Origin: Desulfobacterales bacterium
GTDB taxonomy: Bacteria > Desulfobacterota > Desulfobacteria > Desulfobacterales > Desulfosalsimonadaceae
DNA length: 64,000 nucleotides
NCBI GenBank assembly: GCA_007134875.1
Contig: SLJY01000002.1
Span: 1 to 64,000 of the forward strand
Direction of reading: 5' to 3'
The position numbers and the translations under genes were made by a program. Shown one piece after another: positions 1 to 64,000 of the stretch; positions within the stretch are counted from its first letter, which is position 1; each line of letters starts with the position of its first letter. The notes under the pieces are model-generated. The model saw nothing but the letters and a program-made list of their open reading frames with translations, ran no database searches and had not been told where the DNA came from.

Positions 1-223
1 AGACAAAATCCTCGAACCCGTAACGCTCTATGACATCCTGAAAATAGAGATAATTTTCATCCGCCTGGTCGATAAGGGTTTCCGCGGATGCCTCGATCTG
101 GAAATTCCTGGCGTTTACGGCCAGAACACCCAGTACCAGAAAAAAACAAAACAGTACCACAAGGGGATGCCGAAGCAGGATTCTGTCGAAAAACCATTTC
201 ACCGGATCAAAGCGGGATTCCAT
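1..223 (-). CDS. MMPL/RND-family transporter, N-terminal fragment (runs off window edge)
   Basis: Minus-strand frame starting at CAT 221-223 reads MESRFDPVKWFFDRILLRHPLVVLFCFFLVLGVLAVNARNFQIEASAETLIDQADENYLYFQDVIERYGFEDFV; one TM helix then a periplasmic start typical of RND exporters; next to MlaC/MlaA. Confidence 0.6.
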   Translation of the reverse strand, partial: MESRFDPVKWFFDRILLRHPLVVLFCFFLVLGVLAVNARNFQIEASAETLIDQADENYLYFQDVIERYGFEDFV

Positions 224-268
224 CAACTAAATTTCTTTCCCTTCATCAGCGCATCCTATGCCGATCAC

Positions 269-907
269 CTATTGCTGGTTCTCGATTTCCGGAACCTCCA
301 TGGTCTTAAGCTGTTCCAGCATCTCTTCAACCGAAAGATCGCGCATTACTTCGTTGAACTGGCTGCGGTAGCTTGCCACGATGCTCACCCCGCTGATTTC
401 CACGTCATACACCCGCCATCCTTCATCCCCGTCAAGATGAAACTTGTAGAGCATGTCCACGGAGGAATCCTTCATGCTGGCCCGGATCGGAACGTGAACC
501 CGGTTGTCCTGAGCCGATTTTTCCCTGATTTCAACCCGGGTTTCCGCATCCCCCTGGACCATGGCGATATTTTCGAAATAGGAGTCCTTCAGACGCCTGA
601 CGAAACGTTCCACGAAAATGTCTCGCTGCTCCCGGTCCAGCTGCCGCCAATTTCTGGGGCCAAGCGAAAGGCGTGCAATAAGCCCGTAATTGAACACGGG
701 ATCAATAACGGCCTCGATTCTCTCTTTTTGCTCTTCGGTCGTAAGATCCTTATTTTTAAGAATATACAAAACTTCGTCAATGCTTTCCTCCAGGCGCTTT
801 ACAGCATCCTCCGGGGGATGGGCATCATTTTCTTCGGCCGGTGCGACCGCAGCCATCACCAGGACAATGACCAATGCAGCCATTGCTGCGGCAAGAATTT
901 TCTTCAT
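269..907 (-). CDS. mlaC: MlaC-like phospholipid-binding periplasmic protein (Ttg2D/ABC transporter substrate-binding)
   Basis: Signal peptide; LTTEEQKERIEAVIDPVFNYGLIARLSLG, VEISGVSIVASYRSQFNEVMRD; adjacent to MlaA. Confidence 0.85.
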   Translation of the reverse strand: MKKILAAAMAALVIVLVMAAVAPAEENDAHPPEDAVKRLEESIDEVLYILKNKDLTTEEQKERIEAVIDPVFNYGLIARLSLGPRNWRQLDREQRDIFVERFVRRLKDSYFENIAMVQGDAETRVEIREKSAQDNRVHVPIRASMKDSSVDMLYKFHLDGDEGWRVYDVEISGVSIVASYRSQFNEVMRDLSVEEMLEQLKTMEVPEIENQQ

Positions 908-927
908 TTTTAACGAATCCTTAAAAA

Positions 928-1950
928 TTATTCGCGTATCTGTTTTTCGCGGTTCTGTTCATAGGCGTTTCGCAGAAAGATATACAGATCGATCGCCTCC
1001 GCGGTTAAACGCTCATATTCGCCGAGGTGGAGCGAGGCATAGTTGATGGCGTCGACCCCCTTGATGGCAAGTCCGGGATAGACTCCTTCAACATAATAAA
1101 CCGGATCCAGGAACCCGTCAACCAGGATGCCGAAAGCGTCGCGCACGTTGGAGGGTCCGAGTATCGGAAGAACCACGTGAAATCCGCCCCCCAGCCCATA
1201 GTACCCCAAGGTCTGTCCAAAATCTTCGTTTCGCGGTTCGAGGTCGAAACGGCTTGTGGCGGGGTCAAACAGGCCGCCCACCCCCATGGTCGAGTTGATC
1301 AGAAAGCGGGAAGTCTCCTCGAGGGCCGCCCCGCCCTTGAGTTGGAGCGTGTTGTTGACGAGCCGGATAGGATACCCGAGATTTTTGAAAAATCGCTGGA
1401 TGGAACGCCGTACCGGCTCGGGCATCACTTTCGCATATCCGGATGCCGTGGGTTCAATGACCCAGCGGTAAGCCCGGTCATTGAAGGTGGTCATGGCCCG
1501 GTTGTACCGGCGGAGCGGGTCGAACACCTCCTCGTCATGGCGATCGAACTCGTCGAATTCATCAAAGTCGGAGAAATCGTCAAATTCGTCAAAACCGTCA
1601 TTCTCGTCAAGCGCATCGAAATCGTTTTCAAACCCGTCTTCCTCTTCCGCGCCGCCGGAACCGTTGTCCGGAACAGGGTTTCCTTCCCCGGCGGAATCAC
1701 CGGATCCGCCGGTGTCCCTGGCCGGATTGTCGGGCAGTGCGCCGGGGCCGGCACCGTGGCCTTTGGTCGCAGCAAAGGCTGTGTATCGGGATTGGGAACT
1801 GAAATGAGGACTGGATTCACCTGAAAGCGCCGGCATCTTCCCGCCGGCGCATCCGGCCGCCAAAAAGACGACTCCCGTCAATAAAACCACGGCTGCACGC
1901 CCGGCAGACCTTTCCCCCCCCTCCATGGAAAACCGTTTTCTTTTCATCAC
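928..1950 (-). CDS. mlaA: MlaA/VacJ family lipoprotein with long acidic N-terminal linker
   Basis: Lipobox-like VFLAAGC; MlaA core VFDPLRRYNRAMTTFNDRAYRWVIEPTASGYAKVMPEPVRRSIQRFFKNLGYPIRLVNNTLQ. Confidence 0.88.
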   Translation of the reverse strand: MMKRKRFSMEGGERSAGRAAVVLLTGVVFLAAGCAGGKMPALSGESSPHFSSQSRYTAFAATKGHGAGPGALPDNPARDTGGSGDSAGEGNPVPDNGSGGAEEEDGFENDFDALDENDGFDEFDDFSDFDEFDEFDRHDEEVFDPLRRYNRAMTTFNDRAYRWVIEPTASGYAKVMPEPVRRSIQRFFKNLGYPIRLVNNTLQLKGGAALEETSRFLINSTMGVGGLFDPATSRFDLEPRNEDFGQTLGYYGLGGGFHVVLPILGPSNVRDAFGILVDGFLDPVYYVEGVYPGLAIKGVDAINYASLHLGEYERLTAEAIDLYIFLRNAYEQNREKQIRE

Positions 1951-1957
1951 TGCCTTT

Positions 1958-2069
1958 GATTAACTCGTAAAAAGTCGCAATCAGACTTCTTTGTAAAAAA
2001 TTCAAAATCCGGGATAACGCGATCTCGAAGAATGCAGCTTAGCTGATCGGGACACTTTACGAAGCCGTC
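1958..2069 (+). repeat. Family-A palindromic element, internally deleted/divergent copy
   Basis: GATTAACTCGTAAAAAGTCGC...CACTTTACGAAGCCGTC; flanks GCCTTT / ACCTTT (5/6). Confidence 0.8.
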
Positions 2070-2078
2070 ACCTTTAAT

Positions 2079-3440
2079 TTAAATGACTCTATTGACCCGC
2101 CAGTTGTGCATGCGCCGGATGTCGTCGGACAATGCCTTCATTTCAGCCATGATCCGGTCCGTGTCAATGGCTAGCAGCCGCCTTTTTTCGACCACCACCC
2201 GTCCGTTGATCACCACGGTGTCGACATCGCTTCCAGATGCTGCGTACACCAGGAGGGAAAACGGGTCGTAGCGAGGTGTAAGATGCGGTTTATCGGTATC
2301 GACAATAATAATATCCGCTTTTTTTCCGACTACGAGCGATCCGGTCATGTGATCCAGCCCGAGCGCTCGGGCAGCATCGATCGTCGCCATTTTCAGCACC
2401 GTCCGGGCATCCATGACGGTGGGATCCAGGCTGTTGGCCTTGTGAATCTTTGCGGCCGTATCCATTTCCGAAAACATATCCAGGTCGTTGTTGCTGGCCG
2501 GGCCGTCTGTGCCAAGCCCTACGCACAGCCCGGCTTCGAGCATGGCGGGCACCGGTGCGATGCCCGATGCGAGCTTCATGTTGCTTTCCGGGTTGTGGGC
2601 CACCTTCACGTTGAATCGCCGAAGAATCTCGATTTCCGAGTCATCCACAACCACACAGTGGCATGCCAGCGTCCGGCCGGAAAGCACGCCGATATCGGCC
2701 AGGTGGGCCACCGGGGATTTTCCGTAGCGCTCGAAGACGCCCTGCTTTTCCGTCATGGTTTCCGAGAGATGGATAATCAACGGGATATCATATTCCGCCG
2801 ATATCGCCGCCGCCTTCTCCAACAGGTCCGGGGCGCACAGGTAGGGGGAATGAGGTTCAACGGCGATCGAAACCAGCGGGTCGTTTTGCCATTTTTCGGC
2901 GAGTTCCCGGGTGTACCGGAGTCCGGCATCGATCGGCCCGTAATTGGGGGAGTCGAAATCGTAGAGAACCTCCCCCACCACCGCCCGCATGCCGGATTCG
3001 GCGGCGGCCCGGGCGACCGCGTCCTCGAAGAGGTACATATCGGAAAAGCAGGTGGTTCCTGAAAGCATCATTTCGGCGCAGGCCAGCATGGTCGATGTGT
3101 GGACCTTGGCCGCATCGAGCCGGGATTCGGCGGGCAGGATATAATTGTTGAGCCAATCCATCAGATCCAGGTCATCGGCCAGCCCCCTGAAGCAGGTCAT
3201 GGCCGCGTGGGTGTGGGTGTTGATGAGTCCCGGCAGAATGATCCCGCCGGCCGCATCGATGACGCGGCCGGCCATGGCCGCATCGATTCCGCCCGCATCC
3301 CCCGCGTAGGTGATGGTATCGCCTGCCACGCACACGGCGCCGTTGTCATATACGGTATTGTCTTCGTCCATGGTGAGCACGATGCCGCCTGTGATCACGC
3401 GTTCGTTTTCCAGCGGCTTATGCATCGATTCTCCCTGCAA
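2079..3440 (-). CDS. mtaD: Amidohydrolase, 5-methylthioadenosine/S-adenosylhomocysteine deaminase-like
   Basis: GLINTHTHAAMTCFRGLADDLDLMDWL, VEPHSPYLC, HLSET, GLGTDGPASNNDLDMFSEM motifs. Confidence 0.85.
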   Translation of the reverse strand: MQGESMHKPLENERVITGGIVLTMDEDNTVYDNGAVCVAGDTITYAGDAGGIDAAMAGRVIDAAGGIILPGLINTHTHAAMTCFRGLADDLDLMDWLNNYILPAESRLDAAKVHTSTMLACAEMMLSGTTCFSDMYLFEDAVARAAAESGMRAVVGEVLYDFDSPNYGPIDAGLRYTRELAEKWQNDPLVSIAVEPHSPYLCAPDLLEKAAAISAEYDIPLIIHLSETMTEKQGVFERYGKSPVAHLADIGVLSGRTLACHCVVVDDSEIEILRRFNVKVAHNPESNMKLASGIAPVPAMLEAGLCVGLGTDGPASNNDLDMFSEMDTAAKIHKANSLDPTVMDARTVLKMATIDAARALGLDHMTGSLVVGKKADIIIVDTDKPHLTPRYDPFSLLVYAASGSDVDTVVINGRVVVEKRRLLAIDTDRIMAEMKALSDDIRRMHNWRVNRVI

Positions 3441-4260
3441 TGGCGGTTATGAGCCCTGCCAGACGGCCGGCGGCGGCATCGGCGACACGGATGATCTCCC
3501 CCACGGTGGCGGGCTCGGGACGATCCGGATCGTTGACGTTGGTAATGGTCGAAAGTCCCAGGATGTGCATCTGCGCATGGACCGCGGCAATCGCTTCCTG
3601 CACGGTGGACATGCCCACCGCGTCCGCGCCGATCATCCGGATGAAACGGGTTTCGGCCGGCGTTTCAAGGGACGGCCCCTTCAGGCCGAGGTATACGCCC
3701 TGCCGCAGAACAAGCCCCGCCCCGGTCCCGGCCTCGACGGCTGCGGCGGCAAGGCGGCTGCTGTAGACGCGGGTCATGTCGGGAAAGCGGATCCCCCACG
3801 CCTCGTCATTGGGTCCGACCAGGGGATTTTCCCCGGTAAAATTGATGTGATCGGAAATCACCATGATATCGCCCGGGACAAATTCCGGGTTCAGCCCGCC
3901 GGCGGCATTGCTGATGATAAGCGTTTTTACGCCCATGACCTGCATCACCCGCACCGGGAAGGTCACTTCGGCCGGCGTGTATCCCTCGTAGAGGTGAAAG
4001 CGCCCTTCCATGGCGATTGCCGGTTTTCCGCCGAGCCGGCCGGCCAGCAGGCGGCCTGCATGCCCCGCCACGGTGGACACCGGAAACCCCGGTATTTCCC
4101 CGTAATCAATGGCGAAGTCCGTTTCCAGCCCGGACAGGCTGCCGCCCAGCCCGGTTCCGGTCATCAGGCCCAAAACGGGCTTGATTCCGGTCCTCTCCAG
4201 GAGAAAAACGGCACTGTCTTGGGCTTGCTTCAGGCAGGATGTCATTGGGTTTTTCCTCAT
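3418..4260 (-). CDS. Purine nucleoside phosphorylase
   Basis: GLMTGTGLGGSL, AMEGRFHLYEGYTPAEVTFPVRVMQVMGVKTLIISNAAGGLNP, MSTVQEAIAAVHA; overlaps mtaD by 23 bp. Confidence 0.88.
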   Translation of the reverse strand: MRKNPMTSCLKQAQDSAVFLLERTGIKPVLGLMTGTGLGGSLSGLETDFAIDYGEIPGFPVSTVAGHAGRLLAGRLGGKPAIAMEGRFHLYEGYTPAEVTFPVRVMQVMGVKTLIISNAAGGLNPEFVPGDIMVISDHINFTGENPLVGPNDEAWGIRFPDMTRVYSSRLAAAAVEAGTGAGLVLRQGVYLGLKGPSLETPAETRFIRMIGADAVGMSTVQEAIAAVHAQMHILGLSTITNVNDPDRPEPATVGEIIRVADAAAGRLAGLITAIAGRIDA

Positions 4261-4444
4261 TCAGCGACTGCCTCGACCGGCAGCATCGCGGGAGTATACA
4301 AAAACCCCCGCGGTTCCGGGTTTTCATCATTCAGGGTCGGTATATTCGTGAAACAGGTGTTCGAAAAAGGTATATATAGACACTTTCATTTGTCTTCGTC
4401 AAGCATGGGGTCAAGCATGGGGAAAAAATATAGGCAGCCGGCGC

Positions 4445-5155
4445 TTATTTCTTATTTTTACCGATCCCCATGGGATATCCTTGGAGAAACCAGGCGGTTC
4501 GCTTACGGTTAACGGCCTCCAGGTGTTTCATCCGATGCCGGTCAAACAATTCGGGGCGTCGTTTTTTCCAGAGCTTGTAAACGCCGGAAAGATCGATGTC
4601 TTTCAAAAGCTGCCGAAGATAGCGGGGAACACGCCGCAGGTTCAAGCCGGTCTGAAAGTCGAGAAGCACGGGGTTTCCCCCGGCCTGCACCAACACGTTG
4701 CGGTGGTTGCGAACATCAAGATGCACGATGTTGCGATCATGCATCTGCATAACCGTTTTTTCCAAAAGGGGGAAAAAATCGTCCGGTATATCATCGTTTA
4801 CCACATCCCGAAGATTGCGGCCCGGGACAAACCGGTATCCCATGGCATACGCATCCAGCCGGAACGGGTCAGCGGGCACCCCTTTGATACCCTGAAGGCG
4901 CAAAAGCGTTTCGTATTCCCGTTGAATCGCCAAACAGCCCCATGTCTTGCGTATCAATGGCGGGCAGGGAGAAAAATCCTTGAGCACCCACTCCCCTTCG
5001 CCGGAATGAAAATAAAACAAATCCGCATTCGCCCTCCTGCCCCCGGACAGGCCTTTCACAAGCAGTTCCGGATCTTTTTTATAAAATGCGGAGCGATCGA
5101 ATCCTCTTTTCAATTTCTTCCTTTCCTGTATCCTGATAGACAAACCAGCTATCAT
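4445..5155 (-). CDS. LPS-kinase (WaaP/RfaP/InaA)-like small kinase
   Basis: WVLKDFSPCPPLIRKTWGCLAIQREYETLLRL, MHDRNIVHLDVRNHRNVLVQAGGNPVLLDFQTGLNL (HxD...N, DFQ). Confidence 0.65.
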   Translation of the reverse strand: MIAGLSIRIQERKKLKRGFDRSAFYKKDPELLVKGLSGGRRANADLFYFHSGEGEWVLKDFSPCPPLIRKTWGCLAIQREYETLLRLQGIKGVPADPFRLDAYAMGYRFVPGRNLRDVVNDDIPDDFFPLLEKTVMQMHDRNIVHLDVRNHRNVLVQAGGNPVLLDFQTGLNLRRVPRYLRQLLKDIDLSGVYKLWKKRRPELFDRHRMKHLEAVNRKRTAWFLQGYPMGIGKNKK

Positions 5156-5449
5156 TTAGACAACATCGGGCACGAACGCTTTGATAAAGAATACCATCTT
5201 CCGTACGGCAAGGCAAGTCTGTCGGCTTCTTAAAAATTGTGAGCTGACGGCATTTCGGGCTTTTTTCCGCCGGCGAAGGGGAACGTTTTTCAGGATCAAC
5301 GGGACTGTTTTTCAGTTGGACATGGGATAAAAACCATGGTATAGGACATTCTTGATTTTTAACCTTAGATGCGTTGATGCGGATCGGTGCGCATTCACGG
5401 AGCAATAACTACTGATGCTTGCAAACCAATACCTTTTCTGGAGTAAGCT

Positions 5450-7537
5450 ATGATCGATGCAATCCTTATGATGGGTGGCCTGGGAATCATCATCGGTTCC
5501 GGCCTGGCCGTGGCATCCAAAGTCTTTTATGTTTACGTAGACCCAACGGTGGAAAAAATCGAAGGGCTTCTTCCCGGCGCCAACTGCGGCGGCTGCGGGT
5601 ACCCCGGATGCGGTCCTTCCGCCGAAGCCATGGCCAAGGGCAAGCTCTCGCCCGGAGCCTGCGTGGCAGGCGGCAGCGATCTTGCCGAAGCCATCGCCGC
5701 CGTCATGGGGGTGGCCATTGAAGCGAAAGAACCCGATATTGCCCGGCCCGGATGCACCTACAGCGTATCCGAAGCAGCCCGGAAATTCGAATACAAGGGA
5801 TTGAGCGACTGCCAGGCGGCAAGTTTTCTCTATGGCGGCATGAAAGTATGCGACGTCGGCTGCCTGGGTCTTGGATCCTGCATGCGGGCATGTCCCTTTG
5901 ACGCCATCGTCATGTCAGACAACGGGCTTCCTGTTGTAATCGAGGAAAACTGCACCGGCTGCGGAACCTGCGAACGGGTCTGCCCGAAAAACATCATCAA
6001 GCTCTCCTCGGTCACACGGCGGATCCTTCAGGAATACGTCACCGACGACTGTACCACCCCGTGCCAGCGCGCATGTCCCGCAGGCATCAATATCTGCGAA
6101 TACATCCGTCACATCGACGAAGGCAACCCGTCAAAAGCCGTCCAAATCATCAAGGAGCGCAATCCGTTTCCCACGGTCATCGGCCGGATCTGCCCAAGAC
6201 CCTGTGAAAACGAATGCCGGCGCAACCTGGTGGACGAGCCCGTTGCCATCAACTTTCTCAAGCGCTACGCGTCCGATATGGAAATGAACAGCAAAAAACG
6301 CTCCCAGCCCTTCACGGCGCCCGCCACGAACCGGAAAATCGCCGTGGTGGGCGGCGGCGCGGAAGGGCTTTCTGCGGCATTCTTCGCCGCCCGCCTGGGA
6401 CACTCTCCTACCGTATACGAAGCCGAAGACAGGCCAGGCGGACTGCTCCGGAAAGCCATTGCCAGCTACAGGCTGCCCCACGATGTGCTCGACTGGGATA
6501 TTGAGGGCGTGCGGGAGATCGGAGTCGAAATCGTCACCAATGCCGTGTTGGGAAAACATTTTACTGTCTCATCTCTGCTCAATGACGGATTCGAGGCCGT
6601 TCTGCTGGCATCCGGCGGTTTTGACAGCCGTGCGGAAAGGCTCGGCTCCGAAATCGAGGAGCCGGTACCGGGGGTTCATCTTCTCGTGGACGTCATGAAG
6701 GCCGGAATGGCGGGCAGCACAAAAATCCGCCTCAACTCCGGTGTTGTCGTTGCCGGGGGGGCCGAAATCGCGGTTTCAGCAGCGGATATGTGCAAAAAGC
6801 TCGGCGCATCCAGCGTCACCTTTTTATTCCCGGATTCCAGGGAGAAACTGGAGGCCGATGACGTTGCCCTTGATCAACTCGAGCAAAGCGGCGCAAAGAT
6901 TGTATGCAATGCTTCGGTCTCGATGCTTGCCGGAGAGGACAACCTGCTGAGCGCGGTCCGATACGAAGACCGCGAGGAACGCTCGTCCAAGCTGATAGAC
7001 GCGGGCAGCCTGGTAATCGATACCGGCCGCCTGCCGGAGCTGATTTTCAGAAAAGCGCCCGGCGAGCAGGGGCAAGAGGAAGCAGCTGCTGCATCCTCAG
7101 CCGGACCATCCGCCGGACCCGTCCGGTGGGAAGGGCTCCAGCCCTACAAAAACCCATTTTACAGCGAGGAAACGGGACTGCTAACCTCCGGAGGCCCGAT
7201 AACGGACTACAGTGCTGCCATTCGTGCCATCGCAGGCGGAAGACGCTCGGCCGCTTCCGTTCACATGCTTATAAATAACATGACGCTCGCACTGCCGGAA
7301 AAAGCGGTCACCGCCGACACGATCATGCAGGATGTGGATGGACTGGAAAACGTCGGAGCCATCAAGCGCAACATCATGCCCACCTGCGCCGTATCGGAAG
7401 TGCCGGTCAGACACCCGGAGATCGAGCTTGGATTTGAGGAGGAAGCCGCGCGGACCGAAGCATTCCGATGCCTGAAATGCGGCATCATCTGCTATACGCC
7501 GGATCACAGGCGAAGAGAGTTGAAGAAGACCGGGTAA
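5450..7537 (+). CDS. RnfB-like ferredoxin subunit fused to GltD-like NAD(P)H/FAD oxidoreductase
   Basis: RnfB-type N-terminal membrane segment + GANCGGCGYPGCG; ferredoxin motifs CLGLGSCMRACPFDAI and CTGCGTCERVCP; then GltD-type TTPCQRACPAGINICEYI, CPRPCENECRR, KIAVVGGGAEGLSAAFFAARLGH. Confidence 0.88.
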   Translation: MIDAILMMGGLGIIIGSGLAVASKVFYVYVDPTVEKIEGLLPGANCGGCGYPGCGPSAEAMAKGKLSPGACVAGGSDLAEAIAAVMGVAIEAKEPDIARPGCTYSVSEAARKFEYKGLSDCQAASFLYGGMKVCDVGCLGLGSCMRACPFDAIVMSDNGLPVVIEENCTGCGTCERVCPKNIIKLSSVTRRILQEYVTDDCTTPCQRACPAGINICEYIRHIDEGNPSKAVQIIKERNPFPTVIGRICPRPCENECRRNLVDEPVAINFLKRYASDMEMNSKKRSQPFTAPATNRKIAVVGGGAEGLSAAFFAARLGHSPTVYEAEDRPGGLLRKAIASYRLPHDVLDWDIEGVREIGVEIVTNAVLGKHFTVSSLLNDGFEAVLLASGGFDSRAERLGSEIEEPVPGVHLLVDVMKAGMAGSTKIRLNSGVVVAGGAEIAVSAADMCKKLGASSVTFLFPDSREKLEADDVALDQLEQSGAKIVCNASVSMLAGEDNLLSAVRYEDREERSSKLIDAGSLVIDTGRLPELIFRKAPGEQGQEEAAAASSAGPSAGPVRWEGLQPYKNPFYSEETGLLTSGGPITDYSAAIRAIAGGRRSAASVHMLINNMTLALPEKAVTADTIMQDVDGLENVGAIKRNIMPTCAVSEVPVRHPEIELGFEEEAARTEAFRCLKCGIICYTPDHRRRELKKTG

Positions 7538-7617
7538 GCGGAAGGCAGACAAGTGATGGCTGGCGGCTTTATCAAAAAGCCCGGGGCGACAGGGCGTATG
7601 CGGTATCATAAGAGGCT

Positions 7618-8115
7618 ATGGCTAAGGAAACGGCAATTGTAACCGGGATCGAGGGCGAATACGCCATGGTTCGGACGCAGCGCACAGACGGTTGTGCCGC
7701 CTGCTCCGAAAAAAACCTCTGCAATGCTCTGGGCGGAGGAAAGGACATGGAGTTCAGGGCCTTAAACCCGGCAGGAGCGCATCCGGGAGACACGGTTCTG
7801 CTCGACTTCAGGGCCTTGCGCCTGCTGCAGCTTTCCTTTCTGCTCTATATTTTTCCCATTGGGGTCCTGATTGCCGGCGCCGTGACCGGGAATGCGCTGG
7901 CCCCGGCATACGGCATCGATGCTTCAGCCGGGGCTGCCGTACTCGGGTTTTCATCGTTTTTTATCGCCATCGGGATAATTTTGCTCCTGGAAAAAAAAGC
8001 GAGGAACTCGGATAAATACAAACCGGTGGTCATTACCGTAAAACGACCGGCCGCCCTTGGCACTCCACCCCCGCCCGAGCAGTGCGAACACTCAAGGCCA
8101 GGCCGGCAGCAATAG
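7618..8115 (+). CDS. SoxR-reducing system RseC/MucC-family protein
   Basis: RTDGCAACSEKNLCNALGGG Cys motif followed by two TM segments; typical RseC size and architecture. Confidence 0.72.
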   Translation: MAKETAIVTGIEGEYAMVRTQRTDGCAACSEKNLCNALGGGKDMEFRALNPAGAHPGDTVLLDFRALRLLQLSFLLYIFPIGVLIAGAVTGNALAPAYGIDASAGAAVLGFSSFFIAIGIILLLEKKARNSDKYKPVVITVKRPAALGTPPPPEQCEHSRPGRQQ

Positions 8116-8125
8116 GCTGTTGCAC

Positions 8126-9208
8126 CTATAATCCCCCGCGTTCCCCTTTCCGGAGCACTTCCTCCGCCGAAACCTTGCCCTGCCCGCCCGGCAGGTCAAC
8201 CACGTAGTGCGGAATCGCCATGCCCGGCAAGCCTGCGCGCAATTTCCCCATGATTTCCACCCCTCTTTCGAGCGAAACTCCGAAATGTGCTGTCCCCCGC
8301 ACGGGATCCGGGTGGTGGAGGTAATAGGGGCGAACCCGGAGTGAAAGCATCTTCTCCATGAGCTGTGACAGAACGTCTTCATCGTCGTTGACCCCATTTA
8401 GCAAAACGCTCTGGCTGCCTAAAACGATGCCGGCATCCGCAATCATGCCGCAGGCGTCTGCGGCCTCCCGGGTCAGTTCGGCGGGATGGTTGAACTGGAT
8501 ATTGATAAACAGCGGAGAAAAGCGGCCCAGTATTTCCACGAGGCCCTGGGTTATCCGCGCGGGAAGAACGCCGGGGATCCGGGTATGGATCCGCAGGCGC
8601 TTCACATGGGGTATCGCCGCCATCCGGTCCAGGATCTCTTCCAGAAATGCATCCGGGAGCATAAGCGGATCGCCGCCGGACAGAATCACCTCCCGCACCT
8701 GGCCTGCCCTGCTGATGTAATCGACCGCGCGGCGCACGGCATCGATATTGACTGCCTGTTTGCGCCCGGCGTTCCGTTTGCGCATGCAATGACGGCAGTA
8801 AACGGCGCAAAAACCGGATACGAGAAAAAGCACACGATCCGGATGGCGGTGAACCAAACTGCCCACCGGAGAAAGATCCTCTTCGCAAAACGGGTCGTCC
8901 GCGTAAACGTCTTTGGAAACCCTTTTTTCTTCAAGTTCTGCGGGATCGGGTATCGCCTGCCGGCCGATCGGATCGTGCGGCGACCGGATCAAAGAAAGAA
9001 AATACGGGTTGATCCGCATGGGATAGCGATCAATAACCGGTTGCACGACATCCGCCGGAACGCCGGTGCTTCGTTCCAGCTGGCCAGCCGAAACCACGCT
9101 GTCCGAAAGGATTTTTCGCCAGTCATCCACGGCCCCGATTGCATTTTCACCCAAGGCCGGACCCATGAACCTCCCCGCCACAGTCCGGACACCGGCCATT
9201 CGATACAC
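8126..9208 (-). CDS. KamA-family radical SAM protein (lysine 2,3-aminomutase/EpmB-like)
   Basis: HRHPDRVLFLVSGFCAVYCRHCMRKRNAG radical-SAM Cys motif; EVILSGGDPLML; PYYLHHPDPVRGTAHFGVSLERG. Confidence 0.85.
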   Translation of the reverse strand: MYRMAGVRTVAGRFMGPALGENAIGAVDDWRKILSDSVVSAGQLERSTGVPADVVQPVIDRYPMRINPYFLSLIRSPHDPIGRQAIPDPAELEEKRVSKDVYADDPFCEEDLSPVGSLVHRHPDRVLFLVSGFCAVYCRHCMRKRNAGRKQAVNIDAVRRAVDYISRAGQVREVILSGGDPLMLPDAFLEEILDRMAAIPHVKRLRIHTRIPGVLPARITQGLVEILGRFSPLFINIQFNHPAELTREAADACGMIADAGIVLGSQSVLLNGVNDDEDVLSQLMEKMLSLRVRPYYLHHPDPVRGTAHFGVSLERGVEIMGKLRAGLPGMAIPHYVVDLPGGQGKVSAEEVLRKGERGGL

Positions 9209-10175
9209 GGTTTTGCAAAACCGAAAATCCCCGCCGGGCGATTACCTCGTTTCCGCAAGACGGGCATGCGGTGCTCTCGGTGCCGGCGCCCGGCACGTTT
9301 CCCGTATAGACATAACGAAGCCCCTTTTTAAAACCGATCCGCCGGGCTTCCATCAACTTTGACACGTCGGTTGCCGGCCGGTCCGTAAGCTGGTAGGTCG
9401 GATGAAACCGGCTCACATGCCACGGGGTGTGCTCCCCGAGATCCTGCGCTATGAATTCCGCCAGGCTGCCGAGTTCCTCGGCACCGTCGTTTGCCCCGGG
9501 GATAACCAGGGTGGTCACCTCGATGAATATACCCAGCGCCCGCATGCTGCGAAGCGTTTCGAGTACGGGCGCAAGTTTTGCGCCGCACTGGGTGTCGTAG
9601 AATTCCTCGGTAAAAGCCTTCAGGTCGACATTGGCCGCGTCCAGAAACGGCGCGACCATCTCCAGGGCCTCCCGGCTCATGTACCCGTTGGTGACAAAAA
9701 CGTTTTTCAGCCCTTTGTCATGGGCCAATCGCGCGGTATCCAGGGCCAGCTCAAAAAAAACCGTCGGCTCGGTATAGGTATAGGAGATGCTTTTGCACCC
9801 GGCCCGCAATGCGTCTTCCACCATCTGCTGCGGGGCAACCGCGTGCCCCATGATCGCCGATTTCCCGTCCTGGGCCATATGGGCGATATCCGCATTCTGG
9901 CAGAAGCGGCAGCGGAAATTGCAGCCCGCCGTGCCGATGGAGTAGGAGAGGCTTCCGGGATAAAAATGAAACAACGGCTTTTTTTCGATGGGATCGATGT
10001 TTCTTGCCACAACCTTGTCATAGACATGCGTCTCCAGACGCCCCCCACGGTTTTCCCTTACGCCGCAAATTCCTCTCCGTCCGTCTTTTATTGCGCACCG
10101 GTGGTTGCAAAGCCGGCATATTACCGCCTGTTTTTCCAGCTTGTCGTACAATAGTGCTTCCATGGCATTACACAC
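9147..10175 (-). CDS. amrS: AmmeMemoRadiSam-system radical SAM protein
   Basis: CRLCNHRCAIKDGRRGICGVREN; GCNFRCRFCQNADIA; SISYTYTEPTVFFE; YTGNVPG. Confidence 0.88.
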   Translation of the reverse strand: MCNAMEALLYDKLEKQAVICRLCNHRCAIKDGRRGICGVRENRGGRLETHVYDKVVARNIDPIEKKPLFHFYPGSLSYSIGTAGCNFRCRFCQNADIAHMAQDGKSAIMGHAVAPQQMVEDALRAGCKSISYTYTEPTVFFELALDTARLAHDKGLKNVFVTNGYMSREALEMVAPFLDAANVDLKAFTEEFYDTQCGAKLAPVLETLRSMRALGIFIEVTTLVIPGANDGAEELGSLAEFIAQDLGEHTPWHVSRFHPTYQLTDRPATDVSKLMEARRIGFKKGLRYVYTGNVPGAGTESTACPSCGNEVIARRGFSVLQNRVSNGRCPDCGGEVHGSGLG

Positions 10176-10195
10176 TGCATCAGGATTGAATCATT

Positions 10196-10367
10196 GACGG
10201 CTTCGTAAAAGTCCAATATCTGCGTTACGCGCAATTTCTCAGAATCTGCGGCTTACGCCCTGTAAACATACACGTACGCCAAGCACGCTGCATTCTTCGA
10301 AATTGCGCAAGCCTTGATCTTGAACTTTTTACAAAGCCGTCGGATCGAGACTTTTTACGAGTGCATC
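10196..10367 (-). repeat. Family-A palindromic element, long form (172 bp)
   Basis: GACGGCTTCGTAAAAGTCCAATATC...GACTTTTTACGAGTGCATC; perfect 7-bp flanking direct repeat AATCATT (10189-10195 / 10368-10374). Confidence 0.95.
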
Positions 10368-10454
10368 AATCATTACCGGTTTCGAAAAAACTTTCGATTT
10401 TTATTTCCATAATTTTGTATCAGCAGGGGGCAATGTCAATGCGAAACCCCGGAA

Positions 10455-11279
10455 TTATTTGAACGCGGTATTATTCTTCGCATTTTCGGTCCGTGACTGC
10501 TTTTTTTCCTTGTGGTACCGGCTGCAGCTTGCCACCCGGTTGCCGGCCGCCACGTTCTGCTCGACCATGGTTTTCAGGGCAAGCGGCATTGCGGTGTATC
10601 TCGGGACCGGAATGGCGTGGATGCCCGCAAAGCCGCCGAACGGGCTTTTCCCGAAACACCCCGAAGACTCCAGTCGGTGGCAGACGCCGGGTGCTGTAAA
10701 GGGAAGCTGAAGCACGGTCCGCCAGAAAAGGGGAACCTGCCCGAGCAGGGAATAAAGAATCTTTCGCACTTCCCCGATGCTGAAAAACCGCGCGTTGTCA
10801 TAAATGGAAGACCGGACGAACCGCCTTGCCCGAAGCCTGGCGACATAGGCCGAGTGCCGGTTGAGAAATCCGATAAAGACGCTGTCCTTGGCCACCCGGC
10901 AGGCCTCTGACAATGCTTCGACCGGATCGTCGACAAACTCAAGGGTTAAAAACAGGCTGACATGGTTGAATGCGTTGTCCTCAAACGGCAGGTCCTCTGC
11001 ATATCCTTTGTGAAAATCGACCCTGTGCCCCAGGTTTTCCCTGGCAACCCCGATCATGGCATCGGATGGATCAATGCCGGTCAGGCTGATCCCCTTTCCG
11101 AGATAAGGCCGGATGCTCTCGCCCGTGCCGCACCCCACATCAAGCAGGCTTTCCCCAAACACGGGCCGCAGCATGGAACGCATGAGTCCCGTTTCCAGCG
11201 CCAGTACACGCCGGTTTTTCCCGTCATAGAGCCATCTCTGGTAATGCTGCGCGTCATCCGCGTTAAATACGTATCCCAT
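10455..11279 (-). CDS. Class I SAM-dependent methyltransferase
   Basis: LLDVGCGTGESIRPYLGKGISLTGIDPSDAMI motif I; EDLPFEDNAFNHVSLFLTLEFVDDP. Confidence 0.82.
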   Translation of the reverse strand: MGYVFNADDAQHYQRWLYDGKNRRVLALETGLMRSMLRPVFGESLLDVGCGTGESIRPYLGKGISLTGIDPSDAMIGVARENLGHRVDFHKGYAEDLPFEDNAFNHVSLFLTLEFVDDPVEALSEACRVAKDSVFIGFLNRHSAYVARLRARRFVRSSIYDNARFFSIGEVRKILYSLLGQVPLFWRTVLQLPFTAPGVCHRLESSGCFGKSPFGGFAGIHAIPVPRYTAMPLALKTMVEQNVAAGNRVASCSRYHKEKKQSRTENAKNNTAFK

Positions 11280-11630
11280 GAACTTCTTGTAAAAAATTCC
11301 GCCCCCGTTTGCAACAAAAAAATTAGGGGTTGGACCAACTCATCCAATTAAAATTATTACAAATAGATTGCAATATTGCCCCTTTTTCATGCTTAGAACC
11401 ATCTTTTCGGCCTCAAAAACAGGCTTCTAAAACATTCCCCCCGCCGCCACAGCGCCATAGGATGTGCTGACGATGATATTGGACTTTTAAAGAAGTCATC
11501 ATTATTAATTTCGGATATTTCAACGGATCCGAGCCCAAAAAAAACTTGTTATAGTCAGGAAATATGCATATATAGTGCGTAAACGGTCAAACCGAAGCGT
11601 GAAAGGAATAAAAGTAAGGAAAGGATTTCC

Positions 11631-14264
11631 ATGCACCACAATGACCATACGGCAGTCCGTCCGGTGAACTACCGGATCAAAATAGAGCCGGACACGATCC
11701 ATTACCGCTTTGCCGGCCGCCTGGCGATCGAGCTGAACGCGGAAGCACCTTCCGGCACGGTCCGGCTCAACAGCATAGACCTTTCGATCTCCCGCTGTGC
11801 GCTTAAAACCCAAAGCAGGGCGGTACCCCTGGCTTTTCAGGTCGATCCCGGGGAAGAAACCCTCACCATCTTCCTGCCGGAGCCTGTATCCGGCCCGTTT
11901 GAGCTGGCAATCGACTACTACGGTGAAATCTCCGATAAAATGGCCGGTTTGTACAAAAGCACCTACCGCCGGGGAAAGGAAACCAGCGTCATCGCCGTGA
12001 CGCAGTTCCAGGAAAGCGATGCCCGGCGTGTATTTCCCTGTTATGACCAGCCCGTGCACAAGGCCCGCTTTGAATTCTCGATCACCGTGAATGCAGCGCT
12101 TTCCGTGATCAGCAACATGCCGGCGGCCAGCGAGCAGTACCGTGAAAAAGGCAAAAGGGAAATCGTTTTTCAGCCGACCCCGCCCATGTCCACCTATCTC
12201 CTGTTTATCGGCATCGGGGATTTCAGAATCATAGTCGACGACCTGGACCGCCGGGTGCGCGCAGCAATCCTTCCCGGAATGGAGGAAAGTGTCCGATACG
12301 GGCTTGCCTTTGCCAGAAAATCGCTTCACTACTGCGAAAAACAATACCGGCGCGCCTACCCGCTTCCCAAGGTGGATTTGGTGGCCGTGCCCGATTTCGC
12401 CTTCGGAGCCATGGAAAACTGGGGCGCCATCACCTTCCGGGAGAACCTTCTCCTGTTTGATCCGGATCATACCGATGCCGGGGGGGAAGAGCGCATCTGC
12501 GAGGTGATCGCCCATGAAATGGCCCACCAGTGGTTCGGGAACCTGGTCACCCCGTCGGACTGGAAATACTTGTGGCTAAACGAGAGCTTTGCAACATATT
12601 TCGGCTACGGCGCCATCGACCATTATCATCCGGACTGGAACATCTGGGACAACTTCATCGAAACACAACTCGAAACGGCGCTGAACCGCGACGCCCTCAC
12701 CGATACCATCCCCATCGAAATCCCCGGCGGGGATCACGTGGTCATCAACAACTCCACGGCACCCGTCATCTACTCCAAGGGCGGATCCCTTCTGAGACAG
12801 ATCATCGGATTCGTTGGAGAAGAGGCGTTTTCCGACGGTCTTTCGCGTTATATCGAACGCCACGCCTACGGGTGCGCCGAAAGCGCCGATCTATGGAGGG
12901 CGCTTGAAGATGCCTCGGACAAACCGGTTTCCTCCATCATGGAAAAATGGGTCCTTCAAGCCGGACACCCCATAGTATCGGCATCCCGGCGGAAAGACAC
13001 CCTTTTGCTCGAACAGGGGCGGTTTTCCTTTTTGGCCGGGGATGTGCTTGGAGATACCCCTGGGGATATGTCCGGAAATATGCCTGGGGGCACGAATGAC
13101 GCCGTATGGCCGATTCCCATGGTGATCCGCCTCTACGGGGAAAACGGGGAGCAAACCGTGCTGGCCCGGACTTTCGACCAAAAGAAAACGGAAGTCGAAC
13201 TCGAACCCGGGACCCGGGCCTACACCATCAACGACGGATTCACGGGATTCTACCGCTCCAGCTACGCCGATGAGGCCAACCGGCAAAACCTGCTTGCTAT
13301 GGCCCGAAGCGGTCTGTTGCCGGCCCCGGACCGGTTCGGCCTGCTAAGCGACCGCTTTGCGCTCACCATGGCGGGGGATATCCACCCGTCCGGCTTCCTT
13401 GCCGACCTGGATCACCTGGAAAACGAAACCGACCCCCTTCCGCTGATGTTTATACTGGATCAACTGTTTCTTCTCCGGCTCCTTCAGGTGGATGACGGGG
13501 CCGATGATGGCCTGGACAACGGGCCGGGCGGCGGGATCGGACAAACAGGCGGCGAGCGTCAGCTCTCCGATGATCCCGGCGCCAGACTGGCCGGATGGAT
13601 CGGAGAGACCTCCGGCCGCTTTGGTTTTTTGCCCCGCAAATCCGACACGCACGGCATGCTCCGGCTTAAAAACAAGATGCTCTGGTACGGCGTGCTGGTG
13701 GACGCCGCCGGGGCCCGGCAGGTAGGCGCGGAGCAGTTCGACCGGATTCTGTCCGGGCACAGTGTCAGCCCCGATATCGCCCTTGCCGCGCTTCAGGCGG
13801 GCGCATACCTGGAAAACGAGCGGGCCTTCGACTGGTTCGCCTACCGGCTGGAAGCCGCCGACAGCGAACAGGAGCGCCAGAACGCCGCCCGCGCCATGGG
13901 ATGCTTCTCCCAGACGGACACGACCGCCAGGGTCCTGGCGTTCATCCTCACGGAGATTCCCCAACGCAACATGCACCTGCCGGTGGCATGGATGGCCGCG
14001 AACCCTCGCGCCAGGGGTCTGCTGTGGGATTGGTTCATCCGGCACACCGACCGCTTGGAGCAGATTCATCCGCTTATCTTCGAGCGCATTGTCGTTTCGA
14101 TCACCCCCATGGGCTCTCCGATGGTCCCTGTGGGCAGCGAAGATGAAATCCGGGATTTTCTCCGGTCTTTCGAGGCCGAAAGGCCGCTTTTGCAGCCGGC
14201 AATCCGCATGAGTCTCGAAAAAAGGGACGTATACAAACGGCTCCGGGAAGCCCTCCGGGAATAA
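11631..14264 (+). CDS. M1-family metalloaminopeptidase
   Basis: GAMENWGAITFRE (GAMEN); HEMAHQWFGNLVTPSDWKYLWLNESFATYF (HExxH...E). Confidence 0.93.
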   Translation: MHHNDHTAVRPVNYRIKIEPDTIHYRFAGRLAIELNAEAPSGTVRLNSIDLSISRCALKTQSRAVPLAFQVDPGEETLTIFLPEPVSGPFELAIDYYGEISDKMAGLYKSTYRRGKETSVIAVTQFQESDARRVFPCYDQPVHKARFEFSITVNAALSVISNMPAASEQYREKGKREIVFQPTPPMSTYLLFIGIGDFRIIVDDLDRRVRAAILPGMEESVRYGLAFARKSLHYCEKQYRRAYPLPKVDLVAVPDFAFGAMENWGAITFRENLLLFDPDHTDAGGEERICEVIAHEMAHQWFGNLVTPSDWKYLWLNESFATYFGYGAIDHYHPDWNIWDNFIETQLETALNRDALTDTIPIEIPGGDHVVINNSTAPVIYSKGGSLLRQIIGFVGEEAFSDGLSRYIERHAYGCAESADLWRALEDASDKPVSSIMEKWVLQAGHPIVSASRRKDTLLLEQGRFSFLAGDVLGDTPGDMSGNMPGGTNDAVWPIPMVIRLYGENGEQTVLARTFDQKKTEVELEPGTRAYTINDGFTGFYRSSYADEANRQNLLAMARSGLLPAPDRFGLLSDRFALTMAGDIHPSGFLADLDHLENETDPLPLMFILDQLFLLRLLQVDDGADDGLDNGPGGGIGQTGGERQLSDDPGARLAGWIGETSGRFGFLPRKSDTHGMLRLKNKMLWYGVLVDAAGARQVGAEQFDRILSGHSVSPDIALAALQAGAYLENERAFDWFAYRLEAADSEQERQNAARAMGCFSQTDTTARVLAFILTEIPQRNMHLPVAWMAANPRARGLLWDWFIRHTDRLEQIHPLIFERIVVSITPMGSPMVPVGSEDEIRDFLRSFEAERPLLQPAIRMSLEKRDVYKRLREALRE

Positions 14265-14308
14265 GAAGCCGCGACGGAAAAAACCAGGAAAAAAAAGGCG
14301 CGAAAAGC

Positions 14309-15160
14309 ATGATCTTCAGCAAATATCACGGACTGGGCAACGATTACATCGTGATCGACCCGGAACGGGAAACGGCAAAGCTCACGGAAAACCGCATCCG
14401 CCGCATCTGCCATCGCAGCTACGGCATCGGCTCCGACGGCATTTTGTGGGGCCCGTTTCACAAAGGACAGGCAAGCGCACCCGCGGTCCGCATCTTCAAC
14501 CCGGATGGGAGCGAGGCGGAAAAAAGCGGCAACGGCCTTCGGATTTTCGCCCGCTACCTCTATGATCGCGGAACGGTTTCGGAAGAAGCCTTTGTGATTT
14601 CGACCGCCGGCGGAAACGTAACGGCCCGTGTACGGGAGGGCGGCGGGAGCATCGCCGTTGAGATGGGCCGGGTACGTTTTGACAGCCGGGAGATCCCGGT
14701 GGAAGGAGATCCCCGCGAAGTCCTGAACGAACCCCTGGAAATCGACCGGGAGCGCCTGATCGTCTGCTGTGCCACCATCGGAAACCCTCACTGCATCATC
14801 TTTGAGAACAACCTGGACACGAACCGGGTCAAGGCCCTGGGTCCGAAAATCGAGAATCACCCGATGTTTCCCCGTCGCACCAACGTGCAGTTCGCGCGGG
14901 TTGCGGATGAAAACCGTATCGAAATCGAAATATGGGAAAGGGGTGCGGGCTACACCCTGGCATCGGGCTCCAGCGCATCCGCCACCGCGGCCGCGGCACG
15001 CCGTCTGGGGCTTTGCGCCCCGGAGGTATCCGTCCATATGCCCGGAGGCGTCCTGGATATCACCATCGGCCCGGATTACGATATCTTCATGTCCGGCCCG
15101 GTCACACGCATTGCCGAAGGCACCCTGTACAATGAGATGTTCGAAGAAGACATCGCCTGA
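14309..15160 (+). CDS. dapF: Diaminopimelate epimerase
   Basis: KYHGLGNDYIVID; FNPDGSEAEKSGNGLRIFARYL; ERGAGYTLASGSSASATAAAARRLG. Confidence 0.93.
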   Translation: MIFSKYHGLGNDYIVIDPERETAKLTENRIRRICHRSYGIGSDGILWGPFHKGQASAPAVRIFNPDGSEAEKSGNGLRIFARYLYDRGTVSEEAFVISTAGGNVTARVREGGGSIAVEMGRVRFDSREIPVEGDPREVLNEPLEIDRERLIVCCATIGNPHCIIFENNLDTNRVKALGPKIENHPMFPRRTNVQFARVADENRIEIEIWERGAGYTLASGSSASATAAAARRLGLCAPEVSVHMPGGVLDITIGPDYDIFMSGPVTRIAEGTLYNEMFEEDIA

Positions 15161-15258
15161 CAGGAATATAGGATGTGCTGTTCAATTGTCCCGACAGAGG
15201 ATAAAACCAATAGCCGTCAAGCCTGATCAAAACGAACACCCGATACGACAAGAAAACC

Positions 15259-16497
15259 ATGACAAAAGAATTCTTCAGCGTAACCCCGGTGGAAACGGTT
15301 TTTGAGCACATCTCGGGATTTTCCCCGACCCATGCCGAGACGATCGACATCGCCGATGCAGCAGGGCGTGTGCTGGCCGCCGAAATCACCGCGGACATGG
15401 ATCTTCCGGGATTCGACCGCTCCACCATGGACGGCTACGCCGTGCGCGCCGCCGACACTTTCGGCGCATCCGAGGGGAATCCAGCCTACCTGGAAATCAT
15501 CGGATCCATCGCCATGGGCGAAACGCCGGACATCGCCGTCCGGGCCGGCCGCGCCGCCCGCATCGCAACCGGCGGCATGCTCCCGCCGGGCTCGGATGCC
15601 GTGGTAATGATCGAGCATACCTCGGAGCTTGATGAAACCACCATCGAGGTCTACCGGCGGGTGGCGCCCGGTGCGCATGTGATCACAAAAGACGAGGATT
15701 TCAGGAAAGACGAGCACATCCTTTCGCCGGGCCGGCGCCTGATGACCAGCGAGATCGGGGTCATCGCCGCAATGGGACAAAGCAACGTTTCCGTCTTCAA
15801 AAAACCCGTGGTGGGCATCATTTCCACGGGGGACGAAGTGGTGCCGGCCGACACCAAGCCGGAAGCCGGCTGCATCCGGGATATCAACACCCATACCCTC
15901 ACTGCCGCGATCCACGGATGCGGCGGCATTCCCCGTTCTTACGGTATCGTGGCGGACCGCTTCGACGAACTCTTCCATATCGTTCAAAAGGTCCTGGAGG
16001 AATCGGATATCGTGATCCTTTCCGGCGGAAGCTCCGTAGGAACGCGCGATCTAACCATCGAGGTGATCGAGGCATTGGGCGACGCCCTTATCCTGGCGCA
16101 CGGCCTGCCGGTGCGACCCGGAAAACCCACCATTCTCGCCACATGCGGCAGCAAGATTTTATGGGGACTTCCCGGCCATGTTGCCTCGGCAATGGTGATC
16201 TTCGACGTATTCGTGCGCCCCTGCATCCGGCAGGTTGGCGGGGACGGCGAACCCATGCGGGAAAAGCATGCCCTTTTCGCCACTCTCACGCGCAACATCG
16301 CATCCGCACAGGGACGCATCGACTACGTGCGCGTTCGGGTGGAGGAACAAGACGGGGCATACCTCGCCCGGCCGGTACTGGGACCGTCCGGCCTGATCCG
16401 CCCCATGCTCGAGGCCGACGGCCTGATCCGCATCGGGATGAATACCGAGGGGCTCCTGAAAGGGACGGAAGTCAGGGTGATCCCCTTTGCCACATGA
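15259..16497 (+). CDS. moeA: Molybdopterin molybdenumtransferase MoeA
   Basis: DLPGFDRSTMDGYAVRAADT; VGIISTGDEVV; LSGGSSVGTRD; LPVRPGKPTILA. Confidence 0.92.
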   Translation: MTKEFFSVTPVETVFEHISGFSPTHAETIDIADAAGRVLAAEITADMDLPGFDRSTMDGYAVRAADTFGASEGNPAYLEIIGSIAMGETPDIAVRAGRAARIATGGMLPPGSDAVVMIEHTSELDETTIEVYRRVAPGAHVITKDEDFRKDEHILSPGRRLMTSEIGVIAAMGQSNVSVFKKPVVGIISTGDEVVPADTKPEAGCIRDINTHTLTAAIHGCGGIPRSYGIVADRFDELFHIVQKVLEESDIVILSGGSSVGTRDLTIEVIEALGDALILAHGLPVRPGKPTILATCGSKILWGLPGHVASAMVIFDVFVRPCIRQVGGDGEPMREKHALFATLTRNIASAQGRIDYVRVRVEEQDGAYLARPVLGPSGLIRPMLEADGLIRIGMNTEGLLKGTEVRVIPFAT

Positions 16498-16635
16498 CGC
16501 TTATCTGGCGTTCCCCCCCGCCGTCGAATCCGACAGCAGGGTTACGAAATCGCAATCGCAATCGGGATCGAAAGCAAAACCGCATCATCACCCGGAGTCA
16601 CCTGAAGGTCGTAAAAAATCGCTAATCCGATCGTT

Positions 16636-16786
16636 GATGCACTCGTAAAAAGTCACGATCTGACGGCTTTGTAAAAGGTCCAATACCAATGCTTGCGCAA
16701 TTCAGCAGAATGCAGCGTACTTGGCGCACGTGACATTCTGAGGAATCGCGCGCAGGCAAAGATATTGGACCTTTTACAAAGCCGTC
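16636..16786 (+). repeat. Family-A palindromic element, short form (151 bp)
   Basis: GATGCACTCGTAAAAAGTCACGATCTGACGGC...GATATTGGACCTTTTACAAAGCCGTC. Confidence 0.92.
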
Positions 16787-16838
16787 AAGCTTGAACTATG
16801 AAGAAAAATCCTTACATTGTCAGCCAATCTAAGCCCGA

Positions 16839-18854
16839 ATGCGCTGCAACCTGTTTATAATCAAACGGAAAAATGCGATGAGCACCTCCCGCAACATCTA
16901 TCTCCAAATGCACGATCTGGAAGGGGCGAAAAAGGCCATGTTCGAGGCCTTTGCGGATATCGGAAAATTACATGACGCACTGGCGGTGGCGTCCTTGGAC
17001 GCGGTAGGTCGCATCCTCGCGGAGCCCGTTTTTGCAAAACTTTCCTCCCCCGCCTTTCACGCAGCCGCCATGGACGGGATCGCGGTGCGGGCCGAAACCA
17101 CCTACGGGGCAAGCGAATCCCGCCCTAAGACCCTTTCCATCGGCACGGAGGCCGTATTTATCAACACGGGCCATATCATGCCGGACGACTATAACGCGGT
17201 CATCATGATCGAGCACGTCGTTGAGGTGGACGAAAAAACCATAGAAATCGAGGCGCCGGCCTTTCCCTGGCAAAACGTCCGCCGCATGGGCGAGGACATC
17301 GTCGCAACCGAGCTGCTTTTCCCCCGGCACCACGAGATTACGCCCTATTGCTTAGGCGCGCTTCTTGCCGGCGGCATTGACCGGGTGAACGTGCTTGAAA
17401 AACCGAAAATCCTGATTCTTCCCACCGGAAACGAGCTGCTTGCTCTGTCCGGGCTTTCGGAAGCCGCGCTTTTCCGGGGCAGCGTGGTGGAGTCCAATTC
17501 GCACGTACTGGGCAAAATGGCCGAACAGGCCGGCGCGGAAGTGACCCATCACGAAATCATCGCTGACGACACCGACGTCATCCGGGAAACGCTCAAGCGG
17601 CATGCCGCACCCGAAGAAGCCAAAGACGGATTCGACATGATCCTCCTTTTGGGCGGCTCGTCCGCCGGCAGCGAGGATTACACCCGAAAGGTCGTCGCCG
17701 ATCTCGGCGAGGTCCTGGTGCACGGCGTGACCATCATGCCCGGCAAGCCGACCATCATCGGAAAAATGCCGGCCCGGAGCGAAAAGAAGCGCACTATCCC
17801 GGTGTTCGGCGTACCGGGATACCCGGTGTCCGCGATCATATGCTTCGAGCATTTCATCGCGCCGCTTTTGTATGCGATGCAAAACCGGCGGATGCCCCCG
17901 GAAAAGAAAATATCGGTCCTTCCCACCAAAAAGCTGGCTTCCCGGCTCGGCATGGAGGAGTTTCTACGGGTTAAGCTGGGCCGCGTGGAAGACCGGATCG
18001 TCGCCACACCCCTGCCCCGGGGTGCCGGAACCATCACGTCCATCACGGAGGCCGACGGCGTCATCCGGGTGCCCGCGGATGTCGAGGGAATCCGGGAAAA
18101 CGAAGCGGTGACCGCCCGACTGCTCCGGGACGAGGCCGCCATCGACGACACCATCGTAGCGGTGGGCAGCCATGATAACACCATCGACATCCTGTCCGAT
18201 ATGATTAAAGCGGAAAGCCATCGCTACAGCCTTTCCTCCAGCCATGTCGGCTCCATGGGCGGTCTTGCGGCGGTGCGCAAAAACCTCTGCCACATCGCCG
18301 GGACGCACCTGCTCGACACCGCCGACGGATCCTACAATATATCGTACATCAAACAGTACATCCCCGGCGCGCACATCCGCCTGATCCACCTGCTCCGGCG
18401 CGAACAGGGTCTTATCGTCGCTCCCGGCAACCCGAAGGGTATCCGGGGCATCCGGGATCTGACCAGAAAGGACGTGGCTTTCATCAACCGCCAGGCGGGC
18501 TCGGGCACACGGATCCTGCTCGACTATCACATGGCGCAGGAAACCATCGATCCCGGCGATGTTGCGGGATACGAAAACGAGGAATTCACACACATGGCGG
18601 TTGCCGTCGCCGTGCTGGGCCAAACCGCCGATGCGGGCCTTGGCATCTTCGCGGCGGCAAAGGCGCTGGGACTCGATTTCATACCCGTTGCAACCGAGTC
18701 CTACGATCTGGTGATACCGGAAAAATTCATCGGTACCCCGCAGATCGAACTGCTGCTTTCGGTGATCCGTTCGGCGGCTTTTCAGGCAAGGGTTCGGGAA
18801 TTGGGCGGATATCACACAGAGGATACGGGAAAAGAAATATATAAAACGCCGTAA
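16839..18854 (+). CDS. MoeA-like protein fused to C-terminal periplasmic-binding-protein-like (PBP_like) domain
   Basis: N-terminal MoeA motifs (FHAAAMDGIAVRAETT, LLLGGSSAGSEDYT, GVTIMPGKPTIIG) then IVAVGSHDNTIDILSDMIKAESHRYSLSSSHVGSMGGLAAVRKNLCHIAGTHLLD...FINRQAGSGTRILLDYHM. Likely start is the internal Met of MSTSRNIYLQ. Confidence 0.85.
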   Translation: MRCNLFIIKRKNAMSTSRNIYLQMHDLEGAKKAMFEAFADIGKLHDALAVASLDAVGRILAEPVFAKLSSPAFHAAAMDGIAVRAETTYGASESRPKTLSIGTEAVFINTGHIMPDDYNAVIMIEHVVEVDEKTIEIEAPAFPWQNVRRMGEDIVATELLFPRHHEITPYCLGALLAGGIDRVNVLEKPKILILPTGNELLALSGLSEAALFRGSVVESNSHVLGKMAEQAGAEVTHHEIIADDTDVIRETLKRHAAPEEAKDGFDMILLLGGSSAGSEDYTRKVVADLGEVLVHGVTIMPGKPTIIGKMPARSEKKRTIPVFGVPGYPVSAIICFEHFIAPLLYAMQNRRMPPEKKISVLPTKKLASRLGMEEFLRVKLGRVEDRIVATPLPRGAGTITSITEADGVIRVPADVEGIRENEAVTARLLRDEAAIDDTIVAVGSHDNTIDILSDMIKAESHRYSLSSSHVGSMGGLAAVRKNLCHIAGTHLLDTADGSYNISYIKQYIPGAHIRLIHLLRREQGLIVAPGNPKGIRGIRDLTRKDVAFINRQAGSGTRILLDYHMAQETIDPGDVAGYENEEFTHMAVAVAVLGQTADAGLGIFAAAKALGLDFIPVATESYDLVIPEKFIGTPQIELLLSVIRSAAFQARVRELGGYHTEDTGKEIYKTP

Positions 18855-18855
18855 T

Positions 18856-19269
18856 ATGCCATTTGAAGTCATCGACCATACCGCCGATACCGGCATCCGG
18901 GTGTGGGCGCCCGATTTTGCGGTGCTTATTTCGGAAGCCGCCCGGGGAATGTTTACCCAGATCACCGACACGGAAGCAATCGATGTGACGACGGTGAATA
19001 TCGTCGCAGCCGACGGAATCGATAAAACCGATCTGGTGATCAATGTGCTGCGCGAACTGCTTTTTCTTTTTACCGGCGGCAATCTGCTGGTGCGATGGTT
19101 CGCCGTCGACACGGCGGATGGTAACGCCGTGAGCGGCCTGGCCGGATGCGAGCCGTTCGATCCGGAAAAGCATCCCGTCCGCAACGATATCAAGGCGGTA
19201 ACCTATGCCGGCGGAGACATCAAAGTTTTGCCGGACGGGTTGGAGATTACTATTATTTTTGATATATAG
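18856..19269 (+). CDS. Archease-family protein
   Basis: MPFEVIDHTADTGIRVWAPDFAVLISEAARGMFTQITD; next to RtcB. Confidence 0.87.
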   Translation: MPFEVIDHTADTGIRVWAPDFAVLISEAARGMFTQITDTEAIDVTTVNIVAADGIDKTDLVINVLRELLFLFTGGNLLVRWFAVDTADGNAVSGLAGCEPFDPEKHPVRNDIKAVTYAGGDIKVLPDGLEITIIFDI

Positions 19270-19345
19270 AGCCTGAAAGAAAGCCGGGATCTTTCATCAA
19301 GGTCAAAGCCGACAACCATTTAACCGGGATATTGGGGTTTCCGAA
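19265..19345 (+). repeat. Family-B partial copy at archease stop codon
   Basis: TATAGAGCCTGAAAGAAAGCCGGGATCTTTCATCAAGGTCAAAGCCGACAACCATTTAACCGGGATATTGG aligns with the left half of the 27839 copy. Confidence 0.68.
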
Positions 19346-19351
19346 TCCAAA

Positions 19352-19496
19352 TCGAAATCGCAATCGGGATCGGGACCGGGATCGAAACCGCATCAACATA
19401 AAAAAATCCAAACAAGTTCCTTGATCCCTGCAAAGTCAGGCGGTGTTGAGGGCCGTCGAATAAAAAAGCCGATTTCGATTTCGATTGCGATTTCGA
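19352..19496. repeat. Family-E hexanucleotide-type inverted repeat between archease and rtcB
   Basis: TCGAAATCGCAATCG (19352-19366) and CGATTGCGATTTCGA (19482-19496) are perfect reverse complements; arms are built from AATCGN units. Confidence 0.8.
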
Positions 19497-19591
19497 AAAA
19501 AAACGAGTCCCGGATGCAAGCGGTGGAACAACTTGTTTCCATACAGTTACTGCACCACTGCCAAACCGATTGACGAATTCGGAAAATTACA

Positions 19592-21022
19592 ATGGAACTT
19601 ACCCGAATAGACGAATACCGCTGGGAAATAAAAAAAACCGGCGACATGAACGTCCCGGCCAGGATTTATTCCTCCGCCGCCCTGATCGAAGCGGTCCGGC
19701 AGGAAGAAGCTTTTGAACAACTGGCCAACGTGGCCCGGCTCCCCGGAATCATCGGCACGGCTCTCGCCATGCCGGACATCCACTGGGGCTACGGGTTTCC
19801 CATCGGCGGGGTTGCGGCCTTCGACTGCGATGAAGGGATCATCTCCCCGGGGGGGGTGGGCTACGACATCAACTGCGGCGTACGCCTTTCCCGTACCAAT
19901 CTGACCGAAAAAGATGTCCGGCCGGACCTTGAAACCCTGGCCGTGGCTCTCCAGAAACACATCCCGTCCGGCGTGGGCCAGAAAGGAGCGATCCGGCTGA
20001 CCGCAAGCGAACTGAAAAAAGTGCTGAAAAAAGGCAGCCGGTGGGCCGTGGACCAAGGCTACGGCGACGGATCCGACATCGAGCGCATCGAGGACGGCGG
20101 TTGCATGACCAACGCGGATCCGGAGGCGGTAAGCCCGCGTGCTATCGAACGGGGCCGCCCGCAGCTCGGAACGCTTGGATCGGGAAACCACTTCATTGAA
20201 ATCGGTCTGGTGGAAACGGTATACGACACCGAAGCCGCGGACGCATTCGGCCTTTCCGAAGGCCTTGTGACAGTGATGCTTCACACCGGGTCCCGGGGGC
20301 TTGGGCACCAGGTCTGCGATGACTTTCTGGCCCGCATGACCCGCAATCCGCCTCCCGGCATCCGGCTTCCGGACCGTCAGCTCGCCTGCGCCATGTTCCG
20401 CTCGCCGGACGGTCAGCAGTATTTCAACGCCATGGCGTGCGCGGCCAATTTAGCCTGGGCAAACCGGCAAATACTGATGCACATGGCCCGCGACGTGATC
20501 ATGGACGTCTTCCGGATCAGTCCGCGGGAACTGGGGATGCGCCTGATATACGACGTATGCCACAATATCGCTAAAACCGAACGTCACCGGACCGAAACCG
20601 GAAGCCGCACGGTCTGCGTGCACAGAAAGGGCGCGACCCGCTCGTTCGGCCCCGGAAACGAAATGCTTTGCGACCGGTACCGCCCGGTGGGCCAACCGGT
20701 GCTGATCCCGGGCGATATGGGAACGGCATCCTTTGTTCTGGCCGGAACCGAAACCGCCATGAACGAAACCTATGGCTCCACGTGCCACGGAGCCGGTCGC
20801 ATCATGAGCCGCAAGGCGGCCGTAAAGGCCTCCAGGGGCCGGAAACTCCGGGAGGAACTCGAAGAAAAAGGCATCTTCGTGCGCGCAAGCGGAAAACTGA
20901 CCATGGCCGAGGAGATGCCCGAAGCGTATAAAGATGTAAGCGAGGTGGTCGATGTCGCCCACGGATCCGGGATCTCGAAAAAAGTGGCGAAGCTGCGGCC
21001 CATCGCGGTGGTCAAAGGGTGA
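19592..21022 (+). CDS. rtcB: RNA-splicing ligase RtcB
   Basis: AMPDIHWGYGFPIGGVAAFDCDEGIISPGGVGYDINCGVRL; LGTLGSGNHFIEIG; HTGSRGLGHQVCDDF; STCHGAGRIMSRKAA. Confidence 0.95.
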   Translation: MELTRIDEYRWEIKKTGDMNVPARIYSSAALIEAVRQEEAFEQLANVARLPGIIGTALAMPDIHWGYGFPIGGVAAFDCDEGIISPGGVGYDINCGVRLSRTNLTEKDVRPDLETLAVALQKHIPSGVGQKGAIRLTASELKKVLKKGSRWAVDQGYGDGSDIERIEDGGCMTNADPEAVSPRAIERGRPQLGTLGSGNHFIEIGLVETVYDTEAADAFGLSEGLVTVMLHTGSRGLGHQVCDDFLARMTRNPPPGIRLPDRQLACAMFRSPDGQQYFNAMACAANLAWANRQILMHMARDVIMDVFRISPRELGMRLIYDVCHNIAKTERHRTETGSRTVCVHRKGATRSFGPGNEMLCDRYRPVGQPVLIPGDMGTASFVLAGTETAMNETYGSTCHGAGRIMSRKAAVKASRGRKLREELEEKGIFVRASGKLTMAEEMPEAYKDVSEVVDVAHGSGISKKVAKLRPIAVVKG

Positions 21023-21065
21023 TACACGCGTAAAAAGTCTCGATCCGGCGGCTTTGTAAAGGGTA
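21021..21065 (+). repeat. Family-A end fragment at rtcB stop codon
   Basis: GATACACGCGTAAAAAGTCTCGATCCGGCGGCTTTGTAAAGGG. Confidence 0.75.
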
Positions 21066-21110
21066 ATACCACACGGTATGCCCGGGATAAACAGGAGGTA
21101 AAAAGAACCG

Positions 21111-22478
21111 ATGAATCCGGAAACATTCAGACAATACGATATACGGGGAATCGCAGGCCAGGATATCACCGAAACGGACGTTTTTCTACTGGGAAAGGCC
21201 GTGGGAACCTACATGAAAAGCCACGGCGCGGCCACCCTGGCAATGGGCCGGGACTGTCGCCTGACGTCGGCGTCCTACGCCGGGAAGCTGGCCGAAGGTC
21301 TTGCCGCCGCAGGCTGCCGGGTCATCGACATCGGGGTTTGCCCCACGCCGGTTCTCTATTTCACCATCCGGCACCTGGCGACCGACGGCGGCGTCATGGT
21401 CACCGCATCCCACAACCCGCCGGAGTACAACGGCTTCAAGATCTGCAAGGGGGCCGACTCAGTCCACGGCGCACAGCTCCAGGAAATCCGCAGGCTTATG
21501 GAAAGCGGAGATTTTTCGGAAGGAAACGGGGAGATCCTGGAAACGAACGTTGTTTCCCATTACAGAAAACATATCGCGGGCAACATCGCCATTGGCCGGG
21601 CCATGGGACGGCCCGTGAAAGTCGGCGTGGATGCGGGCAACGGCACCGCGGGCGTCGTGGCCGTCCCCCTTCTTCGGGAAATCGGCTTCGAGGTGCACGA
21701 CATCTTTTGCGACATGGACGGACGCTTTCCCAACCACGAGGCGGACCCCACCGTTTTGAAAAACATGAAGGACCTCATCGCCCTGGTCAAAGAAAATAAC
21801 CTGGACGTGGGCATCGGGTACGACGGGGATGGCGACCGTATCGGAGTGGTGGACAACGAAGGGGATATCATCTACGGCGACATGCTCATGGTCATCTTCG
21901 CCCGGGAGATCCTCTCCCGGAAGCCCGGGGCCGCCTTCATCTCCGAGGTCAAGTGCTCCAAGACCATGTACGACGATATCGAAAAACACGGAGGCCGCGC
22001 CGTCATGTGGAAGACAGGCCACAGTCTCATCAAGGAAAAAATGAAGCAGGAGAACGCGGCCCTTGCCGGCGAGATGAGCGGGCACATGTTTTTCGCGGAC
22101 CGGTATCTCGGCTACGACGACGCCATCTATGCGTCGTGCCGGCTGCTTGAAATCCTGTCCGCAACCGGCAAAACCCTGAAACAACTGCTCGAGGGAATAC
22201 CCCCCACCGTCAGCACCCCGGAAATCCGCGTCGACTGCGCCGACGACAAAAAATTCGAGCTGGTGGAAAAAGCCACCGCAGTGCTGCGGGAAACTCACGA
22301 AGTGATCGATATCGACGGCGTCCGTATCGTGTTTGAAGACGGGTGGGGACTTGTCCGCGCGTCCAACACCCAGCCGGCGCTTGTCATGCGCTTCGAGGCG
22401 CTATCCGACAGCCGGCTTGAAGAAATCAGGAACACCGTGGAGTCGACCGTCAGGGAAATACGTGAAAGCATGCAATAA
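21111..22478 (+). CDS. Phosphomannomutase/phosphoglucomutase
   Basis: FRQYDIRGIAG; VTASHNPPEYNGFKI; GYDGDGDRIGVVD; GEMSGHMFF; RASNTQPALVMRFEA. Confidence 0.93.
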   Translation: MNPETFRQYDIRGIAGQDITETDVFLLGKAVGTYMKSHGAATLAMGRDCRLTSASYAGKLAEGLAAAGCRVIDIGVCPTPVLYFTIRHLATDGGVMVTASHNPPEYNGFKICKGADSVHGAQLQEIRRLMESGDFSEGNGEILETNVVSHYRKHIAGNIAIGRAMGRPVKVGVDAGNGTAGVVAVPLLREIGFEVHDIFCDMDGRFPNHEADPTVLKNMKDLIALVKENNLDVGIGYDGDGDRIGVVDNEGDIIYGDMLMVIFAREILSRKPGAAFISEVKCSKTMYDDIEKHGGRAVMWKTGHSLIKEKMKQENAALAGEMSGHMFFADRYLGYDDAIYASCRLLEILSATGKTLKQLLEGIPPTVSTPEIRVDCADDKKFELVEKATAVLRETHEVIDIDGVRIVFEDGWGLVRASNTQPALVMRFEALSDSRLEEIRNTVESTVREIRESMQ

Positions 22479-22531
22479 CAAACCATAAAACCGGGGCACC
22501 CGGCGCCCGGATTTGCAAGGAGGTATACCCC

Positions 22532-22849
22532 ATGACCAACGCACAGGGCACTGACACCGGACAAAAACCGAACTTTACCAGCAACCAGAAAAAATGCCTG
22601 ATGCCGGAGCTCAATTTCACGACCTTCCTGCTGTCCCTTAACGCTTCGGCGCTGGTACAGCTCGGTAAGGAGCCGGACCCCTATTCACAGGAAACCCAGA
22701 AAAACCTGCCCATTGCCAAGCAGACCATCGACGTGATCGCCATGCTGGAGGAAAAAACCCGGGGCAACCTGAATGATGAAGAGCGTCGGCTGTTGACAAA
22801 TATCCTGTATGAGTTACGCTTGTTGTATGTTAAGGAAATGGGTTGCTGA
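22532..22849 (+). CDS. DUF1844-family small protein
   Basis: LNFTTFLLSLNASALVQLGKEPDP...NLPIAKQTIDVIAMLEEKTRGNLNDEERRLLTNILYELRLLYV. Confidence 0.8.
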   Translation: MTNAQGTDTGQKPNFTSNQKKCLMPELNFTTFLLSLNASALVQLGKEPDPYSQETQKNLPIAKQTIDVIAMLEEKTRGNLNDEERRLLTNILYELRLLYVKEMGC

Positions 22850-22869
22850 AGGAATAGCCGGCCCCCATT

Positions 22870-22912
22870 GATGTATCCGTAAAAAATCAAAATCTGAAGG
22901 CTTTATAAAAAG
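22870..22912 (+). repeat. Family-A end fragment upstream of degQ/htrA
   Basis: GATGTATCCGTAAAAAATCAAAATCTGAAGGCTTTATAAAAAG. Confidence 0.65.
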
Positions 22913-22925
22913 CCCGGGAGGATTT

Positions 22926-24398
22926 ATGTCTTTTATTGCCAGAACAAAGCCGGGCCGATTGATTCAGGTACTTTTCATCGCCCTGCTCATCGCCGCACCG
23001 GGGACGGGACTTTTCAGTGCTTCATCCGCCGGGGCGTCCGGTGCTTCGCCGGGCGGTCCGACCATGGTACCGCAGAGCTTCACGGAGCTTGCCAAAAAAT
23101 CGAGCCCGGCGGTCGTTAACATATCCACCACCCAATCGATGGAAGAAGGAGATGGTTTTCATTTCTTCCATCGTCCCGGCCAGCAGCGCCGGGAGATGCC
23201 CCTTGAGGAATTTTTCGAGCGTTTTTTCGGCCAGAGAGACCCCCGGCAGTTTCAGCGCCAGAGCCTTGGCTCCGGGTTCATCCTGGATGAGAAAGGCTAT
23301 ATCGTCACCAACAATCACGTAATCGAAAACGCGGAGGAAATCCGGGTCACGCTCAAGGACGGCGAAGAATACGTCGCCGAGCTCATCGGAACCGACCCGG
23401 GCACCGATATCGCGCTGATCAAGATCGACGCCGACATCGACCTGCCCGTCCTGGAGCTGGGCGACTCCGAAAACCTCGACATCGGTCAGTGGGTTCTTGC
23501 CATCGGCAATCCGTTCGGCCTGGACCACACGGTCACCGCGGGGATCGTCAGCGCCAAGGGCCGCGTGATCGGAGCCGGCGCCTATGATGATTTCATTCAA
23601 ACGGATGCGTCCATCAACCCCGGAAATTCAGGCGGACCCCTCATTGACATGGCGGGCCGCGTGATCGGCATCAACACCGCCATCGTGGCGGGCGGCGACG
23701 GCATCGGATTTGCCATTCCGGCGTCCATGGCCGTCCGTATCATCGATCAGCTCAAGGAAACCGGCGAGGTTACGCGCGGATGGATCGGCGTCGGCATCCA
23801 GGCGCTCGACCGGGATCTCCGGGAATATTACGAGGTCGACGGGGGCGTTCTGATTACGGACGTTTTCGACGATGACCCGGCGGAAAAGGCCGGAGTCCGG
23901 GAAGGCGATATCGTCACGGAAGTAAACGGCAACCCCGTCAACTCCCCCCGGGAGCTTTCCCGCGCCGTGGCCGATGTCATGCCGGGTGATGAAGCCGTGC
24001 TCGGCATTATCCGGGACGGCGAAGCCATGGAAATCGCAGTCACTGTGGACAAACGCGACGAAGAACGCCTTGCGGGCGATCCGAGCCAGCGCCCGTCCCC
24101 TGAAGAACCGGCGGCCGACGAACTCGGCCTCGAGGTCGTGGATATCGACAGCGAGATCGCCGACCGGCTGAACATGGACGATACGAATGGCGTCCTCGTC
24201 GCAGGCGTGGAGCGGGGTTCGAAAGGGTTCGAGGCGGGATTCGGCCGGGGAGACATCATCCGCGAAATCAACCGGCAGGCGGTCGACTCATTGGAGGACT
24301 ACGAGCGGATCATCGGCAATGCGGAAAAAGGCGACCTGCTTCGTTTCTTCATCGTCCGGCCCGGCGAGGGGATTCTGATCGTACGCATCGAAATGTAG
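22926..24398 (+). CDS. DegQ/HtrA-type periplasmic serine protease with two PDZ domains
   Basis: GSGFILDEKGYIVTNNHVIENAEEI, GTDPGTDIALIKID, DASINPGNSGGPLIDMAGRVIGINTAI. Confidence 0.94.
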   Translation: MSFIARTKPGRLIQVLFIALLIAAPGTGLFSASSAGASGASPGGPTMVPQSFTELAKKSSPAVVNISTTQSMEEGDGFHFFHRPGQQRREMPLEEFFERFFGQRDPRQFQRQSLGSGFILDEKGYIVTNNHVIENAEEIRVTLKDGEEYVAELIGTDPGTDIALIKIDADIDLPVLELGDSENLDIGQWVLAIGNPFGLDHTVTAGIVSAKGRVIGAGAYDDFIQTDASINPGNSGGPLIDMAGRVIGINTAIVAGGDGIGFAIPASMAVRIIDQLKETGEVTRGWIGVGIQALDRDLREYYEVDGGVLITDVFDDDPAEKAGVREGDIVTEVNGNPVNSPRELSRAVADVMPGDEAVLGIIRDGEAMEIAVTVDKRDEERLAGDPSQRPSPEEPAADELGLEVVDIDSEIADRLNMDDTNGVLVAGVERGSKGFEAGFGRGDIIREINRQAVDSLEDYERIIGNAEKGDLLRFFIVRPGEGILIVRIEM

Positions 24399-24407
24399 GA
24401 TTTTCGA

Positions 24408-25271
24408 ATGAAAATCCAGGCGCATGCAAAGATCAATCTTTATCTTGATATCACAGGCAAACGGCCCGACGGGTATCATGAGCTGGTCACGCTCATGTGC
24501 CCGATCGGGCTTTGCGATATTCTGGATATTTCGTTTGAAACACCTGATATCCGGGTAACCTGCGACCATCCGGGTATTCCGGAAGGCCCGGACAATATCG
24601 CCCACGTTGCCGCCGTCCGGTTTTTCGAAGCAGCCGGCCGGCCCGGCAGCGGCGTTTCGGTCCGGATCCGGAAAAACATCCCCGTCGGCGCGGGCCTTGG
24701 AGGCGGCTCCAGCAACGCCGCAGCCGTGCTCCGAAGCCTCAACGACCATTTCGGCCGGCCCCTTCCCTCCGCCAAGCTCCACGAAATCGCCGTGTCCGCG
24801 GGCGCGGACGTCCCCTTCTTCCTCCTGGGAAAACCCGCCCTTGCAACGGGCATCGGCGATATCCTGGAACCCGTTTCTCACCTCCAGTCGCATCCGCTGA
24901 TCCTGATCTACCCGGGACAGCCGCTGGCCACGCGCGACGTCTATAAAAACTTGAAATTAGGATTGACAAAATCCGAAAAAATTCCTAAAAAAAGTATTTT
25001 CAAGCCGGACCGGGATACGAATGTGGAACGGTTCCTTTTCAATGCACTGGAGCCGCCGGCATTCGAACTGTGCCCCCCGGCGGAAACGGCTAAAGCCAGG
25101 CTGATCGTAACCGGGGCTTCCGGTGCACTTCTGTCCGGCAGCGGGTCAACGGTATTCGGCCTTTACAAGGATGAAAAGACGGCATCGGACGCTTTTCATC
25201 GCCTGTCCGATAAACCGGGTGGATCCGGGGAACCCGGCTGGCGGGTGTTTTACACGCGGATGCTGGTATAG
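24408..25271 (+). CDS. ispE: 4-diphosphocytidyl-2-C-methyl-D-erythritol kinase
   Basis: AHAKINLYLDITGKRPDGYHEL; VGAGLGGGSSNAAAVLRSLN; GASGALLSGSGSTVFG. Confidence 0.93.
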   Translation: MKIQAHAKINLYLDITGKRPDGYHELVTLMCPIGLCDILDISFETPDIRVTCDHPGIPEGPDNIAHVAAVRFFEAAGRPGSGVSVRIRKNIPVGAGLGGGSSNAAAVLRSLNDHFGRPLPSAKLHEIAVSAGADVPFFLLGKPALATGIGDILEPVSHLQSHPLILIYPGQPLATRDVYKNLKLGLTKSEKIPKKSIFKPDRDTNVERFLFNALEPPAFELCPPAETAKARLIVTGASGALLSGSGSTVFGLYKDEKTASDAFHRLSDKPGGSGEPGWRVFYTRMLV

Positions 25272-25282
25272 AAGCCTCCTGC

Positions 25283-25357
25283 TGGGGCGTCGTCAAGCGG
25301 CAAGACACAGGATTTTGGTTCCTGCATTCGGAGGTTCGAATCCTCCCGCCCCAGCCA
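25283..25357 (+). tRNA. tRNA-Gln(TTG), encoded CCA
   Basis: TGGGGCG...CGCCCCA acceptor pair; anticodon arm CAGGA-TTTTGGT-TCCTG (anticodon TTG); GGAGG-TTCGAAT-CCTCC T arm; GCCA 3' end. Confidence 0.96.
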
Positions 25358-25511
25358 TTTAAAGCTTCCGTGGATACGATAACCCGGTTGACTATACCCG
25401 GCAAACTATATCCGGTTGTCCACATCCGGATGCCTGAACAGTAAAGGCGAGCGCAACCGTAACCCGTAAACCGATCCAGCGAACCCGACCAAACCTGAAA
25501 CGGCTGCTGCA

Positions 25512-26459
25512 ATGGAAAACAACAACGGATATATCATATTTTCAGGCAATGCCAACCCATTGCTTGCACAGGCTGTCAGCGAGTATCTCGGGCAGCCGCT
25601 GGGCAACGCGAAAGTCAAACGATTCTCCGACGGAGAAGTTCAGATCGAAATCGACGACAATGTCCGCGCAAAGGATGTTTTCGTCGTTCAGCCCACGTCT
25701 TATCCCGTAAACGACAACCTGGTGGAGCTGCTCCTCCTGGTGGACGCTTTCAAGCGCAGTTCCGCACGGCGCATCACGGCGGTAATTCCCTATTTCGGAT
25801 ACGCAAGGCAGGACAAGAAAGTCGCGCCCCGTGTCCCCATCAGCGCCAAGCTCGTGGCCAATCTTCTCACCACGGCGGGCGCAAACCGCATCATCACCAT
25901 GGATCTCCATGCAGGGCAGATCCAGGGGTTTTTCGACATTCCCGTGGACAACCTGTTCGCAGCGCCTGTGCTCATCGATTACATGCTAAGAACCTTCGGC
26001 GGGGAGCTGGTCATCGTATCGCCGGACGCAGGGGGCGTGGAGCGGGCCCGTGCTTTTGCCAAGCGCCTCAACGCGGGCCTTGCCATCGTGGACAAGCGCC
26101 GGTCCTCACCGAACCAGGCCAAAGCGATGGCCGTCATCGGAGACGTCAGGGAAAAAAAGGTCGTTATCCTCGACGATATGGTCGATACGGCGGGCACGCT
26201 CACGGAAGCGGCCAACTCGATCATGTCCTGCGGCGCACGGGAAGTGCACGCCTGCTGCACCCATGCCGTGCTTTCCGGCCCGGCCATCGACCGGATCGAA
26301 CAATCAAGCATCACGAGCCTCGTGGTCACGGACACCATTTCCATGACCGAAGCAAAGCGACACTGTGAAAAGATCGTAACCCTCTCCATCGCGAGGCTGT
26401 TCGGGGAGGCGATCATCAGGAGTCACACGGGGGACTCCGTGACATCCTTATTCGTATAA
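25512..26459 (+). CDS. prs: Ribose-phosphate pyrophosphokinase
   Basis: [76 protein letters not shown]. Confidence 0.96.
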
Positions 26460-26511
26460 CAATACCGGATATAAACCGGATACATATCAACACTGTAGGG
26501 AGGCAAATCCT

Positions 26512-27165
26512 TTGGAAACCGCAAAACTCACAGCACAACACCGGGACGCAATCGGCAAGGGCGCGGCCCGTTTAATCCGCAGGGAAGGCAGGATTCCCGG
26601 CATTCTATACGGATCCGGAATCGAAAATATAAAACTGTCCATAGACACCTCCGAACTGGAGAAGATGTTCAACAGCCCGCAGTATTCCCGCGGCCTGATC
26701 AATCTCCAGATCAAGGGGGACAAGCCGTACAACAAAACCGTGATGGTCAAGGAGCTGCAGACCGATCCGGTCAAGGATCATTTCCTTCACCTTGATCTGA
26801 TCGAAATCCGTATGGATCAGAAAATTTCCACCATGGTGTATATCAACGCCGTGGGAGATCCCAAGGGCGTCGAAGACGGCGGCATTCTCCAGATTATCCG
26901 CCGGGAGCTGGAAGTGTATTGCCTTCCGGCCAACATACCGGAACAGATCGACATCGATGTTTCCGGCATGGAAATCGGAGATTCCATCCACGTCAGCGAA
27001 ATCCATGTGGAAGGCGATGTGGAAATACCCTATGATATCGATTTTACGGTTGTGACCCTGGTCAGCCCGAAGATGGAAGCTGAAGAAGAGCCCGGGGAAG
27101 AAGAGGAAGGCGAGCCGGGTGAAGAAGGCGAAGGAGAAGGCGAATCCGAGAGTGAATCCGAATAA
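26512..27165 (+). CDS. rplY: 50S ribosomal protein L25/Ctc with acidic tail
   Basis: KGAARLIRREGRIPGILYGSGIENIKLSIDT; between prs and pth; acidic C-terminus EEEPGEEEEGEPGEEGEGEGESESESE. ORF track start is TTG/GTG-type. Confidence 0.92.
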   Translation: METAKLTAQHRDAIGKGAARLIRREGRIPGILYGSGIENIKLSIDTSELEKMFNSPQYSRGLINLQIKGDKPYNKTVMVKELQTDPVKDHFLHLDLIEIRMDQKISTMVYINAVGDPKGVEDGGILQIIRRELEVYCLPANIPEQIDIDVSGMEIGDSIHVSEIHVEGDVEIPYDIDFTVVTLVSPKMEAEEEPGEEEEGEPGEEGEGEGESESESE

Positions 27166-27180
27166 GGGGACATCCCGGCC

Positions 27181-27831
27181 TTGTCCTCATTACGCTTTTT
27201 CAGCCGGTTTTTGGAGCGACTCCACCGGCGATTCGGTATGACGGCACAAGACACGCATCTCATCGCGGGTCTTGGCAACCCGGGCAAAAAATACGCGAAC
27301 ACGCGCCACAATATCGGGTTTATGGCCGTGGAAAATATCGGCGCACAACACGGCATCGGCATCGATCGTTCCATGTTCAAAACCCGCTTCGGCCGAGGGA
27401 GCGTGGCCGGCCGGAAAGTGATCCTGGCCCGGCCCATGGACTACATGAACCGGAGCGGACCGCCCCTGCGGCAGCTTGCCCGGTATTTCGGCATCAAAAC
27501 GGACCGGATCATCGTTGTCCACGATGACCTGGACATCGGCAGGAGAAAAATCCGGATCAAACCCAAGGGGGGGCATGGCGGCCACAGGGGCATCAAATCC
27601 ATCATGGATGCTTTCGGCACCGGGGAATTCACCCGGATCCGCCTTGGCATCGGGCGGCCCGAACCCACAGGACCGGACGGCCAGGGCCCGGATGTTACGG
27701 ACTTCGTCCTGGGAACGTTTACTCACGGAGAAATGGACGATTTTCATACGATGATCGATGCGGCGCATGAAGCAGTGAAAATCATCCTCGAACAAGACGT
27801 TACAGCGGCCATGAACCGCTTGAACCAGTAA
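27181..27831 (+). CDS. pth: Peptidyl-tRNA hydrolase
   Basis: LIAGLGNPGKKYANTRHNIGFMAVENI; HDDLDIGRRKIRIKPKGGHGGHRGIKSI. Confidence 0.94.
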   Translation: MSSLRFFSRFLERLHRRFGMTAQDTHLIAGLGNPGKKYANTRHNIGFMAVENIGAQHGIGIDRSMFKTRFGRGSVAGRKVILARPMDYMNRSGPPLRQLARYFGIKTDRIIVVHDDLDIGRRKIRIKPKGGHGGHRGIKSIMDAFGTGEFTRIRLGIGRPEPTGPDGQGPDVTDFVLGTFTHGEMDDFHTMIDAAHEAVKIILEQDVTAAMNRLNQ

Positions 27832-27838
27832 TAAGCTA

Positions 27839-28144
27839 TATAGTGGCCGAACGAAAACCGTGATTCTTCGTCAAAGTCAAGGACGGCAAAAATTTTAAAC
27901 CCGGGAATACCTGGCGTATTTTGAGGATTCAAATTTGATGGCCTCGTAAAAATTCGCAACCCGACGACTTTGTAAGAGGCCCAAAATCAAGGCTTGCGCG
28001 ATTTTAGAAGAATTGAAAGTACTTAGCGTACGTGAATTTCTTCGGAAATCGCGCGTAACGCAGATATCGGACTTTTACGAAGCCGTCAAATTTGAGCCGG
28101 AATTAGAGATTGGTGAAAAAGACGGCTTTCGTTCAGCCACTATA
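27839..28144 (+). repeat. Family-B palindromic element interrupted by a family-A element
   Basis: Outer ends TATAGTGGCCGAACGAAAACCG...GACGGCTTTCGTTCAGCCACTATA; the A element occupies 27937-28087. Confidence 0.9.
27937..28087 (+). repeat. Family-A element nested in family B (151 bp)
   Basis: GATGGCCTCGTAAAAATTCGC...GGACTTTTACGAAGCCGTC flanked by perfect AAATTT direct repeats (27931-27936 / 28088-28093). Confidence 0.93.
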
Positions 28145-28244
28145 CATCGTTACAGATCTGGCACAAAAGTAAGCAAGTGGTACTGGGAGTCATAATTGTA
28201 TGAGTTCTATTAATTAATCACCGTAACGTTTTAAGGGAGGAAGT

Positions 28245-30296
28245 ATGGAAACATTGATGGCAAACATCCCCTTGGCAGCAACGGTCATCGGAGTGATCGG
28301 GATCGCGTATTCCCTGATCATCTCCATCATGATCAAAGGCGCGCCCAAGGGCAACGAGAAGATGATCCAGATTGCATCGGCCATCGAGGAAGGCGCCATC
28401 GCCTACCTCAACCGCCAGATGAAAACCATCGTCATTGTCGGCGGTATCATCCTGATCGTCTTGTGGGTGACACTCGGCGTCAAAACCGCGATCGGCTTTC
28501 TGATCGGCGCCGTATCGTCGTATCTCGCCGGCTACATCGGGATGCGCGTATCGGTTCTGGCAAACGTCCGGACCGCGGAAGCGGCCAAGGACGGCCTTGC
28601 AGCCGGTCTCAAGATGGCATTCCGCGGCGGCTCCGTGACCGGTCTTCTGGTAGCGGGCCTCGCGCTGACCTCCATCGCCGCCTATTTCTTTTTCCTGCTT
28701 GGCGACGCGGAGGTCATTGAAAGCAAGCCGCACATCGTGCCCCTGGTAGCCCTGGGCTTCGGCGGCAGCCTCATCGCCATCTTCGCCCGTCTCGGCGGCG
28801 GTATCTTCACCAAGGCAGCCGACGTCGGCGCTGACCTGGTGGGCAAAGTGGAAGCGGGCATTCCCGAAGACGACCCGAGAAACCCGGCAACCATCGCTGA
28901 CAACGTCGGCGATAACGTCGGCGACTGCGCCGGCATGGCGGCGGACCTCTATGAAACCTACGTGGTCACCGTTGTCGCATCCATGCTTCTTGGTGCGCTT
29001 TTCTATCCGGGAGAGTCCATGGCGGTCTTCTACCCGCTGGTTCTCGGCGCGATCTCCATCATCGCGTCCGTTATCGCCACCTTCTTTGTCCGCCTGGGCA
29101 AGGATGAGTACATCATGGGCGCCCTCTACAAGGGCATGTTCGGATCCGCCATCATCGCGGCCCTTGGTTTCTATATCTTTACCGTAACCCAGGTCGACAT
29201 GATCGGCGAAATCCCGGCAATCAACCTGTTCTACGCTTCGCTGGTCGGCCTCGTACTGACCGTTCTCATCGTCGGTATCACCGAGTACTACACCGGCATC
29301 TACGGCCCGGTCAAGCACCTGGCCGAAGCGTCCACCACCGGCCATGGCACGAACATCATCGCGGGCCTCGGCATCAGCATGCAGGCGACCGCATTGCCGG
29401 TTCTCGCAATCTGCGCAGGTATCGGCGTGGCCTACGGTTTTGCGGGCCTCTACGGCATCGCCATTGCAGCCACATCCTTGCTGTCCATGACGGGTATGGT
29501 CATCGCCATTGACGCCTACGGTCCAATCACGGACAACGCCGGCGGCATTGCCGAAATGGCCGAAATGGACGACTCCGTCCGCGCCGTCACCGACCCGCTC
29601 GACGCGGTCGGCAACACCACCAAGGCGGTTACCAAGGGATACGCCATCGGCTCCGCCGGTCTGGCCGCCCTGGTTCTTTTCACCGCGTATGTGCTGGAAT
29701 TCGAAATCGTCGGCGGTGCCGTCGATGCGGTTGCCGAGTTTGATTTCAGCCTCGGAAACGTTGAAGTGATCATCGGCCTTTTCATCGGTGGTCTGCTTCC
29801 CTACCTGTTCGCATCCATCGCCATGCAGGCGGTTGGACGTGCGGGCGGCGCGGTTGTCGAGGAAGTCCGCCGGCAGTTCCGCGAAATGCCCGGCATCATG
29901 GAAGGAACCACCAAGCCGGACTACGGTGCATGCGTTGACATCGTCACCAAGCACGCGCTTAAGGAAATGATCGTTCCGGCGCTTATTCCGGTCGTCACAC
30001 CGATCCTGGTCGGCCTGCTGATCGGCCCTGTCGCCCTGGGCGGCGTGCTTATCGGCTCCATCGTGACCGGTCTGTTCCTGGCGATTTCCATGACCACTGG
30101 TGGTGCGGCTTGGGACAACGCGAAGAAGTACATCGAAGACGGGTACTTCGGCGGCAAGGGCAGCGAAGCCCACAAGGCAGCCGTTACCGGCGACACCGTA
30201 GGCGACCCCTACAAAGACACCGCCGGTCCCGCCATCAATCCGTTGATCAAGGTTCTCAACGTTGTGGCGCTCCTGCTGGTACCGTTTTTGATCTAA
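28245..30296 (+). CDS. hppA: Membrane-bound H+-translocating pyrophosphatase (K+-independent type)
   Basis: [66 protein letters not shown] (Lys at the K+-dependence position); multi-TM. Confidence 0.95.
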
Positions 30297-30370
30297 TACC
30301 TGCAGGCATCTTATAAAACAAACCGTCCTGCCGGGGCTTTTTCGCACCGGCAGGACATGGAACCGAGCCG

Positions 30371-30404
30371 GGGCCGGTGAATATATCACCGGCCCTTTTT
30401 TATT
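30371..30404 (+). terminator. Intrinsic terminator downstream of hppA
   Basis: Perfect 10-bp stem GGGCCGGTGA-atata-TCACCGGCCC followed by TTTTTTATTT; preceded at 30325-30355 by another 10-bp hairpin (GTCCTGCCGG/CCGGCAGGAC). Confidence 0.88.
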
Positions 30405-30482
30405 TGCTTTTCGCTTTAAAAAGTGATATATTGTTTTATTCGGAATAAATATTGCATTTACCAACTTTTCAGGTGAAATAAA

Positions 30483-31043
30483 ATGGCAGGTAAAGCACAC
30501 GCAAACGACCGGTCCACCGCTGGGTTTCAGGCGGGCGACCTGGCGGTTTACCCCGCGCACGGCGTCGGTCGGATCGAATCAGTGGAAAGCCGGATGATCA
30601 ACGGCGGCCAGCACGATTTCTACATCATGAAAATCATCGACAACGGGATGGTGATCATGATTCCCACTGCAAACATCCAATCCGTCGGACTGCGCTGCGT
30701 GATCGGGGAAAATGAAGTTCCGGCCGTATACGAAGTTCTTCAGGAAACAAGGGACGACATCCATGACAACCAGACCTGGAACCGGCGCTACAAGGAATAC
30801 ATGGACAAGATCAAGTCCGGGTCCCTGTTCGATGTCGCCGAGGTATTCAGGGACCTTTACTGCCTGAAACTCACCAAGGATCTGTCTTTCGGCGAGCGCA
30901 AGCTTCTGGACACCTCCAAAAGCCTGCTCTTGCGGGAGCTCTGCACTGCACTGAAAAAAGATGAAGGCGCGGTCTGGGAGTCCATCGAGGCGTTTTTCAC
31001 CGGGAACAACGGGAACGGCGACGGTGGGGAACCCGCCGCGTAG
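30483..31043 (+). CDS. CarD/CdnL-family transcriptional regulator
   Basis: FQAGDLAVYPAHGVGRIESVESRMINGGQHDFYIMKI; typical CarD N-terminal RID. Confidence 0.9.
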   Translation: MAGKAHANDRSTAGFQAGDLAVYPAHGVGRIESVESRMINGGQHDFYIMKIIDNGMVIMIPTANIQSVGLRCVIGENEVPAVYEVLQETRDDIHDNQTWNRRYKEYMDKIKSGSLFDVAEVFRDLYCLKLTKDLSFGERKLLDTSKSLLLRELCTALKKDEGAVWESIEAFFTGNNGNGDGGEPAA

Positions 31044-32169
31044 TGATTCATCCGGCAAGCCCTTCGAGGCCCGGGATAATTCTATCGGGAAAAAACCGGA
31101 TAAAACCGCCCCGGGGGAGATTTTGGTTTTCGAGGACACGGTTTTTGTCGATGTACCTGCGGGGGACGAAGAAGCCGGAATGCGTCTTGACCAGGTATTG
31201 TCCGGGCATATGCCGTCTTTTTCCCGAAATGCCGTGGCAAGGCTTATACGCGACGGCAGGATCCTGGTTGATAATCGGCCCGCAAAGCCCGGCCACCGCG
31301 TACGGCCAGGGGAACGTATCACCGGACACATTCCCGCCCGCTCCGCCGAAGACGTTGGTATTGGCCCGCCCGAACCCGAAGCAATCGCACTCGATATACT
31401 TTACGAGGATGACAGCATTATCGTCATCAACAAGGCGGCCGGCCTGGTTATCCATCCGGCCCCCGGGCACAGTGCGGGAACCCTGGTCCACGGCCTGCGC
31501 CACCACGCCCCGGAAATCGAACATGCAGGGCCTTCCGATCGCCCCGGCATCGTTCACCGGCTGGACCGCGACACCTCGGGCGTATTGGTAGCCGCCAAGA
31601 CCGAATCCGCCCACCGGATCCTTTCAAAACAGTTCAAATCCAGACAAATCCAAAAATCCTATCTTGCGCTTGCTTTTGGCGATCCGGCCGGCAGGGATCC
31701 CGCCGGAATCGATTCTGCCGCCCGGACCGGACGGATCACCTACCGGATCGAACGCCACCGGACGCACCGGAAAAAAATGGCCGTAACAGAGGATCCAAAA
31801 TCGGGAAGGGATGCGGAGACCGCCTGGGAGGTGGTGGAGCGATACGGGAAGATCTGCCTGCTGCGGCTGGCGATTAAAACCGGCAGAACGCACCAGATCC
31901 GGGTTCATCTTTCGGCGGCGGGCCATCCGGTGGTGGGCGACAGCGTCTACGGATACAGAAACCCGGCCCGGGCCACGGGCCTGGACCCTAAAGCGGACCA
32001 TAAAACGGCGTCCCTGATCAACAACGTCGGCCGCCAGATGCTCCACGCCGCATCCATCACGTTTGTCCACCCGGAAACCGGAAAACAAATGACCTGTGAA
32101 GCCCCCCTGCCCGATGACATGCAAACCCTTCGCCGGGCCCTGAACGCTTTGCACTCGCGGCCCGAATGA
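31024..32169 (+). CDS. RluA/RluD-family 23S rRNA pseudouridine synthase
   Basis: S4-like domain MRLDQVLSGHMPSFSRNAVARLIRDGRILVDN; PGIVHRLDRDTSGVLVAAKT; KTGRTHQIRVHLSAAGHPVVGD. ORF opens at 30961; in-frame GTG at 31024 gives a shorter overlap with carD. Confidence 0.9.
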   Translation: MGNPPRSDSSGKPFEARDNSIGKKPDKTAPGEILVFEDTVFVDVPAGDEEAGMRLDQVLSGHMPSFSRNAVARLIRDGRILVDNRPAKPGHRVRPGERITGHIPARSAEDVGIGPPEPEAIALDILYEDDSIIVINKAAGLVIHPAPGHSAGTLVHGLRHHAPEIEHAGPSDRPGIVHRLDRDTSGVLVAAKTESAHRILSKQFKSRQIQKSYLALAFGDPAGRDPAGIDSAARTGRITYRIERHRTHRKKMAVTEDPKSGRDAETAWEVVERYGKICLLRLAIKTGRTHQIRVHLSAAGHPVVGDSVYGYRNPARATGLDPKADHKTASLINNVGRQMLHAASITFVHPETGKQMTCEAPLPDDMQTLRRALNALHSRPE

Positions 32170-32173
32170 TCGT

Positions 32174-32815
32174 TTAGTCCGGCTCTTTACGCTTTCGTTT
32201 TTCCAGCGTGCAGCGATTCTGCTCCCGGTCAAAGGTCATGTAGATCTCCTCGTTGTCCTTTTTATCGGAAGCAAGCTGTCCGTAGCGCCGCTTGATCCGC
32301 TTAACAAAATCATCCTTGACCTCGGGCTCATTATTCTCCCCGAGACTGCCCAGCTTTTCTTTCTGCACCTCCCACAAGCGATCCACGGAGTAAACGGGCC
32401 GGTCGCTCCTTGCGGCACCATCCTTGCCGCTATTGTCTTTTTGCTCTGCAGCAAACTCTTTTTGCCGCTCATTTCTGCGCCTCACTTCGGCGTTTTCCCA
32501 CAGCTGATTCCATGCCCGGTTGTGGTAGTAGACTTTCCACTGGAGATTGTCCAGCATCGTTTCGAGTTGCCTGGTGGAGATGGCGGGATCGATCCGGAAC
32601 CGCCGGATTCTCTCGACGAGATCGCCGTGTCTCGGGTGAGGCTGGCTTTGCCGGTCAGCCAGGTACGCGCGGATTTTCGTATCCATGCTTTCCACCTGTC
32701 GGAGCAGCTGGGAAAGCTGGTTTTCCACTTCCTGCCTTCGCTTTCTGATATCCATGTTCCCCCTCCATGCTCCTTCACGATTGCAAATGGGTATCACCCG
32801 GCCAGTGGGCACCAA
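32174..32815 (-). CDS. Hypothetical coiled-coil protein
   Basis: Open frame rich in charged heptads; probable start at internal Met (MDIRKRRQEVENQLSQLLRQVESMD). Confidence 0.55.
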   Translation of the reverse strand: MVPTGRVIPICNREGAWRGNMDIRKRRQEVENQLSQLLRQVESMDTKIRAYLADRQSQPHPRHGDLVERIRRFRIDPAISTRQLETMLDNLQWKVYYHNRAWNQLWENAEVRRRNERQKEFAAEQKDNSGKDGAARSDRPVYSVDRLWEVQKEKLGSLGENNEPEVKDDFVKRIKRRYGQLASDKKDNEEIYMTFDREQNRCTLEKRKRKEPD

Positions 32816-33014
32816 CCGATGGATATCAACAGGTTGAGGTTGAGCCGGATGATGAATTCACTTTCAATCGTAGCACATGACAGGAGGGTACACAACAAGG
32901 AAGCACACAGCAGCCAACACCGCCGGCAGGCCGGCGTAAGAGGCAAAAATCATCACCGCATCATCGCATTCCACCCCCCTGCATGCACGCGCCCAAAGAT
33001 CTCAGCGGTGCGGC

Positions 33015-33800
33015 CTATCCCATGCGGGATGCCAGCAAAGCGGCGCCCAGGGCCCCGTTCACCTGGGCATAGGACGATACGATAAGGGACACCCCCAGCT
33101 TGTTTTCCAGGGCCACGATCATCCCCCGGTTCTTTGCCACGCCGCCCGTCATCATCACGGGCACCGCCACCCCTACCCGCTTGGCCATGGCGGAAATCCT
33201 GGATGCGGCCGCCTCGTGGATGCCGGAGACGATATTTTCCCGGGACGCCCCGGCCGCAATCAGGGAGATCACCTCGGATTCGGCGAACACCGTGCAAATG
33301 CTGCTGATCCGGGCCGGTTCGCCGGAAAGGGACAACACCCCGAAATCATCGAGATCCGCCTCCATTGCCCGGGCCATAACCTCCAGGAACCGCCCTGTAC
33401 CAGCTGCGCACTTGTCGTTCATGGCGAAATCGACCACCTTGCCGTTTTCATCCAGGCGCATCACTTTCGAATCCTGTCCGCCCACGTCGATGACAAACCG
33501 GACCTCCGGGTCCATGAACCATGCCCCCGCCCCGTGGCAGGTGATTTCGGTAATGGCTTTGTCCGCGAAATCGACCGCTTTTCTCCCGTAGCCCGTGGAA
33601 ACAACCACCGAAACGTGCTCTTTGGCAATACCCGCTTCTTTTAGCAGTTCATCGAACACCGCGCGGCCCGCGTTTTTCGCATTGTAACCCGTGAAGCGTA
33701 CGCAGGTGCCGGCAATCTCGCCGTTTCTCAGTAAAACCGCCTTGGCGGTAATGGAGCCGATATCGATTCCCGCCGTGATATTGCCTGTACCCGTATCCAT
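33015..33800 (-). CDS. 2-hydroxyacyl-CoA dehydratase activase (HgdC/BadF-BadG type ATPase)
   Basis: AGIDIGSITAKAVLL; FVIDVGGQDSKVMRLDENGKVVDFAMNDKCAAGTGRFLEVMA; MTGGVAKNRGM. Confidence 0.93.
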   Translation of the reverse strand: MDTGTGNITAGIDIGSITAKAVLLRNGEIAGTCVRFTGYNAKNAGRAVFDELLKEAGIAKEHVSVVVSTGYGRKAVDFADKAITEITCHGAGAWFMDPEVRFVIDVGGQDSKVMRLDENGKVVDFAMNDKCAAGTGRFLEVMARAMEADLDDFGVLSLSGEPARISSICTVFAESEVISLIAAGASRENIVSGIHEAAASRISAMAKRVGVAVPVMMTGGVAKNRGMIVALENKLGVSLIVSSYAQVNGALGAALLASRMG

Positions 33801-33888
33801 CTATACGATCCTGTTAAATAATGACTGCTTCAGGTCAGTTGATTTTTATCTGTGTCAATCTGTGTGATCTGTGGGCCAAAAAGATGTT

Positions 33889-34021
33889 GATGCACCCGTA
33901 AAAAGTCGTTTTTTACGGGCAGCGTTAAGTTTTAAGTGATTAAGTATTAAATAAAACCAAGTAGTTATTTTTTTTATTATTCGGCGATCATATCGGTTTC
34001 AGGACTGTTTACGAAGCCGTC
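33889..34021 (+). repeat. Family-A-terminated element with divergent interior, inside a family-D palindrome
   Basis: GATGCACCCGTAAAAAGTC...GGACTGTTTACGAAGCCGTC; flanks AGATGTT / AAATGTT. Confidence 0.8.
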
Positions 34022-34073
34022 AAATGTTAAAAAGCGAAAAACACAGCCCACGGATAACACAGATTGACTCAGA

Positions 34074-35309
34074 TCAAAGGGTCTCCATGAACGCATCGAT
34101 CCGGGTTTCGATCTGGCTTTCGGCAAAGTGGCGTTCATCGACCATGTCGGCCTCGATGATGAGCGAAGGAATCCCCAACTGGTCCATCACCATCTTCTGC
34201 AAGTCGTACTGACCCAGCGAATACGGCTTGCAGCTCCGATTGGAATGCATCACCAGCCCGTCGGCGTCGTATTTTTCGATCATCTCCCGCAGCTTGTCGA
34301 TCATCCGGTCGTGGGAAATGTTGATGTATACGCTGGAATAGGAGACGCTCATGGACTCCAGAAACCTGTTTTCGTCAATGAGCGGCAGAATGCCGCTCCA
34401 GGCGGACGTATAGGTGTCCGCCACGAGGCAGGCATGGTGGGATGCAAATTTCTCGGAAAGCCAATTGGTGCGGTACCAGACCGGCAGGTTATCCCACAGC
34501 AGACGGTACTTCTCGCCGGGCACCACGGCGATCCCCTGTTCGAGCCGCTCATGCATTTCGTCGAGCAGTTCCTTGTAATAATCGACAGCCACCTGCGTCC
34601 CCCGCAGGGTAACGATCAGCGCCAGGTGGAAAAAAGCGTCGAATGCGGTAATGGGCGACGGCTTATGGGCAGCGGTATCCAAAACGGCCTGCCACAGCCT
34701 GAGCCCTTCCACCGACAACCGGCCCACCTCGTCCATGCGGTCGTAGTCCATTTTCCGGCCGCACTGCTTTTCCAGAAACCCGATGTATTCCTCCACCTGG
34801 CTCATGACGTACCGGCGGGCTTCTTCGGTCATCTCCCCGTGAATAAAGGGGGTATCGAGGATGAACAGCGGCACCTTGAAATGGCGCGCGGCCACCTCGT
34901 ACCACTTGAGTACGGTACCGCAGATATTGTTGCAACAAACCAGGAAATCCGGCTCGGGCAACCCGCCGATAGGGCCGCCCTGGGTGACGGCGCAGGCGAT
35001 ATCCGCCCGCGCGTAGGAGCACAGATCCGGAGAATACCCCATTACCTCGGCCTGCCGGCAGAGATCGACCCCCATCTTGGACGCCCCCACCATGGCGCCG
35101 TGGTTTTCCGGATAAACGGGAATCACGTCCATGGCGATCAGGGGCTCCACCGGGCCGCCGCTGGTGATCCAGGCAACTTTTTTCGAGTTGTCCCGGGCGG
35201 TCTTGGCATCAATGTAATAATGGGTCATGATTTCCTTCAACCGGGAAACAGAGCGAATTTTCCCGGGGTCTTTTCCAGCATCCGCATTGACTTTGCTGTG
35301 ATCGGACAT
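34074..35309 (-). CDS. 2-hydroxyacyl-CoA dehydratase subunit (HgdB/BcrB-like)
   Basis: KVAWITSGGPVEPLIAMDVIPVYPENHGAMVGA; CNNICGTVLKWYEVAARHFKVPLFILDTPF; GLVMHSNRSCKPYSLGQYDLQ. Confidence 0.88.
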   Translation of the reverse strand: MSDHSKVNADAGKDPGKIRSVSRLKEIMTHYYIDAKTARDNSKKVAWITSGGPVEPLIAMDVIPVYPENHGAMVGASKMGVDLCRQAEVMGYSPDLCSYARADIACAVTQGGPIGGLPEPDFLVCCNNICGTVLKWYEVAARHFKVPLFILDTPFIHGEMTEEARRYVMSQVEEYIGFLEKQCGRKMDYDRMDEVGRLSVEGLRLWQAVLDTAAHKPSPITAFDAFFHLALIVTLRGTQVAVDYYKELLDEMHERLEQGIAVVPGEKYRLLWDNLPVWYRTNWLSEKFASHHACLVADTYTSAWSGILPLIDENRFLESMSVSYSSVYINISHDRMIDKLREMIEKYDADGLVMHSNRSCKPYSLGQYDLQKMVMDQLGIPSLIIEADMVDERHFAESQIETRIDAFMETL

Positions 35310-35327
35310 GGCCTTTCCTCTTAAAAC

Positions 35328-36566
35328 CTAAAGCATTTCCACGAACGTTTCAAATCGGGTCCTAAGCTGGCCTTCGGGTGGAGGCTGCTGATCGATTTCA
35401 AGGAGCATGGAGGCAACGTTTTCCCGGTGAAGGCGGTCTTTCAGATAGGGGTAATCGAAAGCGTGGGGATCGCAGAATTTCAACTGAAGAAAAATCACGC
35501 CGTCGACCCGCTTCCGGGTCACCTCGGCAAACAGGTTCTCCCCCCTTGCGGTTACGGACAAATGTTTTGCCGGGCATACCATTCGCCCCAGGTTTCGCTT
35601 GGCAAGGGCCTCGACGGGGCGTTCCGTTTCGTCGATCAGTCCGTCCGCATACCGGAGCCCCGTGCACAGGTCGTCGGATACAACGTCGGCGCCCGACTCG
35701 TGAAGAATCCGGCAAATATCGGGATGAGAGCATATGCCGCCGGCAAGCAGTATCCGCTTCCGGTCCGACTTTTCGGCCGGCGCCGCGTTTTCTTCAAGAA
35801 CCCGCACCAATGCTTCAAGCCTGGATGCCGCATCCTCCCGTTCCATTACCATGACCGCCCGCAGGATATGATACATGGCATCGGGCGCCATGACCCCAGG
35901 ATTCCGGTCGATCATGGAATACAGCGACAACAGGCTCCGCCGCATCCGGTTGTAAACGGAAACCGATGCGGCGATTGCCTCTTCCGTGATCGTTTTTCCC
36001 AATGCATGTTCAAGGTCCCGCACCGCTTTGTGCAGAACGTCGGCCATGTATTTATGGGCGCTAGGCGCATTGAGCTTCACGGGCAGCACCGCGTCGATGT
36101 GTATGCCGAAGCCTGCATTCAGCCGCCAGATATCGGAAAGCCGCTGTATGGAATCGCATGTGTGAGGGAATACGGCGCCGTCTAAAAAACCGAGCCTTCC
36201 GGTGAGCGCATCCTCGAGCCCTCCCCGGACCAGCGCGCAGCAGTAGGATTGCAGGTGGGACTCGGCCCTTTCAATGGCGCCGGTAGTACCCAATATACGA
36301 AAAGGAAGTGCGCCGGCAGCATGAATCAACTCCTCTGGCGCGTAGGTGCAGAAATATCCGATTACCGGCTTTCCGGCAACTTCCTTGATGGATTTTCCAT
36401 ATTCATAGGGATTTTCCGAAATACCACGGAATATATCCAATGTTTCCAGGTATTGGTTCATCATGAATGCTCCGGGCTGTAGATTCGTAGTCTTTTTTGA
36501 ACGAGCGGAAAAGACGATTTTCGCTAAGACAATAGAGCCCATCTCAAAACTCGGATTTCGGTTCAA
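35328..36566 (-). CDS. 2-hydroxyacyl-CoA dehydratase subunit (HgdA/BcrC-like)
   Basis: KPVIGYFCTYAPEELIHAAGALPFRILG; FPHTCDSIQRLSDIWRLN; VDGVIFLQLKFCDPHAFDYPYLKDRL. Likely internal start at MNQYLETLDIF. Confidence 0.87.
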   Translation of the reverse strand: MNRNPSFEMGSIVLAKIVFSARSKKTTNLQPGAFMMNQYLETLDIFRGISENPYEYGKSIKEVAGKPVIGYFCTYAPEELIHAAGALPFRILGTTGAIERAESHLQSYCCALVRGGLEDALTGRLGFLDGAVFPHTCDSIQRLSDIWRLNAGFGIHIDAVLPVKLNAPSAHKYMADVLHKAVRDLEHALGKTITEEAIAASVSVYNRMRRSLLSLYSMIDRNPGVMAPDAMYHILRAVMVMEREDAASRLEALVRVLEENAAPAEKSDRKRILLAGGICSHPDICRILHESGADVVSDDLCTGLRYADGLIDETERPVEALAKRNLGRMVCPAKHLSVTARGENLFAEVTRKRVDGVIFLQLKFCDPHAFDYPYLKDRLHRENVASMLLEIDQQPPPEGQLRTRFETFVEML

Positions 36567-36676
36567 GATCGCGGCGGCGTCTTATTTCAAACCGCAGACA
36601 TACCGGCGTATTTCGTCGATTTGAAATACGACGCCAACAAATATATTGGGTCGAAAGACAATTTTGAGATAGGTTC
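36534..36676. repeat. Family-F palindromic element
   Basis: AGAGCCCATCTCAAAACT...AATTTTGAGATAGGTTCT terminal inverted repeat; inner GGCGTCTTATTTCAAA / TTTGAAATACGACGCC. Confidence 0.78.
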
Positions 36677-36956
36677 TACATACTCTCCAGTCAGCCGGAA
36701 TGTCAACCCATAAGAAGATACTTGATTCATCGATGCTCCGGCATCTTCTGAACCGGAAAAAAAATTAAAAAAAACGAATAGTAAATGCGCTCATGCCATT
36801 TGACAAAAACCGATTTGTGCATATTGTTACAAGTAAGGATATTAAGTAGTTCTGTTGAAAGTGTATCTTCTCCTTCTTTGTAAAGGAAAATCCTTTCAGC
36901 CGTCATACCAGAGCCTGCTGCAAAACCGATAAAAAGTACATATACAAGGAGCCATC

Positions 36957-37538
36957 ATGAAAGACAAAAAGAAGACAAACAGCGAATATATCATTGACAC
37001 CCTGCGCTTTAACAGGGACCTGAGATCCCCGGAAATCACGGAAAAGGTTTCCGAGCTCTCCGGAAGGGATATGAAAATTCAGGACATTGCAAGCATCCTG
37101 GCAAAGCTCAGCAACAGCGACAAGTGCGATCTGGGTTTTTTCATCCAGAAAAAAAAGACCCAGCGGGGCTACACGTACAACCTGGTGCCGGAAATTTTCG
37201 AGCTGGAGCCGGAAGAAATTTACGACCTCACCCGGAAAACCGGACCGAACCGCTTCACCCTGGAAGAAGCCATTGAAAAGAACCCGGATCTCAAAAGGCA
37301 TGTCAAGGCATCGCGCCTGAAGCGGCCGGCCGCCCGGACCACTGCCGCCCGCGGTCGCCCGCCGGGCGTTTCCGCTACGGCGCGGCAAGGGAAAATTCCC
37401 AAGACCACTTCGGGAACCAAGCTTTCCGAGGGTGCATTGCAGACGATCGTGGCCCAGCTATTCAAGGGGCTTTCGGAAAAAGGGCTCAATATCAACGTGA
37501 ATGTGAGTGTCCGGTTTGAAGGCGTGACGGGCAACTAA
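36957..37538 (+). CDS. Hypothetical protein, basic, possibly DNA-binding
   Basis: 193-aa ORF with RBS-like AAGGAG upstream; basic Arg/Ala/Pro-rich linker RLKRPAARTTAARGRPPGVSATARQGK. Confidence 0.6.
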   Translation: MKDKKKTNSEYIIDTLRFNRDLRSPEITEKVSELSGRDMKIQDIASILAKLSNSDKCDLGFFIQKKKTQRGYTYNLVPEIFELEPEEIYDLTRKTGPNRFTLEEAIEKNPDLKRHVKASRLKRPAARTTAARGRPPGVSATARQGKIPKTTSGTKLSEGALQTIVAQLFKGLSEKGLNINVNVSVRFEGVTGN

Positions 37539-37730
37539 ACGGCCGGGGAACGATTAACCGGAAAGCGAACAACAAGCATATTAACCCATTGGCCGCAGCC
37601 TGTTTCCTTCAAGCGGAACGCTGGCGCGATCAAGGGGGATAATGCCGTAATAACGTATACCTTTTAAACCCGCTTTCGGCCAATTCCATGTTGACGCCGG
37701 GGGCGGGTTTTTTGTATGCCAATCAAAGAA

Positions 37731-37841
37731 GATGCACTCGTAAAAGTCTCGATCTGACGGCTTTATAAAAAGTTCAAGATCAAGGCTTGCGCGATTTCGA
37801 AGAATGCAGCGTACCTGGCGTACGTGTATGTTTACAAGGGC
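37731..37841 (+). repeat. Family-A element, 3'-truncated, abutting the U32 peptidase gene
   Basis: GATGCACTCGTAAAAGTCTCGATCTGACGGC...GCGTACGTGTATGTTTACAAGG then homology ends. Confidence 0.88.
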
Positions 37842-37848
37842 ATCACAC

Positions 37849-39129
37849 GTGACAAATAAGGTGGAGCTGCTCGCACCGGCGGGCAATTTTGAAAAGCTCG
37901 AAACAGCCATCCATTTCGGGGCGGACGCGGTCTATATCGGCGGCAAAGACTTCAGCCTCAGAAGCCATAGCGGCAATTTCACGATCCCGGAAATGGCCGA
38001 TGCGGCAGCTTACGCCCACGAGCGGGGCGTCAAAGTCTACGCCGCCTGCAACGTGTATGCCCGAAATAACGAAAAAACGGCTATCTACCGGCATCTGGAG
38101 GAAGTCGTCCAAACCGGCGCGGATGCCGTCATCATAGCGGATCCCGGCATTTTCATGGCCGCCAGGGAAGTGGCCCCGGACCAGGTGTTGCACATCAGCA
38201 CCCAGGCCAATACCACGAGTGTTCTCTCAGCCGCCTTCTGGGCGGCCCAGGGAGCCGTGCGCATCAATGCGGCCCGCGAACTCCCCCTTTCCGAGATCCG
38301 GGAAATCGTCGAGTCGGTCCCCATCGAGGTGGAGGCCTTCGTCCACGGCGCCATGTGCGTCGCCTACTCCGGCCGCTGCCTGCTTAGCCACTACCTGGCG
38401 GGGCGGGACGCAAACCGGGGAGCATGCGCACATGCCTGCCGCTGGAAGTACCGCCTTGAGGAGGAAACCCGTCCGGGACGCTATCTGCCCGTGGAAGAAG
38501 ACAGACGCGGCAGCTATTTTTTCAGCGCCCGGGACCTGTGCATGATCGATTACATCCCGGAAATGATCGAAACCGGGATTGCTTCGCTTAAAATCGAAGG
38601 GCGGATGAAGGGGCTGAACTACCTGGCCTGCGCGGTCGGGACATATCGGCGCGCAATCGATGCGTATTATGCGGATCCGAAAACCTACGGCGTTGATGAA
38701 ACCTGGCGCGAAAGCCTGGAGACCATCAACTTCCGGGGCTATTCCACGGGCTTTTACACGGGCGATCCATCCGGACCCGCTCCAGCCTATGACGGCAGGA
38801 CGAAAACGGACAAGCACCGTTACATCGGCAAAGTGCTCAGGAAAACCTCTGAGCGGGCCATCGAAACACTGATCAAAAACCGCATTGCCAAAAACGATTC
38901 CGTCGAAATCGTCGGAACCGGAACGCCGGCCAGAAAAAACCGTATTCAAAGAATTGCAACCGATTCCAACGCCGATGCGCCCGCTGCCCAACCCAACATG
39001 CACGCAACCCTCGTACTGGAAAATAGCGACCCGTGCCGCTTCGGTGATATTATCCGGAGCCTTGCGGCAGCCGGAAACACCGCCGGAAAAACCTGCTGTA
39101 AAAAAGGCAAAAAACCCGCAACCGCATGA
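37849..39129 (+). CDS. Peptidase U32-family protein
   Basis: VELLAPAGNFEKLETAIHFGADAVYIGGKDFSLRS; CAHACRWKYRLEEETRPGRYLPVEEDRRGSYFFSARDLCMIDYIPEMIETGIASLKIEGRMKG. ORF track start 37804 lies in a repeat; in-frame GTG 37849 is a cleaner start. Confidence 0.9.
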   Translation: MTNKVELLAPAGNFEKLETAIHFGADAVYIGGKDFSLRSHSGNFTIPEMADAAAYAHERGVKVYAACNVYARNNEKTAIYRHLEEVVQTGADAVIIADPGIFMAAREVAPDQVLHISTQANTTSVLSAAFWAAQGAVRINAARELPLSEIREIVESVPIEVEAFVHGAMCVAYSGRCLLSHYLAGRDANRGACAHACRWKYRLEEETRPGRYLPVEEDRRGSYFFSARDLCMIDYIPEMIETGIASLKIEGRMKGLNYLACAVGTYRRAIDAYYADPKTYGVDETWRESLETINFRGYSTGFYTGDPSGPAPAYDGRTKTDKHRYIGKVLRKTSERAIETLIKNRIAKNDSVEIVGTGTPARKNRIQRIATDSNADAPAAQPNMHATLVLENSDPCRFGDIIRSLAAAGNTAGKTCCKKGKKPATA

Positions 39130-40394
39130 CGGCCCCCCGATTTAAAAATATGGAAATCGAACCCGAAATACAAGGCGCAACCCGGTATCAAAAGGTAAGC
39201 TACCCCATCCGCTACGGCCTGTACGGAGAAATCCGCACAAAAGGCTATATTTTCGGCTATAACCGGAACGGGGAGATCAAAACGATCCGGGGGCGCTCCG
39301 GCGGGTGGCTCGAAACCGCCGAGTGGCTCAAGCGAAGCGCAGGCAATGACTGGGCCTATTTTTCGGCGGGCGGCTACAACGGCGCCTACAATTACACTGG
39401 GGAATATTATGTCCCCTGCCTTCCCTACCAGACCAACGCCATATTCGGCCACGGGAAATTCGACTCCCCGGAGGTGAAAAAGGCTTTTGCGGCGTGGCAT
39501 GAACTTGCGGAAAAACTGCCCGGGATGGACCGAAACGGGCTTTCGGAAAAACAGGCCGCATTGATCGGCCGGATTATCGGCACGCCACCCCGGCGTCTCG
39601 AAAAACGGGGGAAAGAACTCCACGGCATCATCGGCGGGCCGGTCACCGTGCTGCCGCCTGAAACACGGCACGTGGAATACGACGTCATCCCATTAAGAAT
39701 AGCGGACGGGTGCCTGTACAACTGTGGATTCTGCCGGGTGAAATCCGGCGGGGGATTCCGCGTCCGGAGCCGGGAGGATATAACTGGGCAGATCCATGCA
39801 TTGCGGGATTTCTACGGAGACGACCGGGTCAACTACCACTCGGTCTTTCTGGGCGAGCATGACGCGCTGTTCGCCGGATCCGAAAGGATCGGTTTTGCCG
39901 CGCAAACGGCATGGGACGTATTGGATATCGGGCAATCGGTAATGGCCGACCCCCGGCTCTTTTTGTTCGCAAGCGCGAATTCACTCCTCAGGGCGGACGA
40001 TACCGTCTTTTCGCTATTAAACGGCCTTCCCTTTTACACGCACATCAACGTGGGCCTTGAATCCGGCGACCCGGAAACCCTTTCGCTTCTTCAAAAACCC
40101 ATCAGCGCCCAAAAAGTCGGGGACGCGTTTTCCCGGATGATCGAAATCAACCACGCGTACCCGTCAATCGAGGTCAGCGCCAATTTCGTCGTCGGCGCTG
40201 ATCTTCCGGAAACGCACCTTCCGTCGATCCTGGATCTCACCGGAAACCGGCTGGAACGCTTCTACCCCAAGGGCGATATCTACCTCTCCCCCCTGGAAAA
40301 TATCGGCCCCAAAGAAAGGCTTCTCAACACCTTCAACGAATTCAAGCGTCTCTGCCGGCTGCCAGCATATCTCTACCTGATCCAGCGCCTGTGA
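39126..40394 (+). CDS. Radical SAM protein of unassigned function
   Basis: IADGCLYNCGFCRVKSGGGF (CxxxCxxC); VNYHSVFLGEHDAL; HINVGLESGDPETLSLLQKPI; ATGA overlap with the U32 gene. Confidence 0.82.
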   Translation: MTAPRFKNMEIEPEIQGATRYQKVSYPIRYGLYGEIRTKGYIFGYNRNGEIKTIRGRSGGWLETAEWLKRSAGNDWAYFSAGGYNGAYNYTGEYYVPCLPYQTNAIFGHGKFDSPEVKKAFAAWHELAEKLPGMDRNGLSEKQAALIGRIIGTPPRRLEKRGKELHGIIGGPVTVLPPETRHVEYDVIPLRIADGCLYNCGFCRVKSGGGFRVRSREDITGQIHALRDFYGDDRVNYHSVFLGEHDALFAGSERIGFAAQTAWDVLDIGQSVMADPRLFLFASANSLLRADDTVFSLLNGLPFYTHINVGLESGDPETLSLLQKPISAQKVGDAFSRMIEINHAYPSIEVSANFVVGADLPETHLPSILDLTGNRLERFYPKGDIYLSPLENIGPKERLLNTFNEFKRLCRLPAYLYLIQRL

Positions 40395-40421
40395 AAACCC
40401 GCCCGGCCCGTACCGGACACC

Positions 40422-40703
40422 TTACTCCCGGTTTTTTAAACGCTCCAGGGCGTTTTCCAGGGCCACATCCACCTTCTCGCTCACTCCCGCTGCATCTTCG
40501 ATTAACCGGGCGATATCGGTCATCCCTTCATCCAAGGCCTTGTCCGCCCATTTCCGGTATGTCTCCACGTGATCCTTGTTGTGCTTGATCCAGTGGTTCA
40601 GGAGCTTTTCCATTTTTTCAGGAAAACTCATCTCCGATTCCTTGTCATGCTTGTGGTGGTGATGATGATGGTCTTCATGATCGTGACGATGCGCCATATT
40701 CAA
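40422..40703 (-). CDS. Small His-rich hypothetical protein
   Basis: MNMAHRHDHEDHHHHHHKHDKESEMSFPEKMEKLLNHWIKHNKDHVETYRKWADKA. Confidence 0.7.
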   Translation of the reverse strand: MNMAHRHDHEDHHHHHHKHDKESEMSFPEKMEKLLNHWIKHNKDHVETYRKWADKALDEGMTDIARLIEDAAGVSEKVDVALENALERLKNRE

Positions 40704-40757
40704 AATCCTCCTTATTTATCGATTCGGTTCGGTTTGATTTCATTATTCACTCGCCTG

Positions 40758-41573
40758 CTATTTTATGGCGGCAAGGGACTGAACCTCCCGCTCCTTGAGG
40801 TATCGCCACTTTCCTTCGGGCAGGCTGCCTATCGAAAGACCGGCCATGCGTACCCGGTGAAGGCTTTTGACCTCGTTTTCCACGGCATCCACCATGCGGC
40901 GGATCTGGCGCTTACGCCCCTCGCGCAGGATGATCCGAAACCGGTTTTTCGATTCGCGCCGGACTTCCGCCGGCCGGGTTTGCTTCCCGTCGATTTCGAT
41001 CCCCCCGGCCATTTGCTTCAGTGCGGCATCGGAGATTTCGTGCCTGGTTTCCACCACGTATTCCTTTTCATGATCAAAGGAGGGGTGCGCCAGCCGATGA
41101 TGAATTCTGCCGTCGTTGGTCAGAAGCAAAAGGCCGGTTGAGTCCTTGTCCAGGCGTCCAACGGGGAACACCCGCTCCCGGACGGGAACCAGTTCGACAA
41201 CAATCGGCTCGCCCTCGTGCCGGCAGCTGCTGATATATCCCTTAGGCTTGTTGAGCAGGATATAAACCGGCTTTTCTTTCACGGCAATCGGCCGGCCGTC
41301 GACTTCCACCCGGTCGGCTTCCGGGTCCACGCGGGTGCCCATTTCCCTTACCACGGATCCGTTCACCCGCACGCGTCCGGCCGCGATGAGGCGTTCCCCC
41401 TCGCGGCGGGAGCAGACGCCGGCTTTGGCCAGAAATTTCTGCAATCGGATGGTTTGGTCCGCTTTTTCCCCGGTGTCCCCGGGTTTGCCGGTGTTTCCGC
41501 TATCCGTGCTACTCATGGTATCTCCCGCGTTCGTCACGCCCGAACGAAAACCAGGATGCTTTGTCGGGGGCAC
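40758..41573 (-). CDS. RsuA/RluB-family pseudouridine synthase
   Basis: IRLQKFLAKAGVCSRREGERLIAAGRVRVNG (S4); YILLNKPKGYISS; FPVGRLDKDSTGLLLLTNDG. Probable start at internal MSSTDSGNTG. Confidence 0.92.
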   Translation of the reverse strand: MPPTKHPGFRSGVTNAGDTMSSTDSGNTGKPGDTGEKADQTIRLQKFLAKAGVCSRREGERLIAAGRVRVNGSVVREMGTRVDPEADRVEVDGRPIAVKEKPVYILLNKPKGYISSCRHEGEPIVVELVPVRERVFPVGRLDKDSTGLLLLTNDGRIHHRLAHPSFDHEKEYVVETRHEISDAALKQMAGGIEIDGKQTRPAEVRRESKNRFRIILREGRKRQIRRMVDAVENEVKSLHRVRMAGLSIGSLPEGKWRYLKEREVQSLAAIK

Positions 41574-41601
41574 AGAATGCGCTGCTTACATCGCTTCACT
41601 A

Positions 41602-42789
41602 TCAGGACCGGTAATCCGCATTGATTTTCACGTATTCAACCGAAAAATCGCAGGTCCACGCGATCTCTTCCGCCACGCCGGCTTTCAGGTCGATACGAAC
41701 GCTGAATTCCGGCTGCTTCAGGACCTCCGTTGCCGCGTTTTCGGCCCCCCGGCCAACGTACTGGCCGTTTTCAACCAAAAGAACGTCCCCAAAATACAAA
41801 TCGACCCGCTCCGGATCGAAATCAACGCCTGCCCGGCCCATGGCTGCAAAGATCCGTCCCCAGTTGGCATCCTGCCCGAAAAACGCGGTTTTAACAAGGT
41901 TCGAGTTGGCCACGGTATCGGCGATCCGCCGTGCATCCGCATGCGATGCGGCATTGACAACGGATATCTCAACCAGCTTGGTCGCCCCTTCCCCGTCCCG
42001 GACACACATCTTTGCAAGCGCCACCAGCACCGCTTCCAGGGTCTCCGAGAAGGTAATTTTATCGTCATCCGTCCGCACTTTCGCACCGGACATGCCGTTT
42101 GCCAGGACCAGCAGGGTATCGTTGGTGCTGGTATCCCCATCAATGGTGATGCGGTTAAAGGATTTTTCGTTGGCCTCAGCCACGATGCGCCGGAGGTCGT
42201 CACGCCCGATGCCGATATCCGTTGCCGCAAAGCAGAGCATGGTCGCCATGTCCGGCCGGATCATGCCCGCCCCTTTGGCGATGCCGGTTATCGTGTAGGA
42301 AATCCCGCCGATTTCCCCTTTTCGGGTGACCACCTTGGGTACGGTATCCGTGGTCATGATAGCCCGGGCAAATCCCGCAAGCCCATCTTCCGGGGAAAGC
42401 ATCCGGGTAAGCGCCGGAACCGCTGCCTCCACCTTTTCAACGGGAAGCTTCTGGCCGATAACGCCGGTGGAGGCCACGAGCACCTCTTCTTCATCGATTC
42501 CCAGATCCCCGGCCGGCGCCTTTGCCATGGCAATGGCATCGTTCATGCCCGCATCCCCGGTGCAGCAGTTTGCATTGCCGGAATTGACGATAATCGCACG
42601 GCAGGTGCCGGATGCGGCAAGGCGTTCCCGGTCCAGCCGGACGCAGGCCGCCGTAACGCGGTTATTCGTGAACATCCCGGCCGCGACGGCCGGACGCTCG
42701 CTCACCAGCAGGCCTAAATCCATCTGTCCGTTTTTCTTGATCCCGGCCGCGATGCCGGCGGCGAGAAAGCCCTTTACGGCGTGATTCAT
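41602..42789 (-). CDS. argJ: Bifunctional ornithine acetyltransferase/N-acetylglutamate synthase
   Basis: GVIGQKLP; KGAGMIRPDMATMLCF; RITIDGDTSTNDTLLVLANG; FFGQDANWGRIFAAMGRAGVDFD. Confidence 0.95.
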   Translation of the reverse strand: MNHAVKGFLAAGIAAGIKKNGQMDLGLLVSERPAVAAGMFTNNRVTAACVRLDRERLAASGTCRAIIVNSGNANCCTGDAGMNDAIAMAKAPAGDLGIDEEEVLVASTGVIGQKLPVEKVEAAVPALTRMLSPEDGLAGFARAIMTTDTVPKVVTRKGEIGGISYTITGIAKGAGMIRPDMATMLCFAATDIGIGRDDLRRIVAEANEKSFNRITIDGDTSTNDTLLVLANGMSGAKVRTDDDKITFSETLEAVLVALAKMCVRDGEGATKLVEISVVNAASHADARRIADTVANSNLVKTAFFGQDANWGRIFAAMGRAGVDFDPERVDLYFGDVLLVENGQYVGRGAENAATEVLKQPEFSVRIDLKAGVAEEIAWTCDFSVEYVKINADYRS

Positions 42790-42879
42790 GTTTCTTTCCT
42801 TTCACCGGGGAAAAACATCCAGCTTGCCCGGCGGAAAATTGTTGCGGAGAGAGTGGTGAATTGAATAATATACCCCACC

Positions 42880-43734
42880 ATGAAAAACTTCAAGCTGACA
42901 ATCGAATACGACGGGACGGATTTCAATGGGTGGCAGATCCAGGCGGCGGGACGGACGGTACAGAAAACGATTGAACAGGCGATTTCAACGATGACCCGAA
43001 GCCGGGTCCGCGTAACCGGATCCGGCCGCACCGACGCCGGCGTTCACGCCCTGGGCCAGGTGGCCGCGTTCCGGTGCGACACCCGGCTTTCGGCCGAAGC
43101 GTTCTTCTCCGGGCTGAACAGCCTTTTGCCCGGCGATATCGTGATCCACTCGTGTGAAGCGGTTCATGAATCCTTTCATCCGCGGTTCGACGCCACCGCG
43201 AAAACCTACATCTACCGGATCCTCAATCGCCCCCTGGCCCCGGCGATTGGCCGTACGTACTGCTGGCACGTCAAAAAGCCCCTGGATCTGTCCGCCATGG
43301 AAGAAGCCGCCAGACACCTCACGGGAACCCATGATTTCAAGGGGTTCGAAAACACGGGAAGCCCCCGCTCCCACACCGTGCGAAGCGTTTCGGAAGCATG
43401 CTTTACAACGGAGCCCTTCGGGCAACACATTCCCGCCGCACCGTTTCCGGATGCGCCCCAACCCCCAATGCGCTTTGCCGGGGCATCGGATGGCGTCATC
43501 GTTTCACTGCGCATCACGGCCGACGGTTTTTTGCGTTACATGGTCCGCAACATCACGGCCACCCTCGTGGACATCGGCCTCTCCAGGCGCCCCCCCGAAG
43601 ACGTGAACCGCATTCTGGAACAAAAGAACCGGGCCCTTGCATCGCCCACCGCACCCCCCCACGGCCTTTTCCTCTCAAGCGTCCAATATCCTCAATCCCG
43701 GCACCGTCCCATGCGATACGTTGAGGCACCATAG
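42880..43734 (+). CDS. truA: tRNA pseudouridine(38-40) synthase
   Basis: IEYDGTDFNGWQIQAAGRTVQKTIEQA; GSGRTDAGVHALGQVAAF; FLRYMVRNITATLVDIG. Confidence 0.94.
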   Translation: MKNFKLTIEYDGTDFNGWQIQAAGRTVQKTIEQAISTMTRSRVRVTGSGRTDAGVHALGQVAAFRCDTRLSAEAFFSGLNSLLPGDIVIHSCEAVHESFHPRFDATAKTYIYRILNRPLAPAIGRTYCWHVKKPLDLSAMEEAARHLTGTHDFKGFENTGSPRSHTVRSVSEACFTTEPFGQHIPAAPFPDAPQPPMRFAGASDGVIVSLRITADGFLRYMVRNITATLVDIGLSRRPPEDVNRILEQKNRALASPTAPPHGLFLSSVQYPQSRHRPMRYVEAP

Positions 43735-43765
43735 GATGTGCCGAGGCCCCGAAGCGCATCATCCC

Positions 43766-45076
43766 TCACCCCTCCAAATCCCGCACACCCGCCAACACAA
43801 TATCAAACAACGCCTGCACATCGTCTTCCTCCAAACACGAAAACGCCACGCGCAGATCCGTTTCCCCTAATGCGATAAGCCCCACCCCGTACTCATCCAG
43901 CAGGTGAATCCGCAATCTCTCTGCGTCCACAGTCTTAAGCCGGATGCACATGAAGTATCCCGAGTTAAAAGGATACACATCCCATGCGGATGCGTATTTT
44001 TCATCGGCCAGCACGGCCTTGATTTTTTCCGCCCGTCTGCGCATCAACTCGTATTTTTCCTTCTTCTGAGCCTCATAGTCCGGGTCCCGCATCGCTTTAA
44101 GCACAATCGACTGGCTCAGGTGACTGGCGTTGGAAATATTTCCCCGGACACACCCGGCGGTTTTCCGTTCCAGCGCATCGTAAAACAGCGCCGGATCGCC
44201 GCCGGCTTCACACCCGTAGGTTATAAAACCAACCCGCAGGCCCCATACATAGTCCTCCTTGGTGGCGCCGTCGAGCTTCACGGCCAGCAGCCGCTCATGC
44301 CGACCAACCAGGCGGGAGAAAATCGACTCACGCAAAATCCCGTTTTCGTAAACCAGCCCGAAATACGCATCGTCGCACACCACGACCAAATTGGTACCAT
44401 CCTGCGCCGTCCCGGTAAGCACATCAGCAATCCGCTCGGCCTCCTCTTCGGTAACCGTGTATCCGCTGGGATTCTGGGGAAAGTTGAGCAGCACAGTGAC
44501 CTTGTCGTTGATTGCCGCCTCGTGCCGGAGGCTTTCGGCAAGCGCGTCCACATCGTATCCGCCGTCTTCGGTGAACAGGTTGTACTGGCGAATGACGGCT
44601 TTTTTCCGGACCGAAAGGATCATGTTGTAGTTGCCCCACATCATATCGGGCAGCAATACCACGTCGCCGGGATCGATCCAGACATCGGCGAAAACGCTGA
44701 TACCATGGGTGATGCCGTTGGTCACCACCGGCAGGCTGACGGCTCTACCCTCCATGGACGGATTCTTTTTGAACAAGGCGTCGCGCCACACCGAACGCAG
44801 CTCCGGCAAACCGTATGACGGTGCATAGGTCAATGATTCTTCAGGCATGATGCCGGTAATGGAATCGACAATCGACTGAAGCACCATCGGCCGGCCCTTT
44901 TCCTTTGCGATTCCAATGGTGGCGTTCAACCGGTGTGCTTTTTCCTTTGCCTCGGCGCTCTGGGACAATATCCCCTTGGGAAAAAACAGGTTCTTCCCGA
45001 TATCCGAGAGCATCTCAAAAACACGGGGGTTTGCTTCTTCGATCAATTCGTTCAAATGGGATGCAAGCGGGTTCAT
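43766..45076 (-). CDS. PLP-dependent class I/II aminotransferase
   Basis: TYAPSYGLPELRSVWRD; DVVLLPDMMWGNYNMIL; LLNFPQNPSGYTVTEEE; AVKLDGATKEDYVWGLRVGF. Start chosen at MNPLASHLNEL; ORF track start 45232 extends into repeats. Confidence 0.87.
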   Translation of the reverse strand: MNPLASHLNELIEEANPRVFEMLSDIGKNLFFPKGILSQSAEAKEKAHRLNATIGIAKEKGRPMVLQSIVDSITGIMPEESLTYAPSYGLPELRSVWRDALFKKNPSMEGRAVSLPVVTNGITHGISVFADVWIDPGDVVLLPDMMWGNYNMILSVRKKAVIRQYNLFTEDGGYDVDALAESLRHEAAINDKVTVLLNFPQNPSGYTVTEEEAERIADVLTGTAQDGTNLVVVCDDAYFGLVYENGILRESIFSRLVGRHERLLAVKLDGATKEDYVWGLRVGFITYGCEAGGDPALFYDALERKTAGCVRGNISNASHLSQSIVLKAMRDPDYEAQKKEKYELMRRRAEKIKAVLADEKYASAWDVYPFNSGYFMCIRLKTVDAERLRIHLLDEYGVGLIALGETDLRVAFSCLEEDDVQALFDIVLAGVRDLEG

Positions 45077-45117
45077 CAACAAGCCCTTTTCTGATAGTGG
45101 TAAATGATTAATACTGT

Positions 45118-45179
45118 TTATAAACAGTGGCTGAACGGAAGCCGTCTTTTTCGCCAATTTCTGTGTCAGCCTTAAATTT
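45118..45179 (-). repeat. Family-B end fragment abutting family-A copy
   Basis: TTATAAACAGTGGCTGAACGGAAGCCGTCTTTTTCGCCAATTTCTGTGTCAGCCTTAAATTT is the reverse complement of the B right end up to the A insertion point. Confidence 0.75.
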
Positions 45180-45377
45180 GATGCACTCGTAAAAGTCTCG
45201 ATCTGTCGGCTTTGTAAAAAGTTCAAGATCAAGGCTTGCGCGATTTCGAAGAATACAGAGTATTTGGCGTACGTGTATGTTTACAAGGCGTAAGCCGCAA
45301 ATCCTGAGATATCGCGCGTAACGCAGATATTGGACTTTTTTAAAATCCGTCGGATCGCGGCTTTTTACAAGCCTGTC
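45180..45377 (+). repeat. Family-A element, longest copy (198 bp)
   Basis: GATGCACTCGTAAAAGTCTCGATCTGTCGGC...GTCGGATCGCGGCTTTTTACAAGCCTGTC; preceded by a family-B end. Confidence 0.88.
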
Positions 45378-45393
45378 AAAAGGCGGCGGCATT

Positions 45394-46344
45394 TCAAGCA
45401 TCCTCCTTGTATATTTTCCGCATTCGTTCCGGAAGCCTTTTTTTCATGTCGGCTCGTTTTCTTGGATTGAATCCGCCCGAAAGCCAGAAAGCAAATATTC
45501 TCAAATCCCTTTTCCTGAGTTTTCCCCTTTCGTAGGACCTCAAGAAATGGCGAATTCCATCATTGTCAATCCTTAGACGGCGCAGGCATCGAATATCAAA
45601 AAATCTTTTGAAAAATGGAATTCTTGAAATAATAAATGCTTTTTTGGTTTTGTCGGTGTCGATCAGATACATTGTCTCACCGTCATCCTTCCGCACCAGG
45701 AGGAAATTATGCCCCACAATATCGGTATGACGATAACCGGCATCATGAACCCGGCGCGTGATGATCGCCATTTGCTCTATCAGCCGGTATCGTTCGGGGT
45801 CATCTTCCTCCATCTCCCCGATCAGGGAGCTTACGCGTACCCCCTCTTCGATCGCCTCGTAGATGAAATACCCGACCTGTGAAAAACCGCTCCCGCACGA
45901 AGAAAAAGCAACGGGACGTATCGTTGGAATCCCTGCTTCCCAGAGCCATACAGCCCCGCGATAACTTCTTTTGGCCCCCGAACTGAACAGGCTTTTTAAT
46001 GCAAGATCCAACCTGTGCCCGAACCGTTTGTTATCCGATGGCGAAAACCGTTTTATAACGTAGCTTCTCCCGTTATATTCCCTGAATCGCAGCTGATGCC
46101 TTTCTTCTCGGTTTCTGGTGATTGCGGTACTGGTTTCCCGGTTTAAAAAACCAATGAACCCCTCGGTTTCGTATTGCGGGTCATAAAAAATCCATTCAAA
46201 CTTCGGCTTTTCGCTCACGAGCGGTTTTCCCTTACGCATAGAATTATTGCGATCGTAAATTTCAGGCCCATTCCCACTATCGTCTTTCATTTTCCCGTGT
46301 TGGCGGAGGGTCCGAATAAGGACCTTCTTGCTTTTTTTCTCCAT
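45394..46344 (-). CDS. LPS-kinase (InaA/WaaP)-like protein
   Basis: FREYNGRSYVIKRFSPSDNKRFGHRLDLALKSLF; VHDAGYRHTDIVGHNFLLVRKDDGETMYLIDTDKTKKA. Confidence 0.65.
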   Translation of the reverse strand: MEKKSKKVLIRTLRQHGKMKDDSGNGPEIYDRNNSMRKGKPLVSEKPKFEWIFYDPQYETEGFIGFLNRETSTAITRNREERHQLRFREYNGRSYVIKRFSPSDNKRFGHRLDLALKSLFSSGAKRSYRGAVWLWEAGIPTIRPVAFSSCGSGFSQVGYFIYEAIEEGVRVSSLIGEMEEDDPERYRLIEQMAIITRRVHDAGYRHTDIVGHNFLLVRKDDGETMYLIDTDKTKKAFIISRIPFFKRFFDIRCLRRLRIDNDGIRHFLRSYERGKLRKRDLRIFAFWLSGGFNPRKRADMKKRLPERMRKIYKEDA

Positions 46345-47033
46345 GTCCTTGCGATCAAAAACACCTTATCCAGCAAGCTGCCGAATCGAAAAAGAAAGCT
46401 GCCGCGTTCATGCTTTCCGATATGATTGAAAGCATCCGGCATTCTCCGAACAAGCCAGGCAAGTTCCATATTGATTCTTGTTTTTTTGAACAGAGCCGGC
46501 CTTTTCAGCTTAAAATCAATTAAATACGCGTCCCTGCCTGCAACCAGAAAATTTTCCGGCTTGGAATCCTTGCGTGTATACCCCATGCGATGAAGCCTTC
46601 GGACTTCTTCCAAAACGGCGCGTTCGTCACCACTTTCGGGCACTCTTCCCTCGATGAACCAATAGATCAGAAAGCTGTCGACCACCATCCCGAAAAACCG
46701 CTTTTCCGCGGCCAGAACCGGCATGGGACCGTTTATGCCAAGCCTGCGCAACGTATTCATATCTTTATACCGGCGAATCGGCTCGCTGCTCCGGAGCAAC
46801 GTAAAAAAACGCGCCATTCTTTTGCGGTTTTTCCCCCGGGGAATCTTGATGACAGCCTCCCGGGATCCAAAAGCGCATTTTGCGGTGAATGAATTCCGGT
46901 TGTCCCTGTATATCTCCAAAGTTTCAATTTCATCCGACAATACGCGGTCAACAAGCATTCTTGCTGCCTGATTATCCTGCGAGGAAACAATACGGTATCC
47001 CCGGTAAGAAAATACAATGTCTGAATCTGGCAT
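46287..47033 (-). CDS. LPS-kinase (InaA/WaaP)-like protein
   Basis: EAVIKIPRGKNRKRMARFFTLLRSSEP; LHRMGYTRKDSKPENFLVAGRDAYLIDFKLKRPALF. Start chosen at MPDSDIVFSYRGYR. Confidence 0.6.
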   Translation of the reverse strand: MPDSDIVFSYRGYRIVSSQDNQAARMLVDRVLSDEIETLEIYRDNRNSFTAKCAFGSREAVIKIPRGKNRKRMARFFTLLRSSEPIRRYKDMNTLRRLGINGPMPVLAAEKRFFGMVVDSFLIYWFIEGRVPESGDERAVLEEVRRLHRMGYTRKDSKPENFLVAGRDAYLIDFKLKRPALFKKTRINMELAWLVRRMPDAFNHIGKHERGSFLFRFGSLLDKVFLIARTWRKKARRSLFGPSANTGK

Positions 47034-47169
47034 GGCGAGTCCACGAAAAGTCACAAACAATGACGAAAAATACTGATTTCCGTTCAGGCACCATAATATC
47101 CTTATACTGATATCACAAACACGGTGCCGGCGTTTTTGCAACCGTCAGGCTGCAATACTTCCGAAGTCG

Positions 47170-47958
47170 TCAAAATTCATACCCGAAGTCTTTAATAAAC
47201 CGCTCCGCCGCCTTAAACACACGCATCCTGGAATAGTCATCATAATAATCCCTATATGCATGCGGCGGTTGTGATGCCGAACCGGACACTTTGACTTTAC
47301 GGAATACCGGCCTTGCAAGCCCAAGATTTTCAAACAAGACCGCTGCGTCAGTTTCGAGCGTTTCAAAACGGACATAGTCATCGCAGCAAAAAGAATTTTT
47401 GTCATAAACAAACGGGTACAAATGCTGCCTTAGTGTCTTAATCTTATAATTTTGATAACCCGCCCGTATTATTCCGCTTCCGGTAAATCCTTCAATGAAG
47501 CTTTCAAAGGGGATATCCACAACCCCCGATCTTCCCTCCCGCCCCGAAGCCATCCACCGGTAGCGCGAAACCGCAAGATCCCATGGATTGCGGATGGTTG
47601 TCACTTTGAAGGCTTCTTTCCAAAGCCGATCCCCCAATACCTTGCGGACATCCTTTGCGGATTGGTGCTGTTTCAGGAAGGCAGCCCCCATCACCTTGGC
47701 CGCGAATCGCAAAGCGCGATTATCCAGCAACTCATTCCGGGGCCGCGGGACTCCCCTGAAAAACAGGCTGTTTCTCTGCACCGGCAGGCTGTATCTCTCT
47801 GCATCGATTGAGACGTGAAACGCCATTCCCGGCTCGTCCAACCCGGAAGGAAACGCGCTTTTCGCAGACTCCAGCAAAGCAATTTCAAATGACGTGGATG
47901 CTGTTTTATAGCTTTTCAAATAAACAAGAGTAGGGGCAGTCGGAATAACCACTGTCAT
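47170..47958 (-). CDS. Sulfotransferase-family protein
   Basis: 5'-PSB-like PTLVYLKSYKTASTSFEIALLE and 3'-PB-like VTTIRNPWDLAVSRYRWMASG. Confidence 0.72.
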   Translation of the reverse strand: MTVVIPTAPTLVYLKSYKTASTSFEIALLESAKSAFPSGLDEPGMAFHVSIDAERYSLPVQRNSLFFRGVPRPRNELLDNRALRFAAKVMGAAFLKQHQSAKDVRKVLGDRLWKEAFKVTTIRNPWDLAVSRYRWMASGREGRSGVVDIPFESFIEGFTGSGIIRAGYQNYKIKTLRQHLYPFVYDKNSFCCDDYVRFETLETDAAVLFENLGLARPVFRKVKVSGSASQPPHAYRDYYDDYSRMRVFKAAERFIKDFGYEF

Positions 47959-48012
47959 GATGTTATCTATCCTTTCAGCCGCCGCCGGGTCTGCGCACGA
48001 TTTAACGACTGC

Positions 48013-49095
48013 TCATAATCGATTCTCTGCATCGGGATGCGGAAGACGCCTGAACCATTGCTCAAACTGTTCGTGACGCCCCATAATGACGGATTCAATA
48101 AATGTAACCAGCATGGCGTTTACTTCCTTGCCATGCTTTTCCTTGACAAGCTTATGAAGCGTCCAGTCAAGAAGTGAAAACCGCAACTGCCGCCGGAAAT
48201 GATCGTCACCGCCATCGATATCAGGCCGCCTTTCCAGGAGAAAATTCCAGTACTTTACAAGTACAGGGGCATAAAACCTCGGGAAACCATACTTTACGTT
48301 GTTTTCATCGCTGCCGGATGCATCTTTGATAAACAAGGGATCGGCCTGTATCAAACGAAGCGCATCTATGAAAAACCACCGCTTTTCAAGGCCCATTTTT
48401 TCAAAATCGACAAAAACCACCTGATTGCTTGAAGGCCTCAAAATATTGCCATGAAATATATCCCGATGCACAATAATGGGGGGGGTCAGCCTCTGGGTTT
48501 TTGCCATTGATTGCTTCCAGAAAGCAAGCGATTTCAGAAACACCCGGAGCGGCAATTTTCTTTTTACGAAAAAACCGACGCAAAGGGTCCGCAATGTCTT
48601 TGCGCTCTTTGCAAATTTCAATCGATTCAGCTTTTCCCAGACCCAACCGATGCATCCATGCCTTTCACAGGGAAAATCCGATGTGTTGAACTCCGCAATA
48701 CCATTGATAGCGGATTCATAATAGGCCGAGTCCTTTTTTAAGCTGGTATCGTTGGGAATGAACTCGGTAATGAAAAATGAATTGCCAACATGGTAAACTT
48801 TGGGATGCCGGAAAAAATGAAATTCCACATCCCCGAGGTGCTTGTAAATAAATCGTTCCTTGTGAAAACGGAAGTGACGGCTCGCCCTTATCCATGGAAA
48901 TCTGCTCTGCAGCGCCTTAATGAGAAAAATTCCATCCTTGATTCGTACCTGAAAAGCAATGCGTGGATATCTGTTTTTTACTACTTTCAGGACCTGGAAA
49001 TCAGGATCCAGCCGATAAAGATTTTTTTTTAAAAATTTGGGTAGGCGGTCTGTCACGTGACAAATCCATTTTTCAATTTCATCTTCCTGAAACAA
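48013..49095 (-). CDS. Phosphotransferase/LPS-kinase-like protein
   Basis: IIVHRDIFHGNILRPSSNQVVFVDFEKMGLEKRWFFIDALRLI (HxDxxxxN / D.E). Confidence 0.68.
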   Translation of the reverse strand: MFQEDEIEKWICHVTDRLPKFLKKNLYRLDPDFQVLKVVKNRYPRIAFQVRIKDGIFLIKALQSRFPWIRASRHFRFHKERFIYKHLGDVEFHFFRHPKVYHVGNSFFITEFIPNDTSLKKDSAYYESAINGIAEFNTSDFPCERHGCIGWVWEKLNRLKFAKSAKTLRTLCVGFFVKRKLPLRVFLKSLAFWKQSMAKTQRLTPPIIVHRDIFHGNILRPSSNQVVFVDFEKMGLEKRWFFIDALRLIQADPLFIKDASGSDENNVKYGFPRFYAPVLVKYWNFLLERRPDIDGGDDHFRRQLRFSLLDWTLHKLVKEKHGKEVNAMLVTFIESVIMGRHEQFEQWFRRLPHPDAENRL

Positions 49096-49157
49096 GCGAT
49101 AGCAGACTGCAAACCTCAGCAGTATATCCCCTAAAAGCTTACATGCATATCAATTAT

Positions 49158-49329
49158 GACGACTTCGCAAAAGTCCAATATCTACGTTACGCGCGATTCC
49201 TTAGAATTTGCGGCTTACGCATTGTAAACATACACGTACGCCAGGTACGCTGCATTCTTCGAAATCGCGCAAGCCTTGATCTTGAACTTTTTACAAAGCC
49301 GTCGGAGCGCGACTTTTTACGAGATCATC
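49158..49329 (-). repeat. Family-A element, long form (172 bp)
   Basis: GACGACTTCGCAAAAGTCCAATATC...GACTTTTTACGAGATCATC; flanks AATTAT / AATTAC. Confidence 0.93.
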
Positions 49330-50725
49330 AATTACTAACAGATTCCATTTTTTGCCTCAAACGGTAATGTGCGCCAAAACTATAGGCTGGCGCAAAAATA
49401 ATGGTAAAGAAAATCCAACCATGCTGACGCACGGTAAAAGACTGGTCCGAACCGCCCATCAACAGCAGTATGATTGCAAACAGCAAAAACAACCATGTCT
49501 GAAAATCCATTAAACCCTTCCACCTGCAATAAAACAGGTAGTATACGCTATACATCACAATGAGCGCCATGATTGAAAATCCGATTATTCCCCATGAGGC
49601 AAGCATTTCAATATAGGTATTATGCAGATGGCTTGATTGCCTTATTTGTTCGCGCTCCGATTCTTCCAGCAGGGCAAGGATATTGCCGGACGCCTGCCCG
49701 AATACCGGGCTGTCCAGAAACAGCGTCCATCCCTCCAGTGAAAGCCAAAGTCTCAGGCTGAATGAAGATACCGGCAGCTCATCGATTTCTTCTCCTGCCA
49801 GAAAATCTTTTATGACCGTTGCTTCCCGCGCAAAACGGTTATGCACGTAATCCCGGTTACCATAAATCAGCGCCATGGTGGATCCAACAAACAAAATAAA
49901 CAACACCAGGGATGCGGCATGTATTTTTTCACGCCGGGAAAGCAGCAGGTGTCTTAAAGCAGCGACTACACCGGCGAACACAACAAGAAAAACAGACAGA
50001 ACCAATGCGGAGCGGGCCTCAAGGGTCAAAATCATCACGAGGACAAGCATTACTGCCATTAACCAGAGAAACAGCCTCACAACTACAGAAACGGTGATTT
50101 TCCCATGAGTCAGACCGGCGATCCTGTTGCCGAAAAGGACAAGCCATATCACTATCAGGCTGCACAAAAAAGCATAATTCCGCAAAAGGCCAGACAGGCT
50201 TTCGGATCCACCGATAGCTCTCCTGCCCTGCAGCATGGTATCCAATGAAAGATTGGAAAAAAAGACTATGTGCAACACCAGTCCGGCTGAAATTACGGCA
50301 TAAAAGGCGAATATCGTACGCTGTGAAGCTCCCATCCACCAGACCGCAGCGGGGAAAAAAAGAATATAGGTGTGTTTTCTGGCGTAATCGATAAGTATTG
50401 CCGTGTCGGCGGTATCATGGCCGAAAAGAACTTCCCAGAAGGTTCTTCCCCACACATACAGGAGAAAAAGGATAACAAGCCTTACAACGGGGTCTGATCG
50501 AACAAAATATCTGGTTTTGGGCCAGTTCGCACAAAAGGCAATAAACATGATAAAAATGCCTGCAAGCTGTGTTGACTTACCCAGTGGAACACCCAAAGCC
50601 AACAGCAGGAGCCCCAGGAGGCCGAGCACTTCAACCCAGGGTTTTTCGGCAAGTTCTCCAGCCTCTCCCGGCGGGAACAGCCTTTTCATATAACCATGAA
50701 AAGTGTTTAAACGAAAAGGAATCAA
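49328..50725 (-). CDS. O-antigen ligase/polymerase (WaaL-like)
   Basis: Multi-TM; SSHLHNTYIEMLASWGIIGFSIMALIVMYSVYYLFYCRWKG (O-antigen ligase H-x-N-Y motif). Confidence 0.82.
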   Translation of the reverse strand: MIPFRLNTFHGYMKRLFPPGEAGELAEKPWVEVLGLLGLLLLALGVPLGKSTQLAGIFIMFIAFCANWPKTRYFVRSDPVVRLVILFLLYVWGRTFWEVLFGHDTADTAILIDYARKHTYILFFPAAVWWMGASQRTIFAFYAVISAGLVLHIVFFSNLSLDTMLQGRRAIGGSESLSGLLRNYAFLCSLIVIWLVLFGNRIAGLTHGKITVSVVVRLFLWLMAVMLVLVMILTLEARSALVLSVFLVVFAGVVAALRHLLLSRREKIHAASLVLFILFVGSTMALIYGNRDYVHNRFAREATVIKDFLAGEEIDELPVSSFSLRLWLSLEGWTLFLDSPVFGQASGNILALLEESEREQIRQSSHLHNTYIEMLASWGIIGFSIMALIVMYSVYYLFYCRWKGLMDFQTWLFLLFAIILLLMGGSDQSFTVRQHGWIFFTIIFAPAYSFGAHYRLRQKMESVSN

Positions 50726-50833
50726 AGCCGCGTCTCCGACCCGATACTCTGATTGACAATTTGCAGATCATCCAATCTGCTTTTTCCAACGCAATCCGGC
50801 GCAATCTTTATCGCAATCTCTGTCCCAATCTTT

Positions 50834-50893
50834 GATGCGTTCGTAAAAAGTCCCGACCCGACGGCTTTGTAAAAATCCGCAATCAAGGCTTGC
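50834..50893 (+). repeat. Family-A end fragment at 3' end of degraded methyltransferase
   Basis: GATGCGTTCGTAAAAAGTCCCGACCCGACGGCTTTGTAAAAATCCGCAATCAAGGCTTG. Confidence 0.8.
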
Positions 50894-51436
50894 TCCCCCC
50901 AAAGAAGGACAATTTCATCCACCGTGCCCGTACCGCACCGATGGTCGGTTCCCAGAAGCCGCTGCTGGATTCGATTTTATTTTCACCCGCAGCCTCAACC
51001 ACTTCATAATCCGCGGTTTCATCAATATTCATCGGGTCCAGTTTTTCCGCCAACGGATTATGATAGGCGATGCTGATTCTCCCGGCAAAAGGCACCATGG
51101 GCGTTCGCCATTCCAAGGCCAGGCAATCGGACAGGCTGCATATCAGGGACAAGGCCGATATCGGGTCGGCGACCCTGTGCAATAGCCCCCAGGCCACAAC
51201 AAGATCGAACCTGCCAAGCTCTTTCAGAAAGCTTCTATTCCGTATATCCCCCTGTAAAAATGTTACATTCTTTTTATCAAGCACTTCTGCGGATCTTCTG
51301 GCAATCGATACAACACTCCCACGGTGATCGACCCCGACAACTTCATTTGCGCTTTCAGCCATATACAAGCTATGAAGCCCTCTGCACATCCCAGGTCCAA
51401 AACGCGCTTACCGTTCAGATCCATGGCGACAGCCAT
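50883..51436 (-). pseudogene. Frameshifted/truncated SAM-dependent methyltransferase
   Basis: N-terminal motif MAVAMDLNGKRVLDLGCAEGF (from 51436) continues in a different frame as HSLYMAESANEVVGVDHRGSVVSIARR (ORF 50883..51389); a 1-nt gain at TTCAT restores DLGCAEGFHSLYMAE. The 3' end runs into a repeat fragment. Confidence 0.75.
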
Positions 51437-51745
51437 TGCCGCGTTTTAAGACCCGAAGTGTGCGGGACACGCGATGTCCCGAGGTAACCTGCCCGGATAC
51501 AGTCCGCAGCTGCCCCAAGGGTAATACCTCCACGACGCCTCCAATGCAGCCAATATGATATATGGGACAAACAAATCAAAAATGCCGCCGATTCTCAAAA
51601 GCCCCAACTTTTGATACCTTGACGGACCCTAAAGAACACTATGCATACAGCACATATCCACCGCTTTAAATCAGCAGGGCCATGCTCCCGTCATTTTACA
51701 AAACCGCCTCGTCACAACTTTTCGCGAACTTATCGTTTTTAATTC

Positions 51746-51885
51746 GTGGCCGAACGAAAGCCCGGATTTTTCGTCAAGGTCAAGGACGGCGAAAATTTTA
51801 ACCGCAGGAATAATTGGCGTATTTTGAGGATTAAAATTTGAGCCGGACGAAGAGATTGGCGAAAAAGACGATTTTCGTTCAGCCG
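51746..51885 (+). repeat. Family-B palindromic element, uninterrupted copy
   Basis: GTGGCCGAACGAAAGCCCGGATTTTTCGTCAAGGTCAAGGACGGCGAAAATTTTAACCGCAGG...GGCGAAAAAGACGATTTTCGTTCAGCCGCG. Confidence 0.88.
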
Positions 51886-52499
51886 CGCATTCGATCAATC
51901 CAGCCTGGTATGTAATCTTCATGCACAATCCCGACCTTTGCCGGAATGCATGTCAGTTCCAGGACGACTGCCATGGCCATCCGATGGCATCCTGAATCCC
52001 CAAAAACCGGATTCCCATTCCTGTCGAGGTGAATCATTATTCCATGATCCTCCCTGCTTTTCCCTCTCGCTACTCCCAGCTCGGAAGCGTTCAGAAGGCG
52101 CCTTTCCTTTCTGACCCTTTCAAATATCTCATCCAGCCTTATATACCTTTCCTTCACCTCATCCAGGCCTCGCATTCCATCCAGTACGCCTTCCTTTTCA
52201 ATTATTGCCATCGAATACTCATAGCAGCCCGTTTGTTCCCAAGGGATCCCGTTTTGCCAATGCAGCAGGCAAAATCCCACTTTTGGGGACTGGTCAATCG
52301 GCTTTACGCGGCGATCCCAGTCGCCGCCAACGACTAACCCCGAAAGCCTGCGAGGCATATATGAATAAGGCCTTTCCCCGGGCGGGAGATGGTGAGTGCA
52401 TCGGGTGGCATCTATATATATTCTCTGGCTGTGCCATGGAGCATGACTCCCGTAAGCCAGCCTGTTTCCGATATTTCTTAAAACGGCATAAAGCCGCAT
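51879..52499 (-). CDS. Hypothetical protein in LPS/polysaccharide region
   Basis: Open frame from MRLYAVLRNIGNRLAYGSHAPWHSQRIYIDATRCTHHLPPG; contains NGNPVFGDSGCHRMAMAVVL; stop codon lies inside a family-B repeat. Confidence 0.55.
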   Translation of the reverse strand: MRLYAVLRNIGNRLAYGSHAPWHSQRIYIDATRCTHHLPPGERPYSYMPRRLSGLVVGGDWDRRVKPIDQSPKVGFCLLHWQNGIPWEQTGCYEYSMAIIEKEGVLDGMRGLDEVKERYIRLDEIFERVRKERRLLNASELGVARGKSREDHGIMIHLDRNGNPVFGDSGCHRMAMAVVLELTCIPAKVGIVHEDYIPGWIDRMRG

Positions 52500-52798
52500 A
52501 TTGCATCCTTTGCCTTGCAAGAACATCAACGCCACACCCCGCTTGCAAAACACACACAGGGTTAACGTTCGTCTTGATTCAAATGATTTGCATATCAGTC
52601 AAGCAATGCCCGGCGTTTTGCGATCAAGCATGAAATGGCTATATCGCACAAATAATACCGGGTGTCAACGCAAGGGCTGTTCCGGGACAAGTAAAGACGG
52701 CGTTTTTGCACATCCGTTGTTTAAATGATTTAATTGTATTGACAAACTGCCGGCCAAAATGTAATCAGCAAAAAACCCAATACCACGCGTTGCGGAAT

Positions 52799-53836
52799 AT
52801 GCATATTACACATATCAATCTAGCACGGGGCTTTGCAGGCGGGGAACGCCAGACCGCCCTGCTTATCGGTAAGCTGTCGGAACTCGGCCTCGGGCAGTGC
52901 CTGGTCTGTAAAAAAGACTCTCCATTGCGGACTTTTCTGAAGAATACTCCTGGACTTTCATTTCGAAAAGCTCAAAACATGTTCTCAGGCCATGGCTTCG
53001 GCTTCAAAAAGACCGATCTGTTTCATGCCCACGAGGCAAAAGCGGCCCATTGGGCTTTTCTGGAAACCAGGATATGCAAAAAGCCCTATGTCATCACGCG
53101 AAGGGTTCCAAATCCTTTAAAAAGAAACAGACTTACAACCACTGCGTACCAGAGAGCGGACGCTGTGGTCGCTATATCCACGACAATAAAACAGATTCTG
53201 TCCGCTTACGCCGCGGGCCTGAATCTGTCCGTAATACCCAGTGCCATAGGCGAACTGCCCAGCCGCCCAAAGAACGTTTCCCGGCTGAAATCCCGATACG
53301 GGGATCTTTTTGTCGTGGGTCACATCGGCACGCTGCGGGACCGTGCAAAAGGGCAGACAAACCTGATTGAAGCCGCGGAAATACTGAATGCAAAACACCC
53401 CGGTTTTCATTTTGTTTTTCTCGGCAAGGGCGAAGACGAGCGCATGCTGAAATCCCGGGCGGAAGGGATAAAAAATATAGAGTTTGCCGGTTTCACCGAA
53501 TACCCGGGGGATTATCTTGCCGTAATGGACCTGTTTGCATTCCCGTCCCCCGACGAGGGGCTGGGTTCTTCCATCCTGGACGCCATGGCCTACGGCGTTC
53601 CGGTCATCGCATCGAATGTGGGCGGCATTCCGGACATCGTTCGGCATGAACAAAACGGCCTGCTCATACCGCCAAGAAACAGCCGCGCCCTGGCCGATGC
53701 CATATCGAAGTTGTATGAAAGCCCGGAATCAAGAAGACAATTTTCCGCCGAAGGCCGGGCAACCGCTGCATCCTTTTCCCCCGAAGCCATGGGGGAACGC
53801 TACCTGGACCTTTACCGGAAAATCCTGGTCGGATAA
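52799..53836 (+). CDS. Glycosyltransferase family 4-like
   Basis: MHITHINLARGFAGGERQTALLIGKL; HIGTLRDRAKGQTNLIEAAEIL; FAFPSPDEGLGSSILDAMAYGVPVIASNVGGIPDIV. Confidence 0.9.
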   Translation: MHITHINLARGFAGGERQTALLIGKLSELGLGQCLVCKKDSPLRTFLKNTPGLSFRKAQNMFSGHGFGFKKTDLFHAHEAKAAHWAFLETRICKKPYVITRRVPNPLKRNRLTTTAYQRADAVVAISTTIKQILSAYAAGLNLSVIPSAIGELPSRPKNVSRLKSRYGDLFVVGHIGTLRDRAKGQTNLIEAAEILNAKHPGFHFVFLGKGEDERMLKSRAEGIKNIEFAGFTEYPGDYLAVMDLFAFPSPDEGLGSSILDAMAYGVPVIASNVGGIPDIVRHEQNGLLIPPRNSRALADAISKLYESPESRRQFSAEGRATAASFSPEAMGERYLDLYRKILVG

Positions 53837-53843
53837 CCCGGCC

Positions 53844-54929
53844 TTATCCATCCGCCCTGGCCCGGATGGAGCCATGAACGGATTCAGGCGAAATCTTCTT
53901 CAAACAATCCAGGTGGCCGGGGGGGCATTGGCGCTTAAAGCACGGGGAGCACTCAAGTCCCAGTCGGTGAATATCGGCCCGGGTTGTCAGGGGGGGTGTA
54001 TACGCGGGGGAGGAAGAACCGTATATTGCCTGGACCGGGATCCCGGCCGCCGCAGCCACGTGCATCAGCCCCGAATCGTTGGTGACCGCGCATACGGCAA
54101 GACTCATCAGGTCCACCGTGTCCACCAGCCGGGTCCGGCCGCACAGGTTCACGAAGCCGGTCGAGCCCGGATCGATCCTTTCGGCTGCCCCCGCTTCCTT
54201 TGAAGATCCGAGCGTCCACACCTGGTAGCCGTCGGCAATCAGCATTTCCGCAAGCCGCCGGTAATGATCGAGCGGCCATTGTTTGGCTGGGCCGTATTCA
54301 GCGCCCGGGCAAAACACAGCCACGGGGCGGTCCATCCGGAGCCCCAGGGTTTTCACCAGGCGATCCCGGTTTTCGGGATCGGCTTGCAGTTCCGGGTAAA
54401 ACCGGATTTCCGGCACTATTTTCGCCCGCCTCTCCCGCCCCAGGGCCAGGTATCGCAGCACCGTCATGGTCAGCACGGTCTTGTCCAGCTTCCGCATGTC
54501 GTTGATCAACCCGTAGCGAAACTCCCCCCTGAATCCGGTTCGCACGGGGATCTTTGCAAAAAATGGAATCAGCGCGGATTTCCAGGTGCGCGGCAGGACA
54601 ATGGCCCGGTCATAGGCATTGCCTGCAAGAAAGCGGCCGGTCCGGATGCGCGCTGCAATGTGAAGCTGACCGTGCCCCGCGGACAAAGCAATGCCTCTGC
54701 GGATCTCCGGCATCCGGTCGATGATGGGCAGGGACCAGGAAGGTGCCACCACATCGAGCACGGCATCGGAATAATCGTTTCGCAACGACTTGAAAAGGCT
54801 CTGGGCCATTACCATATCACCTACCCATGCAGGGGCTACGATCAGGATTTTCATACACTTCCATTTCTTGTGGCTTGACAGAAAACATATTTTGCCGATA
54901 TCATTTTCTGATTTTACGGTTGCAGGCAA
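53844..54929 (-). CDS. waaF: Lipopolysaccharide heptosyltransferase II-like (GT9)
   Basis: MKILIVAPAWVGDMVMAQSLFKSLR; VAVFCPGAEYGPAKQWPLDHYRRLAEML; AVTNDSGLMHVAAAAGIPVQAIYGSSSPAYTPPL. Likely start at MKILIVAPAW. Confidence 0.92.
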   Translation of the reverse strand: MPATVKSENDIGKICFLSSHKKWKCMKILIVAPAWVGDMVMAQSLFKSLRNDYSDAVLDVVAPSWSLPIIDRMPEIRRGIALSAGHGQLHIAARIRTGRFLAGNAYDRAIVLPRTWKSALIPFFAKIPVRTGFRGEFRYGLINDMRKLDKTVLTMTVLRYLALGRERRAKIVPEIRFYPELQADPENRDRLVKTLGLRMDRPVAVFCPGAEYGPAKQWPLDHYRRLAEMLIADGYQVWTLGSSKEAGAAERIDPGSTGFVNLCGRTRLVDTVDLMSLAVCAVTNDSGLMHVAAAAGIPVQAIYGSSSPAYTPPLTTRADIHRLGLECSPCFKRQCPPGHLDCLKKISPESVHGSIRARADG

Positions 54930-55061
54930 CGCCCGTCATATAAAAAATGGATATTAGAACACCTTATCCACAGGATACAAGCACTTTATCACCGGCCGCC
55001 CGAATCGGTCCAGCCGGATCGAGCAACCCAAAACGCTCTCGCATGGAAGAAAAACGGAAAC

Positions 55062-55622
55062 ATGAAAAAGGCTTTGTTTCTCGACCGGGACGGCGTCATC
55101 AACAAGGACAGCCCGGCATACATCACCCGCTGGGAGGAGTTCGAGTTCCTGGAAGGCAGCAGGGAGGCCGTCCGGATGCTTACGGCCGCCGGCTATGACA
55201 TTATCGTGATCACCAACCAGTCGGCCGTGGGAAGGAACTTGACCCCGCGCCGGGAGTTGGAACGTATTTTTTCCAATATGCAAAGCGCCCTGGAAACGGC
55301 CGGCGGAAAGGTGCTCGACATATTCCACTGCCCGCACCGGCCCGATGAAGGCTGCGAGTGCCGCAAACCGGGCACGGGCATGATCGAGAAGGCCGCAAAA
55401 AAATACGGTATCGACCCGTCCGCGGCCGGATTCATCGGCGACAGCGCAAAGGACATCCTGTGCGCCCGGGCGGCAGGCTGCGCTTTTTCCGTTCTGGTGG
55501 AGTCCGGCAGTCACTCGGATGAAGCGAAAAACGAACTGGCCGCAGCCGATGTGTCCCCGGATCACGTGGCAAAGGACCTTCTGGCCGCAGCCCGATGGAT
55601 CCTTGAACACCGGAACCGGTAG
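55062..55622 (+). CDS. gmhB: D-glycero-D-manno-heptose-1,7-bisphosphate 7-phosphatase
   Basis: KALFLDRDGVINKDSPAYITRWEEFEF; ITNQSAVGR; CPHRPDEGCECRKPGTGMIEKA; FIGDSAKDILCARAAG. Confidence 0.92.
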   Translation: MKKALFLDRDGVINKDSPAYITRWEEFEFLEGSREAVRMLTAAGYDIIVITNQSAVGRNLTPRRELERIFSNMQSALETAGGKVLDIFHCPHRPDEGCECRKPGTGMIEKAAKKYGIDPSAAGFIGDSAKDILCARAAGCAFSVLVESGSHSDEAKNELAAADVSPDHVAKDLLAAARWILEHRNR

Positions 55623-55631
55623 CCTGAACCA

Positions 55632-56312
55632 ATGATCGCAACCGAAACATATCGATCGCTTGAAGTCGGATGGTCCGGCAGTCTTTCCGAGTCCCGTAAA
55701 CAGGCCCTTGCATCGGCGTTCGAAAAACCGCCCGAGGCTTCGGACAACCTGCTGGCCGGGCGCATACGCCCCCGCAGTGTACACGTGGACGGAATCGGGC
55801 GGGTAATCGTGAAGCACTACTACCGGGGCGGCGTGCTTCGACACATCAACCGGCGCAGTTATCTTAAAATCGGCAAAATCCGGTCCGCCGCTGAATTCGA
55901 GACCCTTACCCTCGTTCGCACCATCGGGGTGAATGCGCCGGAGCCCGTGGCTTTTGCATACCGAACAAGATGGGCTGTCTTTTACCAAGCGTGGCTGGCT
56001 GTCAGGGAGATACCGGGCGGCATATCTCTTGCGGAGTGCTCCCGCGCTGAGCCGGAACGCGCCCGCGCGGCAATACCGGACCTGGAAGATCAGATCCATA
56101 TCCTGAGGGATTTCGGTGTACTGCACGTCGATCTTCACCCGGGAAACGTCCTGGTGGATGCTGAAGACCAGGTGTATATTATCGATTTCGACAAGGCCAA
56201 AACCGGCGTTGCCAACCGTACGGGCCTTGCGGAGTATTACGTCAACCGCTGGCAGCGTGCGGTGGCAAAACATGGCCTGCCGGATTTTTTAAATTACCTG
56301 AAAGCGGGATGA
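55632..56312 (+). CDS. LPS-kinase (Kdo kinase/WaaP)-like protein
   Basis: RVIVKHYYRGGVLRHINRRSYLKIGKIRSAAEFETLTLVRTIGVNAPEPVAF; GVLHVDLHPGNVLVDAEDQVYIIDFDKAK. Confidence 0.8.
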   Translation: MIATETYRSLEVGWSGSLSESRKQALASAFEKPPEASDNLLAGRIRPRSVHVDGIGRVIVKHYYRGGVLRHINRRSYLKIGKIRSAAEFETLTLVRTIGVNAPEPVAFAYRTRWAVFYQAWLAVREIPGGISLAECSRAEPERARAAIPDLEDQIHILRDFGVLHVDLHPGNVLVDAEDQVYIIDFDKAKTGVANRTGLAEYYVNRWQRAVAKHGLPDFLNYLKAG

Positions 56313-56385
56313 GCCGACGATCCGGAAATTATGTTTTCGCGGCGGATTGACGGAATAATCCTGCCATTGATATTGAAGCGGATAC

Positions 56386-56465
56386 GGTTTATCTGTGTTA
56401 ATCTGTATGATCTGTGAGCCTGATTTTATTACCAACAGATCATACAGATTAACACAGATAAAACC
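56386..56465. repeat. Family-D palindrome upstream of gmhA
   Basis: GGTTTATCTGTGTTAATCTGTATGATCTGT ... ACAGATCATACAGATTAACACAGATAAAACC: 28-30 bp near-perfect inverted repeat with a 19-nt loop. Confidence 0.93.
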
Positions 56466-56490
56466 TTTATTGATGAAAGACATAATGATC

Positions 56491-57090
56491 ATGGAAGCAA
56501 AGATACTTTCCATTCTCGAGCAAAGCATCGCCGTGAAAAAGGCATTCGTGGAAGCAAACGCCGGGCGGATTGCATCAACGGCCAAGGCCATTGCGGATTG
56601 TCTTAAAGCCGGCGGCAAGGTGCTCGTCCTCGGAAATGGCGGATCCGCGGCGGACGCGCAGCATATTGCGGCGGAGTTCGTCGGCCGGTTCGCCTTCGAC
56701 CGCCCGCCCCTGCCAGCCATTGCACTGACAACGGACACGTCCATTCTGACCTGCACCGGAAACGACTATGGATTCGGCGATATCTTTGTGCGCCAGGTCA
56801 CGGCCCTGGCGCGAACCGGGGATATCGTGTGGGGGATCTCCACCAGCGGCAACTCCGAAAACGTGGTGCGGGCGCTTTCTTATGCCCGGAAACAAAAAAT
56901 TGCCACCATCGGCCTTGCGGGAAAGGGCGGCGGCCGCATGGCGGCGCTGTGCGATCATCTGCTGGCCGTGGACGGGCCGGATACGGCACGCATCCAGGAG
57001 GCTCACGGCCTGGTGGGGCACATCCTGTGCGGATTGGTGGAGGAATTGATGTTTCCGGATAAAATACCCGGGGTTGTGTCTGACCCATAA
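56491..57090 (+). CDS. gmhA: Sedoheptulose-7-phosphate isomerase
   Basis: GKVLVLGNGGSAADAQHIAAEFVGRFAFDRPPLPAIALTTDTSILTC; GISTSGNSENVVRAL; AHGLVGHILCGLVEELMF. ORF track start 56395 lies in a palindromic repeat; MEAKILSILEQ start preferred. Confidence 0.93.
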   Translation: MEAKILSILEQSIAVKKAFVEANAGRIASTAKAIADCLKAGGKVLVLGNGGSAADAQHIAAEFVGRFAFDRPPLPAIALTTDTSILTCTGNDYGFGDIFVRQVTALARTGDIVWGISTSGNSENVVRALSYARKQKIATIGLAGKGGGRMAALCDHLLAVDGPDTARIQEAHGLVGHILCGLVEELMFPDKIPGVVSDP

Positions 57091-57094
57091 CCTT

Positions 57095-57266
57095 GACGGC
57101 TTCGTAAAAGTCCAATATCTTCGTTACACGCGATTTCTCAGAATTTGCGGCTTACGCCCTGTAAACATACACATACGCCAAGTACTCTTCATTCTTCGAA
57201 ATCGCTCAAACCTTGATCTTGAACTTTTTACAAAGCCGTCAGATCGCGACTTTTTACGAGTGTATC
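57095..57266 (-). repeat. Family-A element, long form (172 bp)
   Basis: GACGGCTTCGTAAAAGTCCAATATC...GACTTTTTACGAGTGTATC; flanks AACCTT / AACCCT. Confidence 0.93.
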
Positions 57267-57360
57267 AACCCTCCAAATCGGAATCGGGTGTTGAGTCATT
57301 TTAAACAGTAGGGGAGCACCCCCGCACCGACGTGATAAAGATATAAAAACGGACGGACCA

Positions 57361-58305
57361 ATGAAAAAACAATACAGCCCCATTGAAATCAAAAACCTCG
57401 TCACCAGTTCCATCAAGGACCGGCAAAGCAAAGTGGAAATCGGCGATTTTGCCCGCAGGTGGGAAAAGGGCGGCGGTTTTTCCGACTTTTTGGACACCCT
57501 GCCGGCAATCCTTGCGGCCGAGGACCTGAGAAAGGTTATCGCTGCCATTGCAGCGGCCCACCGGAACAGCAGACCGGTCATCTTCGGAATGGGCGCCCAT
57601 GTCACCAAGGTGGGGTTGAACCCGATAGTAATCGACCTGATGCGCCGCGGGGTCTTTTCTGCGATTGCCATGAACGGCGCCGGTATCATCCATGATTTCG
57701 AATTGGCCATGGCGGGCAATACTTCCGAGGATGTCTCAGCCACCATCGATTCCGGACGTTTCGGCATGACCGAGGAAACCGGCCGGTATCTCAGTGAAGC
57801 CGTACGCATTGCCGAAAAGGAAAATACCGGGCTCGGGGCCGCCGTGGGCCGCATGATCAACCGCCATGAGATGCCCCACCGGGACATGAGCATCCTGGCG
57901 GCAGCCGAAAGCATGGGCGTTGCGGTGACTGTCCACGTGGCCATGGGGACCGACATTCTGCACATGCACCCGGATTTCGACCCGGCCGCCGCTGGCGCGG
58001 CCAGCCACAGGGATTTCCGGATCTTCACCAGCATGGTGACAGCGCTTTCCGAAGGCGTCTACATCAACGCGGGCTCCGCCGTCATCCTTCCGGAAGTGTT
58101 TCTTAAGGCCGTCACCCTGGCGCGCAACCTTGGGCATACGGTATCGGGCATCACCACGATCAACATGGATTTCATCAAACACTACCGGCCGATTACGAAC
58201 GTGGTGGGCCGGCCGACCCGGTCCGGCGGCGCCGGCATCAACCTGGTGGGGCACCACGAGATCATGCTGCCGCTGATCGCGGCCGGTGTGATTGAAACGT
58301 TATAA
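57361..58305 (+). CDS. Conserved hypothetical protein, possibly deoxyhypusine-synthase-like fold
   Basis: VIFGMGAHVTKVGLNPIVIDLMRRGVFSAIAMNGAGIIHDFELAMAGNTSEDVSATIDSGRFGMTEETGRYLSEAV; located between gmhA and hldE. Family assignment is from memory only. Confidence 0.6.
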   Translation: MKKQYSPIEIKNLVTSSIKDRQSKVEIGDFARRWEKGGGFSDFLDTLPAILAAEDLRKVIAAIAAAHRNSRPVIFGMGAHVTKVGLNPIVIDLMRRGVFSAIAMNGAGIIHDFELAMAGNTSEDVSATIDSGRFGMTEETGRYLSEAVRIAEKENTGLGAAVGRMINRHEMPHRDMSILAAAESMGVAVTVHVAMGTDILHMHPDFDPAAAGAASHRDFRIFTSMVTALSEGVYINAGSAVILPEVFLKAVTLARNLGHTVSGITTINMDFIKHYRPITNVVGRPTRSGGAGINLVGHHEIMLPLIAAGVIETL

Positions 58306-58321
58306 AAACAAGGATAACCCC

Positions 58322-59842
58322 ATGACACCCTTTTCCATACCGGATTTCGCCTTCGTCCGGGTCCTGGTTGCAGGCGACGTAATGCTCGACCGCTACATCT
58401 GGGGAACGGTGGACCGCATCTCCCCGGAAGCGCCCATCCCCGTGCTTCTGGTCAAAGACCGCACCCGCCGCCTGGGCGGCGCGGGAAATGTCGCCGCCAA
58501 CCTTTCGAACCTGGGCTGCGCTACGATTCTGGCCGGCATTCTGGGAAACGACCGGGCCGGCGAAAACGTGACAAACCTGCTCGCCGGATGCGGCGTAGCC
58601 GACCGTTGCATCCGCGCGGACACCGTCCCCACGGTCACCAAAAGCCGCGTTATGGCAGGCGCCCAGCAGGTGGTCCGCATGGATGACGAAAAACCCGACG
58701 GCATCGATGCAGGCACCAGGGATGCATTGGCGGGGATCGTGTCCGAAGAAATCCGGGCGGCAAACGCCGTGATCGTATCGGACTACGGCAAGGGCGTCTT
58801 CGACCATAACATGTCGGGCAGCTGCATCCGCCATTGCCGGGAGGCAGGCGTTCCCGTGTTCGTCGACCCCAAGCGGGCCGACTGGTCCGCATACACCGGG
58901 GCGACCTGCATCACCCCAAACATCCGGGAATTCACAGCGGCATGCGAGCATGCGGGCTGCGATCCAAGGGACATGGAGGCTGCCGCCGCCTCACTTATCG
59001 GACGCTACGACCTGGAGGCCCTGCTGGTAACCCGGGGATCCGCCGGTATGATGCTTTTTGAAAAAACCGGGCACAGCACCGCCGCTGCTGCCGTTGCAAG
59101 GGAGGTATTCGACGTGTCGGGCGCCGGTGACACGGTGATTGCCCTGATGGCCGCGGGCGTCGGCGCGGGACTGGAAATGCCCGCGGCCATGGAAATGGCC
59201 AATATCGGCGCAGGGGAAGTGGTGGGCCGCGTGGGGACCCATGCGCTTTCCCGAAGCGAACTGGAGCAGGCCGCGGCGCGAAAATACGGCGACACCGGCC
59301 TGCCCGCCGCAACCCCGCCCGATGCGGCCAAAAATATATTGGAGCACTGGCGCATGCAGGGTAAAACCGTGGTGTTTACCAATGGGTGCTTTGACATCCT
59401 TCACCACGGCCACGTGTTTCTGCTTCACCGTGCAAGGGCCCTGGGCGACTGCCTGGTGGTGGGACTCAACACCGACGAATCCATACGGCGCATCAAGGGG
59501 CCGGGCCGGCCCATCCTGGGACAGGAGGATCGGGCGACCATTCTGGCCGCGCTTTCCAGCGTGGACCTGGTGGTCTGCTTCGACGAGGATACACCCATCG
59601 AACTGATCCGCCGCCTTCGCCCCGACGTGCTGGTCAAGGGCAGCGACTACACGCCGGACAAGGTGGTTGGAGCGGACATCATCCGCTCGTGGGGCGGAAG
59701 GGTCGAACTGGTGGGCCTGGTGGAGGAAAAAAGCACCACCGGCATTGTCGATCGGATACGGAAACGATCCACGGATCGGTGTCAGGATGGAAAGGGGGGG
59801 AGCGGGACGGGACAGGCCGCAGACGATAGATCAAGCTCTTAA
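58322..59842 (+). CDS. hldE: Bifunctional D-glycero-beta-D-manno-heptose-7-phosphate kinase/1-phosphate adenylyltransferase
   Basis: PfkB-type RLGGAGNVAANLSNLG, DVSGAGDTVIALMAAG; nucleotidyltransferase VVFTNGCFDILHHGHVFLLHRARALGDCLVVGLNTDESIRRIKGPGRP. Confidence 0.94.
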   Translation: MTPFSIPDFAFVRVLVAGDVMLDRYIWGTVDRISPEAPIPVLLVKDRTRRLGGAGNVAANLSNLGCATILAGILGNDRAGENVTNLLAGCGVADRCIRADTVPTVTKSRVMAGAQQVVRMDDEKPDGIDAGTRDALAGIVSEEIRAANAVIVSDYGKGVFDHNMSGSCIRHCREAGVPVFVDPKRADWSAYTGATCITPNIREFTAACEHAGCDPRDMEAAAASLIGRYDLEALLVTRGSAGMMLFEKTGHSTAAAAVAREVFDVSGAGDTVIALMAAGVGAGLEMPAAMEMANIGAGEVVGRVGTHALSRSELEQAAARKYGDTGLPAATPPDAAKNILEHWRMQGKTVVFTNGCFDILHHGHVFLLHRARALGDCLVVGLNTDESIRRIKGPGRPILGQEDRATILAALSSVDLVVCFDEDTPIELIRRLRPDVLVKGSDYTPDKVVGADIIRSWGGRVELVGLVEEKSTTGIVDRIRKRSTDRCQDGKGGSGTGQAADDRSSS

Positions 59843-59888
59843 AAAAAGCGCGGATTGACAACTTGCCCCATACTTGCCCGGCGTTCTA

Positions 59889-60263
59889 TCAATACCGGGA
59901 ATATTCTTTTTCTTCAACCAGTTCCGAACCGTACCGGTTATTGATCGCCTGCTTGATGGCAAACCGCTTATCGTTTGTAAAGTAAACGCTCCGGGCAAGC
60001 TGAACGAACGTATCGTCGAAAACGCCCGCCGCCTCCAGTTCACGGATCCGATCTTCTATTTCCCATAGCTGCCGGTTGATATCGATTAAGCGGGTGTACT
60101 CCTCCGAATCTTCGGAAACCCCGGCCGCAAGCATGCTGCAGGACAATATATCATACTCCTTCCGAACATTTGCCAACTTATCGGTATTATTAATTTTTTC
60201 AAGTTTTATCGATAGAATGCTCACTTTATCCACCAACTCTCCCAGCGACACCTCTACTTTCAT
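59889..60263 (-). CDS. DUF6165-like small protein
   Basis: MKVEVSLGELVDKVSILSIKLEKINNTDKLANVRKEYDIL; often found near glycosyltransferases. Confidence 0.65.
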   Translation of the reverse strand: MKVEVSLGELVDKVSILSIKLEKINNTDKLANVRKEYDILSCSMLAAGVSEDSEEYTRLIDINRQLWEIEDRIRELEAAGVFDDTFVQLARSVYFTNDKRFAIKQAINNRYGSELVEEKEYSRY

Positions 60264-60315
60264 GCCTTGCTCCGCTTCCTTTTCATAATCTGTTTGATTT
60301 TCAGGCCCCCTGCGG

Positions 60316-60397
60316 CTATAGTCAATGTCCGAACGAAAATCAGGGGATCTTTCCCCGGGGTCAGGGACGGCGAAAAAGGCGGTTTCGTTCAGTCACC
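60316..60397 (+). repeat. Family-B internally deleted copy
   Basis: TATAGTCAATGTCCGAACGAAAATC...GGGTCAGGGACGGCGAAAAAGGCGGTTTCGTTCAGTCACC. Confidence 0.65.
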
Positions 60398-60419
60398 GAA
60401 TATGAAAAGTCTATAGCAA

Positions 60420-61475
60420 ATGCCCGGATTAGACGCAAAAAGAATTTGCCTGGTGCGACCTTCCGCGATCGGCGATGCGGTCCATGGACTCGCCCTTGTC
60501 AACGGCCTGAGGAAAGGGTACCCCGAGGCTCATATCTCATGGATTATCCAGTCGGTCCCCGGAGAAATGGTGGCTCGCCAGGAGAGTGTAAATGAGCTGA
60601 TTTTGTTTGAACGAAAGGGCCGATCGAAGGAATGGCTGGACCTTTTCCGCCGGATCAGGAAAAACCGGTACGACCTGGCTATCATACCGCACGCGAGCGG
60701 CAAAACGTCTTTGATTGCCGCTATGCTGCGCGCCGACATAAAACTGGGTTTTGACCGGGGCCGCTCCCGGGACTTTCATTATCTCGCGACGAACCGGCAC
60801 ATCCCGCCGCGGCCTATGCGCCATGTCCAGGATCAGTTTCTTGAGTTTCTGGAATACCTCGGGATCGGAAACTACACGCCGGAATGGAATTTCCGGTTTA
60901 CAGAAGAGGAAATCCGCTGGCAAAAATCCTTTTTCAATTCATTCGGCAAGCCGGTTGTCGGTTTTGTGGTTTCATCCGCACACCCTGAAAAAGACTGGCC
61001 GCCCGACAATTATTCCCGCGTGATCGATCATATATCGGAAAAACACGATGCAGCGCCCTTGCTGATTGGCGGACCAGGCCGCCGCGAACGCAATGCGGCG
61101 GAAAAAATCGCCGCCATGAGCAGGCGGCGGCCGGCAATGGCCCTGGAAAAGCCGATCCGGAAAACCATGCTGCAGCTGGCTGGCTGCCGCGTGATCGTTT
61201 CCCCGGATACCGGCCCGCTGCATATTGCCGTGGCTATGAACACGCCCGTCGTCGGGCTGTATGGATACTCCAACCCAAAACGCTGCGGGCCCTATAAAAA
61301 ATTCCGGGATCTTTTGATTGACCGCTATAACGATTCCGACAAGGAAAATGAACGCATCTCAAGACAAACAAAACCCGGACGGATGAGCTGGATCAAGGCG
61401 GAAGAGGTCATCGAAAAAATCGAGACGGGGCTGGAAAAATACCGGGATACAGGCAGAAACATATCGATCGCCTGA
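60420..61475 (+). CDS. Glycosyltransferase family 9 (LPS heptosyltransferase-like)
   Basis: ICLVRPSAIGDAVHGLALVNGLRKGYPEAHISWII; VGFVVSSAHPEKDWPPDNYSRVID; VIVSPDTGPLHIAVAMNTPVVGLYGYSNPKRCGPY. Confidence 0.92.
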   Translation: MPGLDAKRICLVRPSAIGDAVHGLALVNGLRKGYPEAHISWIIQSVPGEMVARQESVNELILFERKGRSKEWLDLFRRIRKNRYDLAIIPHASGKTSLIAAMLRADIKLGFDRGRSRDFHYLATNRHIPPRPMRHVQDQFLEFLEYLGIGNYTPEWNFRFTEEEIRWQKSFFNSFGKPVVGFVVSSAHPEKDWPPDNYSRVIDHISEKHDAAPLLIGGPGRRERNAAEKIAAMSRRRPAMALEKPIRKTMLQLAGCRVIVSPDTGPLHIAVAMNTPVVGLYGYSNPKRCGPYKKFRDLLIDRYNDSDKENERISRQTKPGRMSWIKAEEVIEKIETGLEKYRDTGRNISIA

Positions 61476-61577
61476 TATGGGAATAAAAAAGACGCTGCGG
61501 CATACAAAATCCGATGAAATTGCATGCTGCAACGCCTTTTATAATGGCGCCCGGTTACAACGGCATCCGGGCCGTTC

Positions 61578-61859
61578 TTATTTTCCGCGACGCTTGGAAG
61601 CCTTGATCGGGTTGATCTTGGCTTTGCTTTCATTCGCGGTTGCCTGCACGTGAGTCGCCAGGTTGCAGTTTCCGTGTTTCCATTTCACGGTCGGATCCGG
61701 AAACGCCGAGCAGAACCAACCGGTTTCATGCTGTTCGCTCCGGTTGCATCCGCTGCATGCCTCGACGATTTCAACACAGGAGCCGCCGTTGAATACGCAG
61801 CCCTGCGCGGTCATAAACGTGCACTTTCTACCTTTTCTCGTGGTTTCACATACCATCAT
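61578..61859 (-). CDS. PxxKW-family cysteine-rich protein
   Basis: MVCETTRKGRKCTFMTAQGCVFNGGSCVEIVEACSGCNRSEQHETGWFCSAFPDPTVKWKHGNCNLATHV (PTVKW motif; eight Cys). Confidence 0.8.
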   Translation of the reverse strand: MMVCETTRKGRKCTFMTAQGCVFNGGSCVEIVEACSGCNRSEQHETGWFCSAFPDPTVKWKHGNCNLATHVQATANESKAKINPIKASKRRGK

Positions 61860-61915
61860 GTTTCAGTACCCCCTTATCAATATAACGAAATAACCCAAAG
61901 CAACGAAATAATATT

Positions 61916-62064
61916 GATGCACTCGTAAAAAGTCGCAATCCGACGGCTTTGCAGAAAGTTCAAGATCAAGGCTTGCGCGATTTCGAAGAATGCAGCGTAC
62001 TTGGCGTAGGTGAAATTCTGAGAAATCGCGCGTAACGAAGATATTGGACTTTTACGAAGTCGTC
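61916..62064 (+). repeat. Family-A element, short form (149 bp)
   Basis: GATGCACTCGTAAAAAGTCGC...GGACTTTTACGAAGTCGTC; perfect flanking AATATT (61910-61915 / 62065-62070). Confidence 0.94.
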
Positions 62065-62104
62065 AATATTGGCGAAAAACGGTTTCCGTTCAGCCAACCT
62101 ATAA

Positions 62105-62148
62105 AAATACGGCGCCGTTTTTCTAACATGGGACACGGCGCCGTATTT
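62105..62148. terminator. Strong 14-bp hairpin, possible bidirectional terminator
   Basis: AAATACGGCGCCGT-ttttctaacatgggac-ACGGCGCCGTATTT, perfect 14-bp stem with A-rich/T-rich borders. Confidence 0.55.
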
Positions 62149-62313
62149 ACCTGTACCCTGTCATCCGTCGGCTGTTAAAAAAATGCCGCACCAAGCGCGG
62201 CATCGTAGGCCTCATAAAACTCCGACAGATTTTTTGACATGTTTTTACAGCATAAAAAACATTCTTGTCAAGCGGTTTTGATTCAATTCCGCTTTTTTTC
62301 AAAAACCAAAAAA

Positions 62314-62484
62314 GATGCACTCGTAAAAAGTCTCGATCCGACGGCTTTGTAAAAAGTTCAGGATCAAGGATTGCGCGATTTCAAAGAATGCAGAGTACTC
62401 GGTGTACGTGTATGTTTACAAGGCGTAAGCCGCAAATTCTGGGAAATCGCGCGTAACGAAGATATTGGACTTTATGAAGCCGTC
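62314..62484 (+). repeat. Family-A element, long form (171 bp)
   Basis: GATGCACTCGTAAAAAGTCTCGATC...GGACTTTATGAAGCCGTC; flanking AAAAAA (62308-62313 / 62485-62490). Confidence 0.93.
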
Positions 62485-62591
62485 AAAAAAGACTTTTTCC
62501 ATGCAGGCCAATCCATATCTTGATTTTTTATCAAAAAACTGTAATTTTTTAATGATACGATGCAACAACAAAAAGTATCAATAAGTGCCAT

Positions 62592-62690
62592 AGGATGTGC
62601 TGACGAAGGACGCGCATCACTTAAATGCCGCCGCAACAAATCCCGCGGGAGAGTGACGTCTACGATGCGCTTCCTTCGTCAGCACATCCT
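62592..62690. repeat. Family-C palindromic element upstream of kdsD
   Basis: AGGATGTGCTGACGAAGGACGCGCATC ... GATGCGCTTCCTTCGTCAGCACATCCT: 26/27-bp inverted repeat with a 45-nt loop. Confidence 0.92.
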
Positions 62691-62760
62691 GTTCCCCTTG
62701 ACAGCGGGACCGCATAGCGGCTGAACGAAAACCGTCTTTTTCGCATACAGGGCGCATACC

Positions 62761-63735
62761 ATGACCATCGAACAGGCCGCCGATGTCCTGAGGACCGAGG
62801 CGGAAAGCATATTACAACTCGCCGATCGCATCGACGACAATTTCACCCGGGCCGTGGACGTTATTTTCCAGTCCAGGGGCCGCGTGGTCATCGCGGGCAT
62901 CGGAAAATCCGGCTTAATCGGCCGGAAAATAGCCGCAACGCTTAACTCGACCGGCACGCGGGCCATCTTTCTCCATCCGGTGGAGGCCATGCACGGCGAT
63001 CTGGGCATCCTGTCTGAAAACGACATCTTTCTGGCGCTTTCCAACAGCGGGGAAACCGACGAGCTCAACATCCTGCTGCCGGCTATCCGCAATATCGGCT
63101 GCCCCGTGATTGCATTCACGGGCAATCTTCAATCCACGCTGGCAAAAGAAAGCGACATCGTCATCGACGTGGGCGTTGAAAAGGAGGCCTGCCCCTTAGG
63201 ACTCGCCCCCACGTGCAGCACCACCGCGCAGCTCGCCATGGGAGATGCGCTCGCGGTCGTGCTGATCAACCGCCGGAAATTCAAAAGCGTCGATTTTCAG
63301 CGGTTCCATCCCGGCGGGCAGCTGGGCCGGCGGCTATCCTTCAGGGCAATGGATATCATGTTCACCGGCGACGGCGTCCCGGCGGTAGAGATGGGAACAT
63401 CCATGGACACGGCACTTGCCGTCATGGACGAAAAGCGCCTGGGCGTGGTATTTATCACCGGCGAGGGCGGCAGACTCGAAGGTATCATCACGGACGGGGA
63501 CATCCGTCGCATGGTGGTTTCCAGAACCGGCATACATGATCGAACGGTGGAGGACCTGATGACGAAAAATCCCCGAACCCTTATACCGGAAACGCCCCTC
63601 TATGAAGCGCTGAACACCATGGAAACCCACCAGATCACGGTCATGCCGGTGGTCGAAGCCGACGGCACGCTGGTGGGGACCCTGCACCTGCACGACATTC
63701 TGGGGAAAGGCGCCGTGAAGTTCAACGGTATATAA
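62761..63735 (+). CDS. kdsD: KpsF/KdsD-type arabinose-5-phosphate isomerase (SIS + CBS pair)
   Basis: GRVVIAGIGKSGLIGRKIAATLNSTGTRAIFLHPVEAMHGDLGIL; CPLGLAPTCSTTAQLAMGDALAVVL; CBS repeats LEGIITDGDIRRMV and TLVGTLHLHDIL. Confidence 0.94.
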   Translation: MTIEQAADVLRTEAESILQLADRIDDNFTRAVDVIFQSRGRVVIAGIGKSGLIGRKIAATLNSTGTRAIFLHPVEAMHGDLGILSENDIFLALSNSGETDELNILLPAIRNIGCPVIAFTGNLQSTLAKESDIVIDVGVEKEACPLGLAPTCSTTAQLAMGDALAVVLINRRKFKSVDFQRFHPGGQLGRRLSFRAMDIMFTGDGVPAVEMGTSMDTALAVMDEKRLGVVFITGEGGRLEGIITDGDIRRMVVSRTGIHDRTVEDLMTKNPRTLIPETPLYEALNTMETHQITVMPVVEADGTLVGTLHLHDILGKGAVKFNGI

Positions 63736-63840
63736 CCGCTAATAACCCGCTAAAATATCATTGCTTTTGGTGCAGCATAAAATATTGTGGGTTGCAAGAT
63801 CCCTGTAAACCGCCAAACACAACCTCAACAGGAATATATT

Positions 63841-64000
63841 ATGACTGAAAACAACTTCGACATACTCGATACCACCATCGACGCACTCGGCGAACCCAAG
63901 ATCGACTCTCCGATTCTCAGGGAGCTGCTCGGCGCGGATGAAAGCATCTTCAAGGATGAAAATGAAAAAGTGCTGGTGGATATCGAGCCCGACCGGATCA
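63841..64000 (+). CDS. Hypothetical protein, N-terminal fragment (runs off window edge)
   Basis: ATG at 63841 opens MTENNFDILDTTIDALGEPKIDSPILRELLGADESIFKDENEKVLVDIEPDRI with no stop before 64000. Confidence 0.5.
   Translation, partial: MTENNFDILDTTIDALGEPKIDSPILRELLGADESIFKDENEKVLVDIEPDRI

Follow-up and report, generated by a model that had tools for sequence, protein, structure and literature searches.

Between pth and hppA the window (the whole stretch of DNA analysed, 64,000 nucleotides) contains one repeat element inserted into another at 27837-28146, with all features on the plus strand unless stated otherwise. The outer element belongs to family B and is split into a left part (27843..27936) and a right part (28088..28140). 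It is flanked by a 6-bp target duplication, recognised from its sequence and the B consensus TANNTA, that is imperfect, as the left copy TATATA (27837..27842) differs by one mismatch from the right copy TATACA (28141..28146). The inner element is a 151-nt member of family A (27937..28087) with GATGGCC...GCCGTC ends, and its hairpin core (27981..28070) is a full match, at 63.8 bits, to R1, a covariance model derived from ten cores of types A, B, C and others. A is bordered by a 6-bp target duplication of its own, AAATTT, with the left copy at 27931-27936, the last bases of the left B part, and the right copy at 28088..28093. An uninterrupted B copy (51746..51885) provides the empty counterpart; it carries a single AAATTT at 51834-51839 and a hairpin core (51774..51859) that scores 101 bits with R1, and both halves of the interrupted B are 88% identical to it.

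The left B part terminates in ...GAGGATTCAAATTT, A starts with GATGGCCTCGT and finishes with ACGAAGCCGTC, and B restarts at 28088 with AAATTTGAGCCGGAATTAGAG / AAATTTGAGCCGG. The initial annotation had placed A exactly between two copies of AAATTT that are represented once in the 51746 paralogue, and this is what a direct reading of the sequence at both loci gives. The duplication proper is 6 bp at this locus, and the longer string (TC)AAATTTGA shared by the A/B junctions arises because the ends of A are themselves GA...TC. The proposal of a transposition-type insertion is likewise borne out by the duplication of 6 bp, by the paralogues that lack an insertion, by the steady AANNTT target of A and by the pth-hppA neighbourhood of ten relatives, in which both A and B are absent. 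The same annotation dated A activity after the spread of B, an order that holds at this locus but gives no proof that A is the younger of the two families. The A element at 27937 is a diverged copy whose nearest subfamily lies at 88-92%.

Both families have the traits of miniature inverted-repeat transposable elements (MITEs): they are short (151 nt for A and about 140 nt for B), lack a transposase gene, possess terminal inverted repeats and occupy many sites at high copy number. Both fold into long hairpins (z = -6.8 for B and -5.2 for A). Their own genome, a 2.88-Mb draft in which the window is contig C122, contains at least 40 copies of B at 87% identity or more and at least 40 copies of A at 78% identity or more, and the A-end pattern matches 580 times genome-wide versus 5 times for a reversed control pattern, which disposes of the idea that the repeats arose by chance. 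A copies are flanked by a constant 6-bp duplication with the consensus AANNTT and B copies by one with the consensus TANNTA; in 6/28 cases TC precedes the A target, as it does at the right end of A itself. A search of the elements against Rfam returned sub-threshold matches only, none above the gathering threshold of any family, and a plasmid search with B gave no match. Among viral contigs the B core had no match and the A core had one, L300 (IMGVR_UViG_3300000563_001001), a viral-collection contig in which the core begins as in A and the right end resembles B; the contig may stem from a bacterium or from a phage that carries such elements.

A further B copy in the window is represented by its right half (45125..45181, minus strand), which holds A at the same AAATTT in the opposite relative orientation; the other half of this B was not found, and the A element (45180..45352, plus strand) has an imprecise right end. 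Insertions of A into B were surveyed by chaining profile matches over 783 kb, comprising the window and 40 tiles of its own genome taken from contigs known to be long or to bear B, and therefore not a random sample. At least nine events involve the AAATTT of the right arm of B (W27937, W45174, C33:63.7k, C9:25.9k, C76:0.3k, C188:19.9k, C134:23.9k and two in C227). Six of these nine have B on either side of A, which runs in the direction of B in three of them and against it in the other three, and the occurrence of both orientations at this site marks the insertions as independent events. The right-arm AAATTT of B is thus a recurrent hot spot for A, used in both orientations. Other B positions that hold A are AATATT, AAGCTT, ACGGTTT and AATCCCT, the last across the ends of contigs C17 and C227. 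The break between the right end of G000:C17 and G000:C227:1-346 falls inside one A, and the B that spans it appears to carry two A insertions at different positions.

Further A copies occur next to, or apparently within, one another. Pairs of A lie head to tail about 6-11 bp apart at L037 (G000:C109:6840-7014), L040 (G000:C221:4511-4815) and G000:C134:99-142, an arrangement that looks like the outcome of an A entering the target duplicate of its neighbour, and at L036 (G000:C37:14645-14794) the left flank of an A resembles the interior of another A. The element is also asymmetric, in the copy at 27937-28087 as in others, with its end sequence present twice in the left arm (GATG..CTCGTAAAAAGTC, then GACGGCTTTGTAAAAAGT) and once in the right. 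Window positions 16545-16590 and 19353-19398 carry a diverged repeat with GAAATCGCAATCG-like units, which is unrelated to A and B.

The presence of A at the same position in several B copies could be read as the signature of one composite A+B element, of which the 51746 copy would be a precise deletion derivative. This is highly improbable. The best 40 B copies in the genome match B nearly end to end, apart from some that are shortened, and 0/40 are interrupted; A and B are therefore not one unit, and the case in which most B copies carry A, which the initial annotation had singled out for checking across the genome, is not what is found. In addition, A sits inside B in both orientations and at other B positions, and mostly lies outside B with duplications of its own, so that a fixed position and orientation of A in most B copies does not describe the data. 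The concentration of A at one site raises the separate question of what attracts it. A cruciform or hairpin structure might draw A to the right-arm AAATTT, rather than the sequence (AAATTTGAG as a linear, non-palindromic site), and the numbers lean that way, given at least nine right-arm events versus no A recognised at the left-arm AAATTT of B in the 783-kb sample and, by a rough count with crude ORF masking, an A end at about 2 of some 60 further intergenic AAATTT sites. Attraction by structure is nonetheless doubtful, since AANNTT is the duplication motif of A at its other sites too, and the right-arm AAATTT is followed by GA, like the junction TC-AANNTT-GA of A itself, so that an extended sequence preference would explain the bias too.

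A and B are, judged by their sequences, distant relatives that form two branches of one superfamily sharing a hairpin core of about 86 nt. B positions 29-114 reappear in relatives at about 90% identity inside an element with wholly different ends. The centre of A aligns to the B core region with a score of 62.5 versus a shuffle maximum of 59.5, a weak pairwise signal over an 86-nt region, and the two cores have TCAAGnTCAAGG and ACGCAGAnATTGG in common. The A-type copy L219 falls on the branch of the core tree between A and the rest, a position that supports homology of the A and B cores. R1 finds the core in 49/60 near genomes (E <= 1e-5) and in 80/396 genomes of the phylum, representing 58/247 genera (E <= 1e-7), and all of the matches listed are full length. 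Covariation is strong: among 93 aligned matches both-side changes occur in 22/27 pairs, and double-changed cells number 303, compared with a mean of 93 after shuffling and no more than 56 in slid alignments, counts that lean toward the structure because the alignment was fitted to it. The length of the core is fixed across many families, and internal-loop residues are conserved although unpaired (TCAAG.TCAAGG opposite ACGCAGA.ATTGG). The elements show no orientation bias relative to genes, which leaves a cis-acting RNA role unsupported. Many contigs of these draft genomes end at such elements, which probably interrupt the assembly there; in the G056 draft many contigs start 11-30 bases from a core, which suggests that recently spread identical copies broke this assembly.

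At least five distinct types of ends surround the core, besides singletons. Type A ends (GATGCACTCGTAAAAAGTC) are associated with the 6-bp AANNTT duplication and type B ends (GTGSCYGAACGAAAACC) with the 6-bp TANNTA duplication, type C ends (GTGTCCATCCAGAAATSAG) with 6 bp that are mostly TANNTA, and type D ends (GAGACCTTTGAAAAATG) with exactly 5 bp without a motif in 6/13 genuine copies, about 29 A elements caught by the loose D pattern having been left out of the count. Type H ends (GGGTGTCTTGAAAAATT) have a weak association with 4 bp, seen in three copies of nine, and singleton ends are AAATCCGGTTTGAAAA (L199), AAATTGTGCTCAAGAAA (L210) and AAAGTGGTTTCAAAAC (L216). The target duplication thus tracks the ends and not the core, and one core has therefore apparently been moved by several unrelated transposases. 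On the core tree A forms a single clade and the end types change at least 16 times, where 4 changes would be the possible minimum. The tree is built on 86 columns and leaves many forks open, and some of these changes could be imitated by recombination among copies. The starred branches alone require 4 changes for B, 5 for C and 2 for D.

Complete insertion sequences (IS) with matching ends were found for two of the core end types, ISNCY for C and IS5-like for D. The genome G056 contains L244, an IS of 1675 bp whose ends are of the C type; it is flanked by a TAGATA duplication and encodes an ISNCY transposase (443 bits; cut-off 325). L264 represents this IS read from the opposite strand (TATCTA), and L266 and L267 from Desulfosarcina cetonica have C-type ends as in L244 and a TAATTA duplication. 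L238 is a 1427-bp IS with the D-type ends GAGACCTTTGCA that is flanked by a 5-bp duplication, and its IS5-like transposase has an NCBIfam score of 132.7, just under the cut-off of 140. The association of the same core with the ends of unrelated IS suggests that its lineage repeatedly changed partner. Searches for a transposase or IS with A or B ends returned none, and PF01609 had no match in the own assembly. Repeats are often missing from draft genomes, and the absence of an A or B partner is therefore weak evidence. Candidates for an autonomous A in the 783-kb sample amounted to three end pairs that look like chance, and two end pairs in the window that might have delimited an autonomous B enclose LPS-type genes and are separate B remnants.

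Taken together, A and B very probably belong to a non-autonomous, MITE-like superfamily in which the ends set the transposase and the target, in which one member has inserted into another, and which has swapped partners repeatedly. In such a system the conserved core of about 86 nt would lie inside terminal arms that select the transposase and hence the duplicated target. The first step would have been the entry of B between pth and hppA, which produced a TANNTA duplication. A would then have been placed, by a transposase working in trans on its ends, into the right-arm AAATTT of B, which fits AANNTT, with duplication of 6 bp, and the right-arm AAATTT of other B copies would have been struck repeatedly and independently. 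Across the phylum the core lineage may have switched its transposase partner many times over. We infer three parts of this history, namely movement in trans, the transposases that serve A and B, and the way in which ends are exchanged.

Retention of the core would, on this history, be owed to its folded structure. It is possible, though somewhat short of an even chance, that the core is a selected nucleic-acid structure and a dedicated hitchhiker, which persists throughout the phylum by acquiring available IS ends and whose folded internal loops are needed for spread or tolerance whichever transposase acts. The main rival treats the core as passive filler that recombination has made uniform. 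It would have been kept by recent spread, horizontal transfer and gene conversion, its ends would have been swapped by ordinary recombination, and its compensatory changes would stem from template switching that corrects palindromes and not from selection. Hairpins are prone to template switching, the elements lack the orientation bias mentioned above, and core identity within single genomes carries no clear-cut signal of end exchange, all of which is compatible with a passive core. Palindrome correction should, however, erase the unpaired internal-loop residues that are conserved here, and the fixed length of the core in so many families also counts against a passive core, so that passive retention is regarded as rather unlikely.

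MITEs are normally seen as decayed copies of one IS. A nested MITE insertion is by itself ordinary, whereas it is unusual for one conserved non-coding core to have been moved, as it apparently was, by several unrelated transposases. This would make it possible to test whether a passenger can form an independently evolving lineage, by what route it acquires both of its ends and what the structure contributes to mobility. Like the REP and REPIN sequences moved by RAYTs, A and B are high-copy extragenic palindromes. REPINs are not known to leave a target duplication, whereas A and B leave duplications of 6 bp and are 140-150 nt long. The ISNCY elements (L244, L264, L266, L267) have the same GTGTCC.TCC ends and 6-bp TANNTA-type duplication as the C elements, but at 1675 bp and with a transposase they have only about 16 terminal bases in common with them; with B they share the duplication consensus and the GTG.C tip; IS with B ends were looked for and not found. 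The IS5-like L238 has the ends and the 5-bp duplication of the D elements, from which it differs by its transposase. Bacterial MITEs in general (reviewed in PMC10969869), among them the QMITEs of Coxiella (PMC5896051), are short, non-coding elements that occur in many copies, fold into strong hairpins, bear terminal inverted repeats and duplicate their targets. A and B resemble them in all of these respects and differ in that their core is common to elements with different ends and duplications, a case absent from the searched review text (PMC10969869). No description of a conserved core with swapped ends was found in the open-access literature, judged mostly by titles and abstracts. A parallel in mosaic structure is offered by the TIMEs, Tn3-derived miniature elements that form mosaics and are likewise non-autonomous, with recombinable ends and interiors and duplications of 5-6 bp (PMC4133298). 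The arrangement is nevertheless reversed, as TIMEs combine constant ends with a variable interior, whereas the A/B superfamily combines a constant interior with variable ends (PMC4133298).
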